Below are positions 1-64,000 of a DNA stretch of 64,000 nt, in pieces. The notes under the pieces were generated by a model. That model was not told the DNA's origin. It saw nothing but the letters and a program-made list of their open reading frames with translations, and searched no databases. Source of the DNA: a filamentous cyanobacterium ESFC-1 (GTDB taxonomy: Bacteria > Cyanobacteriota > Cyanobacteriia > Cyanobacteriales > Spirulinaceae); assembly GCA_000380225.1 (NCBI GenBank), contig KB904821.1, positions 1,788,830 to 1,852,829 of the forward strand. The letters are read 5' to 3'. Each line of letters begins with the position of its first letter. Position 1 is the stretch's first letter. Position numbers and translations under genes: made by a program.

Positions 1-2700
1 AATCTGACTCAAAATCAACCTGTAGCCAAACCAACCGTTACTCTCAGTACCAATGATAGTTTTGTTGGCGAACCCTCTAATTCTGGTTCTTTCCGTATCA
101 GTCGCACGGGAAGCACGGCACAAGATTTATGGGTCAACTACTCCGTTGCGGGTAATGCCTCTAACGGGAAAGATTACTCCAATTTAAGCGGTTGGCTGAA
201 AATTCCAGCAGGTGCAAGTAGTGCTTTAATTCCTATCAATGTCATTGATGACACCCTTTATGAAGGGAATGAAACTGTTACTATTAACCTTGCCGCCAAT
301 AATAACTATTCCCTGAGCAATTCTACGAGCGATCGCACCCGTACAATTACAATTACTGACAATGATTCACCTCCAAAATCAACTATTAGCTTAAGTGCAA
401 GCGATCGATATGCCTACGAACGAGAGTTAGGACAAAGCCCAAATGGTGGACTGTTCAAAGTGACCCGTAGCGGTGGCAATAACAACAAAGACGAATATGT
501 TTACTACAGTATTAGCGGTAATGCCAGCAATGGCAGTGATTACAATACCCTTTCTGGCTATGTCAAAATTCCTGCGGGTTCAACTACTGCCTATATTCCC
601 GTTAACGTCAAAAATGACTCAGCCTTTGAAGGAACAGAAAAAGTAACGCTCTCGTTAAAAACCAACAGCAATTACAATATTAATAACAGCGTCAAGAGCG
701 ATTTTGTCTACATTTTTGACAACGACTACAAACCCACCATCAGTATCAGTAACTATGACAGCTATGCCAATGAAAGTGGCAACAGTGGTTCAGTACGAGT
801 GACTCGTAGTGGTGGCAACATCAATAGCAGCCAACGGGTCTACTACAACCTCAGTGGTACAGCAGGTAATGCCAGTGACTATAGTTACCTTCCGGGTTAT
901 GTAGATATTCCAGCCGGTTCGACAACTGCCTACATTCCCATTAAACCCATCAACGATTCTCGCTACGAAGGCACCGAACAGGTTCGGGTAAATCTGCAAT
1001 CGAATTCGATGTATAACAACGGCAGTAGCACCAGTGGCTATGTCAACATTTACGACAACGACCCCCGTCCTAAATCTACAATCAGCATCAGTAACTACGA
1101 TACGATAGCCAGCGAAAGTGGCAATCACGGTTCTGTACGAGTTACTCGTAGTGGAGGCGACAATTCCCGCGCAGAAACTGTGTATTATCGGTTGTCGGGA
1201 AGTGCGACTAATGGCAGCGACTACAGCCGATTGACTGGTTCTATCACTATCCCTGCTGGTTCTAGTACCGCTTATATTCCGGTACGTCCGATTAATGACA
1301 GTACCTACGAAGGAACTGAGCAAATGCGGGTGACATTACAGTCGAGTTGGACATACAACAATGGCAGTAGTACCAGTGGCTATGTCAACATCTACGACAA
1401 TGACCCCCGTCCCACCTCAACCATCAACCTCTACAGTAACGATACTGCGGCTTACGAACGTAATCCCGGTCAAACTCCTAACAATGGTCAATTCTACGTT
1501 TACCGCAGTGGTGGCGATAATACTCGCGCTGAGACGGTTTACTACAATATTGGCGGTAGTGCAACCAATGGCAGCGACTACAGCCGCTTATCGGGTTATG
1601 TCACCATTCCGGCAGGTTCGAGCTTTGCCTACATTCCGGTCAATCCCATCAACGATTATCGTTACGAAGGTACAGAGAATGTAACTCTGAGTTTGCGTAA
1701 TGTCGGGGGTTACAAGTTAGGAAGTAATACGTCTCGTACGGTCAACATCTACGATAACGACCCGCGTCCCACCTCCACCATTAACCTCTACAGTAACGAT
1801 ACTGCGGCTTACGAACGTAATCCCGGTCAAACTCCTAACAATGGTCAATTCTACGTTTACCGCAGTGGTGGCGATAGTACTCGCGCTGAGACGGTTTACT
1901 ACAATATTGGCGGTAGTGCAACCAATGGCAGCGACTACAGCCGCTTATCGGGTTATGTCACCATTCCGGCAGGTTCGAGCTTTGCCTACATTCCGGTCAA
2001 TCCCATCAACGATTATCGTTACGAAGGTACAGAGAATGTAACTCTGAGTTTGCGTAATGTCGGGGGTTACAAGTTAGGAAGTAATACGTCTCGTACGGTC
2101 AATATCTACGATAATGACCCTCAAAGTACGACGTTGTACAATATTACCTTTAATGAATACGCACAACGAATCGGACAAAAACCGCTAACAGGCTCAAGTT
2201 CTTCTACAGTATCATCTGTTGTTTTTGGTGACCCGCTAGTTCAGCAGTCACTAGGTAACTTGAATAACCGTCCTTTAGTGTTTACTGATAACCAATCAGG
2301 TTACGATCAAATTCAGTTGGGTGTTGGTAAAAACTACGATCGCTATTCTCTTTCTTTTGACCTTGATGCTCAGTATTTGAACAATACTCCATTTACAGTA
2401 TTGTTAGATACTCCAAGGGTTAACAACATTTACTTTAACCCTGATGGAACTGTCCGTTTGTTTGGCGGTACACAAGGAACTGTGGGTTCTTATAACTTGA
2501 ATGGTGTGAACCGCGTTAAAACAGATGTTGACTTCACAACTAAAAACTGGAAACTGATTGTCAATGGTCAAACACTCTATAACGGCACATTTTCTCCTTC
2601 CAGTGATGATTTACGGTCTGTTCGTTTTAGTCTGGGAGCATTAAATGGTATCACGCAAAGTGTAGTGGGTATTGATAATATTAAGTTGACAGGAAGCTAG
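1..2700 (+). CDS. Calx-beta repeat protein, 5' end outside window
   Basis: The frame is open from base 1, so the N-terminus lies upstream. The visible part holds about six Calx-beta-like repeats of 110-120 residues, each with GSDYS-type, IPAGSS-type and YEGTE motifs and a terminal IYDNDP or ITDNDS calcium-binding-like signature. Repeats five and six (about 1412-2125) are almost identical, with a period of 357 bp (119 codons), indicating recent duplication. A C-terminal module of about 185 residues (from about 2130) is not a repeat and looks like a beta-sandwich. Calx-beta domains bind calcium and are common in large secreted cyanobacterial surface proteins. The PpiC-type isomerase downstream fits a secretion context, but no secretion gene is visible. 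Family is clear; the role as extracellular adhesin is inference. Confidence 0.85.
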   Translation, partial: NLTQNQPVAKPTVTLSTNDSFVGEPSNSGSFRISRTGSTAQDLWVNYSVAGNASNGKDYSNLSGWLKIPAGASSALIPINVIDDTLYEGNETVTINLAANNNYSLSNSTSDRTRTITITDNDSPPKSTISLSASDRYAYERELGQSPNGGLFKVTRSGGNNNKDEYVYYSISGNASNGSDYNTLSGYVKIPAGSTTAYIPVNVKNDSAFEGTEKVTLSLKTNSNYNINNSVKSDFVYIFDNDYKPTISISNYDSYANESGNSGSVRVTRSGGNINSSQRVYYNLSGTAGNASDYSYLPGYVDIPAGSTTAYIPIKPINDSRYEGTEQVRVNLQSNSMYNNGSSTSGYVNIYDNDPRPKSTISISNYDTIASESGNHGSVRVTRSGGDNSRAETVYYRLSGSATNGSDYSRLTGSITIPAGSSTAYIPVRPINDSTYEGTEQMRVTLQSSWTYNNGSSTSGYVNIYDNDPRPTSTINLYSNDTAAYERNPGQTPNNGQFYVYRSGGDNTRAETVYYNIGGSATNGSDYSRLSGYVTIPAGSSFAYIPVNPINDYRYEGTENVTLSLRNVGGYKLGSNTSRTVNIYDNDPRPTSTINLYSNDTAAYERNPGQTPNNGQFYVYRSGGDSTRAETVYYNIGGSATNGSDYSRLSGYVTIPAGSSFAYIPVNPINDYRYEGTENVTLSLRNVGGYKLGSNTSRTVNIYDNDPQSTTLYNITFNEYAQRIGQKPLTGSSSSTVSSVVFGDPLVQQSLGNLNNRPLVFTDNQSGYDQIQLGVGKNYDRYSLSFDLDAQYLNNTPFTVLLDTPRVNNIYFNPDGTVRLFGGTQGTVGSYNLNGVNRVKTDVDFTTKNWKLIVNGQTLYNGTFSPSSDDLRSVRFSLGALNGITQSVVGIDNIKLTGS

Positions 2701-2766
2701 AGTTTATGTAGAGATTCCAACTCAGTTTATAGCTTGAGTCGCTTTGTCGCAAAAACTTAGTCAAAT

Positions 2767-2806
2767 CATGCGATTATTCATATATCAATCTAGGAATAAT
2801 CGCGTG
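2767..2806 (+). terminator. stem-loop between Calx-beta gene and isomerase
   Basis: GCGATTATTC (2770-2779) pairs perfectly with GAATAATCGC (2794-2803), and a G-T wobble extends the stem. The 3' side is followed by an A/T-rich run. It could terminate the Calx-beta transcript or act as a leader structure for the isomerase 30 bp downstream. Confidence 0.45.
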
Positions 2807-2834
2807 AATATTATTTTAAGGTAGGCATTTACCG

Positions 2835-3596
2835 ATGAAATTGAACGAAATTCCCTTTTTGAAGGTTAACGAAGAATCTATTACTCTCCAACGCGCTATC
2901 GGGTATCTCAAAACGGCAGGAAGTTATGAGCGCTTAATGGCAGATGTTGTGCGTCAGTATATTTTAGAGCAAGAGCTTCAACAGCGAACTGATATTCAGT
3001 TTAATAGCTTGCAAGTGGATCAAGCTTTGATGGATTTCCGCGTTCAAAGTAATTTGCGCGATGCGGATAGCTTTCAGCAGTGGATGCAAGCGAATGGCGT
3101 AAATTATGAGCAGTTTCGTCAAAATATTGAGTTTGGCTTTAAAGTTGAACAGTTAAGAAATGAGGTTACTGAACCGAAGTTAGAAGATTATTTCCAAGAG
3201 CAAAAGCCTTTTTTGGATCGGGTCATTTTATCTCGAATGATTTTAGATAATCGAGAGTTAGCCGAGCACCTCAAAGGAAAGATTTTAGAAGATCGCAATC
3301 AATTTGAACCTTTAGTACAGCAATATTCTCTGACAGACGATCGCGTGGCTAATGGTATGATGGGTGCTGTACCCAAAGGGCAAATGCCAGATATCCTCAG
3401 AACGGCGATTGATTTGGCGAATCCGGGAGAAATTGTCGGTCCTATAGAAATTGAAGGGCGTTACTGTTTATTTCGCGTGGAGCAGTTTCTTCCTGCGGCT
3501 TTACAAGAAGTACGCCAAGAATTACAGAACCAGTTATTTGAGCAGTGGCTACAAGACAAGCTGAAAGAGGTTACAGTGAAGTTAAATATCGCATAA
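2835..3596 (+). CDS. PpiC/parvulin-type peptidylprolyl isomerase
   Basis: This 253-residue protein has an N-terminal SurA-like helical region (about 1-115) and a parvulin-like rotamase region (about 125-235) with the pattern QYSLTDDRVANGMMGAVPKGQMPDIL broken here into QYSLTDDR, then GMMGAVPKGQMPD, then GEIVGPIEIEGRYCLFRVE. Parvulins catalyse cis-trans isomerisation of prolyl bonds in exported or folding proteins. There is no obvious signal peptide. An AAGGTAGG ribosome-binding-like sequence lies 9 bases before the ATG. In cyanobacteria such genes often sit beside RTX or Calx-beta proteins and type I secretion components. The neighbouring Calx-beta gene supports that link. The exact substrate is unknown. 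Confidence 0.8.
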   Translation: MKLNEIPFLKVNEESITLQRAIGYLKTAGSYERLMADVVRQYILEQELQQRTDIQFNSLQVDQALMDFRVQSNLRDADSFQQWMQANGVNYEQFRQNIEFGFKVEQLRNEVTEPKLEDYFQEQKPFLDRVILSRMILDNRELAEHLKGKILEDRNQFEPLVQQYSLTDDRVANGMMGAVPKGQMPDILRTAIDLANPGEIVGPIEIEGRYCLFRVEQFLPAALQEVRQELQNQLFEQWLQDKLKEVTVKLNIA

Positions 3597-3644
3597 ATGA
3601 ACTGAAATCTCTGGTTGAGTTAATTGTAACTAAGGCTTTCTGCC

Positions 3645-3690
3645 CAAGCGATCGCGCTCCCTTCCCCAAGAGACGCGATCGCGTTTCTTT
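3645..3690. repeat. HIP1-containing dispersed repeat, copy 1
   Basis: The segment CTTCCCCAAGAGACGCGATC (about 3660-3679), flanked by HIP1 octamers, recurs almost exactly at about 4034-4053. Both copies lie in short gaps beside small genes. This suggests a small mobile or duplicated HIP1-bearing repeat. Confidence 0.6.
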
Positions 3691-3795
3691 TATAGGTTGA
3701 AAAGGGCGATCGCCTTTTCGGGTAACATCAAGGAAACTGCCTAAAAGCCCATTGCTATGCCTCATAACGTCAAAATTCCAGCGAGAGATTAATCT

Positions 3796-4005
3796 ATGCA
3801 AACTCAACCTGCGGCTTCCGAACATCTGTCACCTGAAGTAGCACAAATCTTTTTAGAAGGATTACCCGAAGCAATCCGTCATGGGTTAGAAATGCGAGCC
3901 GAAAATATGAACTATCCAGTGTGGGCTGTTATCGAAATGGCAATTGCAGGCTACCTTGATGAAGAGGCATTATCTTTTGTTGATTGTCATCCAAAGCTTG
4001 ATTAG
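3796..4005 (+). CDS. small conserved hypothetical protein
   Basis: A 69-residue acidic protein with an ATG start. The C-terminal half (MNYPVWAVIEMAIAGYLDEE) is amphipathic and resembles small helical antitoxin-like or regulatory proteins. I recognise no family with confidence. It lies just upstream of a retropepsin-like gene on the same strand; the two are separated by one copy of a HIP1-containing repeat. The second gene could be a partner, since small-antitoxin plus aspartyl-protease-like pairs occur in cyanobacteria, but this is inference from position only. Confidence 0.55.
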   Translation: MQTQPAASEHLSPEVAQIFLEGLPEAIRHGLEMRAENMNYPVWAVIEMAIAGYLDEEALSFVDCHPKLD

Positions 4006-4100
4006 ACACAGTGCATTGTGAAGCGCGATCGCCCTTCCCCAAGAGACGCGATCGCGTTCCAAAAATCAGTCATAATCAAGGTAGAGTGACAAGGAATCCA

Positions 4101-4547
4101 ATGATGACAACTCCAACAGATACCCCCATGGGCAAAATTACCACAACTTTAACGATAACCAACCGGATTGACGCAGGAGCAGCCCAGCGAAGTTTGATTC
4201 CAGTCGAGCAAGTTCGTACTATTACCTTAGAGAATGTTTTAGTAGATACAGGTGCAACAACTCTCTGTCTTCCTACAAGCGCGATCGCGCAATTGGGTTT
4301 AGAATTACTTAAAGAAGTTGATGTTGCGACGGCTAACGGCTTTAGTAAAGCACGAATTTTCCGAGATGCTAGTATTTCTTTATTAGGTCGAGAAGGGACT
4401 TTTGAATGTTTAGAATTACCGGGGAGCCGAGATGCACTTTTGGGCGTTATTCCCCTGGAAGCTTTGGGAATTGAATTAGATTTAAAGAATCAAAAGTTAA
4501 AGCTTTTACCTGAAGAATCTATGGATACTTATTTGACAATTTTGTAA
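4101..4547 (+). CDS. retropepsin-like (clan AA) aspartic protease family protein
   Basis: A 148-residue protein when started at ATG 4101. An upstream in-frame start at 4011 would translate the HIP1 repeat and is unlikely. The motif VDTGATTLCLP (near residue 55) is the DTGA active-site signature of single-domain retropepsin-like proteases, and the second half has the hydrophobic pattern LLGVIPLEALGIELD seen in this clan. Such proteins act as homodimers in which each subunit gives one catalytic Asp. The substrate is unknown. It is on the same strand as the preceding 69-residue gene. The family assignment is good; activity is inferred. Confidence 0.75.
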   Translation: MMTTPTDTPMGKITTTLTITNRIDAGAAQRSLIPVEQVRTITLENVLVDTGATTLCLPTSAIAQLGLELLKEVDVATANGFSKARIFRDASISLLGREGTFECLELPGSRDALLGVIPLEALGIELDLKNQKLKLLPEESMDTYLTIL

Positions 4548-4894
4548 CTGAAAAAAAGACCGCATCCCTAATATCTACTGCATATCTGCGTAGAAAAATA
4601 GCTATCTTTGCATTGTCTCCCCAACATCTACCGATATCTGCAAAGGACAAAAATGAGGCGAAGTGAGACTCAGATCGAAGCCAGCGCGATCGCGACCCGA
4701 TCATATCCCCCCTTCAGACAGCCCCCCGAAAAAGGTTCGGGAAACTACACTTACTGGAGTCGCCCCAACACCGTCAATATAAGAAGGTAAGCTCGTTTAT
4801 GACGATCGAGAAAAAAATATAAGCCTAAATCTAAAACCAAAAGGCGCGATCGCTCTTTAACATTATTTGTAGTTAACATCGGAGCAGAAATTTT
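4548..4894. other. intergenic region upstream of dnaK
   Basis: This 347-bp gap has two HIP1 octamers and AT-rich stretches. I searched by eye for a CIRCE element (TTAGCACTC-N9-GAGTGCTAA) and saw none, so HrcA control of this dnaK is not evident. A GGAG sequence precedes the dnaK start at suitable distance. Short open frames here look fortuitous. Confidence 0.5.
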
Positions 4895-6844
4895 ATGTCC
4901 AAAATTGTTGGGATTGACCTAGGAACAACCAACTCCTGTGTCGCCGTCGTCGAAGGAGGCAAACCTACAGTCATCGCCAACGCAGAAGGCTTTAGAACCA
5001 CACCTTCTGTTGTAGCGTATGCCAAAAATGGCGATCGCCTGGTGGGTCAAATCGCCAAGCGTCAAGCCGTAATGAACCCCCAAAACACCTTCTACTCGGT
5101 AAAACGCTTCATCGGTCGTCGCCATGACGAAGTAACCAACGAAACCACAGAAGTCTCCTACGACGTAGTACGAGACAACAACGGCAACGTCAAACTCGAA
5201 TGTCCGGCCCTCAACAAACAATTTGCCCCGGAAGAAATTTCGGCGCAAGTTTTACGGAAACTCGTCGAAGACGCAAGTAAGTACCTCGGCTCAACTGTGA
5301 CCGAAGCCGTAATTACCGTACCTGCTTACTTCAACGACTCCCAACGTCAAGCCACCAAAGACGCAGGTAAAATCGCCGGGATTGATGTCAAACGCATCAT
5401 CAACGAACCCACCGCCGCCTCCCTCGCTTACGGCTTAGACAAAAAGAGCAACGAAACCATCCTCGTATTTGACTTAGGGGGCGGTACATTTGACGTATCC
5501 ATCCTCGAAGTCGGTGACGGTGTATTTGAAGTGCTGGCAACCTCTGGAGACACCCACCTCGGCGGTGACGACTTCGATAAGAAAATTGTCGATCACCTCG
5601 CAGCCCAATTCCAATCCGAAGAAGGCATCGATTTACGCAAAGACAAACAAGCCCTGCAACGCTTAACCGAAGCCGCAGAAAAAGCCAAAATCGAGCTTTC
5701 CAGCGTTACCCAAGCGGACATCAACCTCCCCTTCATCACCGCCACCCAAGACGGGCCAAAGCACCTCGACTTGACCTTAACCCGTCAGAAATTTGAAGAA
5801 ATCGCCTCTGACCTCATCGACCGTTGCGGTATCCCTGTTGAAAATGCCCTGCGGGATGCCAAACTCGATAAATCTGCCATTGATGAAATCGTCTTGGTCG
5901 GGGGTTCAACTCGGATTCCGGCGGTCAAAGAATTAGTCAAACGGATTTTGGGTAAAGACCCCAACCAAAGCGTAAACCCGGACGAAGTGGTGGCAGTCGG
6001 TGCAGCCATCCAAGGGGGCGTATTAGCCGGGGATGTCAAAGACATTCTGCTGCTTGACGTGACTCCCCTCTCTCTTGGTGTGGAAACCCTCGGCGGCGTG
6101 ATGACCAAAATTATCCCCCGCAACACCACCATCCCCACCAAAAAATCTGAGGTCTTCTCCACGGCGGTAGACGGTCAAACCAACGTCGAAATTCACGTCC
6201 TGCAAGGGGAACGGGAAATGTCCCGCGACAACAAGAGTCTGGGAACCTTCCGTCTCGATGGTATTCCCCCCGCAGCCCGTGGCGTACCGCAAATTGAAGT
6301 CACCTTTGATATTGACGCGAACGGGATTCTCAACGTCACCGCGAAGGATAAAGGCACCGGAAAAGAACAATCTATCAGCATTACCGGGGCTTCGACTTTA
6401 CCGGATACGGAAGTAGACCGCATGGTTCAAGAAGCCGAAAGTAATGCGGCGGCTGACAAAGAACGTCGCGAGAAAATCGACCGCAAAAACCAAGCGGATT
6501 CCTTGGTGTATCAAGCCGAGAAACAACTCAACGAGTTGGGCGATAAAGTCTCGGGTGACGACAAGAGCAAAGCTGAGGGTATGATTGCCGAACTCAAAGA
6601 GGCGATCGCCCAAGAAGATGATGCTAAAATTCAAAGCGTCATGCCCGAACTGCAACAAACTCTCTACAGCATTGGTAGCAGTGTCTATCAACAAGCAGGT
6701 GGCGAAGCAGGCGGCCCTGGCGGCCCTGAAGGCCCTGGTGGCCCTGAAGGCCCTGGCGGCCCGAGTGACTCTGCCGGAGGCGGTGATTCGGGTTCTGATG
6801 GTGGCGATGATGTCATCGATGCTGAGTTCTCTGAAAGCAAGTAA
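4895..6844 (+). CDS. dnaK: molecular chaperone DnaK (Hsp70)
   Basis: A 649-residue Hsp70. The ATPase domain (about 1-385) begins [20 protein letters not shown] and contains the phosphate loop [13 protein letters not shown] and the adenosine motif [10 protein letters not shown]. The linker [16 protein letters not shown] leads to the peptide-binding domain (about 390-505) and helical lid. A tail rich in Gly-Gly-Pro (about 603-628) precedes the conserved C-terminus DDVIDAEF. DnaK refolds proteins with DnaJ and GrpE in ATP-driven cycles. The gene stands alone, with its own terminator. The length and tail match cyanobacterial DnaK2-type proteins, although paralogue assignment would need a comparison. 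Confidence 0.97.
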
Positions 6845-6870
6845 GCTTTAAGCTCAATTTCTAATTGATT

Positions 6871-6914
6871 ACAATTAAACCTCTCCTGTCAACACACGGG
6901 AGAGGTTTAATTGT
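6871..6914 (+). terminator. terminator after dnaK
   Basis: ACAATTAAACCTCTCC (6871-6886) pairs perfectly over 16 bp with the sequence at 6899-6914, leaving a 12-base loop. It begins 26 bp after the dnaK stop. The stem has T-rich and A-rich ends, so it may work in both directions. Confidence 0.75.
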
Positions 6915-6966
6915 AGTCAATTCTTGTGATAGCCAAATGAGTGTAAATCGCGAGGACTATAGTGAG

Positions 6967-7091
6967 ATCAAATCCGTTTAATTCGTGAAGCTTTAGAACC
7001 CCGGTTTCTAGCTTGCAATTTTAACTTGACTGTGTAAGCAGGTAAGAAACCGGGGTTCTCGCGCCAGTGGTTATTTTTTCGGATTAGATAT
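6967..7091. mobile_element. MITE-like element, copy 1 (core flipped)
   Basis: A 125-bp non-coding element. Outer ends ATCAAATCCG and CGGATTAGATAT are inverted repeats. Inside are inverted 15-mers AGAACCCCGGTTTCT (6995-7009) and its complement (7045-7059), enclosing a 35-bp core (7010-7044). Two further copies are at 38445-38570 and about 24707-24804. Relative to the outer arms, the core here is in the opposite orientation to the other two copies. Confidence 0.7.
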
Positions 7092-7235
7092 TATTTACTC
7101 CGGTACACTAAAGTCAAACTGATAGCCTTCATCATTGGATAAAAACGATATAATCCGAGCAAAATGCTTCCTCATATTGAGGCTGATGATCGTATACTCT
7201 ATATACATCGTCAAGTACAAATTTTCCGACATAAC

Positions 7236-7279
7236 AAAAACCGCAACCCCGATACAAAAATCTCAAGATTGCGGTTTTT
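7236..7279 (-). terminator. terminator of the DUF2996-like gene
   Basis: AAAAACCGCAA (7236-7246) pairs with TTGCGGTTTTT (7269-7279), giving a GC-centred stem with T tracts on both sides. It is 41 bp beyond the stop codon of the minus-strand gene. Confidence 0.75.
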
Positions 7280-7319
7280 CTGTTGAAGTATGGGTTTGAG
7301 ACGCTACGCCCCTCTCAAA

Positions 7320-7712
7320 TTAATTGCGTACCAATAGCTTCTCGGCATTGATACGCTGCAATACATACATCACCATCAAGTCCAAATTGACGCGGCGCTC
7401 GTCAATCATAAAGGATTCAAAAATGCTTGGTTGTTTACCATTGGTGGCAAAGGAAAAGCCTTTTTGCCCTTTAATGTCTTCGTCAGGAAAATAGATATTG
7501 AATTGATATGTCCCTTTGTTCCAACTGCCTTGGACTTGCCAAATCGATTCAGAAGATGCCCCGGCTAGGGGTACGGGTTCTTTGACAAAGCTTAAAGACA
7601 TATCATCAATGCCTGCATCGGCAAAGGCTTCATCGAGACTGGGAACAAAATGCTGTTCCATAAATTCGGTAAAAGGCTTGTCTTCTAAAGCGGGGGGCTT
7701 TTCTTTGGGCAT
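7320..7712 (-). CDS. DUF2996-like cyanobacterial protein
   Basis: A 130-residue soluble protein, acidic at the N-terminus, with the segments FMEQHFVPSLDEAF, GSWNKGTYQFNIYFPDEDIKG and RVNLDLMVMYVLQRINAEKL. The pattern resembles DUF2996, a family restricted to cyanobacteria and plastids. This is from memory of the family, not a search. No signal peptide or membrane segment is visible. It is the third gene on the minus strand after thrC and the ThiS-like gene, separated by 135 bp, and has its own terminator. The function is unknown. Confidence 0.65.
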   Translation of the reverse strand: MPKEKPPALEDKPFTEFMEQHFVPSLDEAFADAGIDDMSLSFVKEPVPLAGASSESIWQVQGSWNKGTYQFNIYFPDEDIKGQKGFSFATNGKQPSIFESFMIDERRVNLDLMVMYVLQRINAEKLLVRN

Positions 7713-7847
7713 GGTTTTGCTAAGTAACGACTTTTTTCAAATTATGCCGGATATGGGCGAAGCAAATCGCTTTATCACTGTTTCAATTTTAGGGTGTCCC
7801 CGGTTAGGGCGGGAGGAAATCGACGAGATTTACCCCCCGTTGGCTTT

Positions 7848-8123
7848 TTAGCCCCCAGCAACTGCCGGAACGATGCTGACTTCATCGCCGTCATTAAGTT
7901 GGGTATCCACCCCTTCTAAAAAGCGGATATCTTCACTGTTAACGTAAAGATTCAAAAAGCGGCGGGGCTTGCCTTGTTCGTCGCAAATGCGGCTTTTGAT
8001 ACCGGGACAATGACCTTCAAGAGAATCAATCAATTCGTTGATGTTGCTGCCTTCTGCGTCGATAGAGGCTTGATTGTTGGTGTATTTTTGCAAGGCAGTG
8101 GGGACTAATACTTTAACGCTCAT
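7848..8123 (-). CDS. ThiS/MoaD-family sulphur-carrier-like protein
   Basis: A 91-residue ubiquitin-fold protein. It starts [15 protein letters not shown], has the central pattern [31 protein letters not shown] and ends in the di-glycine that is adenylated and thiocarboxylated in ThiS, MoaD and CysO. Its position directly downstream of thrC on the same strand suggests a threonine/cysteine-linked sulphur-transfer role similar to the CysO-type systems, rather than thiamine or molybdopterin synthesis, for which no other gene is nearby. The family is well supported; the pathway is inferred from the neighbour. Confidence 0.85.
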
Positions 8124-8272
8124 AGTTGGAATGGGTTTTTGGATGATTGAAATGAAGTTTAAAACAACGGTTGACTTGCTGAGAAACGTCTAATCAACTA
8201 ACAACAAAAAAACAATCGCTCATGGAAACTAAAGTTCCTCTTAGATGCTGATAAAGGTGACAGACAAGGGTT

Positions 8273-8301
8273 TTGCAGGCTCGATGGGGGCGAACCTGCA
8301 A
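8273..8301 (-). terminator. stem-loop between thrC and ThiS-like gene
   Basis: TTGCAGGCTCG (8273-8283) pairs with CGAACCTGCAA (8291-8301) with a single mismatch, forming a short-loop hairpin 37 bp after the thrC stop. It may attenuate read-through into the ThiS-like gene. There is no long T tract. Confidence 0.4.
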
Positions 8302-8337
8302 CAATTAATAACGCTGAATCTAGCGCAATTTTCTAGT

Positions 8338-9642
8338 TTAGACGGAAGTGGGTTGCCAGTCGAGACGCTCTAAGGTGCGAGCGCGTTCGAGGGCTTGCTC
8401 GAAGCTGCCGAGTTTGGGTTCGATGGTCAGGGGTTCGCCGATGTGACCTTGGACGGCTTCTTGGGTTTTGAGGCCATTGCCGGTGATGTAGGCCACGGTG
8501 GTGGCATCGGGGTCAATTTTGCCTGCTTCGGCGAGCTTTTTCAAGACGGCGATGGTGGTTCCGCCTGCGGTTTCGGTGAAAATGCCTTCGGTTTCGGCTA
8601 GGAGTTTGATGCCTTCGATGATTTCGGCATCGTTGACGGCTTCGATACTGCCACCCGTTTCGCGGGCTTGTTCGACGGCATAGGAACCATCGGCGGGGTT
8701 GCCAATGGCGATGGATTTGGCGATGGTGTTGGGTTTAACGGGGGTGATGAAGTCGCGGCCTTCTCGGAAGGCTTGGGCGACGGGGGAACAACCTTCGGCT
8801 TGTGCGCCGTGGAATTGTACGGGTTTGTCGTCTACGAGGCCGACTTTGACAAATTCTTGGAAGCCTTTGCGGATTTTGGTGTAAAGGGAACCGGAGGCGA
8901 TGGGAGAAACGACGACATCGGGGAGTTGCCAGCCGAGTTGTTCTGCGACTTCAAAGCCGAGGGTTTTGGAGCCTTCGGAGTAGTAGGGACGGAGGTTGAT
9001 GTTGACGAAGCCCCAGCCGTAGGTGTTGGCGACTTCTGAGCAAAGACGGTTTACTTGGTCGTAGTTGCCGTTGACGGCCATGACGGTGGGGTTGTAAATC
9101 AAAGTGCCGAGGACTTTTCCGGCTTCGAGGTCGGCGGGAATGAAGACGCAACAGTCTAATCCGGCGTGGGCGGCGATCGCGGCGGTAGAATTAGCTAAGT
9201 TCCCTGTACTAGCACAAGATACGGTACTGAATCCCAGTTCTCTAGCGCGGCTAAGGGCAACGGAGACGACTCTATCTTTGAAGCTGAGAGTCGGCATATT
9301 AACCGCATCATTTTTAATATAAAGATTTTTAAGACCAAGGCGACGGGCGAGACGGGTGGATTTGACTAAGGGGGTCATCCCGGTGCCGACATCAATAACG
9401 TTATCGGTCGCAACGGGGAGAAAGGGCTTGTAGCGCCAAATTGATTTGGGCCCGGCTTCGATGCTGGCACGACTGACGCGGGCTTTGATGGCTTCGTAGT
9501 CGTAAGAGACTTCTAGGGGAGAGAAGGTTTCTTCACATACATAAAGGGCTTTGGGTTCGTATTCGATGCCCCCTTCTTTGGAAACCAGTTTGGTGAAGGT
9601 GGGGGAGAGTTGTTTTTGGGTGGTGTCGATTGCCTGAGTCAT
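8338..9642 (-). CDS. thrC: threonine synthase
   Basis: A 434-residue fold-type II PLP enzyme that converts O-phosphohomoserine to threonine. The PLP lysine is in LSFKDR (Lys122), followed by the substrate-binding ASTGNLANSTAA segment (compare the canonical TSGNxG) and a C-terminal Gly-rich PLP-phosphate region. The N-terminal segment around Cys36 is the cyanobacterial variant of the zinc-like N-terminus. It is transcribed away from acsF, with the ThiS-like gene following it. Start at ATG 9642 gives the usual cyanobacterial length. Confidence 0.95.
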   Translation of the reverse strand: MTQAIDTTQKQLSPTFTKLVSKEGGIEYEPKALYVCEETFSPLEVSYDYEAIKARVSRASIEAGPKSIWRYKPFLPVATDNVIDVGTGMTPLVKSTRLARRLGLKNLYIKNDAVNMPTLSFKDRVVSVALSRARELGFSTVSCASTGNLANSTAAIAAHAGLDCCVFIPADLEAGKVLGTLIYNPTVMAVNGNYDQVNRLCSEVANTYGWGFVNINLRPYYSEGSKTLGFEVAEQLGWQLPDVVVSPIASGSLYTKIRKGFQEFVKVGLVDDKPVQFHGAQAEGCSPVAQAFREGRDFITPVKPNTIAKSIAIGNPADGSYAVEQARETGGSIEAVNDAEIIEGIKLLAETEGIFTETAGGTTIAVLKKLAEAGKIDPDATTVAYITGNGLKTQEAVQGHIGEPLTIEPKLGSFEQALERARTLERLDWQPTSV

Positions 9643-9983
9643 GGGTGGTACTCCTATATATTTAATAAGTTTTGGACTTTAATTTATGTCGGTTCGCCTG
9701 ATGGTAACACACCCTAAAAACCCCGTCAATGAATCCCGACAAAAAAAGTCGGGATTAAAACCAGCGCTGAAAAACCCAGATTTGGCGCTGTGTTTAACGC
9801 AAAATCCCCAGAGCGCGATCGCGTCGAAACAAAAATTTACATTTTGTTGTAACTCTTAATACCGACCCCTTTAAACCCTTGCCTTGTCCTTGATAGACTG
9901 TTTATGCAGTATCAAATTAACAGCATATAAGCCGCACCGGGCAAAATACGCCAACACTGGAGCAATAGCCAAAACAAGAGATT
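9643..9983. promoter_or_regulatory. divergent promoter region thrC / acsF
   Basis: This 341-bp gap separates divergent genes and should carry both promoters. It contains a perfect 9-bp hairpin, AATCCCGAC (9732-9740) with GTCGGGATT (9748-9756), nearer thrC, and one HIP1 octamer at about 9814. I could not assign -10/-35 elements with confidence. Confidence 0.5.
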
Positions 9984-11054
9984 ATGGTAAGCACCGTTAA
10001 AAAATCCGACTTCGATGAAATGCGTCCGGGGATTAAAACCCCGAGCAAAGAAACCCTGCTCACACCCCGTTTCTACACCACAGACTTCGACGAAATTGCC
10101 AAAATGGACATTTCGGTGAATGAAGACGAGTTGCAGGCGATTTTAGAAGAATTCCGCGCCGACTACAACCAAAAACACTTTGTTCGGGATGCAGAATTCG
10201 AGCAATCTTGGGATCATATTGATGGCGAATCGCGCCGTTTGTTTGTAGAATTCCTCGAACGGTCTTGTACGGCGGAGTTTTCGGGCTTCTTACTCTACAA
10301 AGAATTAGGCCGTCGCTTGAAAAAAACGAGTCCTTTGTTGGCCGAATGCTTTAACCTCATGTCCCGCGACGAAGCCCGTCACGCAGGATTCCTCAACAAA
10401 GCCATGTCGGACTTTAACTTGTCCTTGGACTTGGGTTTCCTGACAAAAAGCCGGAAATATACCTTCTTCAAGCCGAAATTCATCTTCTACGCCACCTACT
10501 TATCGGAAAAAATCGGTTACTGGCGTTACATCACCATTTACCGCCATTTAGAACAGCATCCTGAAGACCGCATTTACCCGATTTTCCGCTTCTTTGAAAA
10601 TTGGTGTCAAGACGAAAACCGCCACGGTGACTTCTTTGATGCGATGATGCGGGCTGTCCCGGAAACCCTCAACGATTGGAAAGCTCGGTTGTGGTGTCGT
10701 TTCTTCTTGTTGTCGGTGTTTGCGACGATGTACCTCAACGACTTGCAACGGAGTGGCTTTTACGAGGCCATTGGCTTGAATGCGCGGGATTACGACCGTC
10801 ATGTGATCGAAAAAACCAACGAAACGGCGGGTCGCGTTTTCCCCATTGTTTTAGATGTCAAGAATCCTGAGTTTTACAACCGCTTAGAAACCTGCGTTCA
10901 ACACAACGAAAAACTGAGCGAAATTTCTCAATCCAACGCCCCGAAACCCCTTCAGTTGTTACAAAAACTGCCTCATTTTGCGAGTATGGGTTGGAACTTG
11001 GTGAAGTTGTACTTCATGAAACCCATCACGATGGAACAAGGCGTGGTGCGTTAA
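9984..11054 (+). CDS. acsF: Mg-protoporphyrin IX monomethyl ester oxidative cyclase
   Basis: A 356-residue diiron enzyme that forms the fifth ring of chlorophyll using O2. Carboxylate and histidine ligands are visible: Glu98 in TAEFSGF, Glu130/His133 in DEARHAGF, and Glu211/His214 in DENRHGDFF. The N-terminus ([19 protein letters not shown]) is characteristic of AcsF/ChlE. The family is membrane-associated and works with Ycf54. It is monocistronic here with a terminator 22 bp downstream. Cyanobacteria often carry two AcsF paralogues (high and low oxygen); which one this is cannot be said from the window. Confidence 0.96.
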
Positions 11055-11076
11055 TTTCAGAAAACTTTTTTCCACC

Positions 11077-11110
11077 AAACACCTCTCCTTTTTAGGGGGG
11101 GGTGTTTTTT
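11077..11110 (+). terminator. terminator after acsF
   Basis: AAACACC (11077-11083) pairs with GGTGTTT (11101-11107), with additional C/G pairing inside, followed by a run of T. It starts 23 bp after the acsF stop. Confidence 0.8.
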
Positions 11111-11147
11111 GTGTGTCGCTTTAACAATTTCCCGTCGCGGCATCATT

Positions 11148-11260
11148 TATAGCAGTAAGCAAAGCTGTTAGGACGTTTTATGGTTTGCCCTCACCCCAAC
11201 CCCTCTCCCACTCCGAGAGGGGCTTATTTTTTAACCCAAAATATCCTAGAGCGCAGGGGC
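11148..11260. repeat. TATAGCA-type MITE-like repeat, first copy
   Basis: It begins TATAGCAGTAAGC and GTTAGGACG, and contains the CCCTCACCCCAACCCCTCTC block followed by GAGAGGGGCTTA. The right boundary is unclear and appears to run into a GGGGCGGGG repeat at about 11255. The same opening occurs at 11358 and, on the other strand, at 58751. Confidence 0.55.
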
Positions 11261-11357
11261 GGGGTTTCCCCGTCCAATTTCCCATTAATTCCGGTCGATT
11301 TTGGGTTCGGTAGCGGTATCCCATCTACAGTCATTCCAATTAAGTTCCGTACATTTA

Positions 11358-11470
11358 TATAGCAGTAGCACTTCGGGTTAGGACGTGGTGGGGTTTGCCC
11401 TCACCCCAACCCCTCTGCCACGGGAGAGGGGCTTATAAATGTTGTCCTGACCGATTTGGCGGTTGCTATA
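11358..11470. mobile_element. TATAGCA-type MITE, complete copy
   Basis: The left end TATAGCAGTAGCAC...GGTTAGGACG and the right end TGTCCTGACCG...TTGCTATA form imperfect terminal inverted repeats of about 30 bp, ending in TATAGCA/TGCTATA. The middle carries the CCCTCACCCC/GGGAGAGGGGCTTA hairpin. This resembles non-autonomous elements with TA ends. Transposase family is not known. Confidence 0.6.
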
Positions 11471-11589
11471 AGATGTCTGAAACCCTGCTACGATTGAGGT
11501 TGAAGCAAGTATAAGCCTGGGGTGTCGCTGTCGGGTAATAAGTCTTTGCTGCTGCTGACTCCGGTACTGTCGCACAGTTTGGCAAAGTC

Positions 11590-11892
11590 TTAGAGGCTGT
11601 CGAGTCGGGCTGAAAGTTCGCTCAGGGTGTCGAGATATTCAGCTACGGCGATTTGTTGGTGTTGCCAGGTTTCGGGGTATCGTTGCGAACTATAAGACAT
11701 CTCAAATTCTACCTCGGCTTCGTTGCGTTTGCGGCGAATTTGGTCTGGGGTTAGGGTGCGATCGCGTGGGGATATCTGCGTAATGCGATGGATTCGTTCG
11801 GGAGTAATATAGTCTTGGAAATAGGGCGCATTGTAGCGATAACTGGTAGAAAGGTGGCGTTTATCGTGATGAATGAGAGTTTCTGCCCACAT
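11590..11892 (-). CDS. hypothetical protein, possibly a gene fragment
   Basis: A 100-residue charged protein, rich in Tyr, Arg and Glu, with a C-terminal amphipathic helix (AEYLDTLSELSARLDSL). I recognise no family. The frame stays open for about 22 codons upstream of the ATG with plausible protein-like codons but no clear start. It may therefore be the 3' remnant of a longer gene. It is divergent from the kinase fragment, 123 bp away, in a region of decayed genes. Confidence 0.45.
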   Translation of the reverse strand: MWAETLIHHDKRHLSTSYRYNAPYFQDYITPERIHRITQISPRDRTLTPDQIRRKRNEAEVEFEMSYSSQRYPETWQHQQIAVAEYLDTLSELSARLDSL

Positions 11893-12015
11893 TTGGGCGA
11901 CTTCTTGGAAGGAGGGGACGGTTTGGGAGAGAAGCGCGATCGCCCTCTTTGAACTGGCAGTAAAATTTCATTGCTCCGATTAAGATAGGGGAGTGAGTCA
12001 GGTCGAGGAGAGTAC

Positions 12016-12384
12016 ATGAGTTTGCAGGCGGGTGATACTCTGGATGGGGGAAAATATCAAATCGTGCGATCGCTCAATGAAGGACGGGTCGGGATTAGTT
12101 ATCTGGCTGAACGTAGGGGGCGCGATCGCGTGGTCATCAAAACCCTACGAGATGAGGTTTTGGCAACCCTAACCCCAGACCAAAGGCACAAGTTAAATAA
12201 TAAACTGGTTAATGAAGCAGTGCGGTTAGCCCGTTGCCATCATCCCCATATCGTCCGATGTTTTGGCTCGTTTCTGGAACAAAGTCGTCAGGCGTTTGTT
12301 GTAGGGATTTTTGCCCAAGATATTCGCAGAGGTATCGACAATTGGTTCTTTTCGCCGGGTGTCGAGGAAAACTCCAAGCCTTAA
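12016..12384 (+). pseudogene. serine/threonine kinase N-lobe remnant
   Basis: The 122-residue product begins like a cyanobacterial Hanks-type kinase: a degenerate Gly-rich loop (SLNEGRVGISYLAE), the ATP-binding Lys in VVIKTLRDE, an alpha-C Glu in NEAVRLARCHHPHIVR, and GSFLEQSRQAFVV. Homology ends there, and the last 25 residues and stop are unrelated. The catalytic loop (HRD) and DFG are absent. It cannot be an active kinase. The TumA-like antitoxin starts 21 bp later, suggesting a deletion or insertion joined the two. Confidence 0.75.
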
Positions 12385-12404
12385 TCCGTCAACAGAGGTT
12401 TCTG

Positions 12405-12680
12405 ATGAATCAAAAATTAGTCCAATCCCTGGTACAAGTCATTCTTTCATTATCTGACGAAGAGCGAGAATATTTAGAACAAGAAATCAGCAAACATTCC
12501 CTCACCTCAAAAATCGCAAAAATAGAACAAAAACTCCAAGATTTTGAGCAAAAATATCAAATGCAATCTGAAGATTTTCATCAACGTTTTCAAACCGGAG
12601 AGCTAGGAGATTCAATGGATTTTTTTGAATGGAATACTTATTATGAAATGCTGGTCAATACCAAAGTTAAAGCCTCTTAA
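12405..12680 (+). CDS. TumA-like antitoxin, partner of DUF6516 toxin
   Basis: A 91-residue protein from ATG 12405 (the frame is open upstream through the kinase remnant). Features are a Leu-rich N-terminus (VQSLVQVILSLSDEEREYL), a coiled coil (IEQKLQDFEQKYQM) and a C-terminal MDFFEWNTYYEML segment. Proteins of this type precede DUF6516/TumE toxins in cyanobacteria. The next gene begins 5 bp after the stop, consistent with a two-gene operon. The pairing rests on context and recalled family patterns. With the toxin broken, this antitoxin may be a leftover. Confidence 0.65.
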   Translation: MNQKLVQSLVQVILSLSDEEREYLEQEISKHSLTSKIAKIEQKLQDFEQKYQMQSEDFHQRFQTGELGDSMDFFEWNTYYEMLVNTKVKAS

Positions 12681-12685
12681 AACTG

Positions 12686-12916
12686 ATGGAATTAGAGCAG
12701 TATATCGTCGCTATTAAGTCAAAACTTTCTGCAAGACTAATCATTAGTGAAATTGAGATTGTTGATGAGAACATTTTGCTCAATCGCGGCTATTTTCGGG
12801 TTCGTTTGACTTTGATTAATACGGATTTTTTAGAACTTGCTGAAGCTTTCACGATTGAAAACGATCGACTCTTAACTTTAGACTATCGTTACCAATGGAT
12901 GGATTCAGCAAAATAA
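12686..12916 (+). pseudogene. TumE-like (DUF6516) toxin with in-frame TAA
   Basis: The 76 residues to the TAA at 12914 match the N-terminal part of DUF6516/TumE toxins: MELEQYIVAIKSKL, GYFRVRLTLINTDFLELAEAF and LDYRYQWMD. Reading on in the same frame past the TAA gives RKRWDSVKHFPDLPNFPHHVHIG, broken here as RKRWDSVKHFPDLPN then FPHHVHIG, which is the conserved C-terminal half of the family. A single CAA-to-TAA change explains the stop. The continuation then runs into the truncated methyltransferase on the other strand near 12995, so the 3' end is probably lost too. The toxin is likely inactive. Confidence 0.75.
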
Positions 12917-12981
12917 GTCCTGAGAAAACGATGGGATAGCGTCAAACATTTTCCCGACTTGCCTAATTTTCCGCATCATGT

Positions 12982-13236
12982 TCATATCGGTTCAGAAACT
13001 AATTTTGACAGGGATTTCCTCTCTCGCATTTCTTGCCAGTCATCAGGTAAGGCTTTCTTTGGGTCTATAATGTAAGCCTTTTCTACTCCTAAAGCATTTA
13101 CGTTCCTGATGATGGTGCCAATATTCTTGATATCGCGTGGCTCTTCAATCACAGCGATTAAGTTTTTGCACCTGTACTCTTTGATTTCATCGGCGCGTTG
13201 TCGAACAGAACTCTTTTGCTTCTCTTTTTGTTCCAT
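12982..13236 (-). pseudogene. SpoU/TrmH-family RNA methyltransferase, N-terminal fragment
   Basis: An 84-residue product. NLIAVIEEPRDIKNIGTIIR, then NVNALGVEKAYIIDP, is the start of a SpoU (SPOUT) 2'-O-methyltransferase domain. The family normally runs 150 residues or more and ends with the SAM-binding knot (NE..G and LNxSxS motifs), all missing here. Homology stops at about residue 79, close to where the opposite-strand TumE frame also loses homology, so one deletion probably removed the 3' ends of both genes. Confidence 0.75.
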
Positions 13237-13268
13237 CAGCTTCTGATTCGTATTGCTTTGATGCCTAA

Positions 13269-13541
13269 TTATGCTTGCAACTGAGTAAAAGCCTCATCAA
13301 GTGGCATCCCTTGCCCCTCCTCAAACTCAGCTACACTTTTACGAATCCCTGCCATAGACTCCAAAAGTGCTACGCGGTCTAGCAAATCTTGATAGCTTTG
13401 GGCCTCCTGCACCACAACTGCCGCTTTGCCGTTGACGGTTAATACCATAGGTGCGCCTGTTTCCTTGAGTTTCGTTAAAAATGCCTTAGCCCCACGCTGA
13501 AACTCTGAGAGAGGATGAATATGTTGAAGATTGACTGTCAT
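13269..13541 (-). CDS. Phd/YefM-family antitoxin, no toxin beside it
   Basis: A 90-residue protein. The N-terminal DNA-binding Phd/YefM fold is visible as HPLSEFQRGAKAFLTKLKET, then GAPMVLTVNGKAAVVVQEAQ, and the C-terminal helices (LLDRVALLESMAGIRKSVAEF) would neutralise a RelE/ParE toxin. The downstream place where a toxin gene is expected holds the methyltransferase fragment instead. It is therefore an orphan antitoxin in this window. The start is at ATG 13541. Confidence 0.8.
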   Translation of the reverse strand: MTVNLQHIHPLSEFQRGAKAFLTKLKETGAPMVLTVNGKAAVVVQEAQSYQDLLDRVALLESMAGIRKSVAEFEEGQGMPLDEAFTQLQA

Positions 13542-13629
13542 AGCAGGTTTCGCAAAAAGACATGAAATTTCATGTTAATTATACAAAAAATAATTTGTCG
13601 AAGTCGTCAATCGGGCTGATTGTTAGAGT

Positions 13630-13806
13630 TCACGGCTGATAATTAGACTCTTGCCATATCTTGTTGATTTCATCAGCTTGATTTCGCCACAACGCATACT
13701 CGCCTGGAATTGATGAACATGGCTGAATTCCTAATCGAGCAGAATAGTCAGCGATGGTTTCTTCTATGTTGTTGGTGGAGATTGCAATATGGAGCTTCTT
13801 TTTGAT
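13630..13806 (-). pseudogene. VOC (glyoxalase-like) gene with internal deletion
   Basis: The reading KKKLHIAISTNNIEETI, then ADYSARLGIQPCSSIPGEYA, matches the first beta-alpha-beta unit of a VOC protein. It passes abruptly to QADEINKIWQESNYQP, which looks like the C-terminal tail of the same family. The middle of the domain (about 50-60 residues) is missing, and the expected start codon position reads ATC. It lies immediately downstream of the tRNA-Leu gene. I infer an internally deleted relic; a homologue alignment would settle the join. Confidence 0.55.
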
Positions 13807-13828
13807 TTTCCTGCTTGAAGCGGAGAGA

Positions 13829-13913
13829 TGGGGGCGGTGGGACTTGAACCCACACGAGGTTTTAGCCTCAACGGATTTTAAGTCCGTAGCGTCTACCATT
13901 CCGCCACGCCCCC
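13829..13913 (-). tRNA. trnL-UAA: tRNA-Leu (anticodon UAA), no intron
   Basis: An 85-nt tRNA with acceptor stem GGGGGCG pairing with CGCCCCC, discriminator A, D arm with GGAATGGTAGAC, anticodon arm ACGGACTTAAAATCCGT (loop CTTAAAA, anticodon TAA), a long variable arm (TTGAGGCTAAAACCTCG) and T loop GGGTTCAAGTCCC. CCA is not encoded. Reads UUA codons. In many cyanobacteria this gene carries a group I intron in the anticodon loop; here the loop is continuous. Confidence 0.95.
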
Positions 13914-14034
13914 AGTTTTAGGGTCAGACTTTCAGCATAGCACTAAAGTCAACGTTTTTCATTTCATCACAAACTCAGGCATTTGGCAAGGGAATTATTT
14001 AAAAATCTGAGAATTTTCTGGAAAATGCGCCTTG

Positions 14035-14085
14035 GAAATGCTCTCACCCCAACTCATCTCCCACGGGAGAGGGGCTTGTAGCAAC
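14035..14085. repeat. CTCACCCCAAC / GAGAGGGGCT hairpin repeat
   Basis: CTCACCCCAACTCATCTCCC then GGGAGAGGGGCTTGTAGCAA. Partial copy of the TATAGCA-type repeat between tRNA-Leu and ndhL. Confidence 0.7.
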
Positions 14086-14191
14086 TGCCAAGCCCTAAAG
14101 ATTCGACCCAGAACGAGAAGCAAAGGAGTTCGCGGGTTACAATACTTGAAAAGACCTGAATCTTGGATTTTTTGAACGACGTTTTAAGATA

Positions 14192-14434
14192 ATGAATCTA
14201 GACAATATTTCCCTCAATGCGCTGTTGGTTCCGGGTTTGTACTTGGGGCTGAGTGGGCTGTATTTACTGGCTTTACCGGGGTTGTTGTACTACTACCTAC
14301 AAAAACGCTGGTATGTAGCGAGTTCCATTGAACGGCTGATTATGTACTTCTTTGTGTTTTTCCTGTTCCCCGGATTGCTGTTACTGAGTCCGTTTTTGAA
14401 CTTTCGACCCAAGCGTCGAGAAGTGGGAACTTAG
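14192..14434 (+). CDS. ndhL: NAD(P)H-quinone oxidoreductase subunit L
   Basis: An 80-residue membrane protein with two transmembrane helices (about 12-32 and 48-68) and the family motifs [20 protein letters not shown] and [16 protein letters not shown]. NdhL is a cyanobacterial/plastid-specific subunit of thylakoid NDH-1, which drives cyclic electron flow and CO2 uptake. It is followed by a DUF3007 gene (76 bp) and trpA, a gene order common in cyanobacteria. Confidence 0.93.
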
Positions 14435-14510
14435 ATTTTACAGCCAAGGCGGGATAAAATCAGTTAACCCGCCTTTTGTCCAGCGTTTCAGGTAAAGAGC
14501 GAGAGATATT

Positions 14511-14837
14511 ATGCGACGAATTGACGCGATCGCGATCGGTTTAGGAATTTTTCTAGGGGGAGGGGTTTTATACTTTCTCCTGCAATTTGTGGGCTTAGAT
14601 AGCCAAAAAGCCGGAATTTGGGCGCAAGCGGCGTTAGTGGTGGTGGTGGTGGGATGGCTTTCGACTTATTTGTTTCGCGTTGGGGGTAAAAACATGACCT
14701 ATCACCAACAAGTGCGCGAATACGAAGACGCAGTGTTACAAAAGCGTTTGGAAGAAATGTCTCCCGAAGAAATCGCCCAACTGCAAGCCGAAATCGAAGC
14801 GGAATCTTCTGAAGTTGAAAATCCGACCCAGGGATGA
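14511..14837 (+). CDS. DUF3007 family membrane protein
   Basis: A 108-residue protein with two hydrophobic segments (about 8-28 and 36-55) and a charged, coiled-coil-prone C-terminus (VREYEDAVLQKRLEEMSPEEIAQLQAEIE). It matches DUF3007, a cyanobacterial and plastid family of unknown function, by recall. A HIP1 octamer overlaps codons 3-8. Its fixed place between ndhL and trpA suggests a thylakoid role, but that is only by association. Confidence 0.8.
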   Translation: MRRIDAIAIGLGIFLGGGVLYFLLQFVGLDSQKAGIWAQAALVVVVVGWLSTYLFRVGGKNMTYHQQVREYEDAVLQKRLEEMSPEEIAQLQAEIEAESSEVENPTQG

Positions 14838-14878
14838 TGATACAATCGAGAGTCCACACCATCTACATCCCTTGATTC

Positions 14879-15673
14879 ATGACTTCGGTTTTCGATCGCC
14901 TCTCTGGTTTACAAGAACAATCTCGCTGTGCTTTGATTCCCTTTATCACGGCGGGAGACCCGGATTTAGACACCACGGCCAAGGCTTTGCGGGTACTCGA
15001 CCAAGCGGGGGCCGATTGTATTGAGTTGGGCGTTCCCTATTCCGACCCTCTGGCCGACGGCCCGACGATTCAAGCGGCGGCTACGCGGGCGTTACAACGG
15101 GGGGTAAAGTTAGAGGATGTGTTAGAGATTGTCCGGGGAACAGCCGGAGAAATTAGCGCCCCGATTATCTTGTTTACTTATTACAATCCGATTTATTATC
15201 GCGGGATTGAAAGCTTTTTAAAGCAAATTAAGGATGCCGGGGTCAAGGGCTTGGTTGTGCCGGATTTGCCCCTAGAAGAAGCGGAAAACTTGTTGAAACC
15301 CGCCGCAGAATTGGGGATTGAAGTTACCCTTTTGGTTGCGCCGACAAGTCCCCAGGAGAGAATTAAGGCGATCGCGCAAAAATCCCAAGGCTTTGTTTAT
15401 TTAGTGAGTGTGACGGGGGTGACGGGGGCGCGATCGCAAGTGGCCAGTCGCGTTAAAGATTTAATCCCCATGCTGCGAGAAGCGACGAATAAGCCCATCG
15501 GCGTGGGTTTTGGTATTTCTGAACCCCAACACGCCCAACAAGTGAAAGAATGGGGCGCAGATGCAGCGATTGTGGGGAGTGCTTTTGTGCAGCGTTTGGT
15601 TAGCGGTACGCCAGAGGAAGGGTTAAAGGCGATTGATGAGTTTTGTCGGACGTTGAAGGGCGCGATCGCGTAG
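14879..15673 (+). CDS. trpA: tryptophan synthase alpha chain
   Basis: A 264-residue TIM barrel that cleaves indole-3-glycerol phosphate to indole, which passes to TrpB. The catalytic residues Glu49 (IELG) and Asp60 (SDPLADGP) are at canonical positions. The C-terminal phosphate-binding motif [12 protein letters not shown] is present. It starts 41 bp after the DUF3007 gene and may be co-transcribed with ndhL. A long heptamer repeat begins directly after the stop. Confidence 0.97.
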
Positions 15674-15676
15674 GCT

Positions 15677-15752
15677 TATTGGTCATTGGTCATTGGTCAT
15701 TGGTCATTGGTCATTGGTCATTGGTCATTGGTCATTGGTCATTGGTCATTGG
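15677..15752. repeat. heptamer tandem repeat (TCATTGG)n, about 11 units
   Basis: Nearly perfect tandem TCATTGG units (first unit TTATTGG) fill the gap after trpA. This is a short tandemly repeated repetitive (STRR) sequence of the kind known from filamentous cyanobacteria. Confidence 0.95.
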
Positions 15753-15829
15753 TAGTCACCCCTGATTTCTCGCTCTGGGGGCGTATGTCTTAACATGAAG
15801 TTATGTAAAGCTTGCACACAACAAACGCA

Positions 15830-17218
15830 ATGATAGCTAACGTAACAGCACCCCCCATTCCCGCACTTGTTCAGCAGCAACGGCAATTTTTCAACACAGG
15901 TTGCACCAAACCCCTGGACTTTCGGATCGCCCAATTGCAAAAGCTCAAAGAGGCGATCGTCAATTATGAAGACGACATTGTGAAAGCCGTCCAAGCGGAT
16001 TTAGGGCGACCCGCCTTTGAAGGTTATTTTGAAATGGCTGCGATTAGTGAAGTCAGTTTGGCTCTCAAAAAGCTCAAATCTTGGATGAAGCCGCAAAAAG
16101 TCAGCACTTCTATCGAGCAGTTTCCCAGTTCTGCCTGGATTCAACCGGAACCGTTGGGGGTGGCGTTGATTATTGGCCCCTGGAATTATCCCTTTCAACT
16201 GCTAATATCGCCTTTGGTGGGCGCGATCGCGGCGGGTAACTGTGCCATCCTCAAACCTTCCGAACAAGCCCCCCAGACCTCGGCGGTGGTGGCTAAGATG
16301 ATTCGCTCGGTATTTGAGCCGCATTATGTGGCAATTGTCGAGGGTGGTGTTGAGGTCGCTCAGCAACTTTTAGAGGAAAAGTATGACCACATCTTTTTTA
16401 CCGGAGGGACAGCCATTGGTCGCATTGTCATGGCGGCGGCGGCGAAACATTTAACCCCTGTAACTTTGGAGTTGGGGGGCAAAAGTCCTTGCATTGTGGA
16501 TACTGATATTCATTTAGAACATAGCGCTCGGCGTATTGTTTGGGGTAAGTTTCTCAATGCGGGGCAAACTTGCATTGCTCCCGATTATCTGTTGGTCAAT
16601 CGCCAAATCAAAAAGCCACTGATGTCTGCTATTAAGCAATATCTGCAAGAGTTTTATGGCCCAGACCCTTCCCTCAGCCCGGATTACGGTCGCATTGTTA
16701 ACACCAAACATTTTGAGCGATTAACCGCTTTATTGGATAGCGGTGAGGTTGTGGTGGGGGGTCAGACGAATCCCGATCATCGCTATATTGCGCCTACGAT
16801 CTTAGATGAGGTGAGTTGGGATAGTCCGGTGATGCAAGAGGAGATTTTCGGCCCGATTTTGCCTGTATTGGAGTATGACCGCTTAGAAGACGCGATCGCG
16901 GCAATCAACAATCGCCCCAAACCCTTAGCCCTGTACTTGTTCTCCCGCTCTCGCGAGATACAAGAGCAGGTTTTGGCTTCGACTTCATCCGGTGGAGTTG
17001 CCATCAACGATACAGTCATGCAGGTAGGGATTCCTAAACTGCCTTTTGGGGGAGTTGGTGAAAGCGGCATGGGACGTTATCACGGCAAAGCCAGCTTTGA
17101 TACCTTTTCTCATTTCAAGAGCGTTCTCAAGAAAGGGCTTTGGTTCGATTTCAAGTGGCGTTATGCCCCTTATACACCGGATCAACTCAAGCAAATTAAG
17201 CGTATTGTTGGGGGGTAG
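15830..17218 (+). CDS. aldehyde dehydrogenase (class 3/fatty-aldehyde type)
   Basis: A 462-residue NAD(P)-dependent ALDH from ATG 15830; a TTG start at 15812 would add six residues. The catalytic Glu is in LELGGKSP and the catalytic Cys in NAGQTCIAPDY. The cofactor-binding FTGGTAIGR and the end motif PFGGVGESGMGRYHGK are present. The short length and C-terminal hydrophobic/basic tail place it with class 3 ALDHs. The cyanobacterial member oxidises fatty aldehydes to fatty acids. The exact substrate is inferred from that family. It is monocistronic and followed by a palindromic repeat. Confidence 0.9.
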   Translation: MIANVTAPPIPALVQQQRQFFNTGCTKPLDFRIAQLQKLKEAIVNYEDDIVKAVQADLGRPAFEGYFEMAAISEVSLALKKLKSWMKPQKVSTSIEQFPSSAWIQPEPLGVALIIGPWNYPFQLLISPLVGAIAAGNCAILKPSEQAPQTSAVVAKMIRSVFEPHYVAIVEGGVEVAQQLLEEKYDHIFFTGGTAIGRIVMAAAAKHLTPVTLELGGKSPCIVDTDIHLEHSARRIVWGKFLNAGQTCIAPDYLLVNRQIKKPLMSAIKQYLQEFYGPDPSLSPDYGRIVNTKHFERLTALLDSGEVVVGGQTNPDHRYIAPTILDEVSWDSPVMQEEIFGPILPVLEYDRLEDAIAAINNRPKPLALYLFSRSREIQEQVLASTSSGGVAINDTVMQVGIPKLPFGGVGESGMGRYHGKASFDTFSHFKSVLKKGLWFDFKWRYAPYTPDQLKQIKRIVGG

Positions 17219-17230
17219 CTTGGCGTATCT

Positions 17231-17346
17231 CAGAACCCCGGTTTCTGTCGTAAAATCCCGAATTTATGGGATAAACGAATAAGAAACCGGGGTTCTCGAT
17301 CAAAATCCTGAATTTATGGGATAAACGAATAAGAAACCGGGGTTCT
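17231..17346. repeat. AGAACCCCGG inverted-repeat element with tandem 50-bp duplication
   Basis: AGAACCCCGGTTTCT at about 17232 faces two downstream complements ending at about 17296 and 17346. The second is part of a 50-bp unit (containing TTTATGGGATAAACGAATAA) that is tandemly duplicated. It lies between convergent genes, so it could form terminator hairpins for both. Confidence 0.8.
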
Positions 17347-17349
17347 CGA

Positions 17350-17766
17350 TCAACGATCGCGCATCTGGGCTAAATGCTCTTTCACCAACGCGATCCTTTC
17401 CCCATCCATGCGATCGCCGTACAATTCGCTGGCTTTAATTAAACTGGCTACGGCTTTATTATCTTGACGCAAATTGGCTTCCGTTAAACCGAGATTGTGA
17501 TGGGCTTCGGCAAAATCCGGTAAACGGGCGATCGCCTTGCTCAAGAAACCTTGGGCTTTGTAATATTTCCCTTGGGCAAAAGCGTCGCAACCCTGTTTAA
17601 AATAGGTGCTGGCTTCGTCTTTTGGCTCGACTTTAGCCGGGACGGGGACGTTGAACACCAGCTTCACACTTCCCCGTCCCCGATACGCCCAGAACATCGC
17701 ACCGCCCCCAATAATAGCAACGAGGGCGATCGCGAAACTCCAGGTAACAAAATTCTCTACAACCAC
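17350..17766 (-). CDS. membrane-anchored TPR protein
   Basis: A 138-residue protein with one N-terminal transmembrane helix (about 8-27), a linker and two to three TPR units (about 52-130; QGCDAFAQGKYYKAQGFLSKAI and following helices ALHNLG-like). The ATG lies 3 bp after the mgdA stop codon on the same strand, so the two are almost certainly one operon. TPRs mediate protein contacts; a role in organising the glucolipid synthase is possible but only by association. Confidence 0.8.
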   Translation of the reverse strand: MVVENFVTWSFAIALVAIIGGGAMFWAYRGRGSVKLVFNVPVPAKVEPKDEASTYFKQGCDAFAQGKYYKAQGFLSKAIARLPDFAEAHHNLGLTEANLRQDNKAVASLIKASELYGDRMDGERIALVKEHLAQMRDR

Positions 17767-17769
17767 AAC

Positions 17770-19209
17770 TTAACTCGCTTCTAAGCTTTCTTCTTGACTG
17801 CCTTGGTGGGAGGTTTTTACCCATTTTAAGCGCTTCGGACGAATCGACATTCGGCCTGTGGTAATGGGCATCACCAAGAACCAGTGAGTCATGTAGACCA
17901 TGCCCCGCAGGGTTTGACCTAAAATGGCAAAAATGTCTTTTATGCCCGTAATTTCGCCCTTTTCCTTGCGAATCTGGTACAATCCCAACCCCATACCCAT
18001 GCTCGACATCGTAAACATAAAGCCGGACATGGGACTGAGGAGGGGGAAGTGATGCCGAGAAACTGCCATCACCAGATCGGGAATGGCGGCGGTGGGGAGT
18101 AAATACTGCATCACCACAAAGATCGTCAAATCTACTGTTTTCGTAAAGCCCAAGCGATTGCCAATCAGTAACCGCCAATAATCGAGGTAGCGTTGATAAC
18201 CGCCTTCTGCCCAACGACTGCGTTGATGCCACAAGGAAACCGCTTGGGTTACGCCTTCTTCATTGACCCAAGGGGAAAGGCAAAAGCCCACATCCCAACG
18301 ATCCAAGTGTAGGCGAATGGTGAGGTCGAGGTCGTCGGTAATGGTTTCTTCATTCCAGCAGCCGCAGCTTTCTAAGGCTTTGCGGCGCACAAACTGACCG
18401 TTACCGCGCAACTCTCCTATGCCCCCAATGGCGACTCGCTGTTGTTGTAAAAAGCTGTCGAGGGCCATTTCGGCGTGTTGGCCTTTCGTCCAGAAGTTTT
18501 CGCCCTCATTAGCAACGGCTTTGCGGACTTGGACAGCCCCCATGTTTTCGTTGTCAAAAAAGGGAATTACGCGACGCAGTAAGTCTGGGGAGACTTTGGC
18601 ATCAGCATCAAAAACCGCTAAGATGTCGCTTTGGGTCATGGGTAGGGCTTGGTTTAATGCCCCAGATTTGCCTCCTCCTGCCCCAGACGGACGATGCAAC
18701 ACCCGCAATTGGGGGTATTGGGGGGCGAGGTCGTCGAGAATTTGGGGGGTGCGATCGCTACTGGCATCGTCAATGGCCCAAACTTCGTATTTCTCAACGG
18801 GATAGTCGAGGGTACAAAGGTTTTCAATGAGTTGGCCAATCACGGCTTCTTCGTTTTTGGCCGATACTAACAAAGAAACGGTGGGGGCGTTGGCCAAGTC
18901 GGGGTCGGCTAGGGGTTTCGGGTTTTGCAGCGCCGGGGCTAAATAAATGCGGAGGGTATGGACGGCTAAAAGTCCGGTGAAGCTGACGACTAACCAAAAG
19001 CCCCAGGAAACTAAGTGTAGGGCGATTGTCGTTGCCCAAATCATGGTCAGGGCTAGGGCGGCTTTGCTGCGGCGACCCTCAAACCCTTGGAAGAAGTCGC
19101 TTCTAAATTCTTCTTCTTCTACTTCGGGGTCTGACCATTCAGAGAGTAGGGATTCTAGGGGGTCAAGTTCTTGTTTTGACTCGTCGGGAGACCAGAAATT
19201 TTGCGGCAT
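17770..19209 (-). CDS. mgdA: beta-monoglucosyldiacylglycerol synthase
   Basis: A 479-residue GT2 glycosyltransferase that transfers glucose from UDP-glucose to diacylglycerol, the first step of galactolipid synthesis in cyanobacteria. Length and sequence agree closely with Synechocystis Sll1377 as I recall it. Key motifs are VSAKNEEAVI, AIDDASSDRTP, VFDADAKV, ELRGNGQFVRR, ETITDDLDLT and WHQRSRWAEGGYQRYLDYW (the Q/RxxRW motif). Two hydrophobic segments precede the catalytic domain (about 50-90) and three or four follow (about 340-450). The C-terminus IRPKRLKWVKT is also conserved. TPR gene follows in the operon. Confidence 0.93.
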   Translation of the reverse strand: MPQNFWSPDESKQELDPLESLLSEWSDPEVEEEEFRSDFFQGFEGRRSKAALALTMIWATTIALHLVSWGFWLVVSFTGLLAVHTLRIYLAPALQNPKPLADPDLANAPTVSLLVSAKNEEAVIGQLIENLCTLDYPVEKYEVWAIDDASSDRTPQILDDLAPQYPQLRVLHRPSGAGGGKSGALNQALPMTQSDILAVFDADAKVSPDLLRRVIPFFDNENMGAVQVRKAVANEGENFWTKGQHAEMALDSFLQQQRVAIGGIGELRGNGQFVRRKALESCGCWNEETITDDLDLTIRLHLDRWDVGFCLSPWVNEEGVTQAVSLWHQRSRWAEGGYQRYLDYWRLLIGNRLGFTKTVDLTIFVVMQYLLPTAAIPDLVMAVSRHHFPLLSPMSGFMFTMSSMGMGLGLYQIRKEKGEITGIKDIFAILGQTLRGMVYMTHWFLVMPITTGRMSIRPKRLKWVKTSHQGSQEESLEAS

Positions 19210-19432
19210 AGTTTAAATGAGCGCGTTGGGTTAAGGTTTTTGGGATAAAGTTTAAGAGAATCGCTATTTTTGATTTTATATCATTCTTTTTAAGATTTAA
19301 TTTCGTAATTTCCCGAATGGTTTTCGGTCACAATTGTACCGAAATTTGTTAGAATTCTTAGGGAAATTGTTAATTTTTATAAATTAAGACAATTCTACAA
19401 TTAATGGGGCGATCGCAGTACAGTAAAACTCT

Positions 19433-20743
19433 GTGGTTTCGCAAAATTCTGATGCTAGTTCGTTTTTATCTGCACTTATGACAAATTATTGGTTGGCGAT
19501 CGCGGCTTATACAATCGGTTCAATTCTTTGGGTGGAAGTGGTACGAGACATCTATCACGTTTTAGCCCATGTTTGGCCGCCATTGTATCGCTTACACGGT
19601 TGGCATCATCGGGTGTTTCGCCCCGATTTGACTGCGGCTAATCCGGAAATTTATCGTCAAGCCCATTGGTATAATGATGTACCGGAAGCCTTGGTGATGT
19701 TGGGTTTTAGCCTCATTCCTGGGGCGATCGCCTACTCTACAGATTTTTCCCCCCAGTGGGTCGCTTGGTGTGGGTCTATCTATACTTTAACCTTTTTAGG
19801 GGGCGCGATCGCCAGGGGGACGGGTTTACCTGGGGCTGAGGAAATTACCGATATTACCCACCGTCCGGGGGAATTTAAACAATTACCGAGTCGCTGGTTT
19901 GTCAATCGGACTTATCACTGGCGACACCACTTTGACGATCAAAAGGCTTATTATTGTGGTACGCTCACTTTTATTGATAAGATCATGGGAACTGCCCTCT
20001 CGCTCAAAGGCAAGCGCATCGCCGTAACGGGTGCATCGGGAACGTTGGGAATGGCGTTGTTAACTCATCTGCAAGCTAGAGGTGCAAAAGTGATTGCTTT
20101 GACTTCGCGATCGCAACCGATTACCCTTCCCCAACAAGACCAACCCCTCGAAACCATGACTTGGGCAACTCAGCAAGAAGACCAGTTAATCTCAAAGCTG
20201 GAAAAAGTGGATATTTTAATCCTCAATCATGGTATCAATGTCCACAGCGAACGGACTCCCGACGCGATCGAAAAGTCTTATGAAGTTAACACCTTTTCCA
20301 GTTGGCGTTTGCTAGAGCTATTTCTAGCCACGGTGAGGAATAATAAAGACATTGCCACCAAAGAAGTCTGGGTCAATACCTCCGAAGCCGAAGTTAACCC
20401 GGCCTTTAGCCCTCTTTATGAACTCAGTAAGCGGACTTTGGGCGATTTGGTCACTTTACGACGACTTGATGCTCCCTGTGTCGTCCGCAAGCTGATTCTA
20501 GGGCCATTTCGTAGTAATCTCAATCCGGTTGGGGTGATGTCTGCCGATTGGGTCGCTCGTCAAATTATTAACTTAGCAGTGCGAGATGTACGCAATATCA
20601 TTGTGACCATCAATCCCTGGACTTATATCACTTTCCCCTTCAAAGAATTTGCCGTCTCGACTTACTTTAAACTGTTTACCAAAAAAGCCCGGTTCGCTTC
20701 CCCCTCGATTCCCCAAAACCCCTTAACCAAGCCTCGCGGTTAA
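19433..20743 (+). CDS. bifunctional sterol desaturase / short-chain dehydrogenase
   Basis: A 436-residue fusion. The N-terminal part (about 15-180) is a membrane fatty-acid-hydroxylase/sterol-desaturase-like domain with His clusters HVLAH, HGWHH and HWRHHFDD. The C-terminal part (about 190-390) is an SDR with the NAD(P) motif TGASGTLG and a YELSK active site. This fusion is known mainly in cyanobacteria; its substrate is not established. The GTG at 19433 gives the full frame, but ATG 19478 (15 codons later) is a realistic alternative. Divergent from mgdA, so a lipid or carotenoid-related role is possible. Confidence 0.85.
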   Translation: MVSQNSDASSFLSALMTNYWLAIAAYTIGSILWVEVVRDIYHVLAHVWPPLYRLHGWHHRVFRPDLTAANPEIYRQAHWYNDVPEALVMLGFSLIPGAIAYSTDFSPQWVAWCGSIYTLTFLGGAIARGTGLPGAEEITDITHRPGEFKQLPSRWFVNRTYHWRHHFDDQKAYYCGTLTFIDKIMGTALSLKGKRIAVTGASGTLGMALLTHLQARGAKVIALTSRSQPITLPQQDQPLETMTWATQQEDQLISKLEKVDILILNHGINVHSERTPDAIEKSYEVNTFSSWRLLELFLATVRNNKDIATKEVWVNTSEAEVNPAFSPLYELSKRTLGDLVTLRRLDAPCVVRKLILGPFRSNLNPVGVMSADWVARQIINLAVRDVRNIIVTINPWTYITFPFKEFAVSTYFKLFTKKARFASPSIPQNPLTKPRG

Positions 20744-20793
20744 TTTATCACCCTAAGACGATCTGCCGTCGTTTTTGCTCAGGAGACTGCCTC

Positions 20794-21708
20794 ATGGACT
20801 GGACAACCCCCTTGCGATCGCAACAAACGGATTTTTATCAACGGTTACAACTCAATCAATTGCTGACCCTCCAAATTCCGGGATTATTTGGGGAGTGCAA
20901 ATGGTTTTCCCCGTCAGAGGTTGCGAGTTGGGGGTTGTCTGAAGACAACTGGATTGAGTTTTTAGCCAAAAAAACCCTTAAAATTTATCTTGACCGTTTT
21001 ATTACCGAAGTCCAGGGCGATCGCAGTCTGGATTTTTACCTCACCCATTATGCTCACTTGGGCTTGCGGCTAAAAACGGCAGCTTTCGAGGAAAATCCAG
21101 CCTCGGTAGAATGGTGCATTACTCCCAAAGAGCGCGATCGCAACGTCGCGATCGTCTTTATTTTACACCCTCCCAACTTACAAGATTTAGACGAACATCC
21201 CTTGATTGTGGCCGGCTTTTTACCCACCTTTCTTCTCAAAGGGGATAACCTCAAAAAAGCTTGGAATATTCAACATTTGTTGTACGGGGGAGGACTGCGG
21301 AGTTATCTGGACAGTCTGCACAACATCCAACCCCAAAAAATTGATTTAGAAGACACCGCATCTTTAAATAATTGGCTTCCCGATTTGCAGCCCCAAGACT
21401 TGCAACAAGCCAGCGAAGCCACCTGGAAACAAGAATTTATCCAATGGGTGCAAACCCTCGCGCTTAATGATTCAACCGATGCTCTGCGGCTGTATCTCTA
21501 CGATCTGCTCAATACCCAATATTACCGTCAAACCCTCTGGAAACTGTATTATAAACGAGTGCAGGCGATCGCGCCTCTTACCGATACTCAACAAATCCAA
21601 GACGCGATCGCCCAACACGATGCCAAAGCCGAAAGCGTGATGTTAGCCTTGGCCGGGGTTTCTCCCGCTCATAGCTCTCTCACCGCGCCCTCCTCCATTT
21701 CTCCTTAA
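20794..21708 (+). CDS. conserved hypothetical protein
   Basis: A 304-residue soluble protein, no signal peptide or membrane helix. I recognise no named family. It has a hydrophobic core segment (NVAIVFILHPPNLQDLDEHPLIVAGFLPTFLL, shown across about residues 114-146), followed by a helical C-terminal part and a Ser/Pro-rich tail. It starts 50 bp after the desaturase/SDR gene on the same strand, with AGGAGA 8 bp before the ATG, so co-transcription is likely. Confidence 0.7.
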   Translation: MDWTTPLRSQQTDFYQRLQLNQLLTLQIPGLFGECKWFSPSEVASWGLSEDNWIEFLAKKTLKIYLDRFITEVQGDRSLDFYLTHYAHLGLRLKTAAFEENPASVEWCITPKERDRNVAIVFILHPPNLQDLDEHPLIVAGFLPTFLLKGDNLKKAWNIQHLLYGGGLRSYLDSLHNIQPQKIDLEDTASLNNWLPDLQPQDLQQASEATWKQEFIQWVQTLALNDSTDALRLYLYDLLNTQYYRQTLWKLYYKRVQAIAPLTDTQQIQDAIAQHDAKAESVMLALAGVSPAHSSLTAPSSISP

Positions 21709-21719
21709 AAACTTAACGG

Positions 21720-21747
21720 GGGTGCGCTGCTGTTAATGAACGCACCC
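21720..21747. terminator. hairpin between convergent genes
   Basis: GGGTGCG (21720-21726) pairs with CGCACCC (21741-21747) with a 14-base loop. It sits between convergent stops and likely ends the plus-strand transcript; no long T tract. Confidence 0.5.
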
Positions 21748-21764
21748 ATACCCATAAACGAGTC

Positions 21765-22910
21765 TTAAAACATATACCGAACCCCAACTTCTAAATTGTG
21801 AACCCCAAGGCCATCAAAGGTCAGTTCCCCCAATGTGCCAGAATCAAATGAACGCTCAGGAACCCCCAAATAGCGATACCCCACAGTCACAGCAGTTTGC
21901 GGATTAAAATAATACGCCACACCCCCCATAAACTGATACACAATACCGAAAGCGGTGTCATCAATGGCAAAGCTGGTATTCGTTCCCGGATAAGTCGCAG
22001 AGAGATCGTTAGCCGAAGCCCAGGATACCCCAATCCCTGCACCCAGGTAGGGTTCAAAGTTCGATTCCGTCTCGATGTCGTAATAAGCGTTGAACAGTAA
22101 AGACGTTGTGGAAATACTGCCACTCGCTTCTACGGTTGCTGCGGGAATGGCAGGAGTAACCACATTCGTTGTAGTTCCCCCTCCGGTTGTCTGTAAGCCG
22201 AACGCTTGCAAAGCAGGATCGTTAACATCGATAGGAGTTCCTGCTGGAATTGCTAATCCTGTACCGGGGATGGGTACAGCAGTCGCAAGGGTGTTTCCAG
22301 GATTTAGGACAACCCCCGCAGTAGGTAAAACCGTCCCGGCTGGAATGTTGACACCACCTATAACTAGAGGTTGAGGTAGAACAGCAGGAACCGTAATATT
22401 ATTGGGAATGGTCACAGGAACATTAACGTTCTGCGTCACTGCTGCCACACCTGGTAAACTTACCTCACCAATCTCATTACGACCATAAGCAAACTGCCCT
22501 TCTAAGCGCAGATTATTCTCAAACTTATAACCCGCAGCAGCATTAATCCCGAAACCCGGTTCGACTTCGATGCCGATTCCTGTCGAAAGAATCGTAGAAT
22601 TGATGGTGACATTGTTGAAAAACCGCGCATCGCCACTGACTGACCCATAAAAGCCCACGCGATCGTCTTCTTCCGGTAAAAGTTCGGGGGCCCCTATTTG
22701 CGCTTGGAGGGGTTCAGAAAAATCAGGAGGATTCGCGATCGGTTGTTGTAAAAAATGCGCTTCTCGATGAATACCTCTATTCATCGAGTCCGATGCAATT
22801 GGAGAAGAACTGAAAAAGGGTTGAGATTCGTGAATGTCTGCTAAGACCGGACTGGGGAGTAAGATGACCCCCAAACCCCAAAATCCCGCGAGCGATGCCA
22901 TCTTGTTCAT
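21765..22910 (-). CDS. outer-membrane beta-barrel protein
   Basis: A 381-residue exported protein with a signal peptide (MNKMASLAGFWGLGVILLPS, cleavage after VLA). The barrel domain, from about residue 85, has alternating strands (FYGSVSGDARFF, GFGINAAAGYKF, LRLEGQFAYGRNE) and ends LEVGVRYMF with the C-terminal Phe used by the BAM machinery. A low-complexity Pro/Val/Thr-rich insertion (about 160-265) interrupts the strands and probably forms a large extracellular loop. It resembles OmpA-like/porin-family small barrels. The ligand is unknown. Confidence 0.8.
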   Translation of the reverse strand: MNKMASLAGFWGLGVILLPSPVLADIHESQPFFSSSPIASDSMNRGIHREAHFLQQPIANPPDFSEPLQAQIGAPELLPEEDDRVGFYGSVSGDARFFNNVTINSTILSTGIGIEVEPGFGINAAAGYKFENNLRLEGQFAYGRNEIGEVSLPGVAAVTQNVNVPVTIPNNITVPAVLPQPLVIGGVNIPAGTVLPTAGVVLNPGNTLATAVPIPGTGLAIPAGTPIDVNDPALQAFGLQTTGGGTTTNVVTPAIPAATVEASGSISTTSLLFNAYYDIETESNFEPYLGAGIGVSWASANDLSATYPGTNTSFAIDDTAFGIVYQFMGGVAYYFNPQTAVTVGYRYLGVPERSFDSGTLGELTFDGLGVHNLEVGVRYMF

Positions 22911-23035
22911 AATTGCTCCCTGGTTCGTCCTAATGCAATGGGGGAAATTTTGCTGTCATTCTAGCTTAGGTTCACTCAAATGCAAATAAATGGTTTTCAG
23001 ACGCGATAAAATCAAACCAGACCCAAACCATCATT

Positions 23036-23049
23036 TCAAAAAAAGTTGA
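23036..23049 (+). promoter_or_regulatory. probable ArsR operator at arsR start
   Basis: TCAA-AAAAAG-TTGA (23036-23049) is a shorter version of the ATCAA-N6-TTGAT sites in front of acr3. It overlaps the arsR start region, consistent with autoregulation. Confidence 0.6.
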
Positions 23050-23369
23050 TGCAACTATCACTCACCGAAGACTCAACCACTTTAGTAACCGGGTTCAAAG
23101 CCCTTGGCGATCCCTTAAGATTAAAAATAATGGACTTGTTGCGATCGCAAGAACTCTGCGTCTGCGAACTCTGCGAAAAGCTCGATACCAGTCAATCCAA
23201 GCTTTCCTTTCACCTCAAAACCCTCAAAGAAGCCAATTTAGTCCAAGCCCGTCAAGACGGACGCTGGATATACTACAAACTGAACCTAGCCCAATTTGTC
23301 GCCCTCGAACAATATTTAGCCGAATATCGCCGTTTTAGCCCTGCTTTGCCCGCTCGATCTTGTGATTAG
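23049..23369 (+). CDS. arsR: ArsR-family arsenic-responsive repressor
   Basis: A 106-residue winged-helix repressor from ATG 23049; a TTG one codon earlier is less likely. GFKALGDPLRLKIMDLLRSQ opens the HTH, and the alpha-3 metal-binding segment ELCVCELCEK holds the typical CxC pair for As(III)/Sb(III). The recognition helix is SQSKLSFHLKTLKEANLV. Metalloid binding releases it from DNA. It heads a cluster with acr3, arsI and arsC, and likely controls them through the operators at 23448-23492. Confidence 0.93.
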   Translation: MQLSLTEDSTTLVTGFKALGDPLRLKIMDLLRSQELCVCELCEKLDTSQSKLSFHLKTLKEANLVQARQDGRWIYYKLNLAQFVALEQYLAEYRRFSPALPARSCD

Positions 23370-23440
23370 GAGCATCACACAAAGGACAAAAGACCAATGA
23401 CCAACGACCAATGACCAATGACAAATTAACCTTCCCTTAA
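23370..23440. repeat. short heptamer repeat (CCAATGA)n
   Basis: Five or so imperfect units of ACCAATG/ACCAACG lie at about 23389-23423, between arsR and the acr3 promoter. This is the complement of the TCATTGG unit seen elsewhere. Confidence 0.7.
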
Positions 23441-23492
23441 TTGACATATCAAGAAAAGTTGATGTAAATTAAACCCATCAAGAAAAATTGAT
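23441..23492 (+). promoter_or_regulatory. acr3 promoter with two ArsR operators
   Basis: Two perfect ATCAA-N6-TTGAT inverted repeats lie at 23448-23463 and 23477-23492, 29 bp apart. TTGACA at 23441-23446 is a good -35 box, and the first operator would fill the spacer to a -10 near 23464. This geometry blocks RNA polymerase when ArsR is bound. ArsR sites of ATCAA...TTGAT type are known in cyanobacteria. Confidence 0.8.
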
Positions 23493-23553
23493 GTAACGTC
23501 AAAACTTAAATTTAAATCTGCGTGGACATATCCCATCCCGCGCCCATACTGCT

Positions 23554-24708
23554 ATGCGTACAAATCAGCCTCAAATCAACCGTAAAGCCGTCCAAGCCGG
23601 GGGAAAACTCAGCTTTTTTGAGAAATACCTCACCATTTGGGTCATCTTGTGTATTTTAATCGGTATTAGCCTCGGTCGTGCCTTCCCCGGTATTGCCCAA
23701 AGTCTCGATAACCTGAGCATCTACAACATCTCCATTCCCATTGCGATTTGCCTCTTTTTCATGATGTATCCCATCATGGTCAAAATCGACTTCTCGCAAA
23801 CCCTCCAAGCCGCCCGCGCCCCGAAACCCGTCATTTTGACCTTAATCGTCAATTGGCTGATTAAACCCTTTACCATGGTTATTTTAGCGCAGTTTTTCTT
23901 AGGCTGGCTCTTTCGTCCATTGCTGTCGGGGACAGAAATCATCAACGGCACAGAAGTCACCCTCGCCAACTCCTACATTGCCGGAGCCATCTTACTCGGA
24001 ATTGCCCCCTGTACCGCCATGGTCTTGATGTGGGGTTATCTTTCCTACGGCAATCAAGGCCATACCATTGTTATGGTTGCGGTAAATTCCCTCGTCATGC
24101 TCTTTCTCTACGCCCCTCTAGGGAAATGGTTACTCGCCACCAACGACCTCAGCGTACCTTGGCAAACCATTGTTTTCTCCGTCTTAATCTATGTCGGCTT
24201 ACCCCTCGCGGCGGGAATGTATAGCCGTTACTGGATTTTCAAACACAAAGGAGAAGATTGGTTTAAGCGGCGTTTTCTGCAATATCTCAGCCCGATTTCG
24301 ATTACAGCTTTGTTAATCACTCTGATTCTCCTGTTTGCCTTCAAAGGCGACCTTATTATCGAAAACCCGTTGCACATTCTCCTGATTGCCGTTCCCTTAT
24401 TCCTCCAAACTAATATTATCTTCGGCCTCGCTTATGTGGGAGCCTGGAAACTGAAAATAGCCTATGAAGATGCCGCCCCTGCTGCCCTCATTGGAGCCAG
24501 CAATCACTTTGAAGTCGCCATTGCCACCGCCGTGATGCTGTTTGGACTCAATTCTGGAGCCGCCTTAGCCACCGTGGTTGGGGTACTGATTGAAGTCCCG
24601 GTGATGTTGATGCTGGTGAAATTCTGCCAAAAAACTGCCTTTTGGTTTCCCCGCGAACCGGAAAAAGCGACTTTGCTTGACCCTCGCTGTGCAAAATCGT
24701 TTCGGTAA
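23554..24708 (+). CDS. acr3: Acr3-type arsenite efflux transporter
   Basis: A 384-residue inner-membrane carrier with about ten hydrophobic helices, belonging to the BART superfamily Acr3 family. The conserved Cys is in the substrate-site motif [15 protein letters not shown], and a second hallmark, [18 protein letters not shown], is near residue 320. It exports As(OH)3. It is repressed through two ArsR operators upstream. The last codons reach into the left arm of a MITE-like element, which may have replaced the original C-terminal residues. Confidence 0.95.
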
Positions 24709-24804
24709 TGAGTGGGGATTAAGAACCCCGGTTTCTTACCCGCTTACACAGTCAAATTTAAATTTCAAGCTAGAAAACGGGGTTCTCAAACAGTTGTTTT
24801 TTCG
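24707..24804. mobile_element. MITE-like element, copy 3 (partial)
   Basis: AGAACCCCGGTTTCT (24722-24736) and AGAAAACGGGGTTCT (24772-24786) flank a 35-bp core. The arms (AGTGGGGATT on the left, CAAACAGTTGTTTTTTCG on the right) match the reverse complement of the 38.4-kb copy, but the terminal ATCAAATCCG ends are missing. It separates acr3 from arsI. Confidence 0.7.
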
Positions 24805-24883
24805 CAAAAAAATACACCTTGAAAGGGCTGGCGATGCCCCACGCAATACTGCAACTTCTAATCCTTGATTCCAACAATACTCA

Positions 24884-25303
24884 ATGAATATGTACAAAAC
24901 CCACGTTTCCCTCAACGTCCGCAACCTCGAAAAATCGGTTCAGTTTTATCAAATTCTATTCGGGGTCAATCCCGTCAAATATAAAAGCGATTATGCCAAA
25001 TTTGACATCAACAATCCCCCTCTCAACCTCACCCTCGAACCCCAAACCCATCTTAAATCCGGTGGGGCGTTGTCTCACCTCGGTATTCAAGTCGAAAGTA
25101 CCGCCGCCGTCCAACAAGCCCTGCAACGCTTCCAAGCTGCCGGATTAGATTTGTTTGAAGAAAAAGATACCAATTGCTGTTATGCGCTCCAAGACAAGGT
25201 TTGGATTCGCGACCCAGACGGCAATCCCTGGGAAATCTTTGTGGTTAAAGTTGCCGATACCGAACCGGAAACCAATCGCCCTTCTCCTTGCTGCGCGTCT
25301 TAA
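24884..25303 (+). CDS. arsI: ArsI/CadI-type VOC protein, C-As lyase
   Basis: A 139-residue VOC-fold Fe(II) dioxygenase that cleaves C-As bonds of trivalent methyl- and aromatic arsenicals. The three metal ligands are visible as His7 (KTHVSLNV), His65 (LSHLGIQV) and Glu117 (PWEIF), and the vicinal arsenic-binding pair is Cys98-Cys99 (DTNCCYAL). The C-terminus has another Cys pair (PSPCCAS). It sits between acr3 and arsC, as expected in an organoarsenical detoxification cluster. ATG 24884 chosen; ATG 24890 also possible. Confidence 0.9.
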   Translation: MNMYKTHVSLNVRNLEKSVQFYQILFGVNPVKYKSDYAKFDINNPPLNLTLEPQTHLKSGGALSHLGIQVESTAAVQQALQRFQAAGLDLFEEKDTNCCYALQDKVWIRDPDGNPWEIFVVKVADTEPETNRPSPCCAS

Positions 25304-25336
25304 TTCCTTCTCACATTAGCTCAGAACTCAAAAATC

Positions 25337-25681
25337 ATGAAGAAAGTAATGTTTGTCTGCAAACGCAACTCCTGTCGCTCTCAAATGGCAGAAGGCTTTG
25401 CCCGCACCCTAGGAGAAGGTAAAGTTGCGGTGAGTAGTTCGGGACTCGAAGCCAGTCGCGTACACCCGACGGTGATTGAGGTGATGCAGGAGGTAGGAAT
25501 TGACATTACTCATCAAACCTCCGACCCCTTAAACAATTTCAGCCCAGACGATTATGATGCAGTGGTGTCTCTGTGTGGTTGTGGGGTGAATTTACCCGAA
25601 GCTTGGCTATTGCGTGGGGTGTTTGAAGATTGGGAAGTTGGGGTAGGATGCGTTAATAACGCATCCTACTATAGAATTTAA
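25337..25681 (+). pseudogene. arsC: arsenate reductase, C-terminus replaced by palindromic repeat
   Basis: The 114-residue product matches the low-molecular-weight-phosphatase-type ArsC through residue 99 (FEDW). Cys8 and Cys13 (VCKRNSCRSQ) and the redox pair Cys80/Cys82 (SLCGCG) are all in place. After FEDW, family members continue for about 30 residues (the FRRVRDEI-type helix). Here the sequence is replaced by a perfect palindrome with 13-bp arms (25643-25669) and an early stop. It may still have partial activity since the catalytic Cys residues remain, but the terminal helix is lost. I call it a disrupted gene. Confidence 0.75.
25643..25669. repeat. palindromic repeat GTAGGATGCGTTA inside arsC
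   Basis: GTAGGATGCGTTA (25643-25655) and its exact complement (25657-25669) are separated by one base. A related copy lies at 56409-56429 between two other genes. It forms the 3' end of the arsC frame. Confidence 0.85.
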
Positions 25682-25736
25682 AAAGATTATGTTTAGCGCA
25701 TAATGAATATACTTTTTAGAAAAGGTAGTGCGTTAT

Positions 25737-25991
25737 ATGACTATTGAAAAAACCATTGTAGAGAAGGTACGGGTATTGTCCCCCGAAAAACAACAGCAGG
25801 TATTGGCCTTTATTAATCTACTAGAAAATGATGAATGTGAACTTTTATATCAAGGCAAATTTAAAGAATTACAACAGGAAATTAATCTAGGAATTGAAGC
25901 AGCTAATAGAGGTGAGTTTGTGGATGCTGAAGAACTATTTTCAGGTTTAAGAAAAAAACTCCAAGACAAACGTAGTCAAGCTGGGCAATGA
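25737..25991 (+). CDS. ParD-like antitoxin
   Basis: An 84-residue protein from ATG 25737 (AAAGGTAG ribosome-binding site 8 bp upstream; a GTG three codons earlier is less likely). The N-terminus TIEKTIVEKVRVLSPEKQQQ, then VLAFINLLE, resembles small DUF2281/VapB-like helices, while the C-terminus (QEINLGIEAANRGEFVDAEELF) has the ParD toxin-binding pattern. The stop overlaps the next start (ATGA), typical of toxin-antitoxin operons. Confidence 0.8.
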   Translation: MTIEKTIVEKVRVLSPEKQQQVLAFINLLENDECELLYQGKFKELQQEINLGIEAANRGEFVDAEELFSGLRKKLQDKRSQAGQ

Positions 25992-26305
25992 CCAATATTT
26001 GCAAATTTACAGTTCCAGCCAGTCGAGACATTGAGATGATAATTGATTATGTAGCTGAAAATAGTAGTTTTGATGCAGCAGAAAGCGTTATTAGCAAAAT
26101 GAATAGTCAATGTGAAAGGTTAGCAAAATTCCCTGGTATGGGACGTAGACGGGATGAATTAGCTGCTAATGTACGCAGTTTTCCTGTTAATGATTATCTA
26201 ATTTTTTATCGTCCTATTGAGGAAGGTATTGAAATTTTACGTGTTGTTAGTGGTTACCGAGATTTAGAAGGGTTGTTTGTAAAAGATGATGAGGATTGGC
26301 AATAA
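25988..26305 (+). CDS. ParE/RelE-family toxin
   Basis: A 105-residue protein with the ParE pattern: FTVPASRDIEMIIDYVAENS, then LAKFPGMGRRRDELA, then VRSFPVNDYLIFYRPIEEGIEIL, then RVVSGYRDLEGLF. ParE toxins poison gyrase and RelE toxins cleave mRNA; the PGMGR and YLIFYR elements favour ParE. It overlaps its antitoxin by 4 bp. The pair is intact, unlike the other toxin-antitoxin remnants in this window. Confidence 0.88.
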   Translation: MTNICKFTVPASRDIEMIIDYVAENSSFDAAESVISKMNSQCERLAKFPGMGRRRDELAANVRSFPVNDYLIFYRPIEEGIEILRVVSGYRDLEGLFVKDDEDWQ

Positions 26306-26457
26306 ATTTCTCTAAAATCGAGAATTGTCCTCGTTCAAAATCATCAAGCCCTTGTTGGATACCTTAGTGTGGTTGTATTTTTGGATTTGGTATTAAAACC
26401 TAAACTTGGACCGGGTTTCCCCGCCCCTACAATTTGTTACAAATAACCCAGGACAAA

Positions 26458-29010
26458 TTACAACCAATTTCCCACTAAAATAAACGCCGACCAGTAATAA
26501 GGATGAGAAAACTCCTCTTGATTCAGTAAAGACAACTGAGCGCGACGCACCGCTTCAGCGCGATTAATGCCCTCACTCTCACTTTTTGCCAACTCTTGAT
26601 AAAATTGACTCATTAAACTGGCAGTTGCCTCATCGCTGACGTACCACAAACTGGCAAGGGTGCTTCTAGCTCCCGCTCGTACCGCCATTCCTGCCAATCC
26701 GAGGGCGGCTCGGTCATCTCCTGCGGCGGTGGTGCAGGCGCTTAACACCAGTAGTTCTAGGGGTTGGAGTTGTTGTTTGTCCGCTTGCAACAGTTGATTG
26801 AGTTCGTTAATGTTGAGTTTGCCGTCCCAAGTGAGGAGAAAGGTGTCTTCGGCTTGAGAGCTAAATTGTCCGTGGGTAGCGAGGTGAACTACGGGAAAGT
26901 TTTTCGCTCCTAATGTGGTTCTAAAGTTAGACTTGGTAAAGGTTTGGTTGAGTAAGCGCTGGCTGGTGACGGTCGCTTCAATATTGTCCAGTTCGAGTTC
27001 GACGTTGGGTAAAGCGCTAAAGCCCTGTCTGGCTTCGGTAATGCCTGCTCCTAAGACATTGAGACTTCCTGGTTCAATGGGTTGGGGGGCGACGAGGTTG
27101 AGGGTGGGCGCGATCGCGATACTATAGTTTTCAATGAGATATTGTTCGCCGTCGTATAAGGCACTCATCGGCACATTCCGCAGTACGCCGTCAGCAATGA
27201 AAACCAGGGTTTTGATGTTTTGTTGGGCTAAATCCGCTTCAATGGGGCGAATCAGCCAATCATACAGCTTCTCGGAGCGTTCTAAGCGCTTTTTGTTAAA
27301 GGCCCGTTCTCGGAAACTGGCTAACGACAAGCGATAATCTCCAACGCCTTGTTTAATTTCTGCGTCTGAGAGGGGAGTGCTATAGTTGCGTAACGGTTGA
27401 CCGGGAATGGCGGCAATCACTTCGAGGCGATCGCGTAGAATAATAGAATAGAAAATCGCAGATTGAGAATCTATCTGGTCGATTTGGACTTCTTGGGCAT
27501 CTAAACAAGCATCGCGAAAAAAGTTGTCCAACTCTGCCAACTGCAACAATTCCAAGGTTTTACGGGCTTGTTGTAAATCTCCTTGACTGGCATTCGGTTG
27601 TAGCAACAAATCCACCAACTCGCGATATACCGGTTCGACGGTTTCCCGGAAAGAAAACTGCACATCGGAACTCACCGAAACCAAATCACTCCGCAACGAT
27701 TGTAACGTTTTCACCGCTTGATTATAAGACGCGATCGCCCTGGGACGTTGTTCTTGCTGCTTATAAATCCGTCCCAACTGCCAAGACAACTGATAAGCAA
27801 CATCCCCCGCATTCGCCGTCTGCGCCAAAATCAACGCCTGTTCCGTCGCTTTCTCCGCCTCGCTGTAGCGCTTTTCGGTTTCGTACAACTGCCCCAAAAA
27901 GCCCAACGCCGCCGCCTCAGCCCGTTTATCCTTAAAATCTTGCGCTTGTCGCAGCGCCAAAGCTAAATCTTCAGCAATAGCCTTAGAACTAATCCCAGAA
28001 GCCGTTTCCTTGAGCTTCATCAAATTTTTAGCCAAATTAATCCGTCCATAAATTCCCGTTAAATTCGGCGGTATAGTCTCCAAATCCGCCTTAATCCTAT
28101 TGGCTAACGCCAAACTTTCCTGACTTTTGCCCTCATTTGCCAGCAAACTCAACTGATTCAACTGCCCTTGTAAGCGTAAGGAAGTTGAAGGGGCAATTTC
28201 GACAGCTTGGCGATAATAATCTAAAGCCATTTCAACCGGATTCACCTCATCGGTTGCTTGCTGCAACTGCGCCGCATTTCCCAAACTAATCAACGCCTCG
28301 GTTTGGGCTGTTTTATCCCCTAAACTTTCTGCGAGGGTCAAACTTTCTTGTAAAACCGTTGTCGCATCCCGCAACTGTCCCGCAGCCCGCAACACCTCTC
28401 CCAAACTCTGTAACGCCTTTGCCTTCAAAACGCTATCCGGTTTTGTCGTTAATCGTTGCTGAATTTCGGCTAACTGTAAACTCGCTTGATTGTACAACCC
28501 CAACGCCCGCAACGCCTGGACGCGGTTGAGTTGATTGCGGGTTAGCCCGGTATCGTCCTGTAACGCCTCATAAGCCGCCGTTGCCTCTGTCCAAACATCT
28601 AACGCGGTTTGCGAGTCTCCCTGGGCAAAAAGTAGCTGTCCTGTGGCTTCTTGAATCTGGGCCTGTAACAGTCCTTTCTCGTTCGTTGTCAAGGCTTGCG
28701 CCAACTGGGAACTATTATCAAGGGCTTGTGCGGCGGCGGCGAGATTGCCGATTTTGAGATAAATTAAGCCCAAATTGCGATAAGCCAACGCCTGGGTAAA
28801 TTCATCCGGGGACGCGATCGCGCCCTGTAAGATAGCAATAGCCTCCTGATATCGTCCCGCCTCGTATAACCGTTGCGCTTCCCCTTCTAAGGCAATGGTT
28901 TCTGCCACCTCCGCCTCCGACATCACAATCGCCCACCCCGGCTGACTCAACCCCACCCCACAAGCCACCGCAATCCCCAAAGCTGATAGTAAAAGTTTGT
29001 TTTTTGTCAT
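26458..29010 (-). CDS. exported TPR-CHAT domain protein
   Basis: An 850-residue protein with a signal peptide (MTKNKLLLSALGIAVACGVG, cleavage after GWA), about eight TPR units (about 40-440) and a C-terminal CHAT (caspase HetF associated with TPRs) peptidase-like domain (about 530-850). The catalytic dyad is visible as His in VVHLATHGQF and Cys in LLVLSACTTAAG. CHAT proteases include HetF and type III CRISPR-linked TPR-CHAT, but this one is exported. It is upstream of nothing on its own strand and follows the large adhesin gene. Start codon is next to a heptamer repeat. Confidence 0.9.
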   Translation of the reverse strand: MTKNKLLLSALGIAVACGVGLSQPGWAIVMSEAEVAETIALEGEAQRLYEAGRYQEAIAILQGAIASPDEFTQALAYRNLGLIYLKIGNLAAAAQALDNSSQLAQALTTNEKGLLQAQIQEATGQLLFAQGDSQTALDVWTEATAAYEALQDDTGLTRNQLNRVQALRALGLYNQASLQLAEIQQRLTTKPDSVLKAKALQSLGEVLRAAGQLRDATTVLQESLTLAESLGDKTAQTEALISLGNAAQLQQATDEVNPVEMALDYYRQAVEIAPSTSLRLQGQLNQLSLLANEGKSQESLALANRIKADLETIPPNLTGIYGRINLAKNLMKLKETASGISSKAIAEDLALALRQAQDFKDKRAEAAALGFLGQLYETEKRYSEAEKATEQALILAQTANAGDVAYQLSWQLGRIYKQQEQRPRAIASYNQAVKTLQSLRSDLVSVSSDVQFSFRETVEPVYRELVDLLLQPNASQGDLQQARKTLELLQLAELDNFFRDACLDAQEVQIDQIDSQSAIFYSIILRDRLEVIAAIPGQPLRNYSTPLSDAEIKQGVGDYRLSLASFRERAFNKKRLERSEKLYDWLIRPIEADLAQQNIKTLVFIADGVLRNVPMSALYDGEQYLIENYSIAIAPTLNLVAPQPIEPGSLNVLGAGITEARQGFSALPNVELELDNIEATVTSQRLLNQTFTKSNFRTTLGAKNFPVVHLATHGQFSSQAEDTFLLTWDGKLNINELNQLLQADKQQLQPLELLVLSACTTAAGDDRAALGLAGMAVRAGARSTLASLWYVSDEATASLMSQFYQELAKSESEGINRAEAVRRAQLSLLNQEEFSHPYYWSAFILVGNWL

Positions 29011-29097
29011 TTGTTGTTGGTTGTTGGTTATTGGTTATTGGTTATTGGTTGTTGGTTGTTGGTTGTTGGTTATTGGTTATTGGTTGTTGGTTATTGG
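29011..29097. repeat. heptamer repeat (TTGTTGG/TTATTGG)n
   Basis: About twelve units of TTGTTGG and TTATTGG lie immediately upstream of the CHAT gene's start codon. They are followed by GGACGGGGAAACCCCG, a repeated palindrome, and by GATTGCC heptamers (about 29120-29150). Confidence 0.95.
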
Positions 29098-29199
29098 ACG
29101 GGGAAACCCCGCCCCTACACACCGATTGCCGATTGCCGATTGCCGACTGCCCAAAAACCACAGCAAAGCTGCCTACTGCCCAAAACACTGATAACTGAT

Positions 29200-29392
29200 T
29201 ACTGATGACACTCGCGCGAAACTTAAATTCGCTTTTTGACGCTGAAATCCAGATATATTCTAGTGTTGAGCCTTTTCTAGAGTCTGCCCTACAGCAAGAA
29301 GTTTCTGACCCCCTTTCTGGGGCAAAATCCCACCTCCCCCCCGACTGCCGACTGCCGATTGCCGATTGCCCCTTAGAGGCTGTTAACTGAAA
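29200..29392. repeat. 190-bp dispersed repeat, copy A
   Basis: Shares with copies at about 51392-51585 and 51577-51770 the ordered blocks GAAACTTAA, GTTGAGCCTTTT, AGAGTCTGCCCT, AGTTTCTGACCCCCTTTCTG, GGGCAAAATCCCAC, GACTGCC/GATTGCC heptamers and CCCCTTA. The right end overlaps the last codons of the adhesin gene. Confidence 0.85.
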
Positions 29393-32300
29393 ACCCCTCC
29401 CCACACATCGGATAAGCATAACCCCTCGCCCCCATTTCTGCATTCGGCGCAACTGCGGTTAACTGAATCTGGCCATCAGGAGTCACCACCCAACCCTGAG
29501 TTTGTTGAATTTGCGACCTTTCTAGGGGTTCTGTACGAGGCACAACCGCCACCGCATTCTCCGAGCGACTTGCCCATTCGACGGCCCCCGTCCCTGGAGT
29601 CATCAACTCTACCGGATTCGGCGGTAAGCCGCCCCTCCCGGTCACGATAAAGGAACTCCCCCCGGCAATTTGGTCATTCTCTACCGCGCAGACATCCCGC
29701 CCCACCAGGGCTTCTGCGTCCACTAATGCCCCCGATAACTCGTTAATGCCTTGTTCTGCTGGAAAAGAAAGCAAATCCAGGGTAAACGAGCCATTCAAGC
29801 CAAATTCTGACGAAGCGGTGATATCGCTGAGGGGAGTCAGTTGGGGGCGAAATTGCAAGCCATAAATGCCGTTGGTGGTGATTAAAATATTACCCCCCTG
29901 ACCCTCAAACGCATTGGCAGTAATGTCGCTATTTTCGCCAGGGACACCAATCACAAACTCAGCCCGAATATTAATATTGCCGCCGTTACCGCCAACCCCA
30001 GCGCTTCCGGCGGTTGTGGAAATCAAACTGCCATTCCGCAATACCAAAATCCCATCGACATTAAGGCCGATATTGCCCCCATCCCCGGAACGAGTTTCCG
30101 TGAGAATTCGAGCATTATCCAAACTCAAAAATCCAGTATTCACGGCGATACCGCCAGCTACACCCACCCCGGCTGCACTCGAACTCAAACCTGCATTGTT
30201 GCTGAGTTGCAGTGTTCCGGCATTGACAATAACTTGACCGCCATTGCCCGTTGCGTCGGCACTGGCTTGGCTAAATATACCGCTATTTGCCCCGTTTAGG
30301 ATGGCTGTGTCTGCAACATTAACGATAACATTACCGGAGTTGCCTTGGCCGCGGGTACTAGCAGAGAGAAAAGCGCCATTGGTAAGGGCGAGGGAGTTGG
30401 CGGTGAAATTCACTTGGCCACCGTTACCCACTGCCCCCGATGTTACCTCGCTGGCGGCGAAACTATTGTCTAAGTTGGCGCGATCGCGCACTATAATATT
30501 TAAACTCCCGGCATTACCCTGACTCAAGGTATTCGTACTAATTCGGCCATTATTGAGCATTTGCAGCGAACCCGTGGTCAAGTTAACCCTGCCACCATTC
30601 CCCACAGCCCCAGATGCCACCTCACTCGCTGCAATGCCATTATTCTCAATTTGGGTCAAATTAGAAACATTCACATCCAAGTTACCCGCATTTCCTTGAC
30701 CGAGGGTACTGGTTGTTAATCTTGAACGGTTGGCAATGCGTAACGAAGCCGCCGCCAAATTCAACTGACCGCCTTCACCTATCCCGCTACGGGCGACAGA
30801 ACTCCCCACTAAACTATTATTGTCCAAAACTAAATCGGAGCGAATATCCAGGTTTAAGCGTCCGGCATTACCGCGGCCTAAAGTATTTGTGGTGAGTTCC
30901 GCGTTATCTGTAACCAACAAAGTATCGGCGGTAAAATCAACTCGACCGCTATTACCCACCGCTCCAGTTTTGACTTCACTGGCAATCGAACTGTTGTTGC
31001 GAATCACTGCATCAGAGCGAAGGTTAATATTCATTTGCCCGGCATTGCCTCGCCCGAAGGTACTGGTACTCAGGCGCGAATCATGAGAGATTTGCAGCGA
31101 ATCAGCGCTTAAATTAACTTGTCCGCCATTTCCTACACCATCTTGAAGTACCTCACTAATAGCAAAGCTATTGTTATCAAAAACGGCATTGGAGCCAATA
31201 TTTAGCATAAGTTGTCCGGCGTTACCTCTGCCTGCGGTACTGGTACTAATACGGGAATTATTACTGACTTGGAGTGAATTTGTGGTCAGATTTACTTGAC
31301 CGCCATTTCCGGTAACATCAGCTTCGACGCTACTCCGAATTGAACTGTTATTATCTAAAATTGTATTCCCAGTGGCGGTAATATTTAAACTTCCAGCATT
31401 GCCTTGACTTCTGGCAGTAGCAAAACTCGCATTACTACTCAAAATAGAGTTATTGGTAATGGCTAAATTTTGGGTGTTAATATTAATATCGCTGGCACGA
31501 CCTTGACCAACCGTTTGTCCCAAAAATTGAGAATTATCAAAGCTTAAATTTTGGGCTGTAATATTGATATCTCCCGCATCCGGTTGACCGAAGGTTGTTG
31601 TTTGTAACGAGGTGTTGCTAATTTCTATAACTCGCCCATTGAAATTAATCTGCCCGGTTTCTCCCAAGCCATTAATAAAAGCATTCAAAAAAGAACCATT
31701 AGCACTATTCAAAGCAGTATTTCGGATTTGAAGTATATCAGCATTAAAATTAATATTTCCAGCTTTGCCTTCATCAAAGGTACTGGTTATAAAATCTTCG
31801 GGCTGAACGCTCAACCCTGGCCCAATCAGCCCATTGTCAATATCAATAATTTGAGCATTGAGGTTAATATTGCCAGCATTACCTCGTCCCGCCGTTTCAG
31901 CAGTGAATACGGAATCATCGCGAATATTGATTACTTGGGCATTGAGGTTAATGTCTCCGGCATTGCCTTCGCGACTGGCATTACTAAACACTTGTAATCT
32001 TTGCGTGTTTAAAATCCGGGCATTAAAGTTAACGTCTCCGGCATTTCTTCGTCCCAAAGTTCTCGTATTAATTCGCGTGCTATTAATCACATTAATTGTA
32101 TCGGCAGTGATTTCGATGTTGCTTCCCGGTAAGCCAGGAGTTGTAGCGCTACTGCTACTGGTTAAAAGGGCATTATCTAACGTAATTGTGCCTTGACTGT
32201 TGAGAATAAGGGAACCACTTCTTTGACCGGAAACATTAATTTCAGCATTATTACCTAAATTAATATTATTAGCCGCCAGAAATGTAACGTCATTGCCGTC

Positions 32301-33728
32301 ACCTGTAGCACTATTAGCAAGGATTAAGTCTGTTTGATTAATATTATTTCTAGAATCAACTGTAATCTGGCCATCATCTCCTAAGAAAATTTGTGAAATG
32401 GTAATATTGCCGTTAAGGGCCTGATTGGGGGCGTATTGGTTGGTGAGGAGAACCCGACCGGGATTGGCAAAAGGCATCGCAATCAAACCTGTATTAATAT
32501 CGGCACTGGTGGCGGTGGGATTGTTTGTAGCAAAGGGGGGTTGCAACAATAAGGGAAGGGTCGGATTCAGACCGGGGAAGCCGCCGAGTTGCGCCCAATC
32601 CACGCCAGCGCGTAAGTCTACAGTCGCTTCGGTGCTACCGTCGATGGTAATGGTTTGGCCATCGCTGGTGGTGACAGTGGCAAGGTTGGGGGTGTTGGTG
32701 GGGTTGATGCTGTTACCAACGGTATCGGGTTCGTTAATGAAAATGCCCAAGGGAATATTGATGCTGCCTCCTGCGAGGACGTGCAGAGATGCACCGAAGT
32801 ACAAGTTGGCACTAAAGTCGCCGTTGGCATAAACAACGGGGTCGTTGGGGCTGTGGAGTTCGTTTAAGCTGCCGTCTAGGGTTTCGACGCGGAAGTTGCC
32901 CCCGGTTTGATAATGGGCATCCCCAATGACAGGATTGGCGCTTCTGAGGGTCATGTTTCCCCGCGAATACAGGCCGCTGTCGGAATGGTTGAGGATGAAG
33001 ATATCGACGCTTTCGTTGCCTTGAATCAGCATTTCTCCCCCGGCGCTGGCGATAAAGGGAGTGGTGCTGCTGTCGCGCAATTTGACTGTATCTTGGGCGT
33101 TGAGAATGAGGTCACCCCCTGCGTGGAGTTGTCCTTGTAGGGTGAGGTTGGGGCTATCGAGGGTCAAGTTACCGCCGACTTGTAAGTTGCCTTGATTGGT
33201 AATATTGGCTTGGTGGTTCGTCAGGGCGTTGTGGAATAATGCCCCCGGTTGGACGGAGAGGAGTTGGGAGTTGGCGATGTCGGTGGCGCTGAAAAAGCCG
33301 TTATCGCCGAGTTGGATGCTTTCGGCAGTTGTGGCCAGAAATGAGCCTCGGATGTCGAGGGAGGCGTTTTCGCCAAAGATGATGCCGTTGGGGTTGAGGA
33401 GAAAGAGGTTGGCTTCTCCTGCTACCCCTAAGCGTCCGTTGATATCGGAGGGGTTGTTGCCGGTGACGCGGGTGAGGATGTTTTCTATGCCGAGGGGGTT
33501 GCTGAAGTAAATGTTTTGACCGGATTGGATATTAAATTCGAGGAAGCTGTGAAAGAGGTTGATATCGCGAATTGCGCCGCCGTCGATGTGGTAATGATTT
33601 GGGTTTATGGGGGTGAGGGTGGTGTTTTCGTTGCCGAGGGTGGTGTCGGGAGTAATCTGGGCGCTCACGGGGAGGGTTAAAAGTAATCCGCATAAGCTAC
33701 CACCAATCCAGCGCAAGGAATCAAGCAT
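29373..33728 (-). CDS. two-partner-secretion adhesin (filamentous haemagglutinin type)
   Basis: A 1451-residue exported protein with a signal peptide (cleaved after VSA) and an N-terminal TPS domain (about 25-290) containing HSFLEFNIQSGQNIYF, NPSDINGRLGVAGEANLFLL and NPNGIIFGENASLDI, the signature recognised by outer-membrane TpsB (FhaC/ShlB) pores. The rest is a long right-handed beta-helix made of repeats rich in Asn, Gly and Leu (GNAGxLNI and GNGGxVNLT units). The last residues (FSVNSL) come from a dispersed repeat. No TpsB gene is in the window. It is likely a surface adhesin; the CHAT gene is directly downstream. Confidence 0.92.
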   Translation of the reverse strand: MLDSLRWIGGSLCGLLLTLPVSAQITPDTTLGNENTTLTPINPNHYHIDGGAIRDINLFHSFLEFNIQSGQNIYFSNPLGIENILTRVTGNNPSDINGRLGVAGEANLFLLNPNGIIFGENASLDIRGSFLATTAESIQLGDNGFFSATDIANSQLLSVQPGALFHNALTNHQANITNQGNLQVGGNLTLDSPNLTLQGQLHAGGDLILNAQDTVKLRDSSTTPFIASAGGEMLIQGNESVDIFILNHSDSGLYSRGNMTLRSANPVIGDAHYQTGGNFRVETLDGSLNELHSPNDPVVYANGDFSANLYFGASLHVLAGGSINIPLGIFINEPDTVGNSINPTNTPNLATVTTSDGQTITIDGSTEATVDLRAGVDWAQLGGFPGLNPTLPLLLQPPFATNNPTATSADINTGLIAMPFANPGRVLLTNQYAPNQALNGNITISQIFLGDDGQITVDSRNNINQTDLILANSATGDGNDVTFLAANNINLGNNAEINVSGQRSGSLILNSQGTITLDNALLTSSSSATTPGLPGSNIEITADTINVINSTRINTRTLGRRNAGDVNFNARILNTQRLQVFSNASREGNAGDINLNAQVINIRDDSVFTAETAGRGNAGNINLNAQIIDIDNGLIGPGLSVQPEDFITSTFDEGKAGNINFNADILQIRNTALNSANGSFLNAFINGLGETGQINFNGRVIEISNTSLQTTTFGQPDAGDINITAQNLSFDNSQFLGQTVGQGRASDININTQNLAITNNSILSSNASFATARSQGNAGSLNITATGNTILDNNSSIRSSVEADVTGNGGQVNLTTNSLQVSNNSRISTSTAGRGNAGQLMLNIGSNAVFDNNSFAISEVLQDGVGNGGQVNLSADSLQISHDSRLSTSTFGRGNAGQMNINLRSDAVIRNNSSIASEVKTGAVGNSGRVDFTADTLLVTDNAELTTNTLGRGNAGRLNLDIRSDLVLDNNSLVGSSVARSGIGEGGQLNLAAASLRIANRSRLTTSTLGQGNAGNLDVNVSNLTQIENNGIAASEVASGAVGNGGRVNLTTGSLQMLNNGRISTNTLSQGNAGSLNIIVRDRANLDNSFAASEVTSGAVGNGGQVNFTANSLALTNGAFLSASTRGQGNSGNVIVNVADTAILNGANSGIFSQASADATGNGGQVIVNAGTLQLSNNAGLSSSAAGVGVAGGIAVNTGFLSLDNARILTETRSGDGGNIGLNVDGILVLRNGSLISTTAGSAGVGGNGGNINIRAEFVIGVPGENSDITANAFEGQGGNILITTNGIYGLQFRPQLTPLSDITASSEFGLNGSFTLDLLSFPAEQGINELSGALVDAEALVGRDVCAVENDQIAGGSSFIVTGRGGLPPNPVELMTPGTGAVEWASRSENAVAVVPRTEPLERSQIQQTQGWVVTPDGQIQLTAVAPNAEMGARGYAYPMCGEGFSVNSL

Positions 33729-34130
33729 AATTAATTATTCAGATTATTTTAAAGATAATTGGTTTTCGTATAGGTTTGAGATTTGTTGTTGTAATTATAA
33801 CTCTTTTTTAGGTATAGTTAGAATTTGAAACTATGGTGTTATTGGCATATTTTCCTAATTTTTGCTGTAATTTGAAGTATTTTTAGATTTTACTTTTGTT
33901 AGCAAAAAAAGGAGTTTTTAAAGATTTGACTTGAGGGAGTTGCTGTAAAGAGTTGGTTTATTTTTATTTTGTTATAGAGAATTTGAAAGGGTTGCGATCG
34001 CCTTTGTTGAACCGATCAACCCAGTCATTCTCTAAGTTTAGAATATGAAAATTTGATAAAGCGCCTGGGGGGGTGTCTGGGCAATTTTAATCCCTAGGGC
34101 TACAGTAGAAGCAAAACCCTTACATTGTTT
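33729..34130. promoter_or_regulatory. divergent promoter region adhesin / DUF928 gene
   Basis: This 402-bp AT-rich region separates the adhesin gene (minus) from the DUF928-CHASE2-HAD genes (plus). It must contain both promoters and may co-ordinate the cluster. I saw no clear inverted-repeat operator. Confidence 0.5.
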
Positions 34131-34871
34131 ATGGCTATGTTCCCTCGCAAATTTGCTTTATGGTCTCGGTTGAGTTTGTTGCTGTGCTTGCCGGGTTTGG
34201 TGGGATGGTCTGAGATGACTGTAGCGGCTCCAGTAGCGCCCCAACTGGTGAGTTTGACTTTTCCCCCTACGGCGGATCGCGGTGCGCCTTCAAGGACAAC
34301 GGGAGGTGGTACAAGACAAGGGGGCAGTTGTGGGGTTGCGGTGCAGGAGTCGATCTCGAATCGGTTAACGGCTTTGGCTCCGAGTAATAATGTTATTACG
34401 ACTGTGGCGGCAAATCCGAGTATTTATATTCATGTGCCGTCTTTTCCCGAAAAAGAGGCTTTATTTCGCGTGATTGACCGCGATCGCGAGGAAGTGGTTT
34501 ACCAGGAAACTCTGAAGTTAACCGGGGAATCGGGCTTTTTGAAGTTGCAGTTACCGGATGATGTGGAACTTGCCCCTAATATTAAATATGAGTGGGGCTT
34601 TTTTGTGTTGTGTAATACTGACGATCCCGAACAAGATCGCGGGGTAGAGGGCTGGATCGAGCGTTTGCCGATGGATACAGCGTTACAAGCGCAACTCGAA
34701 GGGATGGAGATGTCTCTGGAGAAAGCGCAAGTTTACGCGGAAAATGAGGTGTGGTACGAAACTCTAGAAATTTTGCTCGGTCGTCGCGAGGAGTATCCGA
34801 CGGAATGGTTGGAATTTGTAACTTCGGTGGATTTGTCCCCGGAGATGGCCGCGAGTCCGATTGTAGAATGA
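34131..34871 (+). CDS. DUF928 family exported protein
   Basis: A 246-residue protein from ATG 34131 with a signal peptide (about 1-33, cleavage after VAA). The DUF928 pattern is visible: low-complexity linker, CGVAVQESISNRLTALAPSN, NPSIYIHVPSF, LQLPDDVELAPNIKYEWGFFVLC and DRGVEGWIERL. DUF928 is a cyanobacterial family of unknown function found beside CHASE2 and CHAT genes. The next gene begins 38 bp later on the same strand. A TTG at 34125 would add two residues. Confidence 0.85.
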   Translation: MAMFPRKFALWSRLSLLLCLPGLVGWSEMTVAAPVAPQLVSLTFPPTADRGAPSRTTGGGTRQGGSCGVAVQESISNRLTALAPSNNVITTVAANPSIYIHVPSFPEKEALFRVIDRDREEVVYQETLKLTGESGFLKLQLPDDVELAPNIKYEWGFFVLCNTDDPEQDRGVEGWIERLPMDTALQAQLEGMEMSLEKAQVYAENEVWYETLEILLGRREEYPTEWLEFVTSVDLSPEMAASPIVE

Positions 34872-34909
34872 TCGGGAAATCTCCGAAAGCAACTCCTTGT
34901 TAATTTTAC

Positions 34910-37222
34910 ATGGGTAAATCTTTTTCTCAATGGCTTTGGATGTGGCGAGGGGTGGCGATCGCGGCCCCTAGTGTCACAATTTTAGTAGTAGCGTTGCGCT
35001 TTTTGGGGGTGCTTCAGTTTTGGGAATGGAAGGCTTATGATGCTTTGTTGCGATCGCGTCCTCCCGAATCATTATCAGAAAAAATCGTCATTGTCGGCCT
35101 CGAAGAAGAAGATTTACAGTATTTAGGACAGGGGGCAGTGAGCGATCGCGCCTATGCCCGATTATTACAAGAAATCGCTGCCCAAGACCCCATTGCCATT
35201 GGTTTTGATATTTATCGCGATTTACCCATTTCTCCGGGGGAGGAGGAGTTGGATCGGGCGTTTCGAGAGATTCCCAATTTAATCGGGGTCGAAAAAGTCG
35301 TAGGCGATCGCCGGGGAGACCGAGTTGCACCTCCAGGGATTTTAAAGGCAGAGGGGCGAGTGGGGTCGAATGATTTAATTTTAGATGCAGATAATATCAT
35401 TCGCCGCAGTTTAATCTATCTGCAAGATGACGAAGGGGAAACGGTTTATAGTTTTAGCTTGTATTTGGCGTTGCTGTATCTCGATTCTCTGGACATTTCC
35501 CCGGAAGTGGTGGACGCAGAAGGCGAGGAGGTTTGGCGACTCGGAAAAACGGTTTTTCAACCCCTCAAGCCCCATACGGGGGGCTATGTGTGGGCGGACG
35601 CGGGGGGATACCAGGTCTTGTTAAATTATTACGGTGGGCGCGATCGCTTTGAAACGGTATCGGTGCGAGATGTGTTAGAAGGGCGTTTACCGGAGGATTG
35701 GGGACGCGATCGCATTGTCTTGGTTGGGGCAGCCAGCGAAAGTTTTAATGATATGTTTGCGACTCCCTACAGCAGTCGGTGGTTAGAAATCCCAGAATTA
35801 ACCCCAGGGGTCGAAATTCACGCCCAAATGACCAGTCAGATTATCGATGCGGCGTTACAGGGTCGGCCTTTGATTCGCGCTTGGCCCGAAATTGTCGAAA
35901 TTGCTTGGTTGTTGCTGTGGGCAACGATTGGCGCGATTTTTGCTTGGTATGGGCGATACTTGCGTTTGATTAATTCTCGTCCGATTCCGATTTGGCAGCA
36001 AAGTATCGTTGCGATCGCGATCGTGTCTACTTTATGGGGTAGTAGCTATATCGCTTTATTGCAGGGATGGTGGTTGCCCGTGGTGCCGTCGTTTCTGGCA
36101 TTGGCGGGGGCGATCGCATCCATTACCGCTTATACGGCTTATACGGCGGTTAAGTTGCGGCAAACCTTTGGCCGCTATCTTAATCACGATGTGGTCGCCA
36201 GTTTGATGGAAACCCCAGAAAACCTCAAATTAGGGGGAAAGCGCCAAGAAATTACGATCTTAACCTCAGATTTACGGGGATTTACCGCCCTGTCCGAGCA
36301 TTTAGCCCCCGAAGCGGTGGTCAGGGTGCTAAATCTGTATTATCAAGAAATGCTCGACGCGATCGCCCAGTACGGCGGTACAATTGATAAATTCCTGGGT
36401 GATGGGATGTTAGTGCTGTTTGGTGCGCCCACTCCTTACCCAGATCACCCCGAAAGAGCCGTGGCTTGTGCTATTGCCATGCAATTAGCTATGACCGCAG
36501 TAAATCAACGGCTTAAAGACCAAAAGCTGCCGAGTTTAGAAATGGGAATTGGCATTAATACCGGAGAATGTGTGATTGGTAATATTGGTTCCCAATGGCA
36601 TACAGAATATACCGCGATCGGGGATCAAGTTAACCTCGCTTTTCGCATCGAAACATATACCACCGGGACACAAATTTTAGTCGCAGAATCGAGTCTCAGT
36701 GAAATTAAAGATTCTGTGGTCAAAGTTCAATATTGCCAACAAGTGCAACCCAAAGGAGTCCAACAGCCAATCTGTATTTGTAGTATTCACGGCATTAGCG
36801 GTCAATACAATTTATTATTACCTCAAGAAACAGAAGAATTTGTCCCCCTGACTCAAGCCATTGATTTAGACTTTACCGTGGTTCAAGGTAAGCAAGTCAG
36901 TCACGAAACCACTGAAGGTAAATTAGTCGAAGTTTCCCATCGCGGCGCAACTATTACTCTCGATCGCGGGGCAGAAATTCCAACTCCATTTACTAATATT
37001 AAGTTGAATTTAAAAAATTTCGATTCATCAGAAGATATTTATGCCAAAGTTTTAAATCGCATTGCCCCTGAACACAGCTTTTATGTTAGATTTACTTTCA
37101 TTTCACCGGAGATTGCAGACCGCTTTAAAAGCTTAACTGAAGCAGTAATATTAAATCCGATCAATGGGGAAAATGGCGATCCTAGAGGTAAAGATGAATC
37201 CCACGAACAACAAACAAGATGA
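34910..37222 (+). CDS. CHASE2-domain class III adenylate cyclase
   Basis: A 770-residue sensor enzyme. One N-terminal helix (about 15-35) precedes an extracytoplasmic CHASE2 domain (about 40-320), followed by three helices (about 325-410) and a class III cyclase (about 430-610). Metal Asp residues are in LTSDLRGFTAL and KFLGDGMLVLF. Lys in IDKFLGDG and Asp in AIGDQVN favour ATP over GTP, and the transition-state Asn/Arg are in NLAFRIE. The last 110 residues (VSHRGATITLDRGAEIPTPF) look PilZ-like, an unusual addition. The HAD gene overlaps the stop by 4 bp. Confidence 0.92.
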   Translation: MGKSFSQWLWMWRGVAIAAPSVTILVVALRFLGVLQFWEWKAYDALLRSRPPESLSEKIVIVGLEEEDLQYLGQGAVSDRAYARLLQEIAAQDPIAIGFDIYRDLPISPGEEELDRAFREIPNLIGVEKVVGDRRGDRVAPPGILKAEGRVGSNDLILDADNIIRRSLIYLQDDEGETVYSFSLYLALLYLDSLDISPEVVDAEGEEVWRLGKTVFQPLKPHTGGYVWADAGGYQVLLNYYGGRDRFETVSVRDVLEGRLPEDWGRDRIVLVGAASESFNDMFATPYSSRWLEIPELTPGVEIHAQMTSQIIDAALQGRPLIRAWPEIVEIAWLLLWATIGAIFAWYGRYLRLINSRPIPIWQQSIVAIAIVSTLWGSSYIALLQGWWLPVVPSFLALAGAIASITAYTAYTAVKLRQTFGRYLNHDVVASLMETPENLKLGGKRQEITILTSDLRGFTALSEHLAPEAVVRVLNLYYQEMLDAIAQYGGTIDKFLGDGMLVLFGAPTPYPDHPERAVACAIAMQLAMTAVNQRLKDQKLPSLEMGIGINTGECVIGNIGSQWHTEYTAIGDQVNLAFRIETYTTGTQILVAESSLSEIKDSVVKVQYCQQVQPKGVQQPICICSIHGISGQYNLLLPQETEEFVPLTQAIDLDFTVVQGKQVSHETTEGKLVEVSHRGATITLDRGAEIPTPFTNIKLNLKNFDSSEDIYAKVLNRIAPEHSFYVRFTFISPEIADRFKSLTEAVILNPINGENGDPRGKDESHEQQTR

Positions 37223-37971
37223 CTGAACTTCGGGCCATTATTTTTGATATGGATGGTACGTTAGCCGATACGGAACGAGACGGCCATCGTGTTGCTTTTA
37301 ATCGTAGCTTTGCCGAGGCAGGTTTAGATTGGCATTGGTCGGCGGGGTTTTATGGGGAACTCCTCGCGATCGCGGGGGGAAAAGAGCGTATTGGCTACTA
37401 TATCGATCGCTATCACCCCGATTTTGTATCTTCTGAAGATCGCGATCGCGTCATTGCCCAACTTCATCAAGCCAAAACTCAATATTACCTAGAATTACTA
37501 CAAACCGGGGCAATTCCCTTGCGGCCTGGGGTCAAGCGGTTAATCACTGAAGCCCGGACTGGGGGGATTCGTCTTGCCATTGCCACTACCAGCGCTTTAC
37601 AAGGCGCGATCGCCCTTTTACAGCAAACCCTCGATCCCGCTTGGTTTGAAGTCATTGCTGCCGGGGATATTGTTCCCGCAAAAAAACCTGCCCCCGATAT
37701 CTATCACTATGTCTTAAAACAGATACAACTATCTCCTGCTGATTGTATCGTTTTAGAAGACTCCCCCCAAGGTTTGGCCGCCGCAACCCAAGCCCATCTC
37801 AAAACCCTGGTCACGGTGAATGATTATACTCGGACAGAAGAATTTAAAACCGCTTGTTTGGTGGTAGATTGTCTAGGAGAACCCGATCTGCCTTGTACCG
37901 CCTTATCACAGTGGGATCATCCTCAACCTTACCTGGATTTAGAGAGTTTGCGTCAGCTTCAACAAGCTTGA
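37219..37971 (+). CDS. HAD-IA hydrolase, CbbY/beta-phosphoglucomutase-like
   Basis: A 250-residue HAD protein. The nucleophile motif is DMDGTLADTE (Asp10, Asp12), motif II Thr/Ser in IATTSALQG, Lys in AKKPAPDIYHYV and motif III Asp pair in VLEDSPQGLAA. The cap is the helical type of CbbY proteins, which dephosphorylate sugar bisphosphates such as xylulose-1,5-bisphosphate. Its ATG overlaps the cyclase stop (ATGA), so it is translationally coupled. The substrate is not determined by the sequence. Confidence 0.9.
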   Translation: MTELRAIIFDMDGTLADTERDGHRVAFNRSFAEAGLDWHWSAGFYGELLAIAGGKERIGYYIDRYHPDFVSSEDRDRVIAQLHQAKTQYYLELLQTGAIPLRPGVKRLITEARTGGIRLAIATTSALQGAIALLQQTLDPAWFEVIAAGDIVPAKKPAPDIYHYVLKQIQLSPADCIVLEDSPQGLAAATQAHLKTLVTVNDYTRTEEFKTACLVVDCLGEPDLPCTALSQWDHPQPYLDLESLRQLQQA

Positions 37972-38797
37972 TTTCATCACCTAGTTGAACAAGCGGCTTT
38001 TCTGAGGCAATCTAGCTTCTAGAAAGGTGGTTTTTAGTGTTTTTTTATACCCTATTCCAAAATTCTCGCCGCTATTGTAAAATTGTAAACTAATGTTAAT
38101 ATTGTTTTGAGCATTATTGTTGGAGGTAAAAAAGACCAAAGCAAAATCATCTTGAGTTAATCGGTTAGGGCTATCCCTGATTTTCAAAAAAAGTCAAGCA
38201 ATACCTATTTTAAATCCTTCTCTCCCTAGACAGATAGTTTTTACCCGCAAATCTTCTAAAATTCAGCAAGGCTATAAAAATAGGAACAAACAGTGTCTCA
38301 GTATATTTTCTGATCTTAAGCTCTTGTAGAAAATTGATTACCCATTTTCAAATCCCGAAACCTTTATTTTAAAGGAGTTACAGCGAAAACGAATAGGTAA
38401 ACAATTCTGTGTAGGTGCTTATAATTTTCTGGAAAACATAAGTTATATCAAATCCGAAAAAATAACCACTGTTTGAGAACCCCGGTTTCTAGCTTGAAAT
38501 TTTAACTTGACTGTGTAAGCGGGTAAGAAACCGGGGTTCTGAATCCTCACTAATTGAACGGATTTGATATTATAAAATCTTAAAAAAAAGCAACGGGTGT
38601 ATTCTGGTTTTTTTCGAGTCTTGAGAAAGGTTAAACTACATAAAAATTACGGTCATGTTTACTCAAATTATTAATAGTAAATAAATTAAAATCAACTTCC
38701 CAAAACTCTCTAAATTAAAATACTGGGTTTTGATCTTCAAGCCGAGTTACCCCACGATCATTCACCTGATTAAACCCCAACAAATCCTTCCTTAACC
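37972..38797. other. 826-bp non-coding region with MITE copy
   Basis: AT-rich gap between the HAD gene and the histidine kinase. It contains the MITE-like element at 38445-38570. A 68-codon minus-strand frame at 37981-38187 has no recognisable features. The AT-rich 38580-38797 part probably holds the kinase promoter. Confidence 0.6.
38445..38570. mobile_element. MITE-like element, copy 2
   Basis: Terminal inverted repeats ATATCAAATCCG (38445) and CGGATTTGATAT (ends 38570), internal inverted 15-mers at 38476-38490 and 38526-38540, and a 35-bp core. The outer arms are swapped relative to the core when compared with the copy at 6967-7091. No coding capacity. Confidence 0.75.
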
Positions 38798-41700
38798 ATG
38801 ACTGATACCATTACTTCCTTAGCCAATAACCATTCTTGTTTTTCCGACTCCTCTGCGGTCGATCGCGTTTTTCAGCGCATGACCGAAGCGACTTGGATGG
38901 TAGATTCTGCCACAGGACAACTACTGTACCTCAATCCTGCTGCCGAGAGATTGTACAGGCGATCGCTTCAAGATTTGAGAAAGCAGTCTTGTTATTGGTC
39001 AGAAACCTTGGTTTCCGAGGATCGCGATCGCGTGATGGATTGCATTTTCCAACACTCCGAACAATGGCATCAAAGTGGCGAAAACTTCGATTTAGTCTTG
39101 GAATATCGGGTAATGCGTCCTGATGGGGAACAGCGTTGGGTTCGCAGTCAAATTTGGTCGCTCACGGCAGAAAATCATTTATATTTACAAGGTATTAGCA
39201 CCGATTTAACCGAATATCGCCAAGCCCAACAGCAAAAACTCCGCTTAGAAAAACTCACCAGCAACTTACCCGGCGTTATTTATCAATACGTTTTACATCA
39301 AGATGGGTCATCAGAATTTACTTATGTCAGTCCAGGGGTAAAAGAGTTATACGGTATCGGGTCTGAAACCTTAACTTATAATGCCGATCTTATTTGGAAT
39401 TTAGTTCACCCTGACGATCTCGATCATTTTCGTCAAACTGTCATCGCTTCGGCAGAAAACCTCACACCTTGGAAACACGAATGGCGCAATTATACCGCGT
39501 CGGGTCAACTGAAATGGCTTTCGGCCAATGCCCAACCCGAACGTCGTTCTAACGGCGATATTGTCTGGGATGGTATGATGTTTGATATCACCGAACGCAA
39601 ACAAGCCGAAGCCGAACGCGATCGCTTTTTTGATTGTGCCTTAGATTTATTTTGTATTGTCGGTTTTGATGGCTACTTCAAACGCCTGAATCCCGCTTGG
39701 GAAAACACTTTAGGCTACTCCACCGCCGAACTGAAAGCCCAACCCTTCATCACTTGGGTTCACCCTGACGACCAAGAAGTCACCCTCGCAGAAGCAGGTA
39801 GTATTAACGAAGGAGGGAATACCCTGTGGTTTGAAAATCGCTATCGTACCCGTGACGGCAGTTATCGCTGGTTGGCCTGGAAAACTGTCAGCTTCCCCGA
39901 AGAACAGGTGATGTATGCGATCGCCCGTGACATTACCGAAGCCAAAGAAATCGAAATCGAACGGGAAAGACTAATTGCCATTCTCGAAGCCTCCCCGGAT
40001 TTGATTAGTAGTTCTGATTTAGAAGGTCAAATTACCTACATGAATCGCGGGGGCAAAGCTTTACTCGGCCTCAATCCTGACACCGATATGCAACAATATC
40101 ACATCAAGGATTTTGTTCCCCAGGAAATTCAGGGAAAATTTGATACCGAGGCAATTCCCACTACCCTCGAAACCGGAAAATGGCGAGGTACAACTCGTTT
40201 GTGTCGCATTGATGGTGAAAGTTTCCCCACTTCTCAGGTGATCTTAGCCCATGAAGCCACCCCTGACCGAGAAGCCTATCTTTCTACCATTGTGCGGGAT
40301 ATTTCCGATATACAAGCCATCGAAGAAAAATTGCGGCAACAAGAGCAGTTTCTCCGCACCATCTACGACAATCAAGGTAATGTGGTGTTTGTGGTGGATG
40401 TGGGGGCAGATGGAGCGTTTCGCTATGCCAGTTTTAATGCCACCGCGAGGGAATTACTCGGAATAGACCAAGACCAGATTTGCGACCAAACCCCTGTACA
40501 AGTGTTTGGGGAAACCACCGGCCAGCAGTTACAGCAACATTACCAGCAATGTTTGGACAGTCAACAGCGCCTTACCTACGAAACCACCTTAACCCTAGGC
40601 GATCGCGAGTTGTATTTCCAAGAAGTGTTGACCCCCTTAAAAGACCCTGAAGGCAACATTTACCGCATTGTGGTTAATTCTACCGACATTAGCGATCGCC
40701 GCAGCGCCGAACTTGCCCTCCAAGCCTCAGAAGCCAAACACCGTCATTCAGCCCGACGAGAAAAAATCGTCAACCACATCAACCAACAAATCCGCCAATC
40801 CCTCGACCTCAAAACTATCCTTGAAACCAGCGTCCGCGAAATTTACGAACTGCTCGGAGTCGATCGCTGTTATTGTTTGTGGTATCGTCAAACCGACCGC
40901 AAGCCACAATTTGAAATCGGGGCAGAAGCCAAACGAGACTCTTTACCCAGTCACTTGGATTACTATTCTTCTCCGGTTTTTGACGTTTTGACAACTGTTT
41001 TACAGCAACAAGGCTCGATTCAGTTGGATGATGTGGCTAAAGTTAAAGATGCCGACACTCGCGAACAATTACAACAATTTGGCTATCAATCCTTAATGCT
41101 CTTTCCCATCGAAACCGGGGAAAATAATCTGGCCATGCTGGCTTGCAGTCGCGAAATGAAGCCCCAACCCTGGCAAGACCGGGAAGTTGAGTTATTGCAA
41201 ACCGTCTGCGACAACCTCGCGATCGCCATTCAACAAGCCGCATTATATCAACAAGCCACCACCAAAAGCCACGAACTCGAACATACCCTCAGCCGACTAC
41301 AACAAACCCAAGCCCAACTGATTCAAGCCGAAAAAATGTCCGGTTTGGGGCAATTAGTGGCCGGAGTTGCCCACGAAATCAACAACCCCATTAGTTTCAT
41401 TTTTGGCAACCTAGTTCACGCTCAAGAATATACCCACGACTTACTGCAACTCATTCATTTATATAAAGACAGTATTCTCGAACCCCCCATCGAAGTTCAA
41501 ACCTACAGCGAAGACATCGATCTGCATTATCTCATCGACGATCTGCCCAAACTGTTTAAATCCATGCACTCCGGGGCAGTCCGCATCCGAGAAATCGTCC
41601 AATCTCTGCGAACTTTCTCCCGCTTAGACGAATCCGACACCAAAACCATCGACCTCCACGAAAACCTCGACAGTACCCTCACCATTTTGGCCAGTCGCTT

Positions 41701-42109
41701 GCGAAACTCCAAAACCCAAAAGGAAATCCAAGTGATCCGCGATTATGGCGATTTACCCCCGGTTCAATGTTATGCCGGGCCTCTCAATCAAGTCTTTATG
41801 AACTTGATAGCCAACGCCCTGGATGCCATTGAAGCCCAAAACGAGTCTGAGGGCTGCTTACAAATCAAAACGACTCGGTTAGCGGGCGATCGCGTCCAAA
41901 TCCAAGTTATCGATAATGGTACTGGTATCAAAGCCGAAACTCGCGATCGCATTTTCGACCCCTTCTACACCACCAAACCCATCGGCAAAGGCACAGGATT
42001 GGGGCTTTCGATTAGTTATCAAATTATCGTCGAACGCCACAATGGTCAACTGATCTGCGATTCCACTCCAGGGGAGGGAACTACATTTACGATTGAGATT
42101 CCTTGTTAG
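38798..42109 (+). CDS. multi-PAS/GAF sensor histidine kinase
   Basis: A 1103-residue soluble hybrid-free kinase. Four to five PAS/PAC modules (about 20-140, 145-270, 275-385, 390-505, 510-640; PAC endings such as DITERKQAEAERDRFF and DISDRRSAELALQASE) are followed by a GAF domain (about 660-815), a coiled coil and the kinase core. The phospho-acceptor is His859 in VAGVAHEINNPISF. N box (FMNLIANALDAI), G1 (DNGTGI), F box (FDPFYTTKPIGKGTGLGLSI) are intact. There is no receiver domain or membrane helix and no adjacent response regulator, so the partner must lie elsewhere. Confidence 0.93.
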   Translation: MTDTITSLANNHSCFSDSSAVDRVFQRMTEATWMVDSATGQLLYLNPAAERLYRRSLQDLRKQSCYWSETLVSEDRDRVMDCIFQHSEQWHQSGENFDLVLEYRVMRPDGEQRWVRSQIWSLTAENHLYLQGISTDLTEYRQAQQQKLRLEKLTSNLPGVIYQYVLHQDGSSEFTYVSPGVKELYGIGSETLTYNADLIWNLVHPDDLDHFRQTVIASAENLTPWKHEWRNYTASGQLKWLSANAQPERRSNGDIVWDGMMFDITERKQAEAERDRFFDCALDLFCIVGFDGYFKRLNPAWENTLGYSTAELKAQPFITWVHPDDQEVTLAEAGSINEGGNTLWFENRYRTRDGSYRWLAWKTVSFPEEQVMYAIARDITEAKEIEIERERLIAILEASPDLISSSDLEGQITYMNRGGKALLGLNPDTDMQQYHIKDFVPQEIQGKFDTEAIPTTLETGKWRGTTRLCRIDGESFPTSQVILAHEATPDREAYLSTIVRDISDIQAIEEKLRQQEQFLRTIYDNQGNVVFVVDVGADGAFRYASFNATARELLGIDQDQICDQTPVQVFGETTGQQLQQHYQQCLDSQQRLTYETTLTLGDRELYFQEVLTPLKDPEGNIYRIVVNSTDISDRRSAELALQASEAKHRHSARREKIVNHINQQIRQSLDLKTILETSVREIYELLGVDRCYCLWYRQTDRKPQFEIGAEAKRDSLPSHLDYYSSPVFDVLTTVLQQQGSIQLDDVAKVKDADTREQLQQFGYQSLMLFPIETGENNLAMLACSREMKPQPWQDREVELLQTVCDNLAIAIQQAALYQQATTKSHELEHTLSRLQQTQAQLIQAEKMSGLGQLVAGVAHEINNPISFIFGNLVHAQEYTHDLLQLIHLYKDSILEPPIEVQTYSEDIDLHYLIDDLPKLFKSMHSGAVRIREIVQSLRTFSRLDESDTKTIDLHENLDSTLTILASRLRNSKTQKEIQVIRDYGDLPPVQCYAGPLNQVFMNLIANALDAIEAQNESEGCLQIKTTRLAGDRVQIQVIDNGTGIKAETRDRIFDPFYTTKPIGKGTGLGLSISYQIIVERHNGQLICDSTPGEGTTFTIEIPC

Positions 42110-42111
42110 TT

Positions 42112-42262
42112 GTTGGTTGTTGGTTGTTGGTTGTTGGTTGTTGGTTATTGGTTATTGGTTGTTGGTTGTTAGTTGTTGGTTATTGGTTGTTAGTTGTTGG
42201 TTATTGGACGGGGAAACCCCGCCCCTACAAGCCGATTGCCGATTGCCGATTGCCGACTGCCC
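42112..42262. repeat. heptamer repeats (TTGTTGG, GATTGCC) with GGACGGGG palindrome
   Basis: About thirteen TTGTTGG/TTATTGG/TTAGTTG-like heptamers (42112-42206) run into GGACGGGGAAACCCCGCCCC and then four GATTGCC/GACTGCC units. This order (heptamers, palindrome, GATTGCC) is the same as at 29011-29150. Confidence 0.9.
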
Positions 42263-42289
42263 AAAAAACTGATGACTGATAACTGATTA

Positions 42290-43150
42290 CTACCCACTAT
42301 CTCTCATCTTAAATTTGCGATACCGCATAAACAGCCAGGGTAGACTGAATAACACCAAATAAGGACTATAGGCTAATAACCAGAGAAACACCTTCGTTAG
42401 CCCGACGCTAAACCGTTTCATCGAGTGAGTCGCGGCGTTCCAAGTGTCGCCAAATTGGGCATCTACAGGGCGATTGACTGGAGTTGGGGCAAAAATGGCT
42501 TCAATATCGAGGTTAATCGTAGAATAAGCAATGCGGGTTTGTAAATCTTTGAGTTGTGCGTCGATTTGTTCGATTTGCGATCGCACTTCGCTAATTTTCT
42601 GGGTAACTTGCAATACCTCTCCCATCGAACCGGAGCGATCCATGATTTTTAGCAGCATTTGTTCAGTTTTGCGTAAATTCCGCAGTCTTGCCTGAAAATC
42701 AACTAATTGCTGGCTTACATCTTCGGCTGTTACCGTTTGACGGCGAACAGTACCTAAACTCGATAACTGTTCTAAAGTTGCGTCGAGTTGGGCTTGGGGA
42801 ACCCGCATTTCCACTGTTGCGGTGTGAGGATCGCGGTTGTTTTGGGGTTTAATGTTTTCGAGGGAAACAATATCCCCTTGTTGTTGCTGCGCGATCGCGC
42901 TAACTTGAGGTAAAGCCTCGGCCATCGATTCAACCGTTAAATCCAACTGAGCCGTTTTAATCAGTTGGGGTGGGGCTTTCGGGACATCTGCGACTAAGTT
43001 CGGTTCTGCGGGGGCTTGGGCAACTTCAGGGACGGCATTTTGAGTCACACTATCGCTCATTGCCTGTTCTTGGTAGGCGGCGCTACATCCTACCATCATG
43101 GCACTACTGCATAAAACCAAAGCCCAACGACGCGCTTTTACAATTTTCAT
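42290..43150 (-). CDS. DUF4349 lipoprotein
   Basis: A 286-residue lipoprotein with lipobox MMVGCSAA (Cys22). The DUF4349 core (about 60-230) begins IKTAQLDLTVESMAEALPQV and has VEMRVPQAQLDATLEQLSSLG, then a coiled coil (QISEVRSQIEQIDAQLKDLQ). A transmembrane helix (about 255-275) and basic end follow. DUF4349 proteins are membrane-attached with a periplasmic ferredoxin-like/coiled-coil domain; the function is unknown. Single gene. Confidence 0.88.
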   Translation of the reverse strand: MKIVKARRWALVLCSSAMMVGCSAAYQEQAMSDSVTQNAVPEVAQAPAEPNLVADVPKAPPQLIKTAQLDLTVESMAEALPQVSAIAQQQQGDIVSLENIKPQNNRDPHTATVEMRVPQAQLDATLEQLSSLGTVRRQTVTAEDVSQQLVDFQARLRNLRKTEQMLLKIMDRSGSMGEVLQVTQKISEVRSQIEQIDAQLKDLQTRIAYSTINLDIEAIFAPTPVNRPVDAQFGDTWNAATHSMKRFSVGLTKVFLWLLAYSPYLVLFSLPWLFMRYRKFKMRDSG

Positions 43151-43230
43151 CGCTTTACACCATTGACGTTACTACAGGTTGTAACCTACCTACAACGCGA
43201 TCGCGCCCCGGTTTCGGTTTTTGTAACAAG

Positions 43231-43346
43231 TTAGTCATTGGTCATTGGTCATTAGTCATTGGTCATTGGTCATTAGTCATTGGTCATTGGTCATTGGTCA
43301 TTGGTCATTGGTCATTAGTCATTGGTCATTAGTCATTGGTCATTGG
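43231..43346. repeat. heptamer repeat (TCATTGG/TCATTAG)n
   Basis: About sixteen units, mostly TCATTGG with interspersed TCATTAG, upstream of the DUF4349 gene. A GGGCGGGGAACCCCGCCC palindrome follows at about 43382. The rest of the 463-bp gap to 43613 holds no evident gene. Confidence 0.95.
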
Positions 43347-43613
43347 TTATTTCTCCCCACTCCTCCCACTCCTCCCCCTCTGGGCGGGGAACCCCGCCCC
43401 TACACCCCGATTGCCGAGGAGCCCTTTAGAGGCTAATGACAAAGAACCAATAACATTCATCATTCTAGAGTTCGCTCCTGAATAACTCGATGTTGCCATG
43501 AAGATCGAACAGAACACAACAATAAATAAGGGCGAGAACCGTAAAAACACGATAACGTAAAAACACGCATAACAAGCCTGAAACATTCAGCTTTTCATTA
43601 CCATTCAACAAGT

Positions 43614-45668
43614 ATGGCTATCCAACTGGGACGAGAAATTTGTGGTAATCTCGCGATCGCACAAACGCGGGAATGGTTAGTCACCAATGGTATTGGCGGC
43701 TATGCCTCTGGAACTCTAGCCGGAGTCTTGACGCGGCGTTATCACGGTGTATTGGTCGCTGCCCTTAATCCTCCCTTGGGGCGGACGGTGTTGGTGTCGC
43801 AACTCGAAGAAGTCGTGCAATACAACCACCACCACTACCCGTTATACACCAATCGCTGGGCTGCCGACGGCGCGATCGCCCCCCACGGCTATCGCCATCT
43901 CGAAAGCTTTGCCCTCGAAGGCACAACCCCCCTCTGGCGGTATGCTTGCGCTGATGCCTTGCTCGAAAAACGCCTATGGATGCAAGCGGGGGAAAACACC
44001 ACTTATATTCGTTATACCCTGCGCCGCGCCAGCGAACCGATCTTTCTGGGGATCAAAACCTTTCTCAATTACCGCGATTATCACAGCGAAACCCGCCACA
44101 CCGATTGGGAAATGGACATCAAACCCATTGATAAAGGTTTAAAAGTCCAAGCCTTTGATACCGCCACGCCCTTTTACCTTTTTGCCACCCTCGAACGTCA
44201 CACCACGGTTTCTAACCACAAGCATACCCCTGGCGTACATGACCCGAAATGGCGCATTACCCAAACCTGGCATCGGGACTTCGAGATGTCCGCCGAACAC
44301 TATCGGGGATTGTGCGATCGCGAGGATCGCTTGCATGGAGCCGATTTACAGATTATGCTCAATCCAGGGGATTCCATTACCATCGTCGCCAGTACCTCCC
44401 CCACCCCCAACCTCAACAGCAGCGAAGCCCTCAAACAGCGCCACTACTACGAAAAACAGTTAATTGCCGCTTATCCGCACAGTGCCTCTAGCCCCACTTG
44501 GATTAAACAACTCGTCCTCGCGGCCGACCAGTTTATCGTCAAACGCCCCCTACCCGACGAACCCGAAGGCAAAACTGTAATTGCCGGATATCACTGGTTT
44601 GGAGATTGGGGACGGGATATCACCATTTCTTTACCCGGACTCACCCTCACCACCGGACAACCTGAAATTGCCCGCCGCATTCTCCGTACCTTTTCGGGCT
44701 ATCTTGACCAGGGTATGCTGCCCAATGTCTTCCCAGATGCCGGGGAAAAACCCGCTTATAACACCGTTGACGCGGCTTTGTGGTATTTCGAGGCAATCCG
44801 GGCTTACTACGCCACCACAGGCGACCTCGCGACCCTCAAAGAACTTTATCCCGGCTTAGAGGAAATTATCACCTGGTATCGGCAAGGTACGCGCTACAAC
44901 ATCCACCTCGATCCCAAAGATGGTTTATTGTATGCCGGAACCGCCGGAGAACAACTGACTTGGATGGATGCGAAGGTGGAGGACTGGGTGGTTACGCCCC
45001 GCATGGGTAAGCCTGTGGAGGTGAATGCTTTGTGGTATAACGCCCTGGTGGTGATGGTACAGATTTCTCGCTGGCTGGATCGTCCTGCCCAAGAATACGA
45101 ACACCTGGCCCAACATACCGCCCAAGGGATGAAGCGCTTTTGGAACGATCGCGTGGGCTATTGTTACGATGTGCTGGATACTCCCAAGGGTAATGATGCT
45201 TCTTTGCGTCCCAATCAGATTTTAGCGGTATCTTTGCCTTCCCCTGAGTTAGAGGGGGCGGTTTCACCCTTATCCATCGTACAGCAACGGCGCATTGTCA
45301 AAGCGGTGTCGCGATCGCTGCTGACTTCCTATGGTTTGCGATCGCTTTCTCCTGACGATCCTTATTATCAAGGTACTTACGGGGGCGATCGCGTCCATCG
45401 AGACGGCAGCTATCATCAAGGAACAACCTGGGGTTGGCTGTTGGGTCACTTTGTCCAAGCTCACCTGCGAGTGTACAACGACCCCGCGATCGCTCGCGAC
45501 TTTCTCACCCCCATGGCGCATCACCTCCAGGATGCTTGTGTGGGCAGTCTGAGCGAGATTTTTGACGGCAACCCCCCGTTTACCCCCAGAGGGGCGGTTG
45601 CTCAGGCTTGGACGGTGGCTGAAGTGTTGCGGGCTTGGGCGTTGTTAGCGAAAATGGAGCAGGATTAA
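43614..45668 (+). CDS. glycogen debranching enzyme (amylo-alpha-1,6-glucosidase)
   Basis: A 684-residue protein with an N-terminal GDE_N-type domain (about 15-235; WLVTNGIGGYASGTLAGVLT, RRYHGVLVAAL) and a C-terminal GH133-like (alpha/alpha)6 barrel (about 290-680; GYHWFGDWGRDITISLPGL, DAALWYFEAI, EQLTWMDAKV, GTTWGWLLGHFV). It hydrolyses alpha-1,6 branches of glycogen. Conserved acids include Asp in GDWGRD and Asp in LTWMDAK. No other glycogen gene is adjacent. Followed by repeats and CRISPR array 1. Confidence 0.9.
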   Translation: MAIQLGREICGNLAIAQTREWLVTNGIGGYASGTLAGVLTRRYHGVLVAALNPPLGRTVLVSQLEEVVQYNHHHYPLYTNRWAADGAIAPHGYRHLESFALEGTTPLWRYACADALLEKRLWMQAGENTTYIRYTLRRASEPIFLGIKTFLNYRDYHSETRHTDWEMDIKPIDKGLKVQAFDTATPFYLFATLERHTTVSNHKHTPGVHDPKWRITQTWHRDFEMSAEHYRGLCDREDRLHGADLQIMLNPGDSITIVASTSPTPNLNSSEALKQRHYYEKQLIAAYPHSASSPTWIKQLVLAADQFIVKRPLPDEPEGKTVIAGYHWFGDWGRDITISLPGLTLTTGQPEIARRILRTFSGYLDQGMLPNVFPDAGEKPAYNTVDAALWYFEAIRAYYATTGDLATLKELYPGLEEIITWYRQGTRYNIHLDPKDGLLYAGTAGEQLTWMDAKVEDWVVTPRMGKPVEVNALWYNALVVMVQISRWLDRPAQEYEHLAQHTAQGMKRFWNDRVGYCYDVLDTPKGNDASLRPNQILAVSLPSPELEGAVSPLSIVQQRRIVKAVSRSLLTSYGLRSLSPDDPYYQGTYGGDRVHRDGSYHQGTTWGWLLGHFVQAHLRVYNDPAIARDFLTPMAHHLQDACVGSLSEIFDGNPPFTPRGAVAQAWTVAEVLRAWALLAKMEQD

Positions 45669-45955
45669 TGTAGCGCCCCTCATCATCGCGTTTTTTCGAG
45701 AATTGACTGGTTGTTGGTTGTTGGTTGTTGGTTGTTTGTTATTGGTAACAAGTTAAGCCCAAAAACCTCGGTGTCAAGAGAGTCCTAAATTTGTGTAGGG
45801 GTGAGGTTTCGCGCGTACAATCTTAACTTGTGGGAGATGACAATTTGATGCCGTAGTCACGTCCAGCAACGTCAACTTGGACGGGGAAACCCCGCCCCTA
45901 CGCCCGAAAAGCCTAACGCTACAATAAACAGACTTGAGTCCATTTCGCCCTACAG
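45669..45955. other. repeat-bearing gap before CRISPR array 1
   Basis: Contains a short TTGGTTG heptamer stretch (about 45707-45745) and the GGACGGGGAAACCCCGCCCC palindrome (about 45880). No gene. This is the trailer side of the CRISPR array. Confidence 0.6.
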
Positions 45956-46959
45956 CTATCCTCCCCTCATAGGGATTTTAGTCGGTTGTAATAGCGAGAA
46001 TGTAAGTTTCCGTTGAGGTAGATCGCAGTTTCAATCCCTCATAGGGATTTTAGTCGATTGTAATTCTAAAAAAATGGGAGCGCGATCGCCCTACAAAGGA
46101 TCGCGTTTCAATCCCTCATAGGGATTTTAGTCGATTGTAATTCGGATTCAATTCTGTGGCTAGGCTCAAGATATTGTTTCAATCCCTCATAGGGATTTTA
46201 GTCGATTGTAATCGGTGTCATTTCGCTTTTGGCAGTGGCACGAATAAATAGCGTTTCAATCCCTCATAGGGATTTTAGTCGATTGTAATTCGATATAATC
46301 TCGAAGATTCGAGGTTTTTTCAGTTTCAATCCCTCATAGGGATTTTAGTCGATTGTAATCACTTTAGTTATTCGCAAACATTATACGTGCAATGAGTTTC
46401 AATCCCTCATAGGGATTTTAGTCGATTGTAATAAGATGTCGCGACCGGGGTTAACCGGGGCAAAGGCGCAGTTTCAATCCCTCATAGGGATTTTAGTCGA
46501 TTGTAATTATTAAGTTATTTCAGGCGAAAACGCCGTCAGGTGTTTCAATCCCTCATAGGGATTTTAGTCGATTGTAATTTGGGCTTTGTAACCGCCGCAG
46601 CCGTTAGCGGTGGCGCAATGATGTTTCAATCCCTCATAGGGATTTTAGTCGATTGTAATGGGATTATTACTATAACAATCCTCTCCGGTGCGACCGAATC
46701 GTTTCAATCCCTCATAGGGATTTTAGTCGATTGTAATGGGGCGAGGCGGGGCGGGGGGCAAAGTGGGAACAGCGTTTCAATCCCTCATAGGGATTTTAGT
46801 CGATTGTAATGATATCAGGGAGAGAGCCGTTTCGCTGTTGATACCTGAGTTTCAATCCCTCATAGGGATTTTAGTCGATTGTAATGGGCTGTATTTATTC
46901 GAGGGCGATCGCCTTAAATACTGTTTCAATCCCTCATAGGGATTTTAGTCGATTGTAAT
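45956..46959 (-). CRISPR. CRISPR array 1: 14 repeats, 13 spacers
   Basis: 37-bp repeats, read on the plus strand as starting GTTTCAATCCCTCATAGGG and ending AGTCGATTGTAAT. In the usual orientation (minus strand) they end GGGATTGAAAC, giving the ATTGAAAC crRNA handle. Repeat starts: 45956 (degenerate), 46028, 46105, 46176, 46253, 46323, 46396, 46471, 46542, 46623, 46701, 46774, 46849 and 46923. Spacers are 33-44 bp. The degenerate repeat is at the left, and the leader-like sequence is at the right, so transcription is leftwards. No cas gene adjoins it. Confidence 0.97.
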
Positions 46960-47125
46960 GGCGGGAGTTTGAAACCCTGACGGTATGTAGTTTTCAAGGT
47001 GCAGTTGCGCCGGACACCCCTCAATGTAGCACTCCTGCCGAGAAAAAGCAACCCCAAAATCGCTGAAACCCCCATGACATAAGGTGCGCGGGGGTGTCGC
47101 CAAACGAAAGCAGCTCAAACCCTTG
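46960..47125 (-). promoter_or_regulatory. leader of CRISPR array 1
   Basis: On the minus strand it contains CCCCCGCGCACC, GGGTTTCAGCGATTTTGGGG and TTGAAAACTACATA shortly before the first repeat. The same blocks in the same order precede array 2. An open frame across this region is a shadow of the leader. Confidence 0.75.
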
Positions 47126-47461
47126 TCTCGTCTGGCTTTGACCCTTGTGCTGCTCAAACTGAAAAATCCACACCTACCCATCGGCGCAAATGCTCTCCAG
47201 TCGCTCAAATTTCGTCGGGGCGATCGCGTTTGTTCTATTTGTTCTAAAAAATCTCCACATCGTGGAACGTTCATTTGTACTATCTAGTTAAAACCGTTGT
47301 CCTGCAAGCATTTCAGAAATCGCTCCAAAATATTTTTTGTTCTAAACTTGTTCTAAAGTTGTTCTAAAATCGTTTCACATACAGGCGATCGCGAGGTTCC
47401 ACGATCGAGTTTTGATGGGTGGCTTGCTGCGAAAAGGGGGCGATCGCGTTTCGCTACGATA
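47126..47461. other. gap between CRISPR leader 1 and mutM
   Basis: No gene seen. Includes three near-identical TTGTTCTAAA units at about 47336-47369 and two HIP1 octamers. The mutM transcript ends here. Confidence 0.5.
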
Positions 47462-48301
47462 TCACAAAGATTGACAACGAGGGCAGAAATGGGTCGAACG
47501 ACCTGCCAGTTTAATCCGTTCGATGGGAGTCTCGCAAACGCGACAGGGTTGATTCGTGCGACGATAGACCCAAGCCACAGCACCGTAGTTACCGTTGACT
47601 CCCAAGGGATTGAGAAAATCAGAAATGGTTGTGCCGCCTTTGTCAATGGCAGTTTGTAAAACGTTACGAATGGCGGTATGAAGGGCTGAGATTTGCGATC
47701 GCGTCAAAGCAGCAGCGATCGCGTCGGGACGAATTTTACTCACAAATAAGGCTTCATCGACGTAAATATTCCCCAATCCAGCCAACACTTTTTGATCGAG
47801 TAATGCCGTTTTAATGGGTCGCTGGCTTTTACTCAATCTCGCTGCTAGAACCTCTGGGGTGAAGCTGTCCTCTAAAGGTTCGGGGCCGAGTTTTTGCAGT
47901 CCTGTAATAATCTCTTGGGGGTCGCGATTCCCTTCAATTCCCCAAACCCGCCCAAACGTGCGAACATCGACGAAGCGCAACTCGCGATTTTTCGGGAAAA
48001 ACAAGCGAATCCGGGTGTGTTTTTGTGGCGTTTGACTGCGATCCACCCAGAGCAATTGCCCCGTCATCCGTAGATGGACTCCTAAGCTACCGCGATCGCC
48101 TTGGAACCGAGCAATCAGATACTTTCCCCGACGTTCCCACTGGGCGATCGTTTCTCCCTGGATGCCCTCTAAAAAGGCTTGAGAAGAAAGAGGGTAAGCC
48201 AGCGAGCTATCACGCCACACTTCCCCACCCTCAATTCTGCGGTCAAGGGTCAATTGATTGAGACCCCGACGCACCGTTTCGACTTCAGGCAATTCCGGCA
48301 C
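47462..48301 (-). CDS. mutM: formamidopyrimidine-DNA glycosylase
   Basis: A 279-residue base-excision repair enzyme that removes 8-oxoguanine and cleaves the strand. It begins PELPEVETVRRGL with catalytic Pro2 and Glu3 (start codon is GTG at 48301). The conserved Lys is in GKYLIARF, the helix-two-turn-helix is near ALLDQKVLAGLGNIYVDEAL and the C-terminal zinc finger has CRVC and CPRC. The psaE stop is 3 bp upstream, so mutM is co-transcribed with psaE. Coupling DNA repair of oxidative damage to a photosystem gene is plausible biologically. Confidence 0.96.
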   Translation of the reverse strand: MPELPEVETVRRGLNQLTLDRRIEGGEVWRDSSLAYPLSSQAFLEGIQGETIAQWERRGKYLIARFQGDRGSLGVHLRMTGQLLWVDRSQTPQKHTRIRLFFPKNRELRFVDVRTFGRVWGIEGNRDPQEIITGLQKLGPEPLEDSFTPEVLAARLSKSQRPIKTALLDQKVLAGLGNIYVDEALFVSKIRPDAIAAALTRSQISALHTAIRNVLQTAIDKGGTTISDFLNPLGVNGNYGAVAWVYRRTNQPCRVCETPIERIKLAGRSTHFCPRCQSL

Positions 48302-48304
48302 AAC

Positions 48305-48637
48305 TTAACGAGAGTCGGTTCCTTGGTTGGGATCGCCTTCTACCGCTTTGTCACCAACCGGGTTTTTGGCTTCGGTTCCGGTGGTACGGGCTGCGGGGGC
48401 AGTGGTGGTTTGCTTCCCTTTGCCTGCGGTGGATTTCTTACGAGAAGCCGAGCCAATCACTTCTACCTCGTGTTCGGCAAAGTTATTGGTATTAATCCCA
48501 GAATAGTTAACTTTATCAAAACGAACAATAACCGGGTAGATAATACCGCTTTTGTCTACGGTGGCAACTGTACCGACATCGCCATACCAGTACGACTCTT
48601 TTCGCCGGATTCTTACTTTGTCTTTGCGTTCAACCAT
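48305..48637 (-). CDS. psaE: photosystem I subunit IV with C-terminal extension
   Basis: A 110-residue protein. Residues 1-62 form the complete SH3-like PsaE fold ([48 protein letters not shown] in two parts). PsaE sits on the stromal side of PSI and helps ferredoxin docking and cyclic flow. Usual cyanobacterial PsaE is about 70-75 residues; here about 48 extra residues (63-110), rich in Ser, Thr, Ala, Gly, Lys and Asp, form a disordered-looking tail. First gene of the psaE-mutM operon. Confidence 0.94.
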
Positions 48638-48984
48638 GTATGTTAAATCTCCCTTTTTTACCTAAATCAAAGCGTACTATTTCTCGGTGGTTCTCTAGCA
48701 ACCGACAAGCTTAAGTTTTGTTAAGATGGGCAGGACTCAATGGCAGTCATAACCCCTGACAGACGCAGGAGAAACCGAGTTTTTTCAAGTTTTACATGGA
48801 TTGAACAATACTGCGCGATCGCCTTAACATCAGTTAACAGTTCTTTGCCACTAGAGCCTTGGTTTCAAGAGTTACGGGTTTTTTGGTTGTTAGTTGTTGG
48901 TTGTTGGTTGTTCGTACATTTTGCGCGAGGGGGTGGGTGTGGATTTTGAGGTTTGGCCGCAAACGCACCGAAAGCTCGGCACTG
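48638..48984. other. psaE upstream region with short heptamer repeat
   Basis: The psaE promoter should lie at 48638-48760. A short TTGTTGG/TTAGTTG heptamer stretch is at about 48886-48912. Open frames through 48740-48949 look spurious. Confidence 0.5.
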
Positions 48985-49149
48985 TCTGGGTTTGAGGGCG
49001 ATCGCGCTCTCCAACCCCCCGCGCACCATACACCACAAGGGTTTCAGCGATTTTGGGGCTTGACAAATGCTAGAAGTTGGGTCGATAATGAGGGTGTCGC
49101 GCAAATGAACCTCGAAAACTACATATTGTCTGGGTTTCAAATGCCTACG
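48985..49149 (+). promoter_or_regulatory. leader of CRISPR array 2
   Basis: It shares with the array 1 leader, in order, GGGTTTGAG, CCCCCGCGCACC, GGGTTTCAGCGATTTTGGGG, a GAGGGTGTC-GCGCAA block, CGAAAACTACATA and GGGTTTCAAA directly before the first repeat. Confidence 0.75.
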
Positions 49150-50151
49150 GTTGCAATCCACTAAAATCCCTATGAGGGATTGAAACTTATGCCTGCCGAT
49201 ATTTGGCGCGATCGCTGGTCAAGTTGCAATCCACTAAAATCCCTATGAGGGATTGAAACTTCGAGTTCATTAATTTTTATATCATCAACAACCGTTGCAA
49301 TCCACTAAAATCCCTATGAGGGATTGAAACACCGATAAGGCATCTTCAGCCTCATCGATTATCCAGTTGCAATCCACTAAAATCCCTATGAGGGATTGAA
49401 ACACATTTCCAACCCATTTTTTTAATTAAAGCGACTGCGGGTTGCAATCCACTAAAATCCCTATGAGGGATTGAAACAGATTCCTCTAAATGAAGATGTA
49501 AAATCGCCTTGTTGCAATCCACTAAAATCCCTATGAGGGATTGAAACACATTTCCAACCCATTTTTTTAATTAAAGCGACTGCGGGTTGCAATCCACTAA
49601 AATCCCTATGAGGGATTGAAACGCTTGTCTCAGGCAGGTATGGGGAGAGCCATCTTGGCAGGCTACATGTTGCAATCCACTAAAATCCCTATGAGGGATT
49701 GAAACATGGGAATTTTGGGTTATGCCCTCTACAGTGACCGTTGCAATCCACTAAAATCCCTATGAGGGATTGAAACATATTCCTCTAAATCAAATAGCTC
49801 GGTCTGGAAACTGTTGCAATCCACTAAAATCCCTATGAGGGATTGAAACACATTTCCAACCCATTTTTTTAATTAAAGCGACTGCGGGTTGCAATCCACT
49901 AAAATCCCTATGAGGGATTGAAACGCTTGTCTCAGGCAGGTATGGGGAGAGCCATCTTGGCAGGCTACATGTTGCAATCCACTAAAATCCCTATGAGGGA
50001 TTGAAACATGGGAATTTTGGGTTATGCCCTCTACAGTGACCGTTGCAATCCACTAAAATCCCTATGAGGGATTGAAACATATTCCTCTAAATCAAATAGC
50101 TCGGTCTGGAAACTGTTGCAATCCACTAAAATCCCTATGAGGGATTGAAAC
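49150..50151 (+). CRISPR. CRISPR array 2: 14 repeats, 13 spacers, internal duplication
   Basis: 37-bp repeats beginning GTTGCAATCCACTAAAATCC and ending GAGGGATTGAAAC, differing from array 1 at three positions near the 5' end. Repeat starts: 49150, 49223, 49294, 49366, 49441, 49511, 49586, 49669, 49740, 49813, 49888, 49971, 50042 and 50115. Spacers are 33-46 bp. The 302-bp block 49548-49849 (four spacer-repeat units) is repeated exactly at 49850-50151, and its first spacer also occurs earlier at 49403. Only nine different spacers remain. Transcription is rightwards. Confidence 0.97.
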
Positions 50152-50179
50152 ACAACCAAGAATAACCCGTTCGCTCCTA

Positions 50180-50280
50180 GAGATACAATCGAGGCAAAGC
50201 CTCGTTGTTACGTCCCTTGGTAGAACCAAGGAACGAGGTTAAAACAAATAACCAACAACCAACAACCAACAACCAACAAC
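50180..50280. repeat. palindromic GAGGCnnnGCCTCG element plus heptamers
   Basis: CGAGGCAAAGCCTCG (about 50192) is followed by CGTCCCTTGGTAGAACCAAGGAACGAGG in two hairpin arms, and then by AACCAAC/AACAACC heptamers up to the permease stop. A related element is at about 58490-58620. Confidence 0.65.
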
Positions 50281-50283
50281 AAA

Positions 50284-51252
50284 CTAAGAACTAAACCGCG
50301 AAACAATCAATAAATAAGCAAAATAAGGCGCGCCTAAAACCGCCGTAATCAAGCCACAGGGCAACTCCACCGGAGCAAACAAGACACGACTCATCCAATC
50401 TGAAACCACCAGGAGTAACGCCCCAAAAAGTGCCGCCACAGGCAACAAACGGCTATGGGTTGGCCCGACCCAACGACGGGCTAAATGGGGGGCAATCAGA
50501 CCCACAAAACCGATCGCCCCTGCGACTGAAACCGCCGTAGCAGCGAGGGCGATCGCGATGCCCAGAAGTTGCAACCGTTGAGCATTGAGACGACTACCCA
50601 GGGCAGTAGCCACCGCTTCATTTAAACTCAAAACATCCAACTCCCGCACCTTCAAAACCGCCAGACTGCCACAAATAAGCACCACGGGCAAAAGTATGGC
50701 AATCTGCGGCCAACCGCGACCATACAAGCTACCCGTCAGCCAAACCAATGCCTGAGACGCATTGCGGAGGTTTCCCGCGGCCAAAATGCCCTGAGTTGCC
50801 GCACTCGCGATCAGTTGACAGCCCACCCCGGCTAAAATGAGGCGGGTGGGGGAAATCTGGCCGCGACCTGCTAATAGGTATAAAATGAACGCGATCGCGC
50901 CAGACCCCAGCAACGCCGCAACCGGGAAAAACGCGATCGCAACCTGGGGAATTAAGACAATTAGCCCCACTGTAGCCACAGAAGCCCCGGCATTTATGCC
51001 CAAAATGCTCGGACTAGCCAAAGGATTGCGGGTAATGGCTTGAGCAATTGTCCCCGCGATCGCGAGACTGATTCCCACCAAAACCGCCATCAGCAACCGA
51101 GGAAACCGCAACACCCAGACAATAAACGCCACATCCGGAGAAGCTTGTCCGATCGAGGCTTGACCCAACTCTCCCAAGGACAAAGCCACATCCCCAGACG
51201 CAAGATTTAGCGCGATCGCGATCGTTGTTATGAGGAGAATTGCGATTGTCAT
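50284..51252 (-). CDS. FecCD-family iron-siderophore ABC permease (second)
   Basis: A 322-residue inner-membrane protein with about ten helices. FecCD/BtuC signatures: LRFPRLLMAVLVGISLAIAG, ITRNPLASPSILGINAGAS, GAIGFVGLIAPHLARRWVG and LLVVSDWMSRVLFAPVELPCGLITAVLGAPYFAYLL in pieces. It would pair with the FecCD protein encoded at 52760-53764 to form a heterodimeric channel for Fe-siderophore uptake. No ATPase or binding protein is in the window. The start codon is directly after a heptamer repeat (AACAAATGAC). Confidence 0.92.
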   Translation of the reverse strand: MTIAILLITTIAIALNLASGDVALSLGELGQASIGQASPDVAFIVWVLRFPRLLMAVLVGISLAIAGTIAQAITRNPLASPSILGINAGASVATVGLIVLIPQVAIAFFPVAALLGSGAIAFILYLLAGRGQISPTRLILAGVGCQLIASAATQGILAAGNLRNASQALVWLTGSLYGRGWPQIAILLPVVLICGSLAVLKVRELDVLSLNEAVATALGSRLNAQRLQLLGIAIALAATAVSVAGAIGFVGLIAPHLARRWVGPTHSRLLPVAALFGALLLVVSDWMSRVLFAPVELPCGLITAVLGAPYFAYLLIVSRFSS

Positions 51253-51345
51253 TTGTTATTGGTTATTGGTTATTGGTTATTGGTTATTGGTTATTGGTTA
51301 TTGGTTATTGGTTATTGGTTGCTGGTTATTGGTTGTTGGTTATTG
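51253..51345. repeat. heptamer repeat (TTATTGG)n
   Basis: About thirteen TTATTGG units, with two TTGCTGG/TTGTTGG variants, immediately upstream of the permease start codon. Followed by CTCAATACTCAATACTCAATG (split as CTCAATA x3), a second 7-bp repeat. Confidence 0.95.
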
Positions 51346-51391
51346 GTCAATGCTCAATACTCAATACTCAATGCTCAATGGTCACTAAAAA

Positions 51392-51770
51392 ACTGATGAC
51401 TCTCCAGAAACTTAATTTTACTTTTTTAGGCTGAAACCCTAGTATAGTCTAGCGTTGAGCCTTTTTATAGAGTCTGCCCTCTAGGCCAAAGTTTCTGACC
51501 CCCTTTCTGGGGCAAAATCCCACCTCCCCCCCCGACTGCCGACTGCCGATTACCGACTGCCCCTTAATCGCTGTTGACTGATGACTCTCCAGAAACTTAA
51601 ATTGACATTTTTGGGGCTGTAACGCCTATCTAGTCTAGCTTTTAGCCTTTTTATAGAGTCTGCCCTACAGCAAGAAGTTTCTGACTCACTTTCTGGGGCA
51701 AAATCCCCACTCCCCCCCCGATTGCCGACTGCCGATTGCCGATTGCCCCTTAGAGACTGATTACTGAAAA
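51392..51770. repeat. 190-bp dispersed repeat, copies B and C in tandem
   Basis: Two head-to-tail copies (about 51392-51585 and 51577-51770) of the repeat also found at 29200-29392. Each includes GTTGAGCC or TTAGCC, AGAGTCTGCCCT, TTTCTGGGGCAAAATCC and GACTGCC/GATTGCC heptamers. The end of copy C supplies the last codons of the BASS-type transporter gene. Confidence 0.85.
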
Positions 51771-52625
51771 CCTTGCCAGTAACCCTGCAAAAGCCGCACT
51801 GGTAACAAACATCAGTAAAGAATAAATAGCAGCAGGAATGGCCATCGTTGGCATATTTAAAAATGTGGGCGCACTCGCTACCGCGATCGCGAGAGTACCA
51901 TTTTGGATTCCTACTTCTACCGCGATCGCGCGGGCATCTGCTTTATGCAATTTGCTCACAGTCGCCAGCCCATAACCCAACGCCATACTCGCTAGATTTA
52001 AAGTCAAAGTTACCCCACCCACTTGTAGAAAAAAGCTGACAACATTGGCTCTTTCTTTAAGTAGCAAGCCCACAATAATTAAACTTAGGAAAAAAAGCGA
52101 TAGCCACTTGACCATTTTTTCCATTTTAGCAGCAAATTGGGGTTTATAGTAGTGGAGTAACATTCCCAAAGATACGGGAATTATCGTAATAACAGCAATC
52201 TGAAGTACAGTTTGTACAAAAGATAGTTGCAGTGCTGCTTCTTCCCCGATAAAATGCTGCATGGATAAATTCACCACAATGGGGATAGAAAAAACCGTGA
52301 TTAGGCTACTGATTGCCGTTAATGTAATTGAGACGGCAATATTACCTCGGATTAAATAAGTCACTAAATTAGAAGTTGGCCCCCCAGGACAAGCGGCCAA
52401 AATCATAACGCCGACTGCTAACTGGGGCGGTAAGGGAAAAATCGTCGCCACAACAAAACCCAGAATCGGCAGTAAGATTAATTGAGCAATGAGTCCTAAA
52501 ATAACCGCTTTTGGCTCAATTAAAACCCGCTTAAAATCAGATAAAGTTAAGCCCAAGCCCATACTGAGCATAATAATAAATAGGGCTAAAGGCAGAAAAA
52601 CAACGGTCAGAAAATTAGACTCCAT
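51750..52625 (-). CDS. BASS-family (bile acid:sodium symporter-like) transporter
   Basis: A 291-residue membrane protein with about nine to ten helices. SBF/BASS motifs: MILAACPGGPTSNLVTYL (conserved Pro-Gly-Gly), and VEVGIQNGTLAIAVASAP with the E-x-x-x-Q-N sodium-site pattern. BASS carriers co-transport sodium with organic acids such as pyruvate; the substrate is not predictable here. It lies between two FecCD permeases on the same strand and appears inserted into their operon. Its C-terminal FSVISL and stop codon come from a dispersed repeat. Confidence 0.88.
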   Translation of the reverse strand: MESNFLTVVFLPLALFIIMLSMGLGLTLSDFKRVLIEPKAVILGLIAQLILLPILGFVVATIFPLPPQLAVGVMILAACPGGPTSNLVTYLIRGNIAVSITLTAISSLITVFSIPIVVNLSMQHFIGEEAALQLSFVQTVLQIAVITIIPVSLGMLLHYYKPQFAAKMEKMVKWLSLFFLSLIIVGLLLKERANVVSFFLQVGGVTLTLNLASMALGYGLATVSKLHKADARAIAVEVGIQNGTLAIAVASAPTFLNMPTMAIPAAIYSLLMFVTSAAFAGLLARFSVISL

Positions 52626-52759
52626 CGCTCCACATTTGTAAATTTATTGGAATTATTTTACCCGTTTTCTTCAACAACCAATTACTAATGTACAATTGAC
52701 AATGTACAATGTACAACGGTAGAAATAATCACCAACAACCAATAACCAATAACCAACAA

Positions 52760-53764
52760 CTAATAACGAAACAACAAATAGATAAAAAACGGCGCACCGA
52801 AAATCGGTAAAATCAACCCCACCGGAAACTCCTGGGGGTAAAAAAGCAAACGGGCTAAAATATCCGCCCCCAATACCAAAATTGCCCCGAATAAAGCACT
52901 ATAAGGCAGAATCCAGCGATAATCCGTCCCTGCCCAAGTTCTGGCTAAATGGGGAGTCATCAAGCCCACAAATCCCAAAGGCCCTGCGATCGCGACACTC
53001 CCCCCCGCTAACAAAACCACCGCCAACAAGCCCAAACCCTTCACCCACGCAGTTTGTTGTCCTAAACCCTGGGCGATCGCGTCCCCTAAACTCAAGGTAG
53101 TAATTTGTCGCCCCAAGGCCAAAGCCAGCAGCAAACCCACGCCAAAAAACGGCAGCACTTGTAAAAACAACTCAGCGTTACGTCCTGAGATCGAGCCGGT
53201 CAACCAAAAGCGAATTTCGTCAAAAGCCCGTTGATTCAGCAATAAACTGGCCGTAGTCAGGGCAGAGAAAAACGCCGTTATTGCTGCCCCTGCCAGGACT
53301 AAATTGAGGGGAGTCAAACCGCCACGCCCCAAAGACCCCAAACCATACACCGCGATCGCCCCCAACCCTGCCCCAAACAACGCTAAAGCCGCTTCAACAC
53401 CGAGGGGAATATCCCCCCAAGCAAAAAGACCCACCACCAACGCCAAAGCCGCCCCAGCGTTGATTCCTAACAGGGTAGGCGACGCGATCGGATTGCGAGT
53501 TAAACCCTGCATAATCGCCCCAGAAACCGCCAAACTTGCCCCCACAAACACCGCAATGAGCGATCGCGGCAACCGAATCGACCGGGCAATCCAATGTTCG
53601 GTAGAGCCATCAAACGCCACCAAAGCTTGCCAAATCTCTCGTAACGAGATATCTGTCACCCCGACGGCTAAACTCGCCCCAAACGCCAAAAAAAGCACGA
53701 TCCAGGCAACACCCAGACCCCAGAATAAGCGGCGGTTTCGTATTTCATCCATTGATAAAGTCAT
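52760..53764 (-). CDS. FecCD-family iron-siderophore ABC permease (first)
   Basis: A 334-residue inner-membrane protein of the BtuC/FecCD family. Markers are IRLPRSLIAVFVGASLAVSG, LTRNPIASPTLLGINAGAAL, GPLGFVGLMTPHLARTWAG and YPQEFPVGLILPIFGAPFFIYLL. It would be first in the minus-strand operon, followed by the BASS transporter and the second permease. The normal arrangement is permease-permease-ATPase. Short heptamers (AACCAATA) separate it from the BASS gene. Confidence 0.92.
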   Translation of the reverse strand: MTLSMDEIRNRRLFWGLGVAWIVLFLAFGASLAVGVTDISLREIWQALVAFDGSTEHWIARSIRLPRSLIAVFVGASLAVSGAIMQGLTRNPIASPTLLGINAGAALALVVGLFAWGDIPLGVEAALALFGAGLGAIAVYGLGSLGRGGLTPLNLVLAGAAITAFFSALTTASLLLNQRAFDEIRFWLTGSISGRNAELFLQVLPFFGVGLLLALALGRQITTLSLGDAIAQGLGQQTAWVKGLGLLAVVLLAGGSVAIAGPLGFVGLMTPHLARTWAGTDYRWILPYSALFGAILVLGADILARLLFYPQEFPVGLILPIFGAPFFIYLLFRY

Positions 53765-53861
53765 GGAAACACCATTACATAACTTGGCCGAGGACTGAAA
53801 GATATTCTTAAATGAATGTCTGCCCCTTCAATGTCACCGTATCCTTAAGGGCGATCGGTAA

Positions 53862-55178
<1,317 letters not shown>

Positions 55179-55189
55179 GCTTTCGCGTC

Positions 55190-55230
55190 ATTAGTCATTT
55201 GTCATTAGTCATTTGTCCTTTGTTCTTTGT
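55190..55230. repeat. short heptamer repeat after eno
   Basis: TCATTAG/TCATTTG heptamers between the eno stop and its terminator; a second short stretch is at about 55335-55365, ahead of a GGTTGGGT/ACCCAAC palindrome at about 55377-55405. Confidence 0.7.
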
Positions 55231-55306
55231 GGTTTAATCTCGTTCTGAGGGAACACCAAAGAATCTCAAAATAAGGCTCTGTCTCAATTGCAATTATGCT
55301 AATTTA

Positions 55307-55330
55307 GCCCGCTTCGGCGGGTTTTATTTT
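55307..55330 (+). terminator. eno terminator with TTCG tetraloop
   Basis: CCCGC (55308-55312), TTCG loop, GCGGG (55317-55321) and TTTTATTTT form a classic intrinsic terminator 130 bp after the eno stop. Confidence 0.9.
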
Positions 55331-55531
55331 GTCTTTTGTCATTAGTTATTTGTCATTGGTTATTAGTAGTTGTAGGTTGGGTAGAACGAAGTGAAACCCA
55401 ACAAAACCTTACCTTCGCATAGTATAGAGTGGAAATTGGACGGGGAAAAGAGCGCCCCTACAAAGAACTTGACCAAAATGCCATCACTTTAAATTGTTAT
55501 AAAATTACAAATGACCAATGACGAATGACCA

Positions 55532-56398
55532 ATGACCAATCTAAAACTAGAACCGAATACCCTGTGGTCGAAAATTATCGCTCGCACCCAATCTGCTTTA
55601 GCCAGTGGTGCATTGCAATCTTTACCCACCGAACAAACCATCATTGAAGATGAGGGGATTCCTTTTTTTACGCGCATTTTACAAAACCTTCAGCGTAAAG
55701 AAACGGCCAGAAAAAAGCAAAAAACCAATCCTTTTTTACCTTATGAAGAAGCTTTATTTGTTGCCGATATTTCAGAAACTCACTTGTGCTTGCTCAATAA
55801 ATTTAATGTGGTCGATCATCATTTGTTGATGATTACAAAAGAATTTGAAGCTCAAGAAGATTGGTTAAACGAACGAGATTTTGAGGCGATGTGGGCTTGT
55901 TTAGCCGGAGTGGACGGGTTAGCCTTTTATAATGGGGGAGAAAAAGCAGGAGCGAGCCAACCCCACAAACACTTGCAACTCATTCCTTTTGAATCGAATC
56001 TAGACTCTCGTTCATTACCGATTGAAGGCGCGATCGCGCAGATTTCCTGGCACAATGAAATTGAGACGATTCCGGGGTTTGAATTTCCCCACGCGATCGC
56101 GAAACTCGATCCCAACCTCCACAAAAATCTCCCACAAGCCGCCCAAATTACCCTCGAACTGTATCAGAAGTTATTGCAGCATTTAGGCAGAGAAATTACC
56201 GGAAAACAACACACCCAACCCTACAATTTACTCGCAACGCGGCAATGGTTATTTATCGTACCGCGATCGCAAGCAGAGTTTACCGGAATACCCGTTAATT
56301 CCCTCGGATTTGCCGGGGCATTATTAGTCCGCAATCAAGAACAATTAGCTTATTTAAAAGCCTTTGGCCCGTTGAATTTGCTCAAAGCAGTCACCTAA
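55532..56398 (+). CDS. ATP adenylyltransferase (Ap4A phosphorylase)
   Basis: A 288-residue HIT-superfamily protein. The active-site motif QPHKHLQLIPF (HxHxQ type) is near residue 145, with the N-terminal domain around NPFLPYEEALFVADI and NKFNVVDHHLLMITKEFE, and a DUF4922-like C-terminus (NLLATRQWLFIVPRS). It phosphorolyses diadenosine tetraphosphate to ADP and ATP. The chosen ATG at 55532 lies in a run of heptamers (ATGACCA units), with other in-frame and out-of-frame ATGs nearby, so the start is partly ambiguous. Confidence 0.9.
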   Translation: MTNLKLEPNTLWSKIIARTQSALASGALQSLPTEQTIIEDEGIPFFTRILQNLQRKETARKKQKTNPFLPYEEALFVADISETHLCLLNKFNVVDHHLLMITKEFEAQEDWLNERDFEAMWACLAGVDGLAFYNGGEKAGASQPHKHLQLIPFESNLDSRSLPIEGAIAQISWHNEIETIPGFEFPHAIAKLDPNLHKNLPQAAQITLELYQKLLQHLGREITGKQHTQPYNLLATRQWLFIVPRSQAEFTGIPVNSLGFAGALLVRNQEQLAYLKAFGPLNLLKAVT

Positions 56399-56408
56399 TT
56401 AACCTGTA

Positions 56409-56429
56409 GGATGCGTTAACAACGCATCC
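56409..56429. terminator. palindrome between Ap4A phosphorylase and lexA
   Basis: GGATGCGTT and AACGCATCC form a 9-bp stem with a 3-base loop between convergent genes. It belongs to the same repeat family as the palindrome in arsC, and probably serves as a terminator here. Confidence 0.6.
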
Positions 56430-56445
56430 CACCCTAAATAACTCT

Positions 56446-57063
56446 TTAATTCATGGATTGATAATCACGCCAAACCGCCGTTAAAATCCCTTGGATTTGT
56501 ACCGATCTCCCATTCACCTCTATCGGTCGATAACGGGAGTTGGCAGGCTTGAGGATGACCTTTTCTCCTTGTTGATAAAACCGTTTTAACGTTGTCCCAT
56601 GACCTTCGACACGGGCTGCCACAATCGAACCGTTGCGGGGGGTTTCATTCGCCGGAAGTTTTCGCATAATGACCACATCCCCCTCGGTAATCAAATCATC
56701 GATCATACTATCTCCCATGACTCGCAATGCGAAACAATTGGGTTGCTGAATAAAAGCGTCAATTTCTAAGTATTCTGGGCTTTCGGTAAACGGTTCAACT
56801 AAACCCCCTGCCGCGATCGCACCTAATACTTTAATGCCTTGGGGTTCTTTATGCAAAATTCGCAGGGTGCGGGCTTTGCCTTCTGTCCAGTCAATATATC
56901 CTTTCGAGCGCAAACGCTCCAAACGGCTTTGAATCGGCGCAGGAGACTTGAGATTCATCGCAGTCATCATCTGCCGAATCGAAGGAGCGTGTTGAGCCGT
57001 GTTGATATACTCAACTAACCAGTCATACAGTTCTTGTTGGGCTTTTGTGAGTGATTCCATCAT
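56446..57063 (-). CDS. lexA: LexA repressor
   Basis: A 205-residue SOS-type repressor. N-terminal winged helix (about 1-70; APSIRQMMTAMNLKSPAPIQ) and C-terminal S24 peptidase domain. The self-cleavage site Ala85-Gly86 (GAIAAGGLVE), catalytic Ser119 (VMGDSMID) and Lys160 (TTLKRFY) are all present, unlike the LexA of Synechocystis 6803, which lacks them. This protein should therefore be cleavable upon RecA activation. A LexA box lies 41 bp upstream of its start. A second Met directly follows the first. Confidence 0.95.
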   Translation of the reverse strand: MMESLTKAQQELYDWLVEYINTAQHAPSIRQMMTAMNLKSPAPIQSRLERLRSKGYIDWTEGKARTLRILHKEPQGIKVLGAIAAGGLVEPFTESPEYLEIDAFIQQPNCFALRVMGDSMIDDLITEGDVVIMRKLPANETPRNGSIVAARVEGHGTTLKRFYQQGEKVILKPANSRYRPIEVNGRSVQIQGILTAVWRDYQSMN

Positions 57064-57103
57064 TAAATCGCCAAATTAGTGCAAGTTAACCTGCATTTAT
57101 TTT

Positions 57104-57117
57104 AGAACTTTTGTACT
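57104..57117 (-). promoter_or_regulatory. LexA box upstream of lexA
   Basis: On the minus strand, AGTACAAAAGTTCT fits the cyanobacterial LexA box consensus RGTACNNNDGTWCB (as reported for Anabaena) at every position. Its place in the lexA upstream region indicates autoregulation. Confidence 0.85.
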
Positions 57118-57279
57118 ATTTGGCAATCTTTTTTTAAGAAAAAGTTTAGGAAACTGCCGCATTTGTGGCGCAATCTTGCTTTTAAGCCTAGCCCTATTAA
57201 ATCAAAACCATCGAGATTTTGCTGTATGATAAGCCATTTTTCCTTTGAACTAAAAGTCAACAAAAGAAATGGGGCTTTC

Positions 57280-57320
57280 GCGCCATTGGTCATTGGTCAT
57301 TAGTCATTAGTCATTGGTCT
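57280..57320. repeat. heptamer repeat (TCATTGG/TCATTAG)n
   Basis: Five units between the divergent lexA and aldo/keto reductase genes. The rest of the 345-bp gap has the LexA box and no gene. Confidence 0.85.
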
Positions 57321-57408
57321 TATGTACCGACTCAGGGCTAAGACCAGATGTTAGTTAATCAGGTTTGATATCCTCTTGAGAGGAGACCATGACTTAAAAG
57401 CAAACTCA

Positions 57409-58380
57409 ATGACTGCAAACATAACTTTACCAACAATGGGCTGTGGCACTTGGGCGTGGGGCAATCGCCTATTGTGGGGCTACGATCGGAGCATGGACGA
57501 CGAGTTGCAAAAAGTGTTTAACCTCTGTGTCGAAAATGGGGTGACGCTGTTTGATACGGGGGATTCCTATGGGACAGGAACATTAAGCGGTCGTAGTGAG
57601 GAGTTGTTAGGACGCTTTACCCAAGAATATGAAGGGGCCAATCAAGACCAAATTTGTTTGGCCACAAAACTCGCCCCCTATCCTTGGCGCTGGACACGCA
57701 ATGATATGATCAACGCGGCCAATGCTTCGGCTAAACGCTTTGGTCAAAATATTAATTTGGTACAGATGCACTGGTCTACGGCGAATTATTTTCCTTGGCA
57801 AGAATGGCCGTTATTAAAAGGTTTAGGGGATTTATACGAGAAAGGTTTGGTGCAGGGGGTGGGGCTTTCTAATTATGGGCCAAAACGCCTCAAGAAAGTG
57901 CATCAGTTGTTTGCAGAAAGAGGCATTCCCATTACATCTTTACAGGTACAATATTCCCTGCTTTCGACGGCTCCAGTGACGGATTTAGGCATCAAGCAAG
58001 TCTGCGATGAGTTGGGCATTCAAATGATTGCTTATAGTCCTCTTTGTTTGGGAGTTTTAACGGGGAAATATTCTCAAGATAAGTTACCCAGTGGTATTAG
58101 AAATCTGCTGTTTCGTCAACTGCTATCGAGTGCGCGATCGCTCCTGAGTTGTTTACAAGAAATTGCTCAAAATCGCGATAAAACAATGGCTCAAATTGCG
58201 ATTAATTGGTGTATTTGTAAAGGCACAACCCCCATCCCCGGAGCCAAGTCTGTATCACAAGCACAGCAAAATATCGGCGCAATGGGATGGCGTTTAGATG
58301 CCGGGGAAATTGCAGCATTAGACCAAGAAGCGGCTAAAGTGGAAAAGCCGATGGTGCAGAATATTTTTCAGACCCAATAA
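57409..58380 (+). CDS. aldo/keto reductase
   Basis: A 323-residue NADPH-dependent TIM barrel from ATG 57409; a TTG at 57376 is possible but would use the AGGAG-like sequence as coding. The tetrad is seen as Asp and Tyr in FDTGDSYG, Lys in CLATKLAPYPW and His in LVQMHWS. NADP-binding residues are in IPGAKSVSQAQQNIGAM. It resembles plant/cyanobacterial chloroplast-type AKRs (At1g06690-like), found with PSI/PSII stress functions. The substrate is not known. Confidence 0.88.
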   Translation: MTANITLPTMGCGTWAWGNRLLWGYDRSMDDELQKVFNLCVENGVTLFDTGDSYGTGTLSGRSEELLGRFTQEYEGANQDQICLATKLAPYPWRWTRNDMINAANASAKRFGQNINLVQMHWSTANYFPWQEWPLLKGLGDLYEKGLVQGVGLSNYGPKRLKKVHQLFAERGIPITSLQVQYSLLSTAPVTDLGIKQVCDELGIQMIAYSPLCLGVLTGKYSQDKLPSGIRNLLFRQLLSSARSLLSCLQEIAQNRDKTMAQIAINWCICKGTTPIPGAKSVSQAQQNIGAMGWRLDAGEIAALDQEAAKVEKPMVQNIFQTQ

Positions 58381-58851
58381 ACCCCAAATTACAGGATTAT
58401 TTAAGTAGTAGACAAGAACCCCGGTAACTTAGGCGAAACCGGGGTTCTAGAACTATAGTATTTACAAATCGGATGTAAACATCCTAATCTCGTTCCTTAG
58501 TTTCACCAAGGGACGCAAAAATGAAGCTCCGCCTCGATTCTATAACAGAAATGCTATTAAGAAAAAACGAGACTCCGCCTCAATTTTATAATAGATATGC
58601 TATTAAGAAAAATATAAAGGCGAGTTTACTTCTCAAATAAACATACTCTATCCATTCTGAGAAAATAAGCCCCTCTCGGAGTGGGAGAGGGGATTGGGGT
58701 GAGGGCGCACTAATGAGCAAAAACGTCCTAACTGTCCGGCTTACTGCTATATTTCCGAATTTGATATGTAGAGCGATCGCGTACAATAAATTAAGAGAAT
58801 TAATAACCCAACTTTTAACCCCCAAACTTGCCCATTATTATAAAAACCAAA
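58381..58851. other. repeat-rich 471-bp gap
   Basis: Holds an AGAACCCCGG hairpin (58415-58448), then two near-identical units of about 55 bp with CTCCGCCTC and TATGCTATTAAGAAAAA (58532-58566 and 58576-58610), then an inverted TATAGCA-type MITE fragment (58659-58751). No gene seen. Confidence 0.7.
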
Positions 58852-59469
58852 ATGGTACAAACACCCGCCAAACCAGAAACCGAAACCCTCTTACTCAACT
58901 TACCCAGAACCCTAAAACTCTATGTCACCCCAGAACAATTTATCCTCTTAGCCGCCAGTAATCGCGATTTACAACTCGAAAGAACCGCCCAAGGAGAACT
59001 AATTGTGAATCCCCCCACAGGTTGGCAAACCGGAAAACAGAACATTAACATCACAACAGAATTGTGCCTTTGGTGGCGCAATGCAGGTGAACCGGGAGAA
59101 GTTTTTGATTCTTCGACGGCATTTACTTTACCCAATAATGCCATTCGTTCCCCGGATGCGTCTTGGGTCAGTCAAGAACGCTGTGATACTTTAACCGATG
59201 CACAAAAAGCAACTTTTGCCCCCGTTTGTCCCGATTTTGTAGTGGAATTGCGCTCAACTTCTGATACTTTGAACTCCCTCCAAGAAAAGATGCAGGAGTA
59301 TTTAGAGAATGGGGCAAAATTAGGGTGGTTAATTAACCCTAAAAATCGGACTGTGGCGGTTTATCGAGTAGGTTTAGAAACCGAAGTTTTAGACAATCCT
59401 TCTCAGTTGTCAGGAGAGGAAGTTTTACCAGGTTTTGTCTTGGATTTGCGTCGCGTTTGGGGAGACTAG
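58852..59469 (+). CDS. Uma2-family (DUF820) putative restriction-like endonuclease
   Basis: A 205-residue protein from ATG 58852. The PD-(D/E)XK-like core is visible: NAIRSPDASWVS with Asp, PDFVVELRSTSD (E-x-x motif; the usual Lys is replaced by Arg) and NGAKLGWLINPKNRTVAVYR. Uma2 proteins are exceptionally abundant in cyanobacterial genomes; activity and role are unknown, with transposon- or toxin-like roles suggested. Followed by a perfect palindromic terminator-like hairpin. Confidence 0.85.
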   Translation: MVQTPAKPETETLLLNLPRTLKLYVTPEQFILLAASNRDLQLERTAQGELIVNPPTGWQTGKQNINITTELCLWWRNAGEPGEVFDSSTAFTLPNNAIRSPDASWVSQERCDTLTDAQKATFAPVCPDFVVELRSTSDTLNSLQEKMQEYLENGAKLGWLINPKNRTVAVYRVGLETEVLDNPSQLSGEEVLPGFVLDLRRVWGD

Positions 59470-59473
59470 AACT

Positions 59474-59506
59474 AGAACCCCGGTTTTTTGAAAAAACCGG
59501 GGTTCT
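59474..59506 (+). terminator. perfect AGAACCCCGG hairpin after Uma2 gene
   Basis: AGAACCCCGGTTTTTT (59474-59489) is followed, after one base, by its exact complement (59491-59506). A third half-copy (AACCGGGGTTCT) follows at about 59513. Member of the dispersed AGAACCCCGG family, placed 4 bp after the stop. Confidence 0.75.
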
Positions 59507-59646
59507 GGCGCACAACCGGGGTTCTGGCAAGGGGTGGTTCTAATTGCCCCATTTTACGGCGGGTAGGGGCGAGGTTTCCGCGCCCAATCTAACCTCTGAT
59601 GACATGGGTTAAAATCGAGTCAATGTCTCGATAGAGCGAGAGCAAC

Positions 59647-60801
59647 ATGGTAGACAACTCAGCTTGCCCTTTTCACGCTGGCTCGATGATTACTAATCCC
59701 AAGTATTTTGTCGGTCGGGATGAAGCATTACGCTATATCGCCACGCGAATGGAAAGCGACCAACCCACCAGCGTTAATATTGTGGGCGAGCATCGTATGG
59801 GGAAATCATCACTGCTATATCGCTTTTATCAGATATGGAATCCGCAACAGTTTTCGCCCCGTGCTGACTCAAAAAAGAGTTGGTGGTCGCGGCGCGATAA
59901 ACGGACAATAGGAAAAGATACTAAGCCCTATGTTGTGGTTTATGTTGATTTACAAACCTGTGAATGTCAACAAGAAGTAGGCTTTTACCAAGCAATTGCC
60001 ACAGCTTTACAGAAACACCCTAAGATTCAGAAGCAGCGCCAACTGAAATCCAGTTTCAAGCCCCAAAGATGGGATCGTCAAACATTTTCCGATGCTATTA
60101 AAGATTGTAAAGCAAAAGGTTTGCTTGTTGTTCTTTGCTTAGATAAATTTGATGGTTTATTCCAATATCCAGAAGAATTTGATAACGGCTTTTACGATAG
60201 TTTGCATTCTTTGATGAATCATAATCAATTGATGCTCGTTATCGCCACCCTTGAAAGTATCAAAATTTATCGCGACCAGAAAAAACTAACCTCCTCTTTT
60301 TTTAATGTCGGTCACAATCATTTTTTGAAAGAACTGACCGAGCCAGAAGCTAATATTTTAGTAAGCTTACCCCAAAATGAGACATCAGCTTTAAGTCTAG
60401 AAAAGCAAAAAATGGCGTTAGATTGGGGCAGAAATCATCCCTATTTATTGCAGTTAGCAGGGCAGTATTTGTGGGAGGCGAAACAATTTGATCGTCCTCT
60501 CGGTTGGGCAAAAGAGCAGTTTGACCGACAAGCTCAATCCTGTATGCAACCTGCGCCGATTTCTGCGTTAGTAAAAGAGAATTGGTGCAGTGTTCTTGTG
60601 ACATTGAGGAAGCAATTACTAAGGGGTTGTGCAGGAATCGGTAAACTCACTCGCGATATTGGTTCGGGGTCGAGTGAGTTTGGTTATGTTGTAATTGGAT
60701 TATTTGTTTTATCAGCTTTTGTTGCAGTTGTGATGGGCAACTTAACACCTCAAGAATTTTTCAATTGGTTTTTACGGTTGATCCAAGATTTATTAAGTTA
60801 A
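59647..60801 (+). CDS. P-loop ATPase with C-terminal membrane helix
   Basis: A 384-residue AAA/STAND-like NTPase (AAA_35-type). Features: KYFVGRDEALRYIATRM sensor-like start, Walker A GEHRMGKSSLL (about 47-57), Walker B LLVVLCLDKFDG (note Lys after Asp), a winged-helix-like middle (LDWGRNHPYLLQLAGQYL) and a C-terminal transmembrane helix (about 345-365) with a short tail. The following gene encodes a second, larger ATPase with the same core. I infer a two-component membrane complex; function unknown. Confidence 0.8.
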   Translation: MVDNSACPFHAGSMITNPKYFVGRDEALRYIATRMESDQPTSVNIVGEHRMGKSSLLYRFYQIWNPQQFSPRADSKKSWWSRRDKRTIGKDTKPYVVVYVDLQTCECQQEVGFYQAIATALQKHPKIQKQRQLKSSFKPQRWDRQTFSDAIKDCKAKGLLVVLCLDKFDGLFQYPEEFDNGFYDSLHSLMNHNQLMLVIATLESIKIYRDQKKLTSSFFNVGHNHFLKELTEPEANILVSLPQNETSALSLEKQKMALDWGRNHPYLLQLAGQYLWEAKQFDRPLGWAKEQFDRQAQSCMQPAPISALVKENWCSVLVTLRKQLLRGCAGIGKLTRDIGSGSSEFGYVVIGLFVLSAFVAVVMGNLTPQEFFNWFLRLIQDLLS

Positions 60802-60821
60802 AATTGCCACTTGTAAATAAT

Positions 60822-63071
60822 ATGAATAAACTCTATAAACTTATTATCTTTATATGGGAATCTCTGCGGTTACTGTATTGGAATTACTTTAAACCCTATA
60901 CCCTGAGAGCGTGGCTGAGAAATATTCACCCAGATTTAGATATTGATAGTAATCCTTGGCAACTGCGGGCTGAGTTTCAGGGAAATCGCCGCCTGCGTCG
61001 TTATGCCGAGCAGAGTTGGTGGTTGACTGTGGTAACGCCGATTGTGGCTGTTTTGGGTGTTGCGCCCCTTTACAGTTTTTGGGCTGAAACTGCTTTTGAT
61101 TTTCGCGTGAGTGGTTTATTTCTAAGCGGATGGGGAATGGGTTTAGTTGTGGCACGAGGTGGGTCAGGGAAATTAGAAAACTTATTTAATCGTTTGTTCT
61201 ATTTAATGATAGGAATTGTTTTTCTATTTGTGATTGTCTCTCCCGTGCTGCCGGAAGCGACAGGGAATTTAGTTCAAGCTGTACCCACCTCTTTACTGAC
61301 AATTGTGGCTAGTTTGTGGCCTGTGGCGTTCGGCGTGGCGCTCGGCGTGGCGGTCGGCGTGGCGCTCGGCGTGGCGGTCGGCGTGGCGCTCGGCGTGGCG
61401 TTCGGCGTGGCCATGGTTTTAGGAGTGTTGCGGGTTTACTTTTGGTTGCCGGAGTGCCTCTGGATGCTGTTTTTGGGGTTGGGGGCGCGTCTCGACCAAT
61501 CCGAGCGCTTGTTACCCTATTTACCCTTTTGGTTTGACGAGTTGATTATTCTGCCCTTACCTTTTCTTTCTGACATCATCATTGATGCCCACCGTACCCA
61601 TCCCGACCAAGCCCGCGACGCGATTAATTACCTAACTAACTCTACCAATCAGCAAACCACCGCCGCTTGGGCCATGGCCGGCATTACCTTTGACTGTCTC
61701 GACCAAGTGCAAAGCCTCGATGATATCGTTACCATTCTCGACCGTCTCGATTGGATACCCTCGCCCCCACCCGCGCAACTCGGCAAAGTCTTTCCCGCTT
61801 TTCAAGCCATCGCCCTGGATGTCCGCCAAGCCCAAAACGCGACCTCCATCGACAATCAAGCCGATTTTCTCAAAGCCCCCATCGAGAAACTACACCGCCT
61901 TCAAACTCAGCTTGCTTACGAACGGGCTAACATTGCCACAAACTTTGGTTCTATTACCCATCGCTGGCTCGACCTTTTAGAAACCGCTCAACAAACCCTA
62001 GAAAGCCAACGGCAAACTCTCCCTCAAGTTTATCTGGCTGGGTCTGCCCTCGACCCCAACTTGGCTCAAACCCGCTTCAAAGGTCGTAAAGATTTATTCG
62101 CCAAGATTGAAGCTTTGTCCCTGGCAGAACAACCCCCGGTTTTGCTGCTTTATGGTGGTCGTCGCACCGGAAAAACATCGTCTCTGAAATATTTGCCGCA
62201 GCGTGTCGGGTCAGATTTAGTACCGTTATTTGTCGATATCCAGGGCATCGCCAACGCCACCACCTTAGCCGGAGTCGCCCAGTCCCTTACCGTTCAAATC
62301 CGCGAAGCTGCCCGGAAAGCCCGTCAACTGTCCTTGCCTGATTTACCTCCCGATTTCCACCGCGACCCTTTTGTGGCGTTACAAACTTGGTTTGCCAGCA
62401 TCGAAAAAAAGGTCAGGGGTAAGCGTTTTCTGCTGTGTCTGGACGAATTTGAGCGCTTCAGCGAAATCATCAACACAACTGGGAGTCGCGTACCCCTTAA
62501 CTTTTTCCGTAACCTTATCCAACATCATCCCCGTTGGATTGTGTTGTTTAGCGGTTCTCATCATCCCGACGAACTCGATACCTATTGGAGCGATTATTTG
62601 ATTAACACTCGCGCCCTGCGTCTGAGTTATCTCGACCGAGAAGCTGCTATCGAGTTAATTCGCGAACCTGTACCGGATTTCCCCGATATTTACCCCGATG
62701 CTGTGGTAGAAGCGATTTTACACCTCACCCGCGCCCAACCTTATCACATTCAGTTAATCTGCATGACCGTGGTTGAACGCCTTAATGCAGAAAAACGACG
62801 CTTGGTAACTCTAGAAGATATTGAAACTTGTATTCCTACTGCTTTAGAAACCGCTTGGGGTGTTTTCAACGAACTCTGGAAAGAAACTCTCGACGAAAAT
62901 GAACGAGATTTTCTCTTGGCGTTATTAGCGGGTGAACCCATCACCGCAACCCCCAAAACTACGATTCGCCGTCTCATCCACAAGGAAGTCATTGAAAAAT
63001 GTGAAACGGGTTATCGTATCCAAGTCCCGTTAGTGCAACGCTACCTCGAAAGCAAAGCCCAAGAGTATTAA
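60822..63071 (+). CDS. large membrane protein with C-terminal P-loop ATPase
   Basis: A 749-residue protein from ATG 60822 (20 bp after the previous stop). The N-terminal third has about five to six hydrophobic segments (about 60-225), one of them built from GVALGVAV repeats encoded by a 12-bp minisatellite. A helical linker (about 240-420) precedes a STAND/AAA-type ATPase: Walker A LLYGGRRTGKTSS, Walker B KRFLLCLDEFERF, sensor-like LFSGSHHPDELD and a winged-helix C-terminus. Reminiscent of membrane-tethered signalling or defence NTPases; the identity is unknown. Confidence 0.8.
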   Translation: MNKLYKLIIFIWESLRLLYWNYFKPYTLRAWLRNIHPDLDIDSNPWQLRAEFQGNRRLRRYAEQSWWLTVVTPIVAVLGVAPLYSFWAETAFDFRVSGLFLSGWGMGLVVARGGSGKLENLFNRLFYLMIGIVFLFVIVSPVLPEATGNLVQAVPTSLLTIVASLWPVAFGVALGVAVGVALGVAVGVALGVAFGVAMVLGVLRVYFWLPECLWMLFLGLGARLDQSERLLPYLPFWFDELIILPLPFLSDIIIDAHRTHPDQARDAINYLTNSTNQQTTAAWAMAGITFDCLDQVQSLDDIVTILDRLDWIPSPPPAQLGKVFPAFQAIALDVRQAQNATSIDNQADFLKAPIEKLHRLQTQLAYERANIATNFGSITHRWLDLLETAQQTLESQRQTLPQVYLAGSALDPNLAQTRFKGRKDLFAKIEALSLAEQPPVLLLYGGRRTGKTSSLKYLPQRVGSDLVPLFVDIQGIANATTLAGVAQSLTVQIREAARKARQLSLPDLPPDFHRDPFVALQTWFASIEKKVRGKRFLLCLDEFERFSEIINTTGSRVPLNFFRNLIQHHPRWIVLFSGSHHPDELDTYWSDYLINTRALRLSYLDREAAIELIREPVPDFPDIYPDAVVEAILHLTRAQPYHIQLICMTVVERLNAEKRRLVTLEDIETCIPTALETAWGVFNELWKETLDENERDFLLALLAGEPITATPKTTIRRLIHKEVIEKCETGYRIQVPLVQRYLESKAQEY
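61323..61413 (+). repeat. 12-bp minisatellite in membrane segment
   Basis: Seven to eight units of GGCGTGGCGNTC (N usually G, C or T) encode alternating GVAL/GVAV/GVAF. Unit length is a multiple of three, so changes in copy number would lengthen the helix without shifting frame. Confidence 0.9.
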
Positions 63072-63244
63072 GAGCCAGCAGATTACATCTCTTCTTGAAA
63101 CTTTCAAGACTGATGAAATCTCTTTGCCTTGATTAGGGCGATAGAGACGTTATTGAGAAAAACGTAGATTCGAGTTTACGTTCAAAATGAAAATACTATA
63201 TGGTCATCACAATTAATTTTCATACACAGGTATTGTATTGTTCT

Positions 63245-63290
63245 TGAATTGCCCTCACCCCAACCCCTCTCCCACGGGAGAGGGGCTACT
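63245..63290. repeat. CCCTCACCCC / GAGAGGGGCT hairpin repeat
   Basis: The CCCTCACCCCAACCCCTCTC block with GGGAGAGGGGCT, as in the TATAGCA-type elements at 11.2-11.5, 14.04 and 58.7 kb, here without recognisable ends. Confidence 0.8.
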
Positions 63291-63337
63291 GGTTCTTATT
63301 TTTAACTACATTATTTCTGTAAGAAAAGCGACTAAAC

Positions 63338-63619
63338 ATGAACAACAAATTTACTTCAAGCAATTCTCAAACTAACTGGGAACGCTTAGACGCAATGACG
63401 GATGAAGATATCGATTTTTCTGATTGTCCAGAAATCACTTCTGAAATGTTGACTCAGGCAGTTGTGCGACGCGGTTTATCGGATGCTCAGGAAAAAACTG
63501 AAGTTACTTTGAGTCTTGATAAGGATGTTTGGGAGTGGTTCAAATCTCAGGGCCAAGATTATCAAAATCAAATTAATGATTTATTGCGATCGCACATAGA
63601 ATCTCATCAATCATCGTGA
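63338..63619 (+). CDS. BrnA-family antitoxin, no BrnT beside it
   Basis: A 93-residue protein: TNWERLDAMTDEDIDFSDCPEITSEM, split as TNWERLDAMTDE and DIDFSDCPEITSEM, then AVVRRGL and a ribbon-helix-helix-like C-terminus (KTEVTLSLDKDVWEWFKSQG). This is the BrnA pattern, which neutralises the RNase BrnT. In BrnT/BrnA operons, brnT comes first. The 266 bp upstream hold no toxin-like frame, and none follows. It is therefore an orphan antitoxin in this window. Confidence 0.85.
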   Translation: MNNKFTSSNSQTNWERLDAMTDEDIDFSDCPEITSEMLTQAVVRRGLSDAQEKTEVTLSLDKDVWEWFKSQGQDYQNQINDLLRSHIESHQSS

Positions 63620-63671
63620 AGACTAGAAACCCAGTTTTTGGGATTAAATTAAAGGTCGATCGTAACAGACT

Positions 63672-63704
63672 AGAACCCCGGTTTATTGAAAAAACCGGGG
63701 TTCT
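63672..63704. terminator. AGAACCCCGG hairpin between brnA-like gene and clpB
   Basis: AGAACCCCGGTTTATT and the near-perfect complement ending at 63704 form a long stem, same family as at 59474. The rest of 63620-63917 probably holds the clpB promoter; no CIRCE element was seen. Confidence 0.65.
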
Positions 63705-63917
63705 GACAGGCAATCCAGTTAGGAAAACCGTACCCTCTCTACAATTTGGAGGAAAACCAACCCCAAAAGGTCGTGTTTTCGCCCACAGGGACTTGATTCG
63801 CAGACTTTACAATAAGGTTAACCGCAAAACTAATTTAATTGTCTATTGCCGCAAAACGGCGCGAAATGCAGTATTAGAGGACATTTTAACCGGAAACCAC
63901 CAAAGGAAAGAACCCTT

Positions 63918-64000
63918 ATGCAACCCACCAATCCCAATCAATTTACCGAAAAAGCCTGGGCTGCCGTTGTGCGGACTCCAGACATTGCCAAACAGAATAA
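63918..64000 (+). CDS. clpB: ClpB disaggregase, first 27 codons
   Basis: The frame from ATG 63918 reads MQPTNPNQFTEKAW, then AAVVRTPDIAKQN, to the window end. This matches the conserved N-terminus of cyanobacterial ClpB (Hsp104-type AAA+ disaggregase that works with DnaK). The rest lies outside the window. Confidence 0.85.
   Translation, partial: MQPTNPNQFTEKAWAAVVRTPDIAKQN

Follow-up and report, generated by a model that had tools for sequence, protein, structure and literature searches.

Do five neighbouring genes of a filamentous cyanobacterium, between positions 26458 and 37971 of the window (the whole 64-kb stretch of DNA analysed here, part of a 5.63 Mb genome), form one surface system, and if so, what might it do? 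A sequence-only reading had grouped an exported CHAT protein, a two-partner secretion (TPS) exoprotein, a DUF928 protein, a CHASE2 adenylate cyclase and a HAD phosphatase, and a profile search of the window found all five genes in place, each with a Pfam match. The explanation that we favour, at roughly even odds, is that a filament and exported-protease operon lies beside a DUF928–CHASE2 envelope sensor, and that these genes are one instance of a surface module that recurs in cyanobacteria. Its secreted filament protein, caspase-like exported protein and paired sensor give it the look of a kit for surface building and surface sensing. Our literature search, which covered few subscription papers, found no description of such a module, nor any paper linking CHAT to DUF928, to two-partner secretion or to CHASE2 together with hemagglutinin.

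Layout and gene content

The genes form two divergent units around a 402 bp intergenic region (33729–34130) that presumably holds the promoters, a length that assumes the ATG at 34131 as the start of DUF928. This layout, read earlier from the sequence, is present here but does not hold as a general rule, being one among several arrangements in related loci. On the minus strand, the gene for a TpsA-type exoprotein (1451 aa, 29373–33728) lies immediately upstream of, and codirectional with, that of an exported TPR-CHAT protein (850 aa, 26458–29010); the N-termini of both products look like signal peptides. The TPS secretion domain of TpsA (residues 23–280; 32889–33662, minus strand) has the NPNG motif and matched PF05860 at E 7e-44 and TIGR01901 at 3.8e-26. 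In the TPR-CHAT protein, the TPRs are followed by a C-terminal CHAT domain (residues 578–848; PF12770, E 1.5e-64). Between the two genes lie heptanucleotide tandem repeats (29009–29151), with 12.7 copies of ATTGGTT and 4.3 of CCGATTG.

The plus strand carries the DUF928 gene (34131–34871; PF06051, E 5e-42, 144 bits against a curated cut-off of 26), whose product has a signal peptide and a linker followed by a predicted Ig-like domain and TPR-like helices. It precedes the gene for a CHASE2 receptor adenylate cyclase (770 aa, 34910–37222), in which a CHASE2 sensor domain (residues 23–343; 34976–35938; E 4e-66) and a class III cyclase domain (residues 445–616; 36242–36757; E 1.4e-23) are followed by a weakly PilZ-like C-terminal stretch (residues 662–741; 36893–37132) that scored E 0.0034, under the Pfam cut-off; a different CHASE2 protein reaches 2e-4 against PilZ. 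The HAD phosphatase gene (37219–37971, plus strand; Pfam E 5e-26) overlaps the cyclase stop codon. Despite this overlap we judge it a passenger, because homologues, all weak, occur in only four other fetched loci, and so drop it from the proposed system.

The 64-kb window has no TpsB gene, as had been noticed, and a search of the genome located six ShlB (TpsB) genes, all outside the window and the nearest about 155 kb beyond it. On the far side of the CHAT gene, two small overlapping genes (25728–26305) resemble a ParE/RelE-type toxin and its antitoxin. Next to these, a possible arsenic cluster (23554–25681) was recognized by eye, comprising an arsenite permease-like gene, an ArsI-like glyoxalase-fold gene and an arsenate-reductase-like gene whose product ends in an odd, short C-terminus.

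Clustering of the gene families in cyanobacteria

DUF928 was searched for in 59 genomes spanning the phylum and was present in 14; CHAT, TPS, CHASE2 and ShlB genes were then positioned in these and two more genomes of the same class, 16 in total. CHASE2 lay within 10 kb of DUF928 in 54 of 73 cases, against 2.5 expected, while the corresponding figures were at least 34 of 73 for CHAT (3.3 expected) and 28 of 73 for TPS (2.2 expected). CHAT lay within 10 kb of TPS in at least 61 of 102 cases (4.4 expected), or at least 37 of 77 (2.8 expected) when single-chain fusions were left out, and TPS within 10 kb of ShlB in 20 of 41 (1.1 expected). Co-localisation was thus approximately 5- to 24-fold over expectation in the 16 genomes, where all CHAT counts are lower bounds. 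The co-localisation of seven family pairs was compared with 2000 circular shifts on six closed chromosomes, and in no pair did any shift reach the observed value. A set of 150 Ser/Thr kinases on the same chromosomes was not enriched near any of the families, which speaks against a dumping ground for gene families as the cause of the clustering. An independent search by CHAT alignment led to 80 loci of named cyanobacteria, of which 66 have a partner gene (TPS at 48, DUF928 at 46, CHASE2 at 46 and ShlB at 13); these figures describe this CHAT subfamily, since the search picked out the nearest relatives of the CHAT protein and some of the contigs are short. The neighbourhood statistics for exported CHAT, TPS, DUF928 and CHASE2 are therefore strongly positive, and the co-occurrence of these families in cyanobacteria, noted earlier, is upheld far over chance by the 16 genomes, the shifts and the 80 loci alike.

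In the related loci, TPS and CHAT, in that order, are immediate same-strand neighbours 45 times, with a median gap of 44 bp. For DUF928 and CHASE2, same-strand neighbourhood was counted 79 times, with median gaps of 48 and 75 bp. A DUF1822 gene occurs in loci of ten genera, and a gene that we read as sigma-factor-like from its sequence, with no Pfam hit, in ten as well, mostly beside CHASE2; neither is found at the window's locus. Evolutionary distances correlate best for the DUF928–CHASE2 pair (r 0.55, permutation maximum 0.16), followed by DUF928–CHAT (r 0.49, permutation maximum 0.26) and TPS–CHAT (r 0.25), a measure that does not distinguish coevolution from joint inheritance. The DUF928–CHASE2 value agrees with a unit, not with contact as such.

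The DUF928–CHASE2 sensor and the TPS–CHAT operon could nevertheless have unrelated functions, with no more in common than a promoter region or a mobile neighbourhood. We consider this unlikely, though it is the alternative that survives best. Each unit is found without the other in several loci, the arrangements vary, and DUF1822 and the sigma-like gene accompany only some of them; as many DUF928–CHASE2 pairs lie away from TPS, the two units may indeed be separable. Against this, all four genes occur together in 48 fetched loci, the distances of DUF928 and CHAT correlate well above the permutation maximum, and unrelated kinases do not cluster.

The filament protein and the exported CHAT protein

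In the favoured explanation, a module of filament, protease and sensor, the CHAT protein would be active outside the cytoplasm. The codons of the catalytic residues, numbered from an alignment of homologues, lie on the minus strand at 26872–26874 (His713, in LATHG) and 26734–26736 (Cys759, in LSACT). Both residues are invariant in all 31 aligned exported TPR-CHAT homologues, and of the 78 CHAT domains that are complete, drawn from all classes, 77 keep the dyad, so that the intact dyad ascribed to this protein is confirmed and substitution of the dyad in most homologues is not the case. The export ascribed to it is likewise supported: by a crude window measure, 27 of 32 linked CHAT proteins have a hydrophobic N-terminus. 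We therefore predict, on sequence grounds, that the protein is an exported cysteine peptidase, directed by its signal peptide to the periplasm or the surface. Because co-occurrence exceeds chance and the dyad is intact, the proposal of a linked system withstands both of the tests set for it beforehand.

The link between CHAT and TPS is strengthened by 25 single ORFs that begin with a TPS domain and end in a CHAT domain, in which an intact CHAT domain is carried on a predicted secreted protein. The exoprotein of the window has a predicted β-helical body: an AlphaFold2 (AF2) model of its last 230 residues begins as a regular β-coil (pLDDT > 90 for approximately the first 80) and continues into a conserved C-terminal tail of low confidence. 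This tail (29376–29690, minus strand; Cys1347 ... SSFIVTGRGGLPPNP ... GWV...IQLTA ... C) is predicted to be mostly unstructured and matched no Pfam family. Its conserved elements (C, F.VTGRGG.P..P, VEA.GW, LVA, C) are common to 46 of 57 stand-alone TpsA proteins and to none of the 25 TPS-CHAT fusions, a difference whose Fisher p value of 8e-13 is only nominal because the sequences are related. The tail could be a substrate, but TPS genes with no CHAT nearby encode it too, which means that it is no marker of CHAT substrates. The GRGG motif was likewise rejected as evidence of a CHAT cleavage site in TpsA: its Arg varies (GSGG, GAGG, GPGG), and almost every intact stand-alone TPS protein has the tail, with or without a CHAT neighbour. 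One CHAT protein (L080) has the first half of the TpsA tail at its own N-terminus.

Several other forms of these genes were observed. TPS and ShlB (TpsB) domains are joined in single ORFs in two genera (L076:4423-8748 and L083:4117-8508), giving a secreted protein attached to its own transporter, with an exported CHAT gene after each. A 3935-aa TPS-CHAT fusion (L102:6195-18002) adjoins a TpsB gene, and a cluster of broken TPS and ShlB genes and truncated CHAT genes (L113:971-10106), carried by a secondary replicon, is what is left of a decayed module copy.

CdiA-type exoproteins carry C-terminal effectors, and TPS and CHAT might by analogy form a conflict or kin-recognition system in which the filament delivers or displays a CHAT effector. 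The position of CHAT at the extreme C-terminus of the 25 fusions, where the usual tail is absent, and the many paralogous copies per genome would suit such a role. However, CHAT is not polymorphic but strongly conserved, the gene families shared by several genera include no small immunity-like gene that recurs next to CHAT, and stand-alone exported CHAT genes predominate, all of which makes a conflict system improbable. In the module that we prefer, the filament would instead leave the cell through a TpsB pore encoded elsewhere, and the CHAT peptidase of the same operon would work on the filament, or on proteins encountering it, either in the periplasm or on the cell surface; where the two are fused, the exoprotein itself would carry the CHAT domain. 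CHAT caspase-like proteins have been studied mostly inside cells. A predicted surface-exposed, exoprotein-fused CHAT with intact active sites would extend these proteins to the cell exterior, where it could shape biofilms, filaments, and contacts with phage or neighbours.

The DUF928–CHASE2 pair and comparison with known systems

To our knowledge, DUF928 has had no role assigned to date. The AF2 model of the window's protein (mean pLDDT 84, and > 90 over most of residues 80–248) consists of an Ig-like sandwich followed by TPR-like hairpins. Its best match among solved structures is the C-terminal domain of MtxA (PDB 4z29; VIA Z-score 9.1, rmsd 3.8 over 145 residues), which covers both the Ig and the TPR parts; the next unrelated chain has a Z-score of 7.5. 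The other matches, with Z-scores up to 7.5, are common Ig/FN3-like folds and were not interpretable. A profile search of PDB sequences with DUF928, taken up to E 1, did not return 4z29 and gave no sequence link to solved structures. MtxA is an exported Ig-TPR protein of magnetotactic bacteria, in which a CHASE2 adenylate cyclase gene follows mtxA, and its deletion gave no visible phenotype (PMC4439547). This genomic parallel lay outside the structural search, which makes a chance match less likely, but the Z-score is moderate and the sequences showed no similarity.

DUF928 could instead be an assembly factor for the exoprotein, an Ig-like periplasmic chaperone rather than a sensor partner: weak Foldseek matches include the pilus chaperones CsuC, Caf1M and SfaE, and TPS is among the neighbours of DUF928. 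Yet pairings of DUF928 with CHASE2 outnumber those with TPS by two to one (54 versus 28 of 73), the distances of DUF928 track those of CHASE2 more than those of TPS, and MtxA, the best whole-chain match, adjoins a CHASE2 cyclase and is not described with a TPS protein. We think a chaperone role for DUF928 improbable, to much the same degree as the conflict system. In the sensor that we favour, DUF928 would be the periplasmic partner of the adjacent CHASE2 receptor, which would monitor the filament and pass surface state to an interchangeable cytoplasmic output, here an adenylate cyclase making cAMP.

The cyclase domain of the window is closest, among solved structures, to 2w01, which we take to be the guanylyl cyclase Cya2 of Synechocystis. 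When aligned to 2w01, 6fht and 3r5g, it has Lys (TIDKFLGD) where Cya2 has Glu, as does 6fht, presumably an ATP-using variant of Cya2, and Asp (AIGDQVN) at the second specificity site, as in ATP-specific cyclases; ATP rather than GTP is thus the expected substrate. The alignment also shows the catalytic motifs of class III cyclases. The genome encodes 15 cNMP-binding domains. Reporting through cAMP, as proposed earlier, is therefore supported for this locus only, since the output swaps between domains: among 45 CHASE2 proteins, almost all of them from DUF928 loci, Pfam matches were to CHAT in 15, HATPase in 12, cyclase in 11, GGDEF in 2, kinase in 2 and an AAA-like domain in one, simple motif classing having covered only a minority. 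This variety excludes cAMP as the conserved messenger of the module. In the CHAT-CHASE2 proteins, CHAT is N-terminal with its own conserved FFAGHS and FNSCDG motifs. Such receptors, with CHASE2 C-terminal, lie beside DUF928, DUF1822 and the sigma-like gene at L037:5405-7732 and approximately 30 similar loci.

The signal recognized by CHASE2 domains is unknown (PMC5192318, PMC10581220), and a conserved exported partner that is encoded beside CHASE2 and paralleled in a distant phylum provides a direct and testable candidate. In Cupriavidus and Variovorax, the gene for an exported LysM-FecR protein precedes that of a CHASE2 histidine kinase, a pairing that rests on these two loci and one paper, in which this operon type controls biofilm in Burkholderia (PMC5192318). 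A bolder generalization, which we offer tentatively and hold to be rather doubtful, is that CHASE2 receptors in general each have an exported, Ig-bearing protein dedicated to them (DUF928 in cyanobacteria, MtxA in magnetotactic bacteria, LysM-FecR in β-proteobacteria), and that the cyanobacterial sensor watches a filament that has its own secreted caspase-like protease, making an undescribed protease–sensor system.

Compared with known systems, the exoprotein shares its TPS domain with NPNG and predicted β-helical body with TpsA (FHA-like) proteins of two-partner secretion, but lacks an adjacent TpsB, has a conserved cyanobacterial tail and shares its operon with the gene of an exported CHAT protein; some TPS proteins are fused to CHAT and others to ShlB. 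The CHAT protein shares TPRs and a CHAT domain with His/Cys dyad with the caspase-like HetF and TPR-CHAT proteins, and differs by its signal peptide and linkage to secreted filaments. The Burkholderia BiofilmReg operon (response regulator, LysM-FecR protein and CHASE2 kinase), which is tied to biofilm, similarly pairs an exported protein with a CHASE2 receptor, although the window has DUF928 in place of LysM-FecR and a cyclase in place of the histidine kinase and response regulator, and BiofilmReg has neither TPS nor CHAT. Dgc2 of Leptolyngbya boryana is likewise a cyanobacterial CHASE2 receptor with a nucleotide-cyclase output that governs surface behaviour, but makes c-di-GMP; this CHASE2-GGDEF protein suppresses motility and biofilm (PMC10581220). 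These effects of CHASE2 receptors on biofilm and motility (PMC5192318, PMC10581220) lead us to favour a role in a surface lifestyle. The MtxA system, for which no TPS or CHAT link is reported, has an additional N-terminal region in MtxA and no detectable sequence similarity to DUF928, yet there, as in the window, a CHASE2 adenylate cyclase gene lies next to that of an exported protein in which an Ig domain precedes TPRs.
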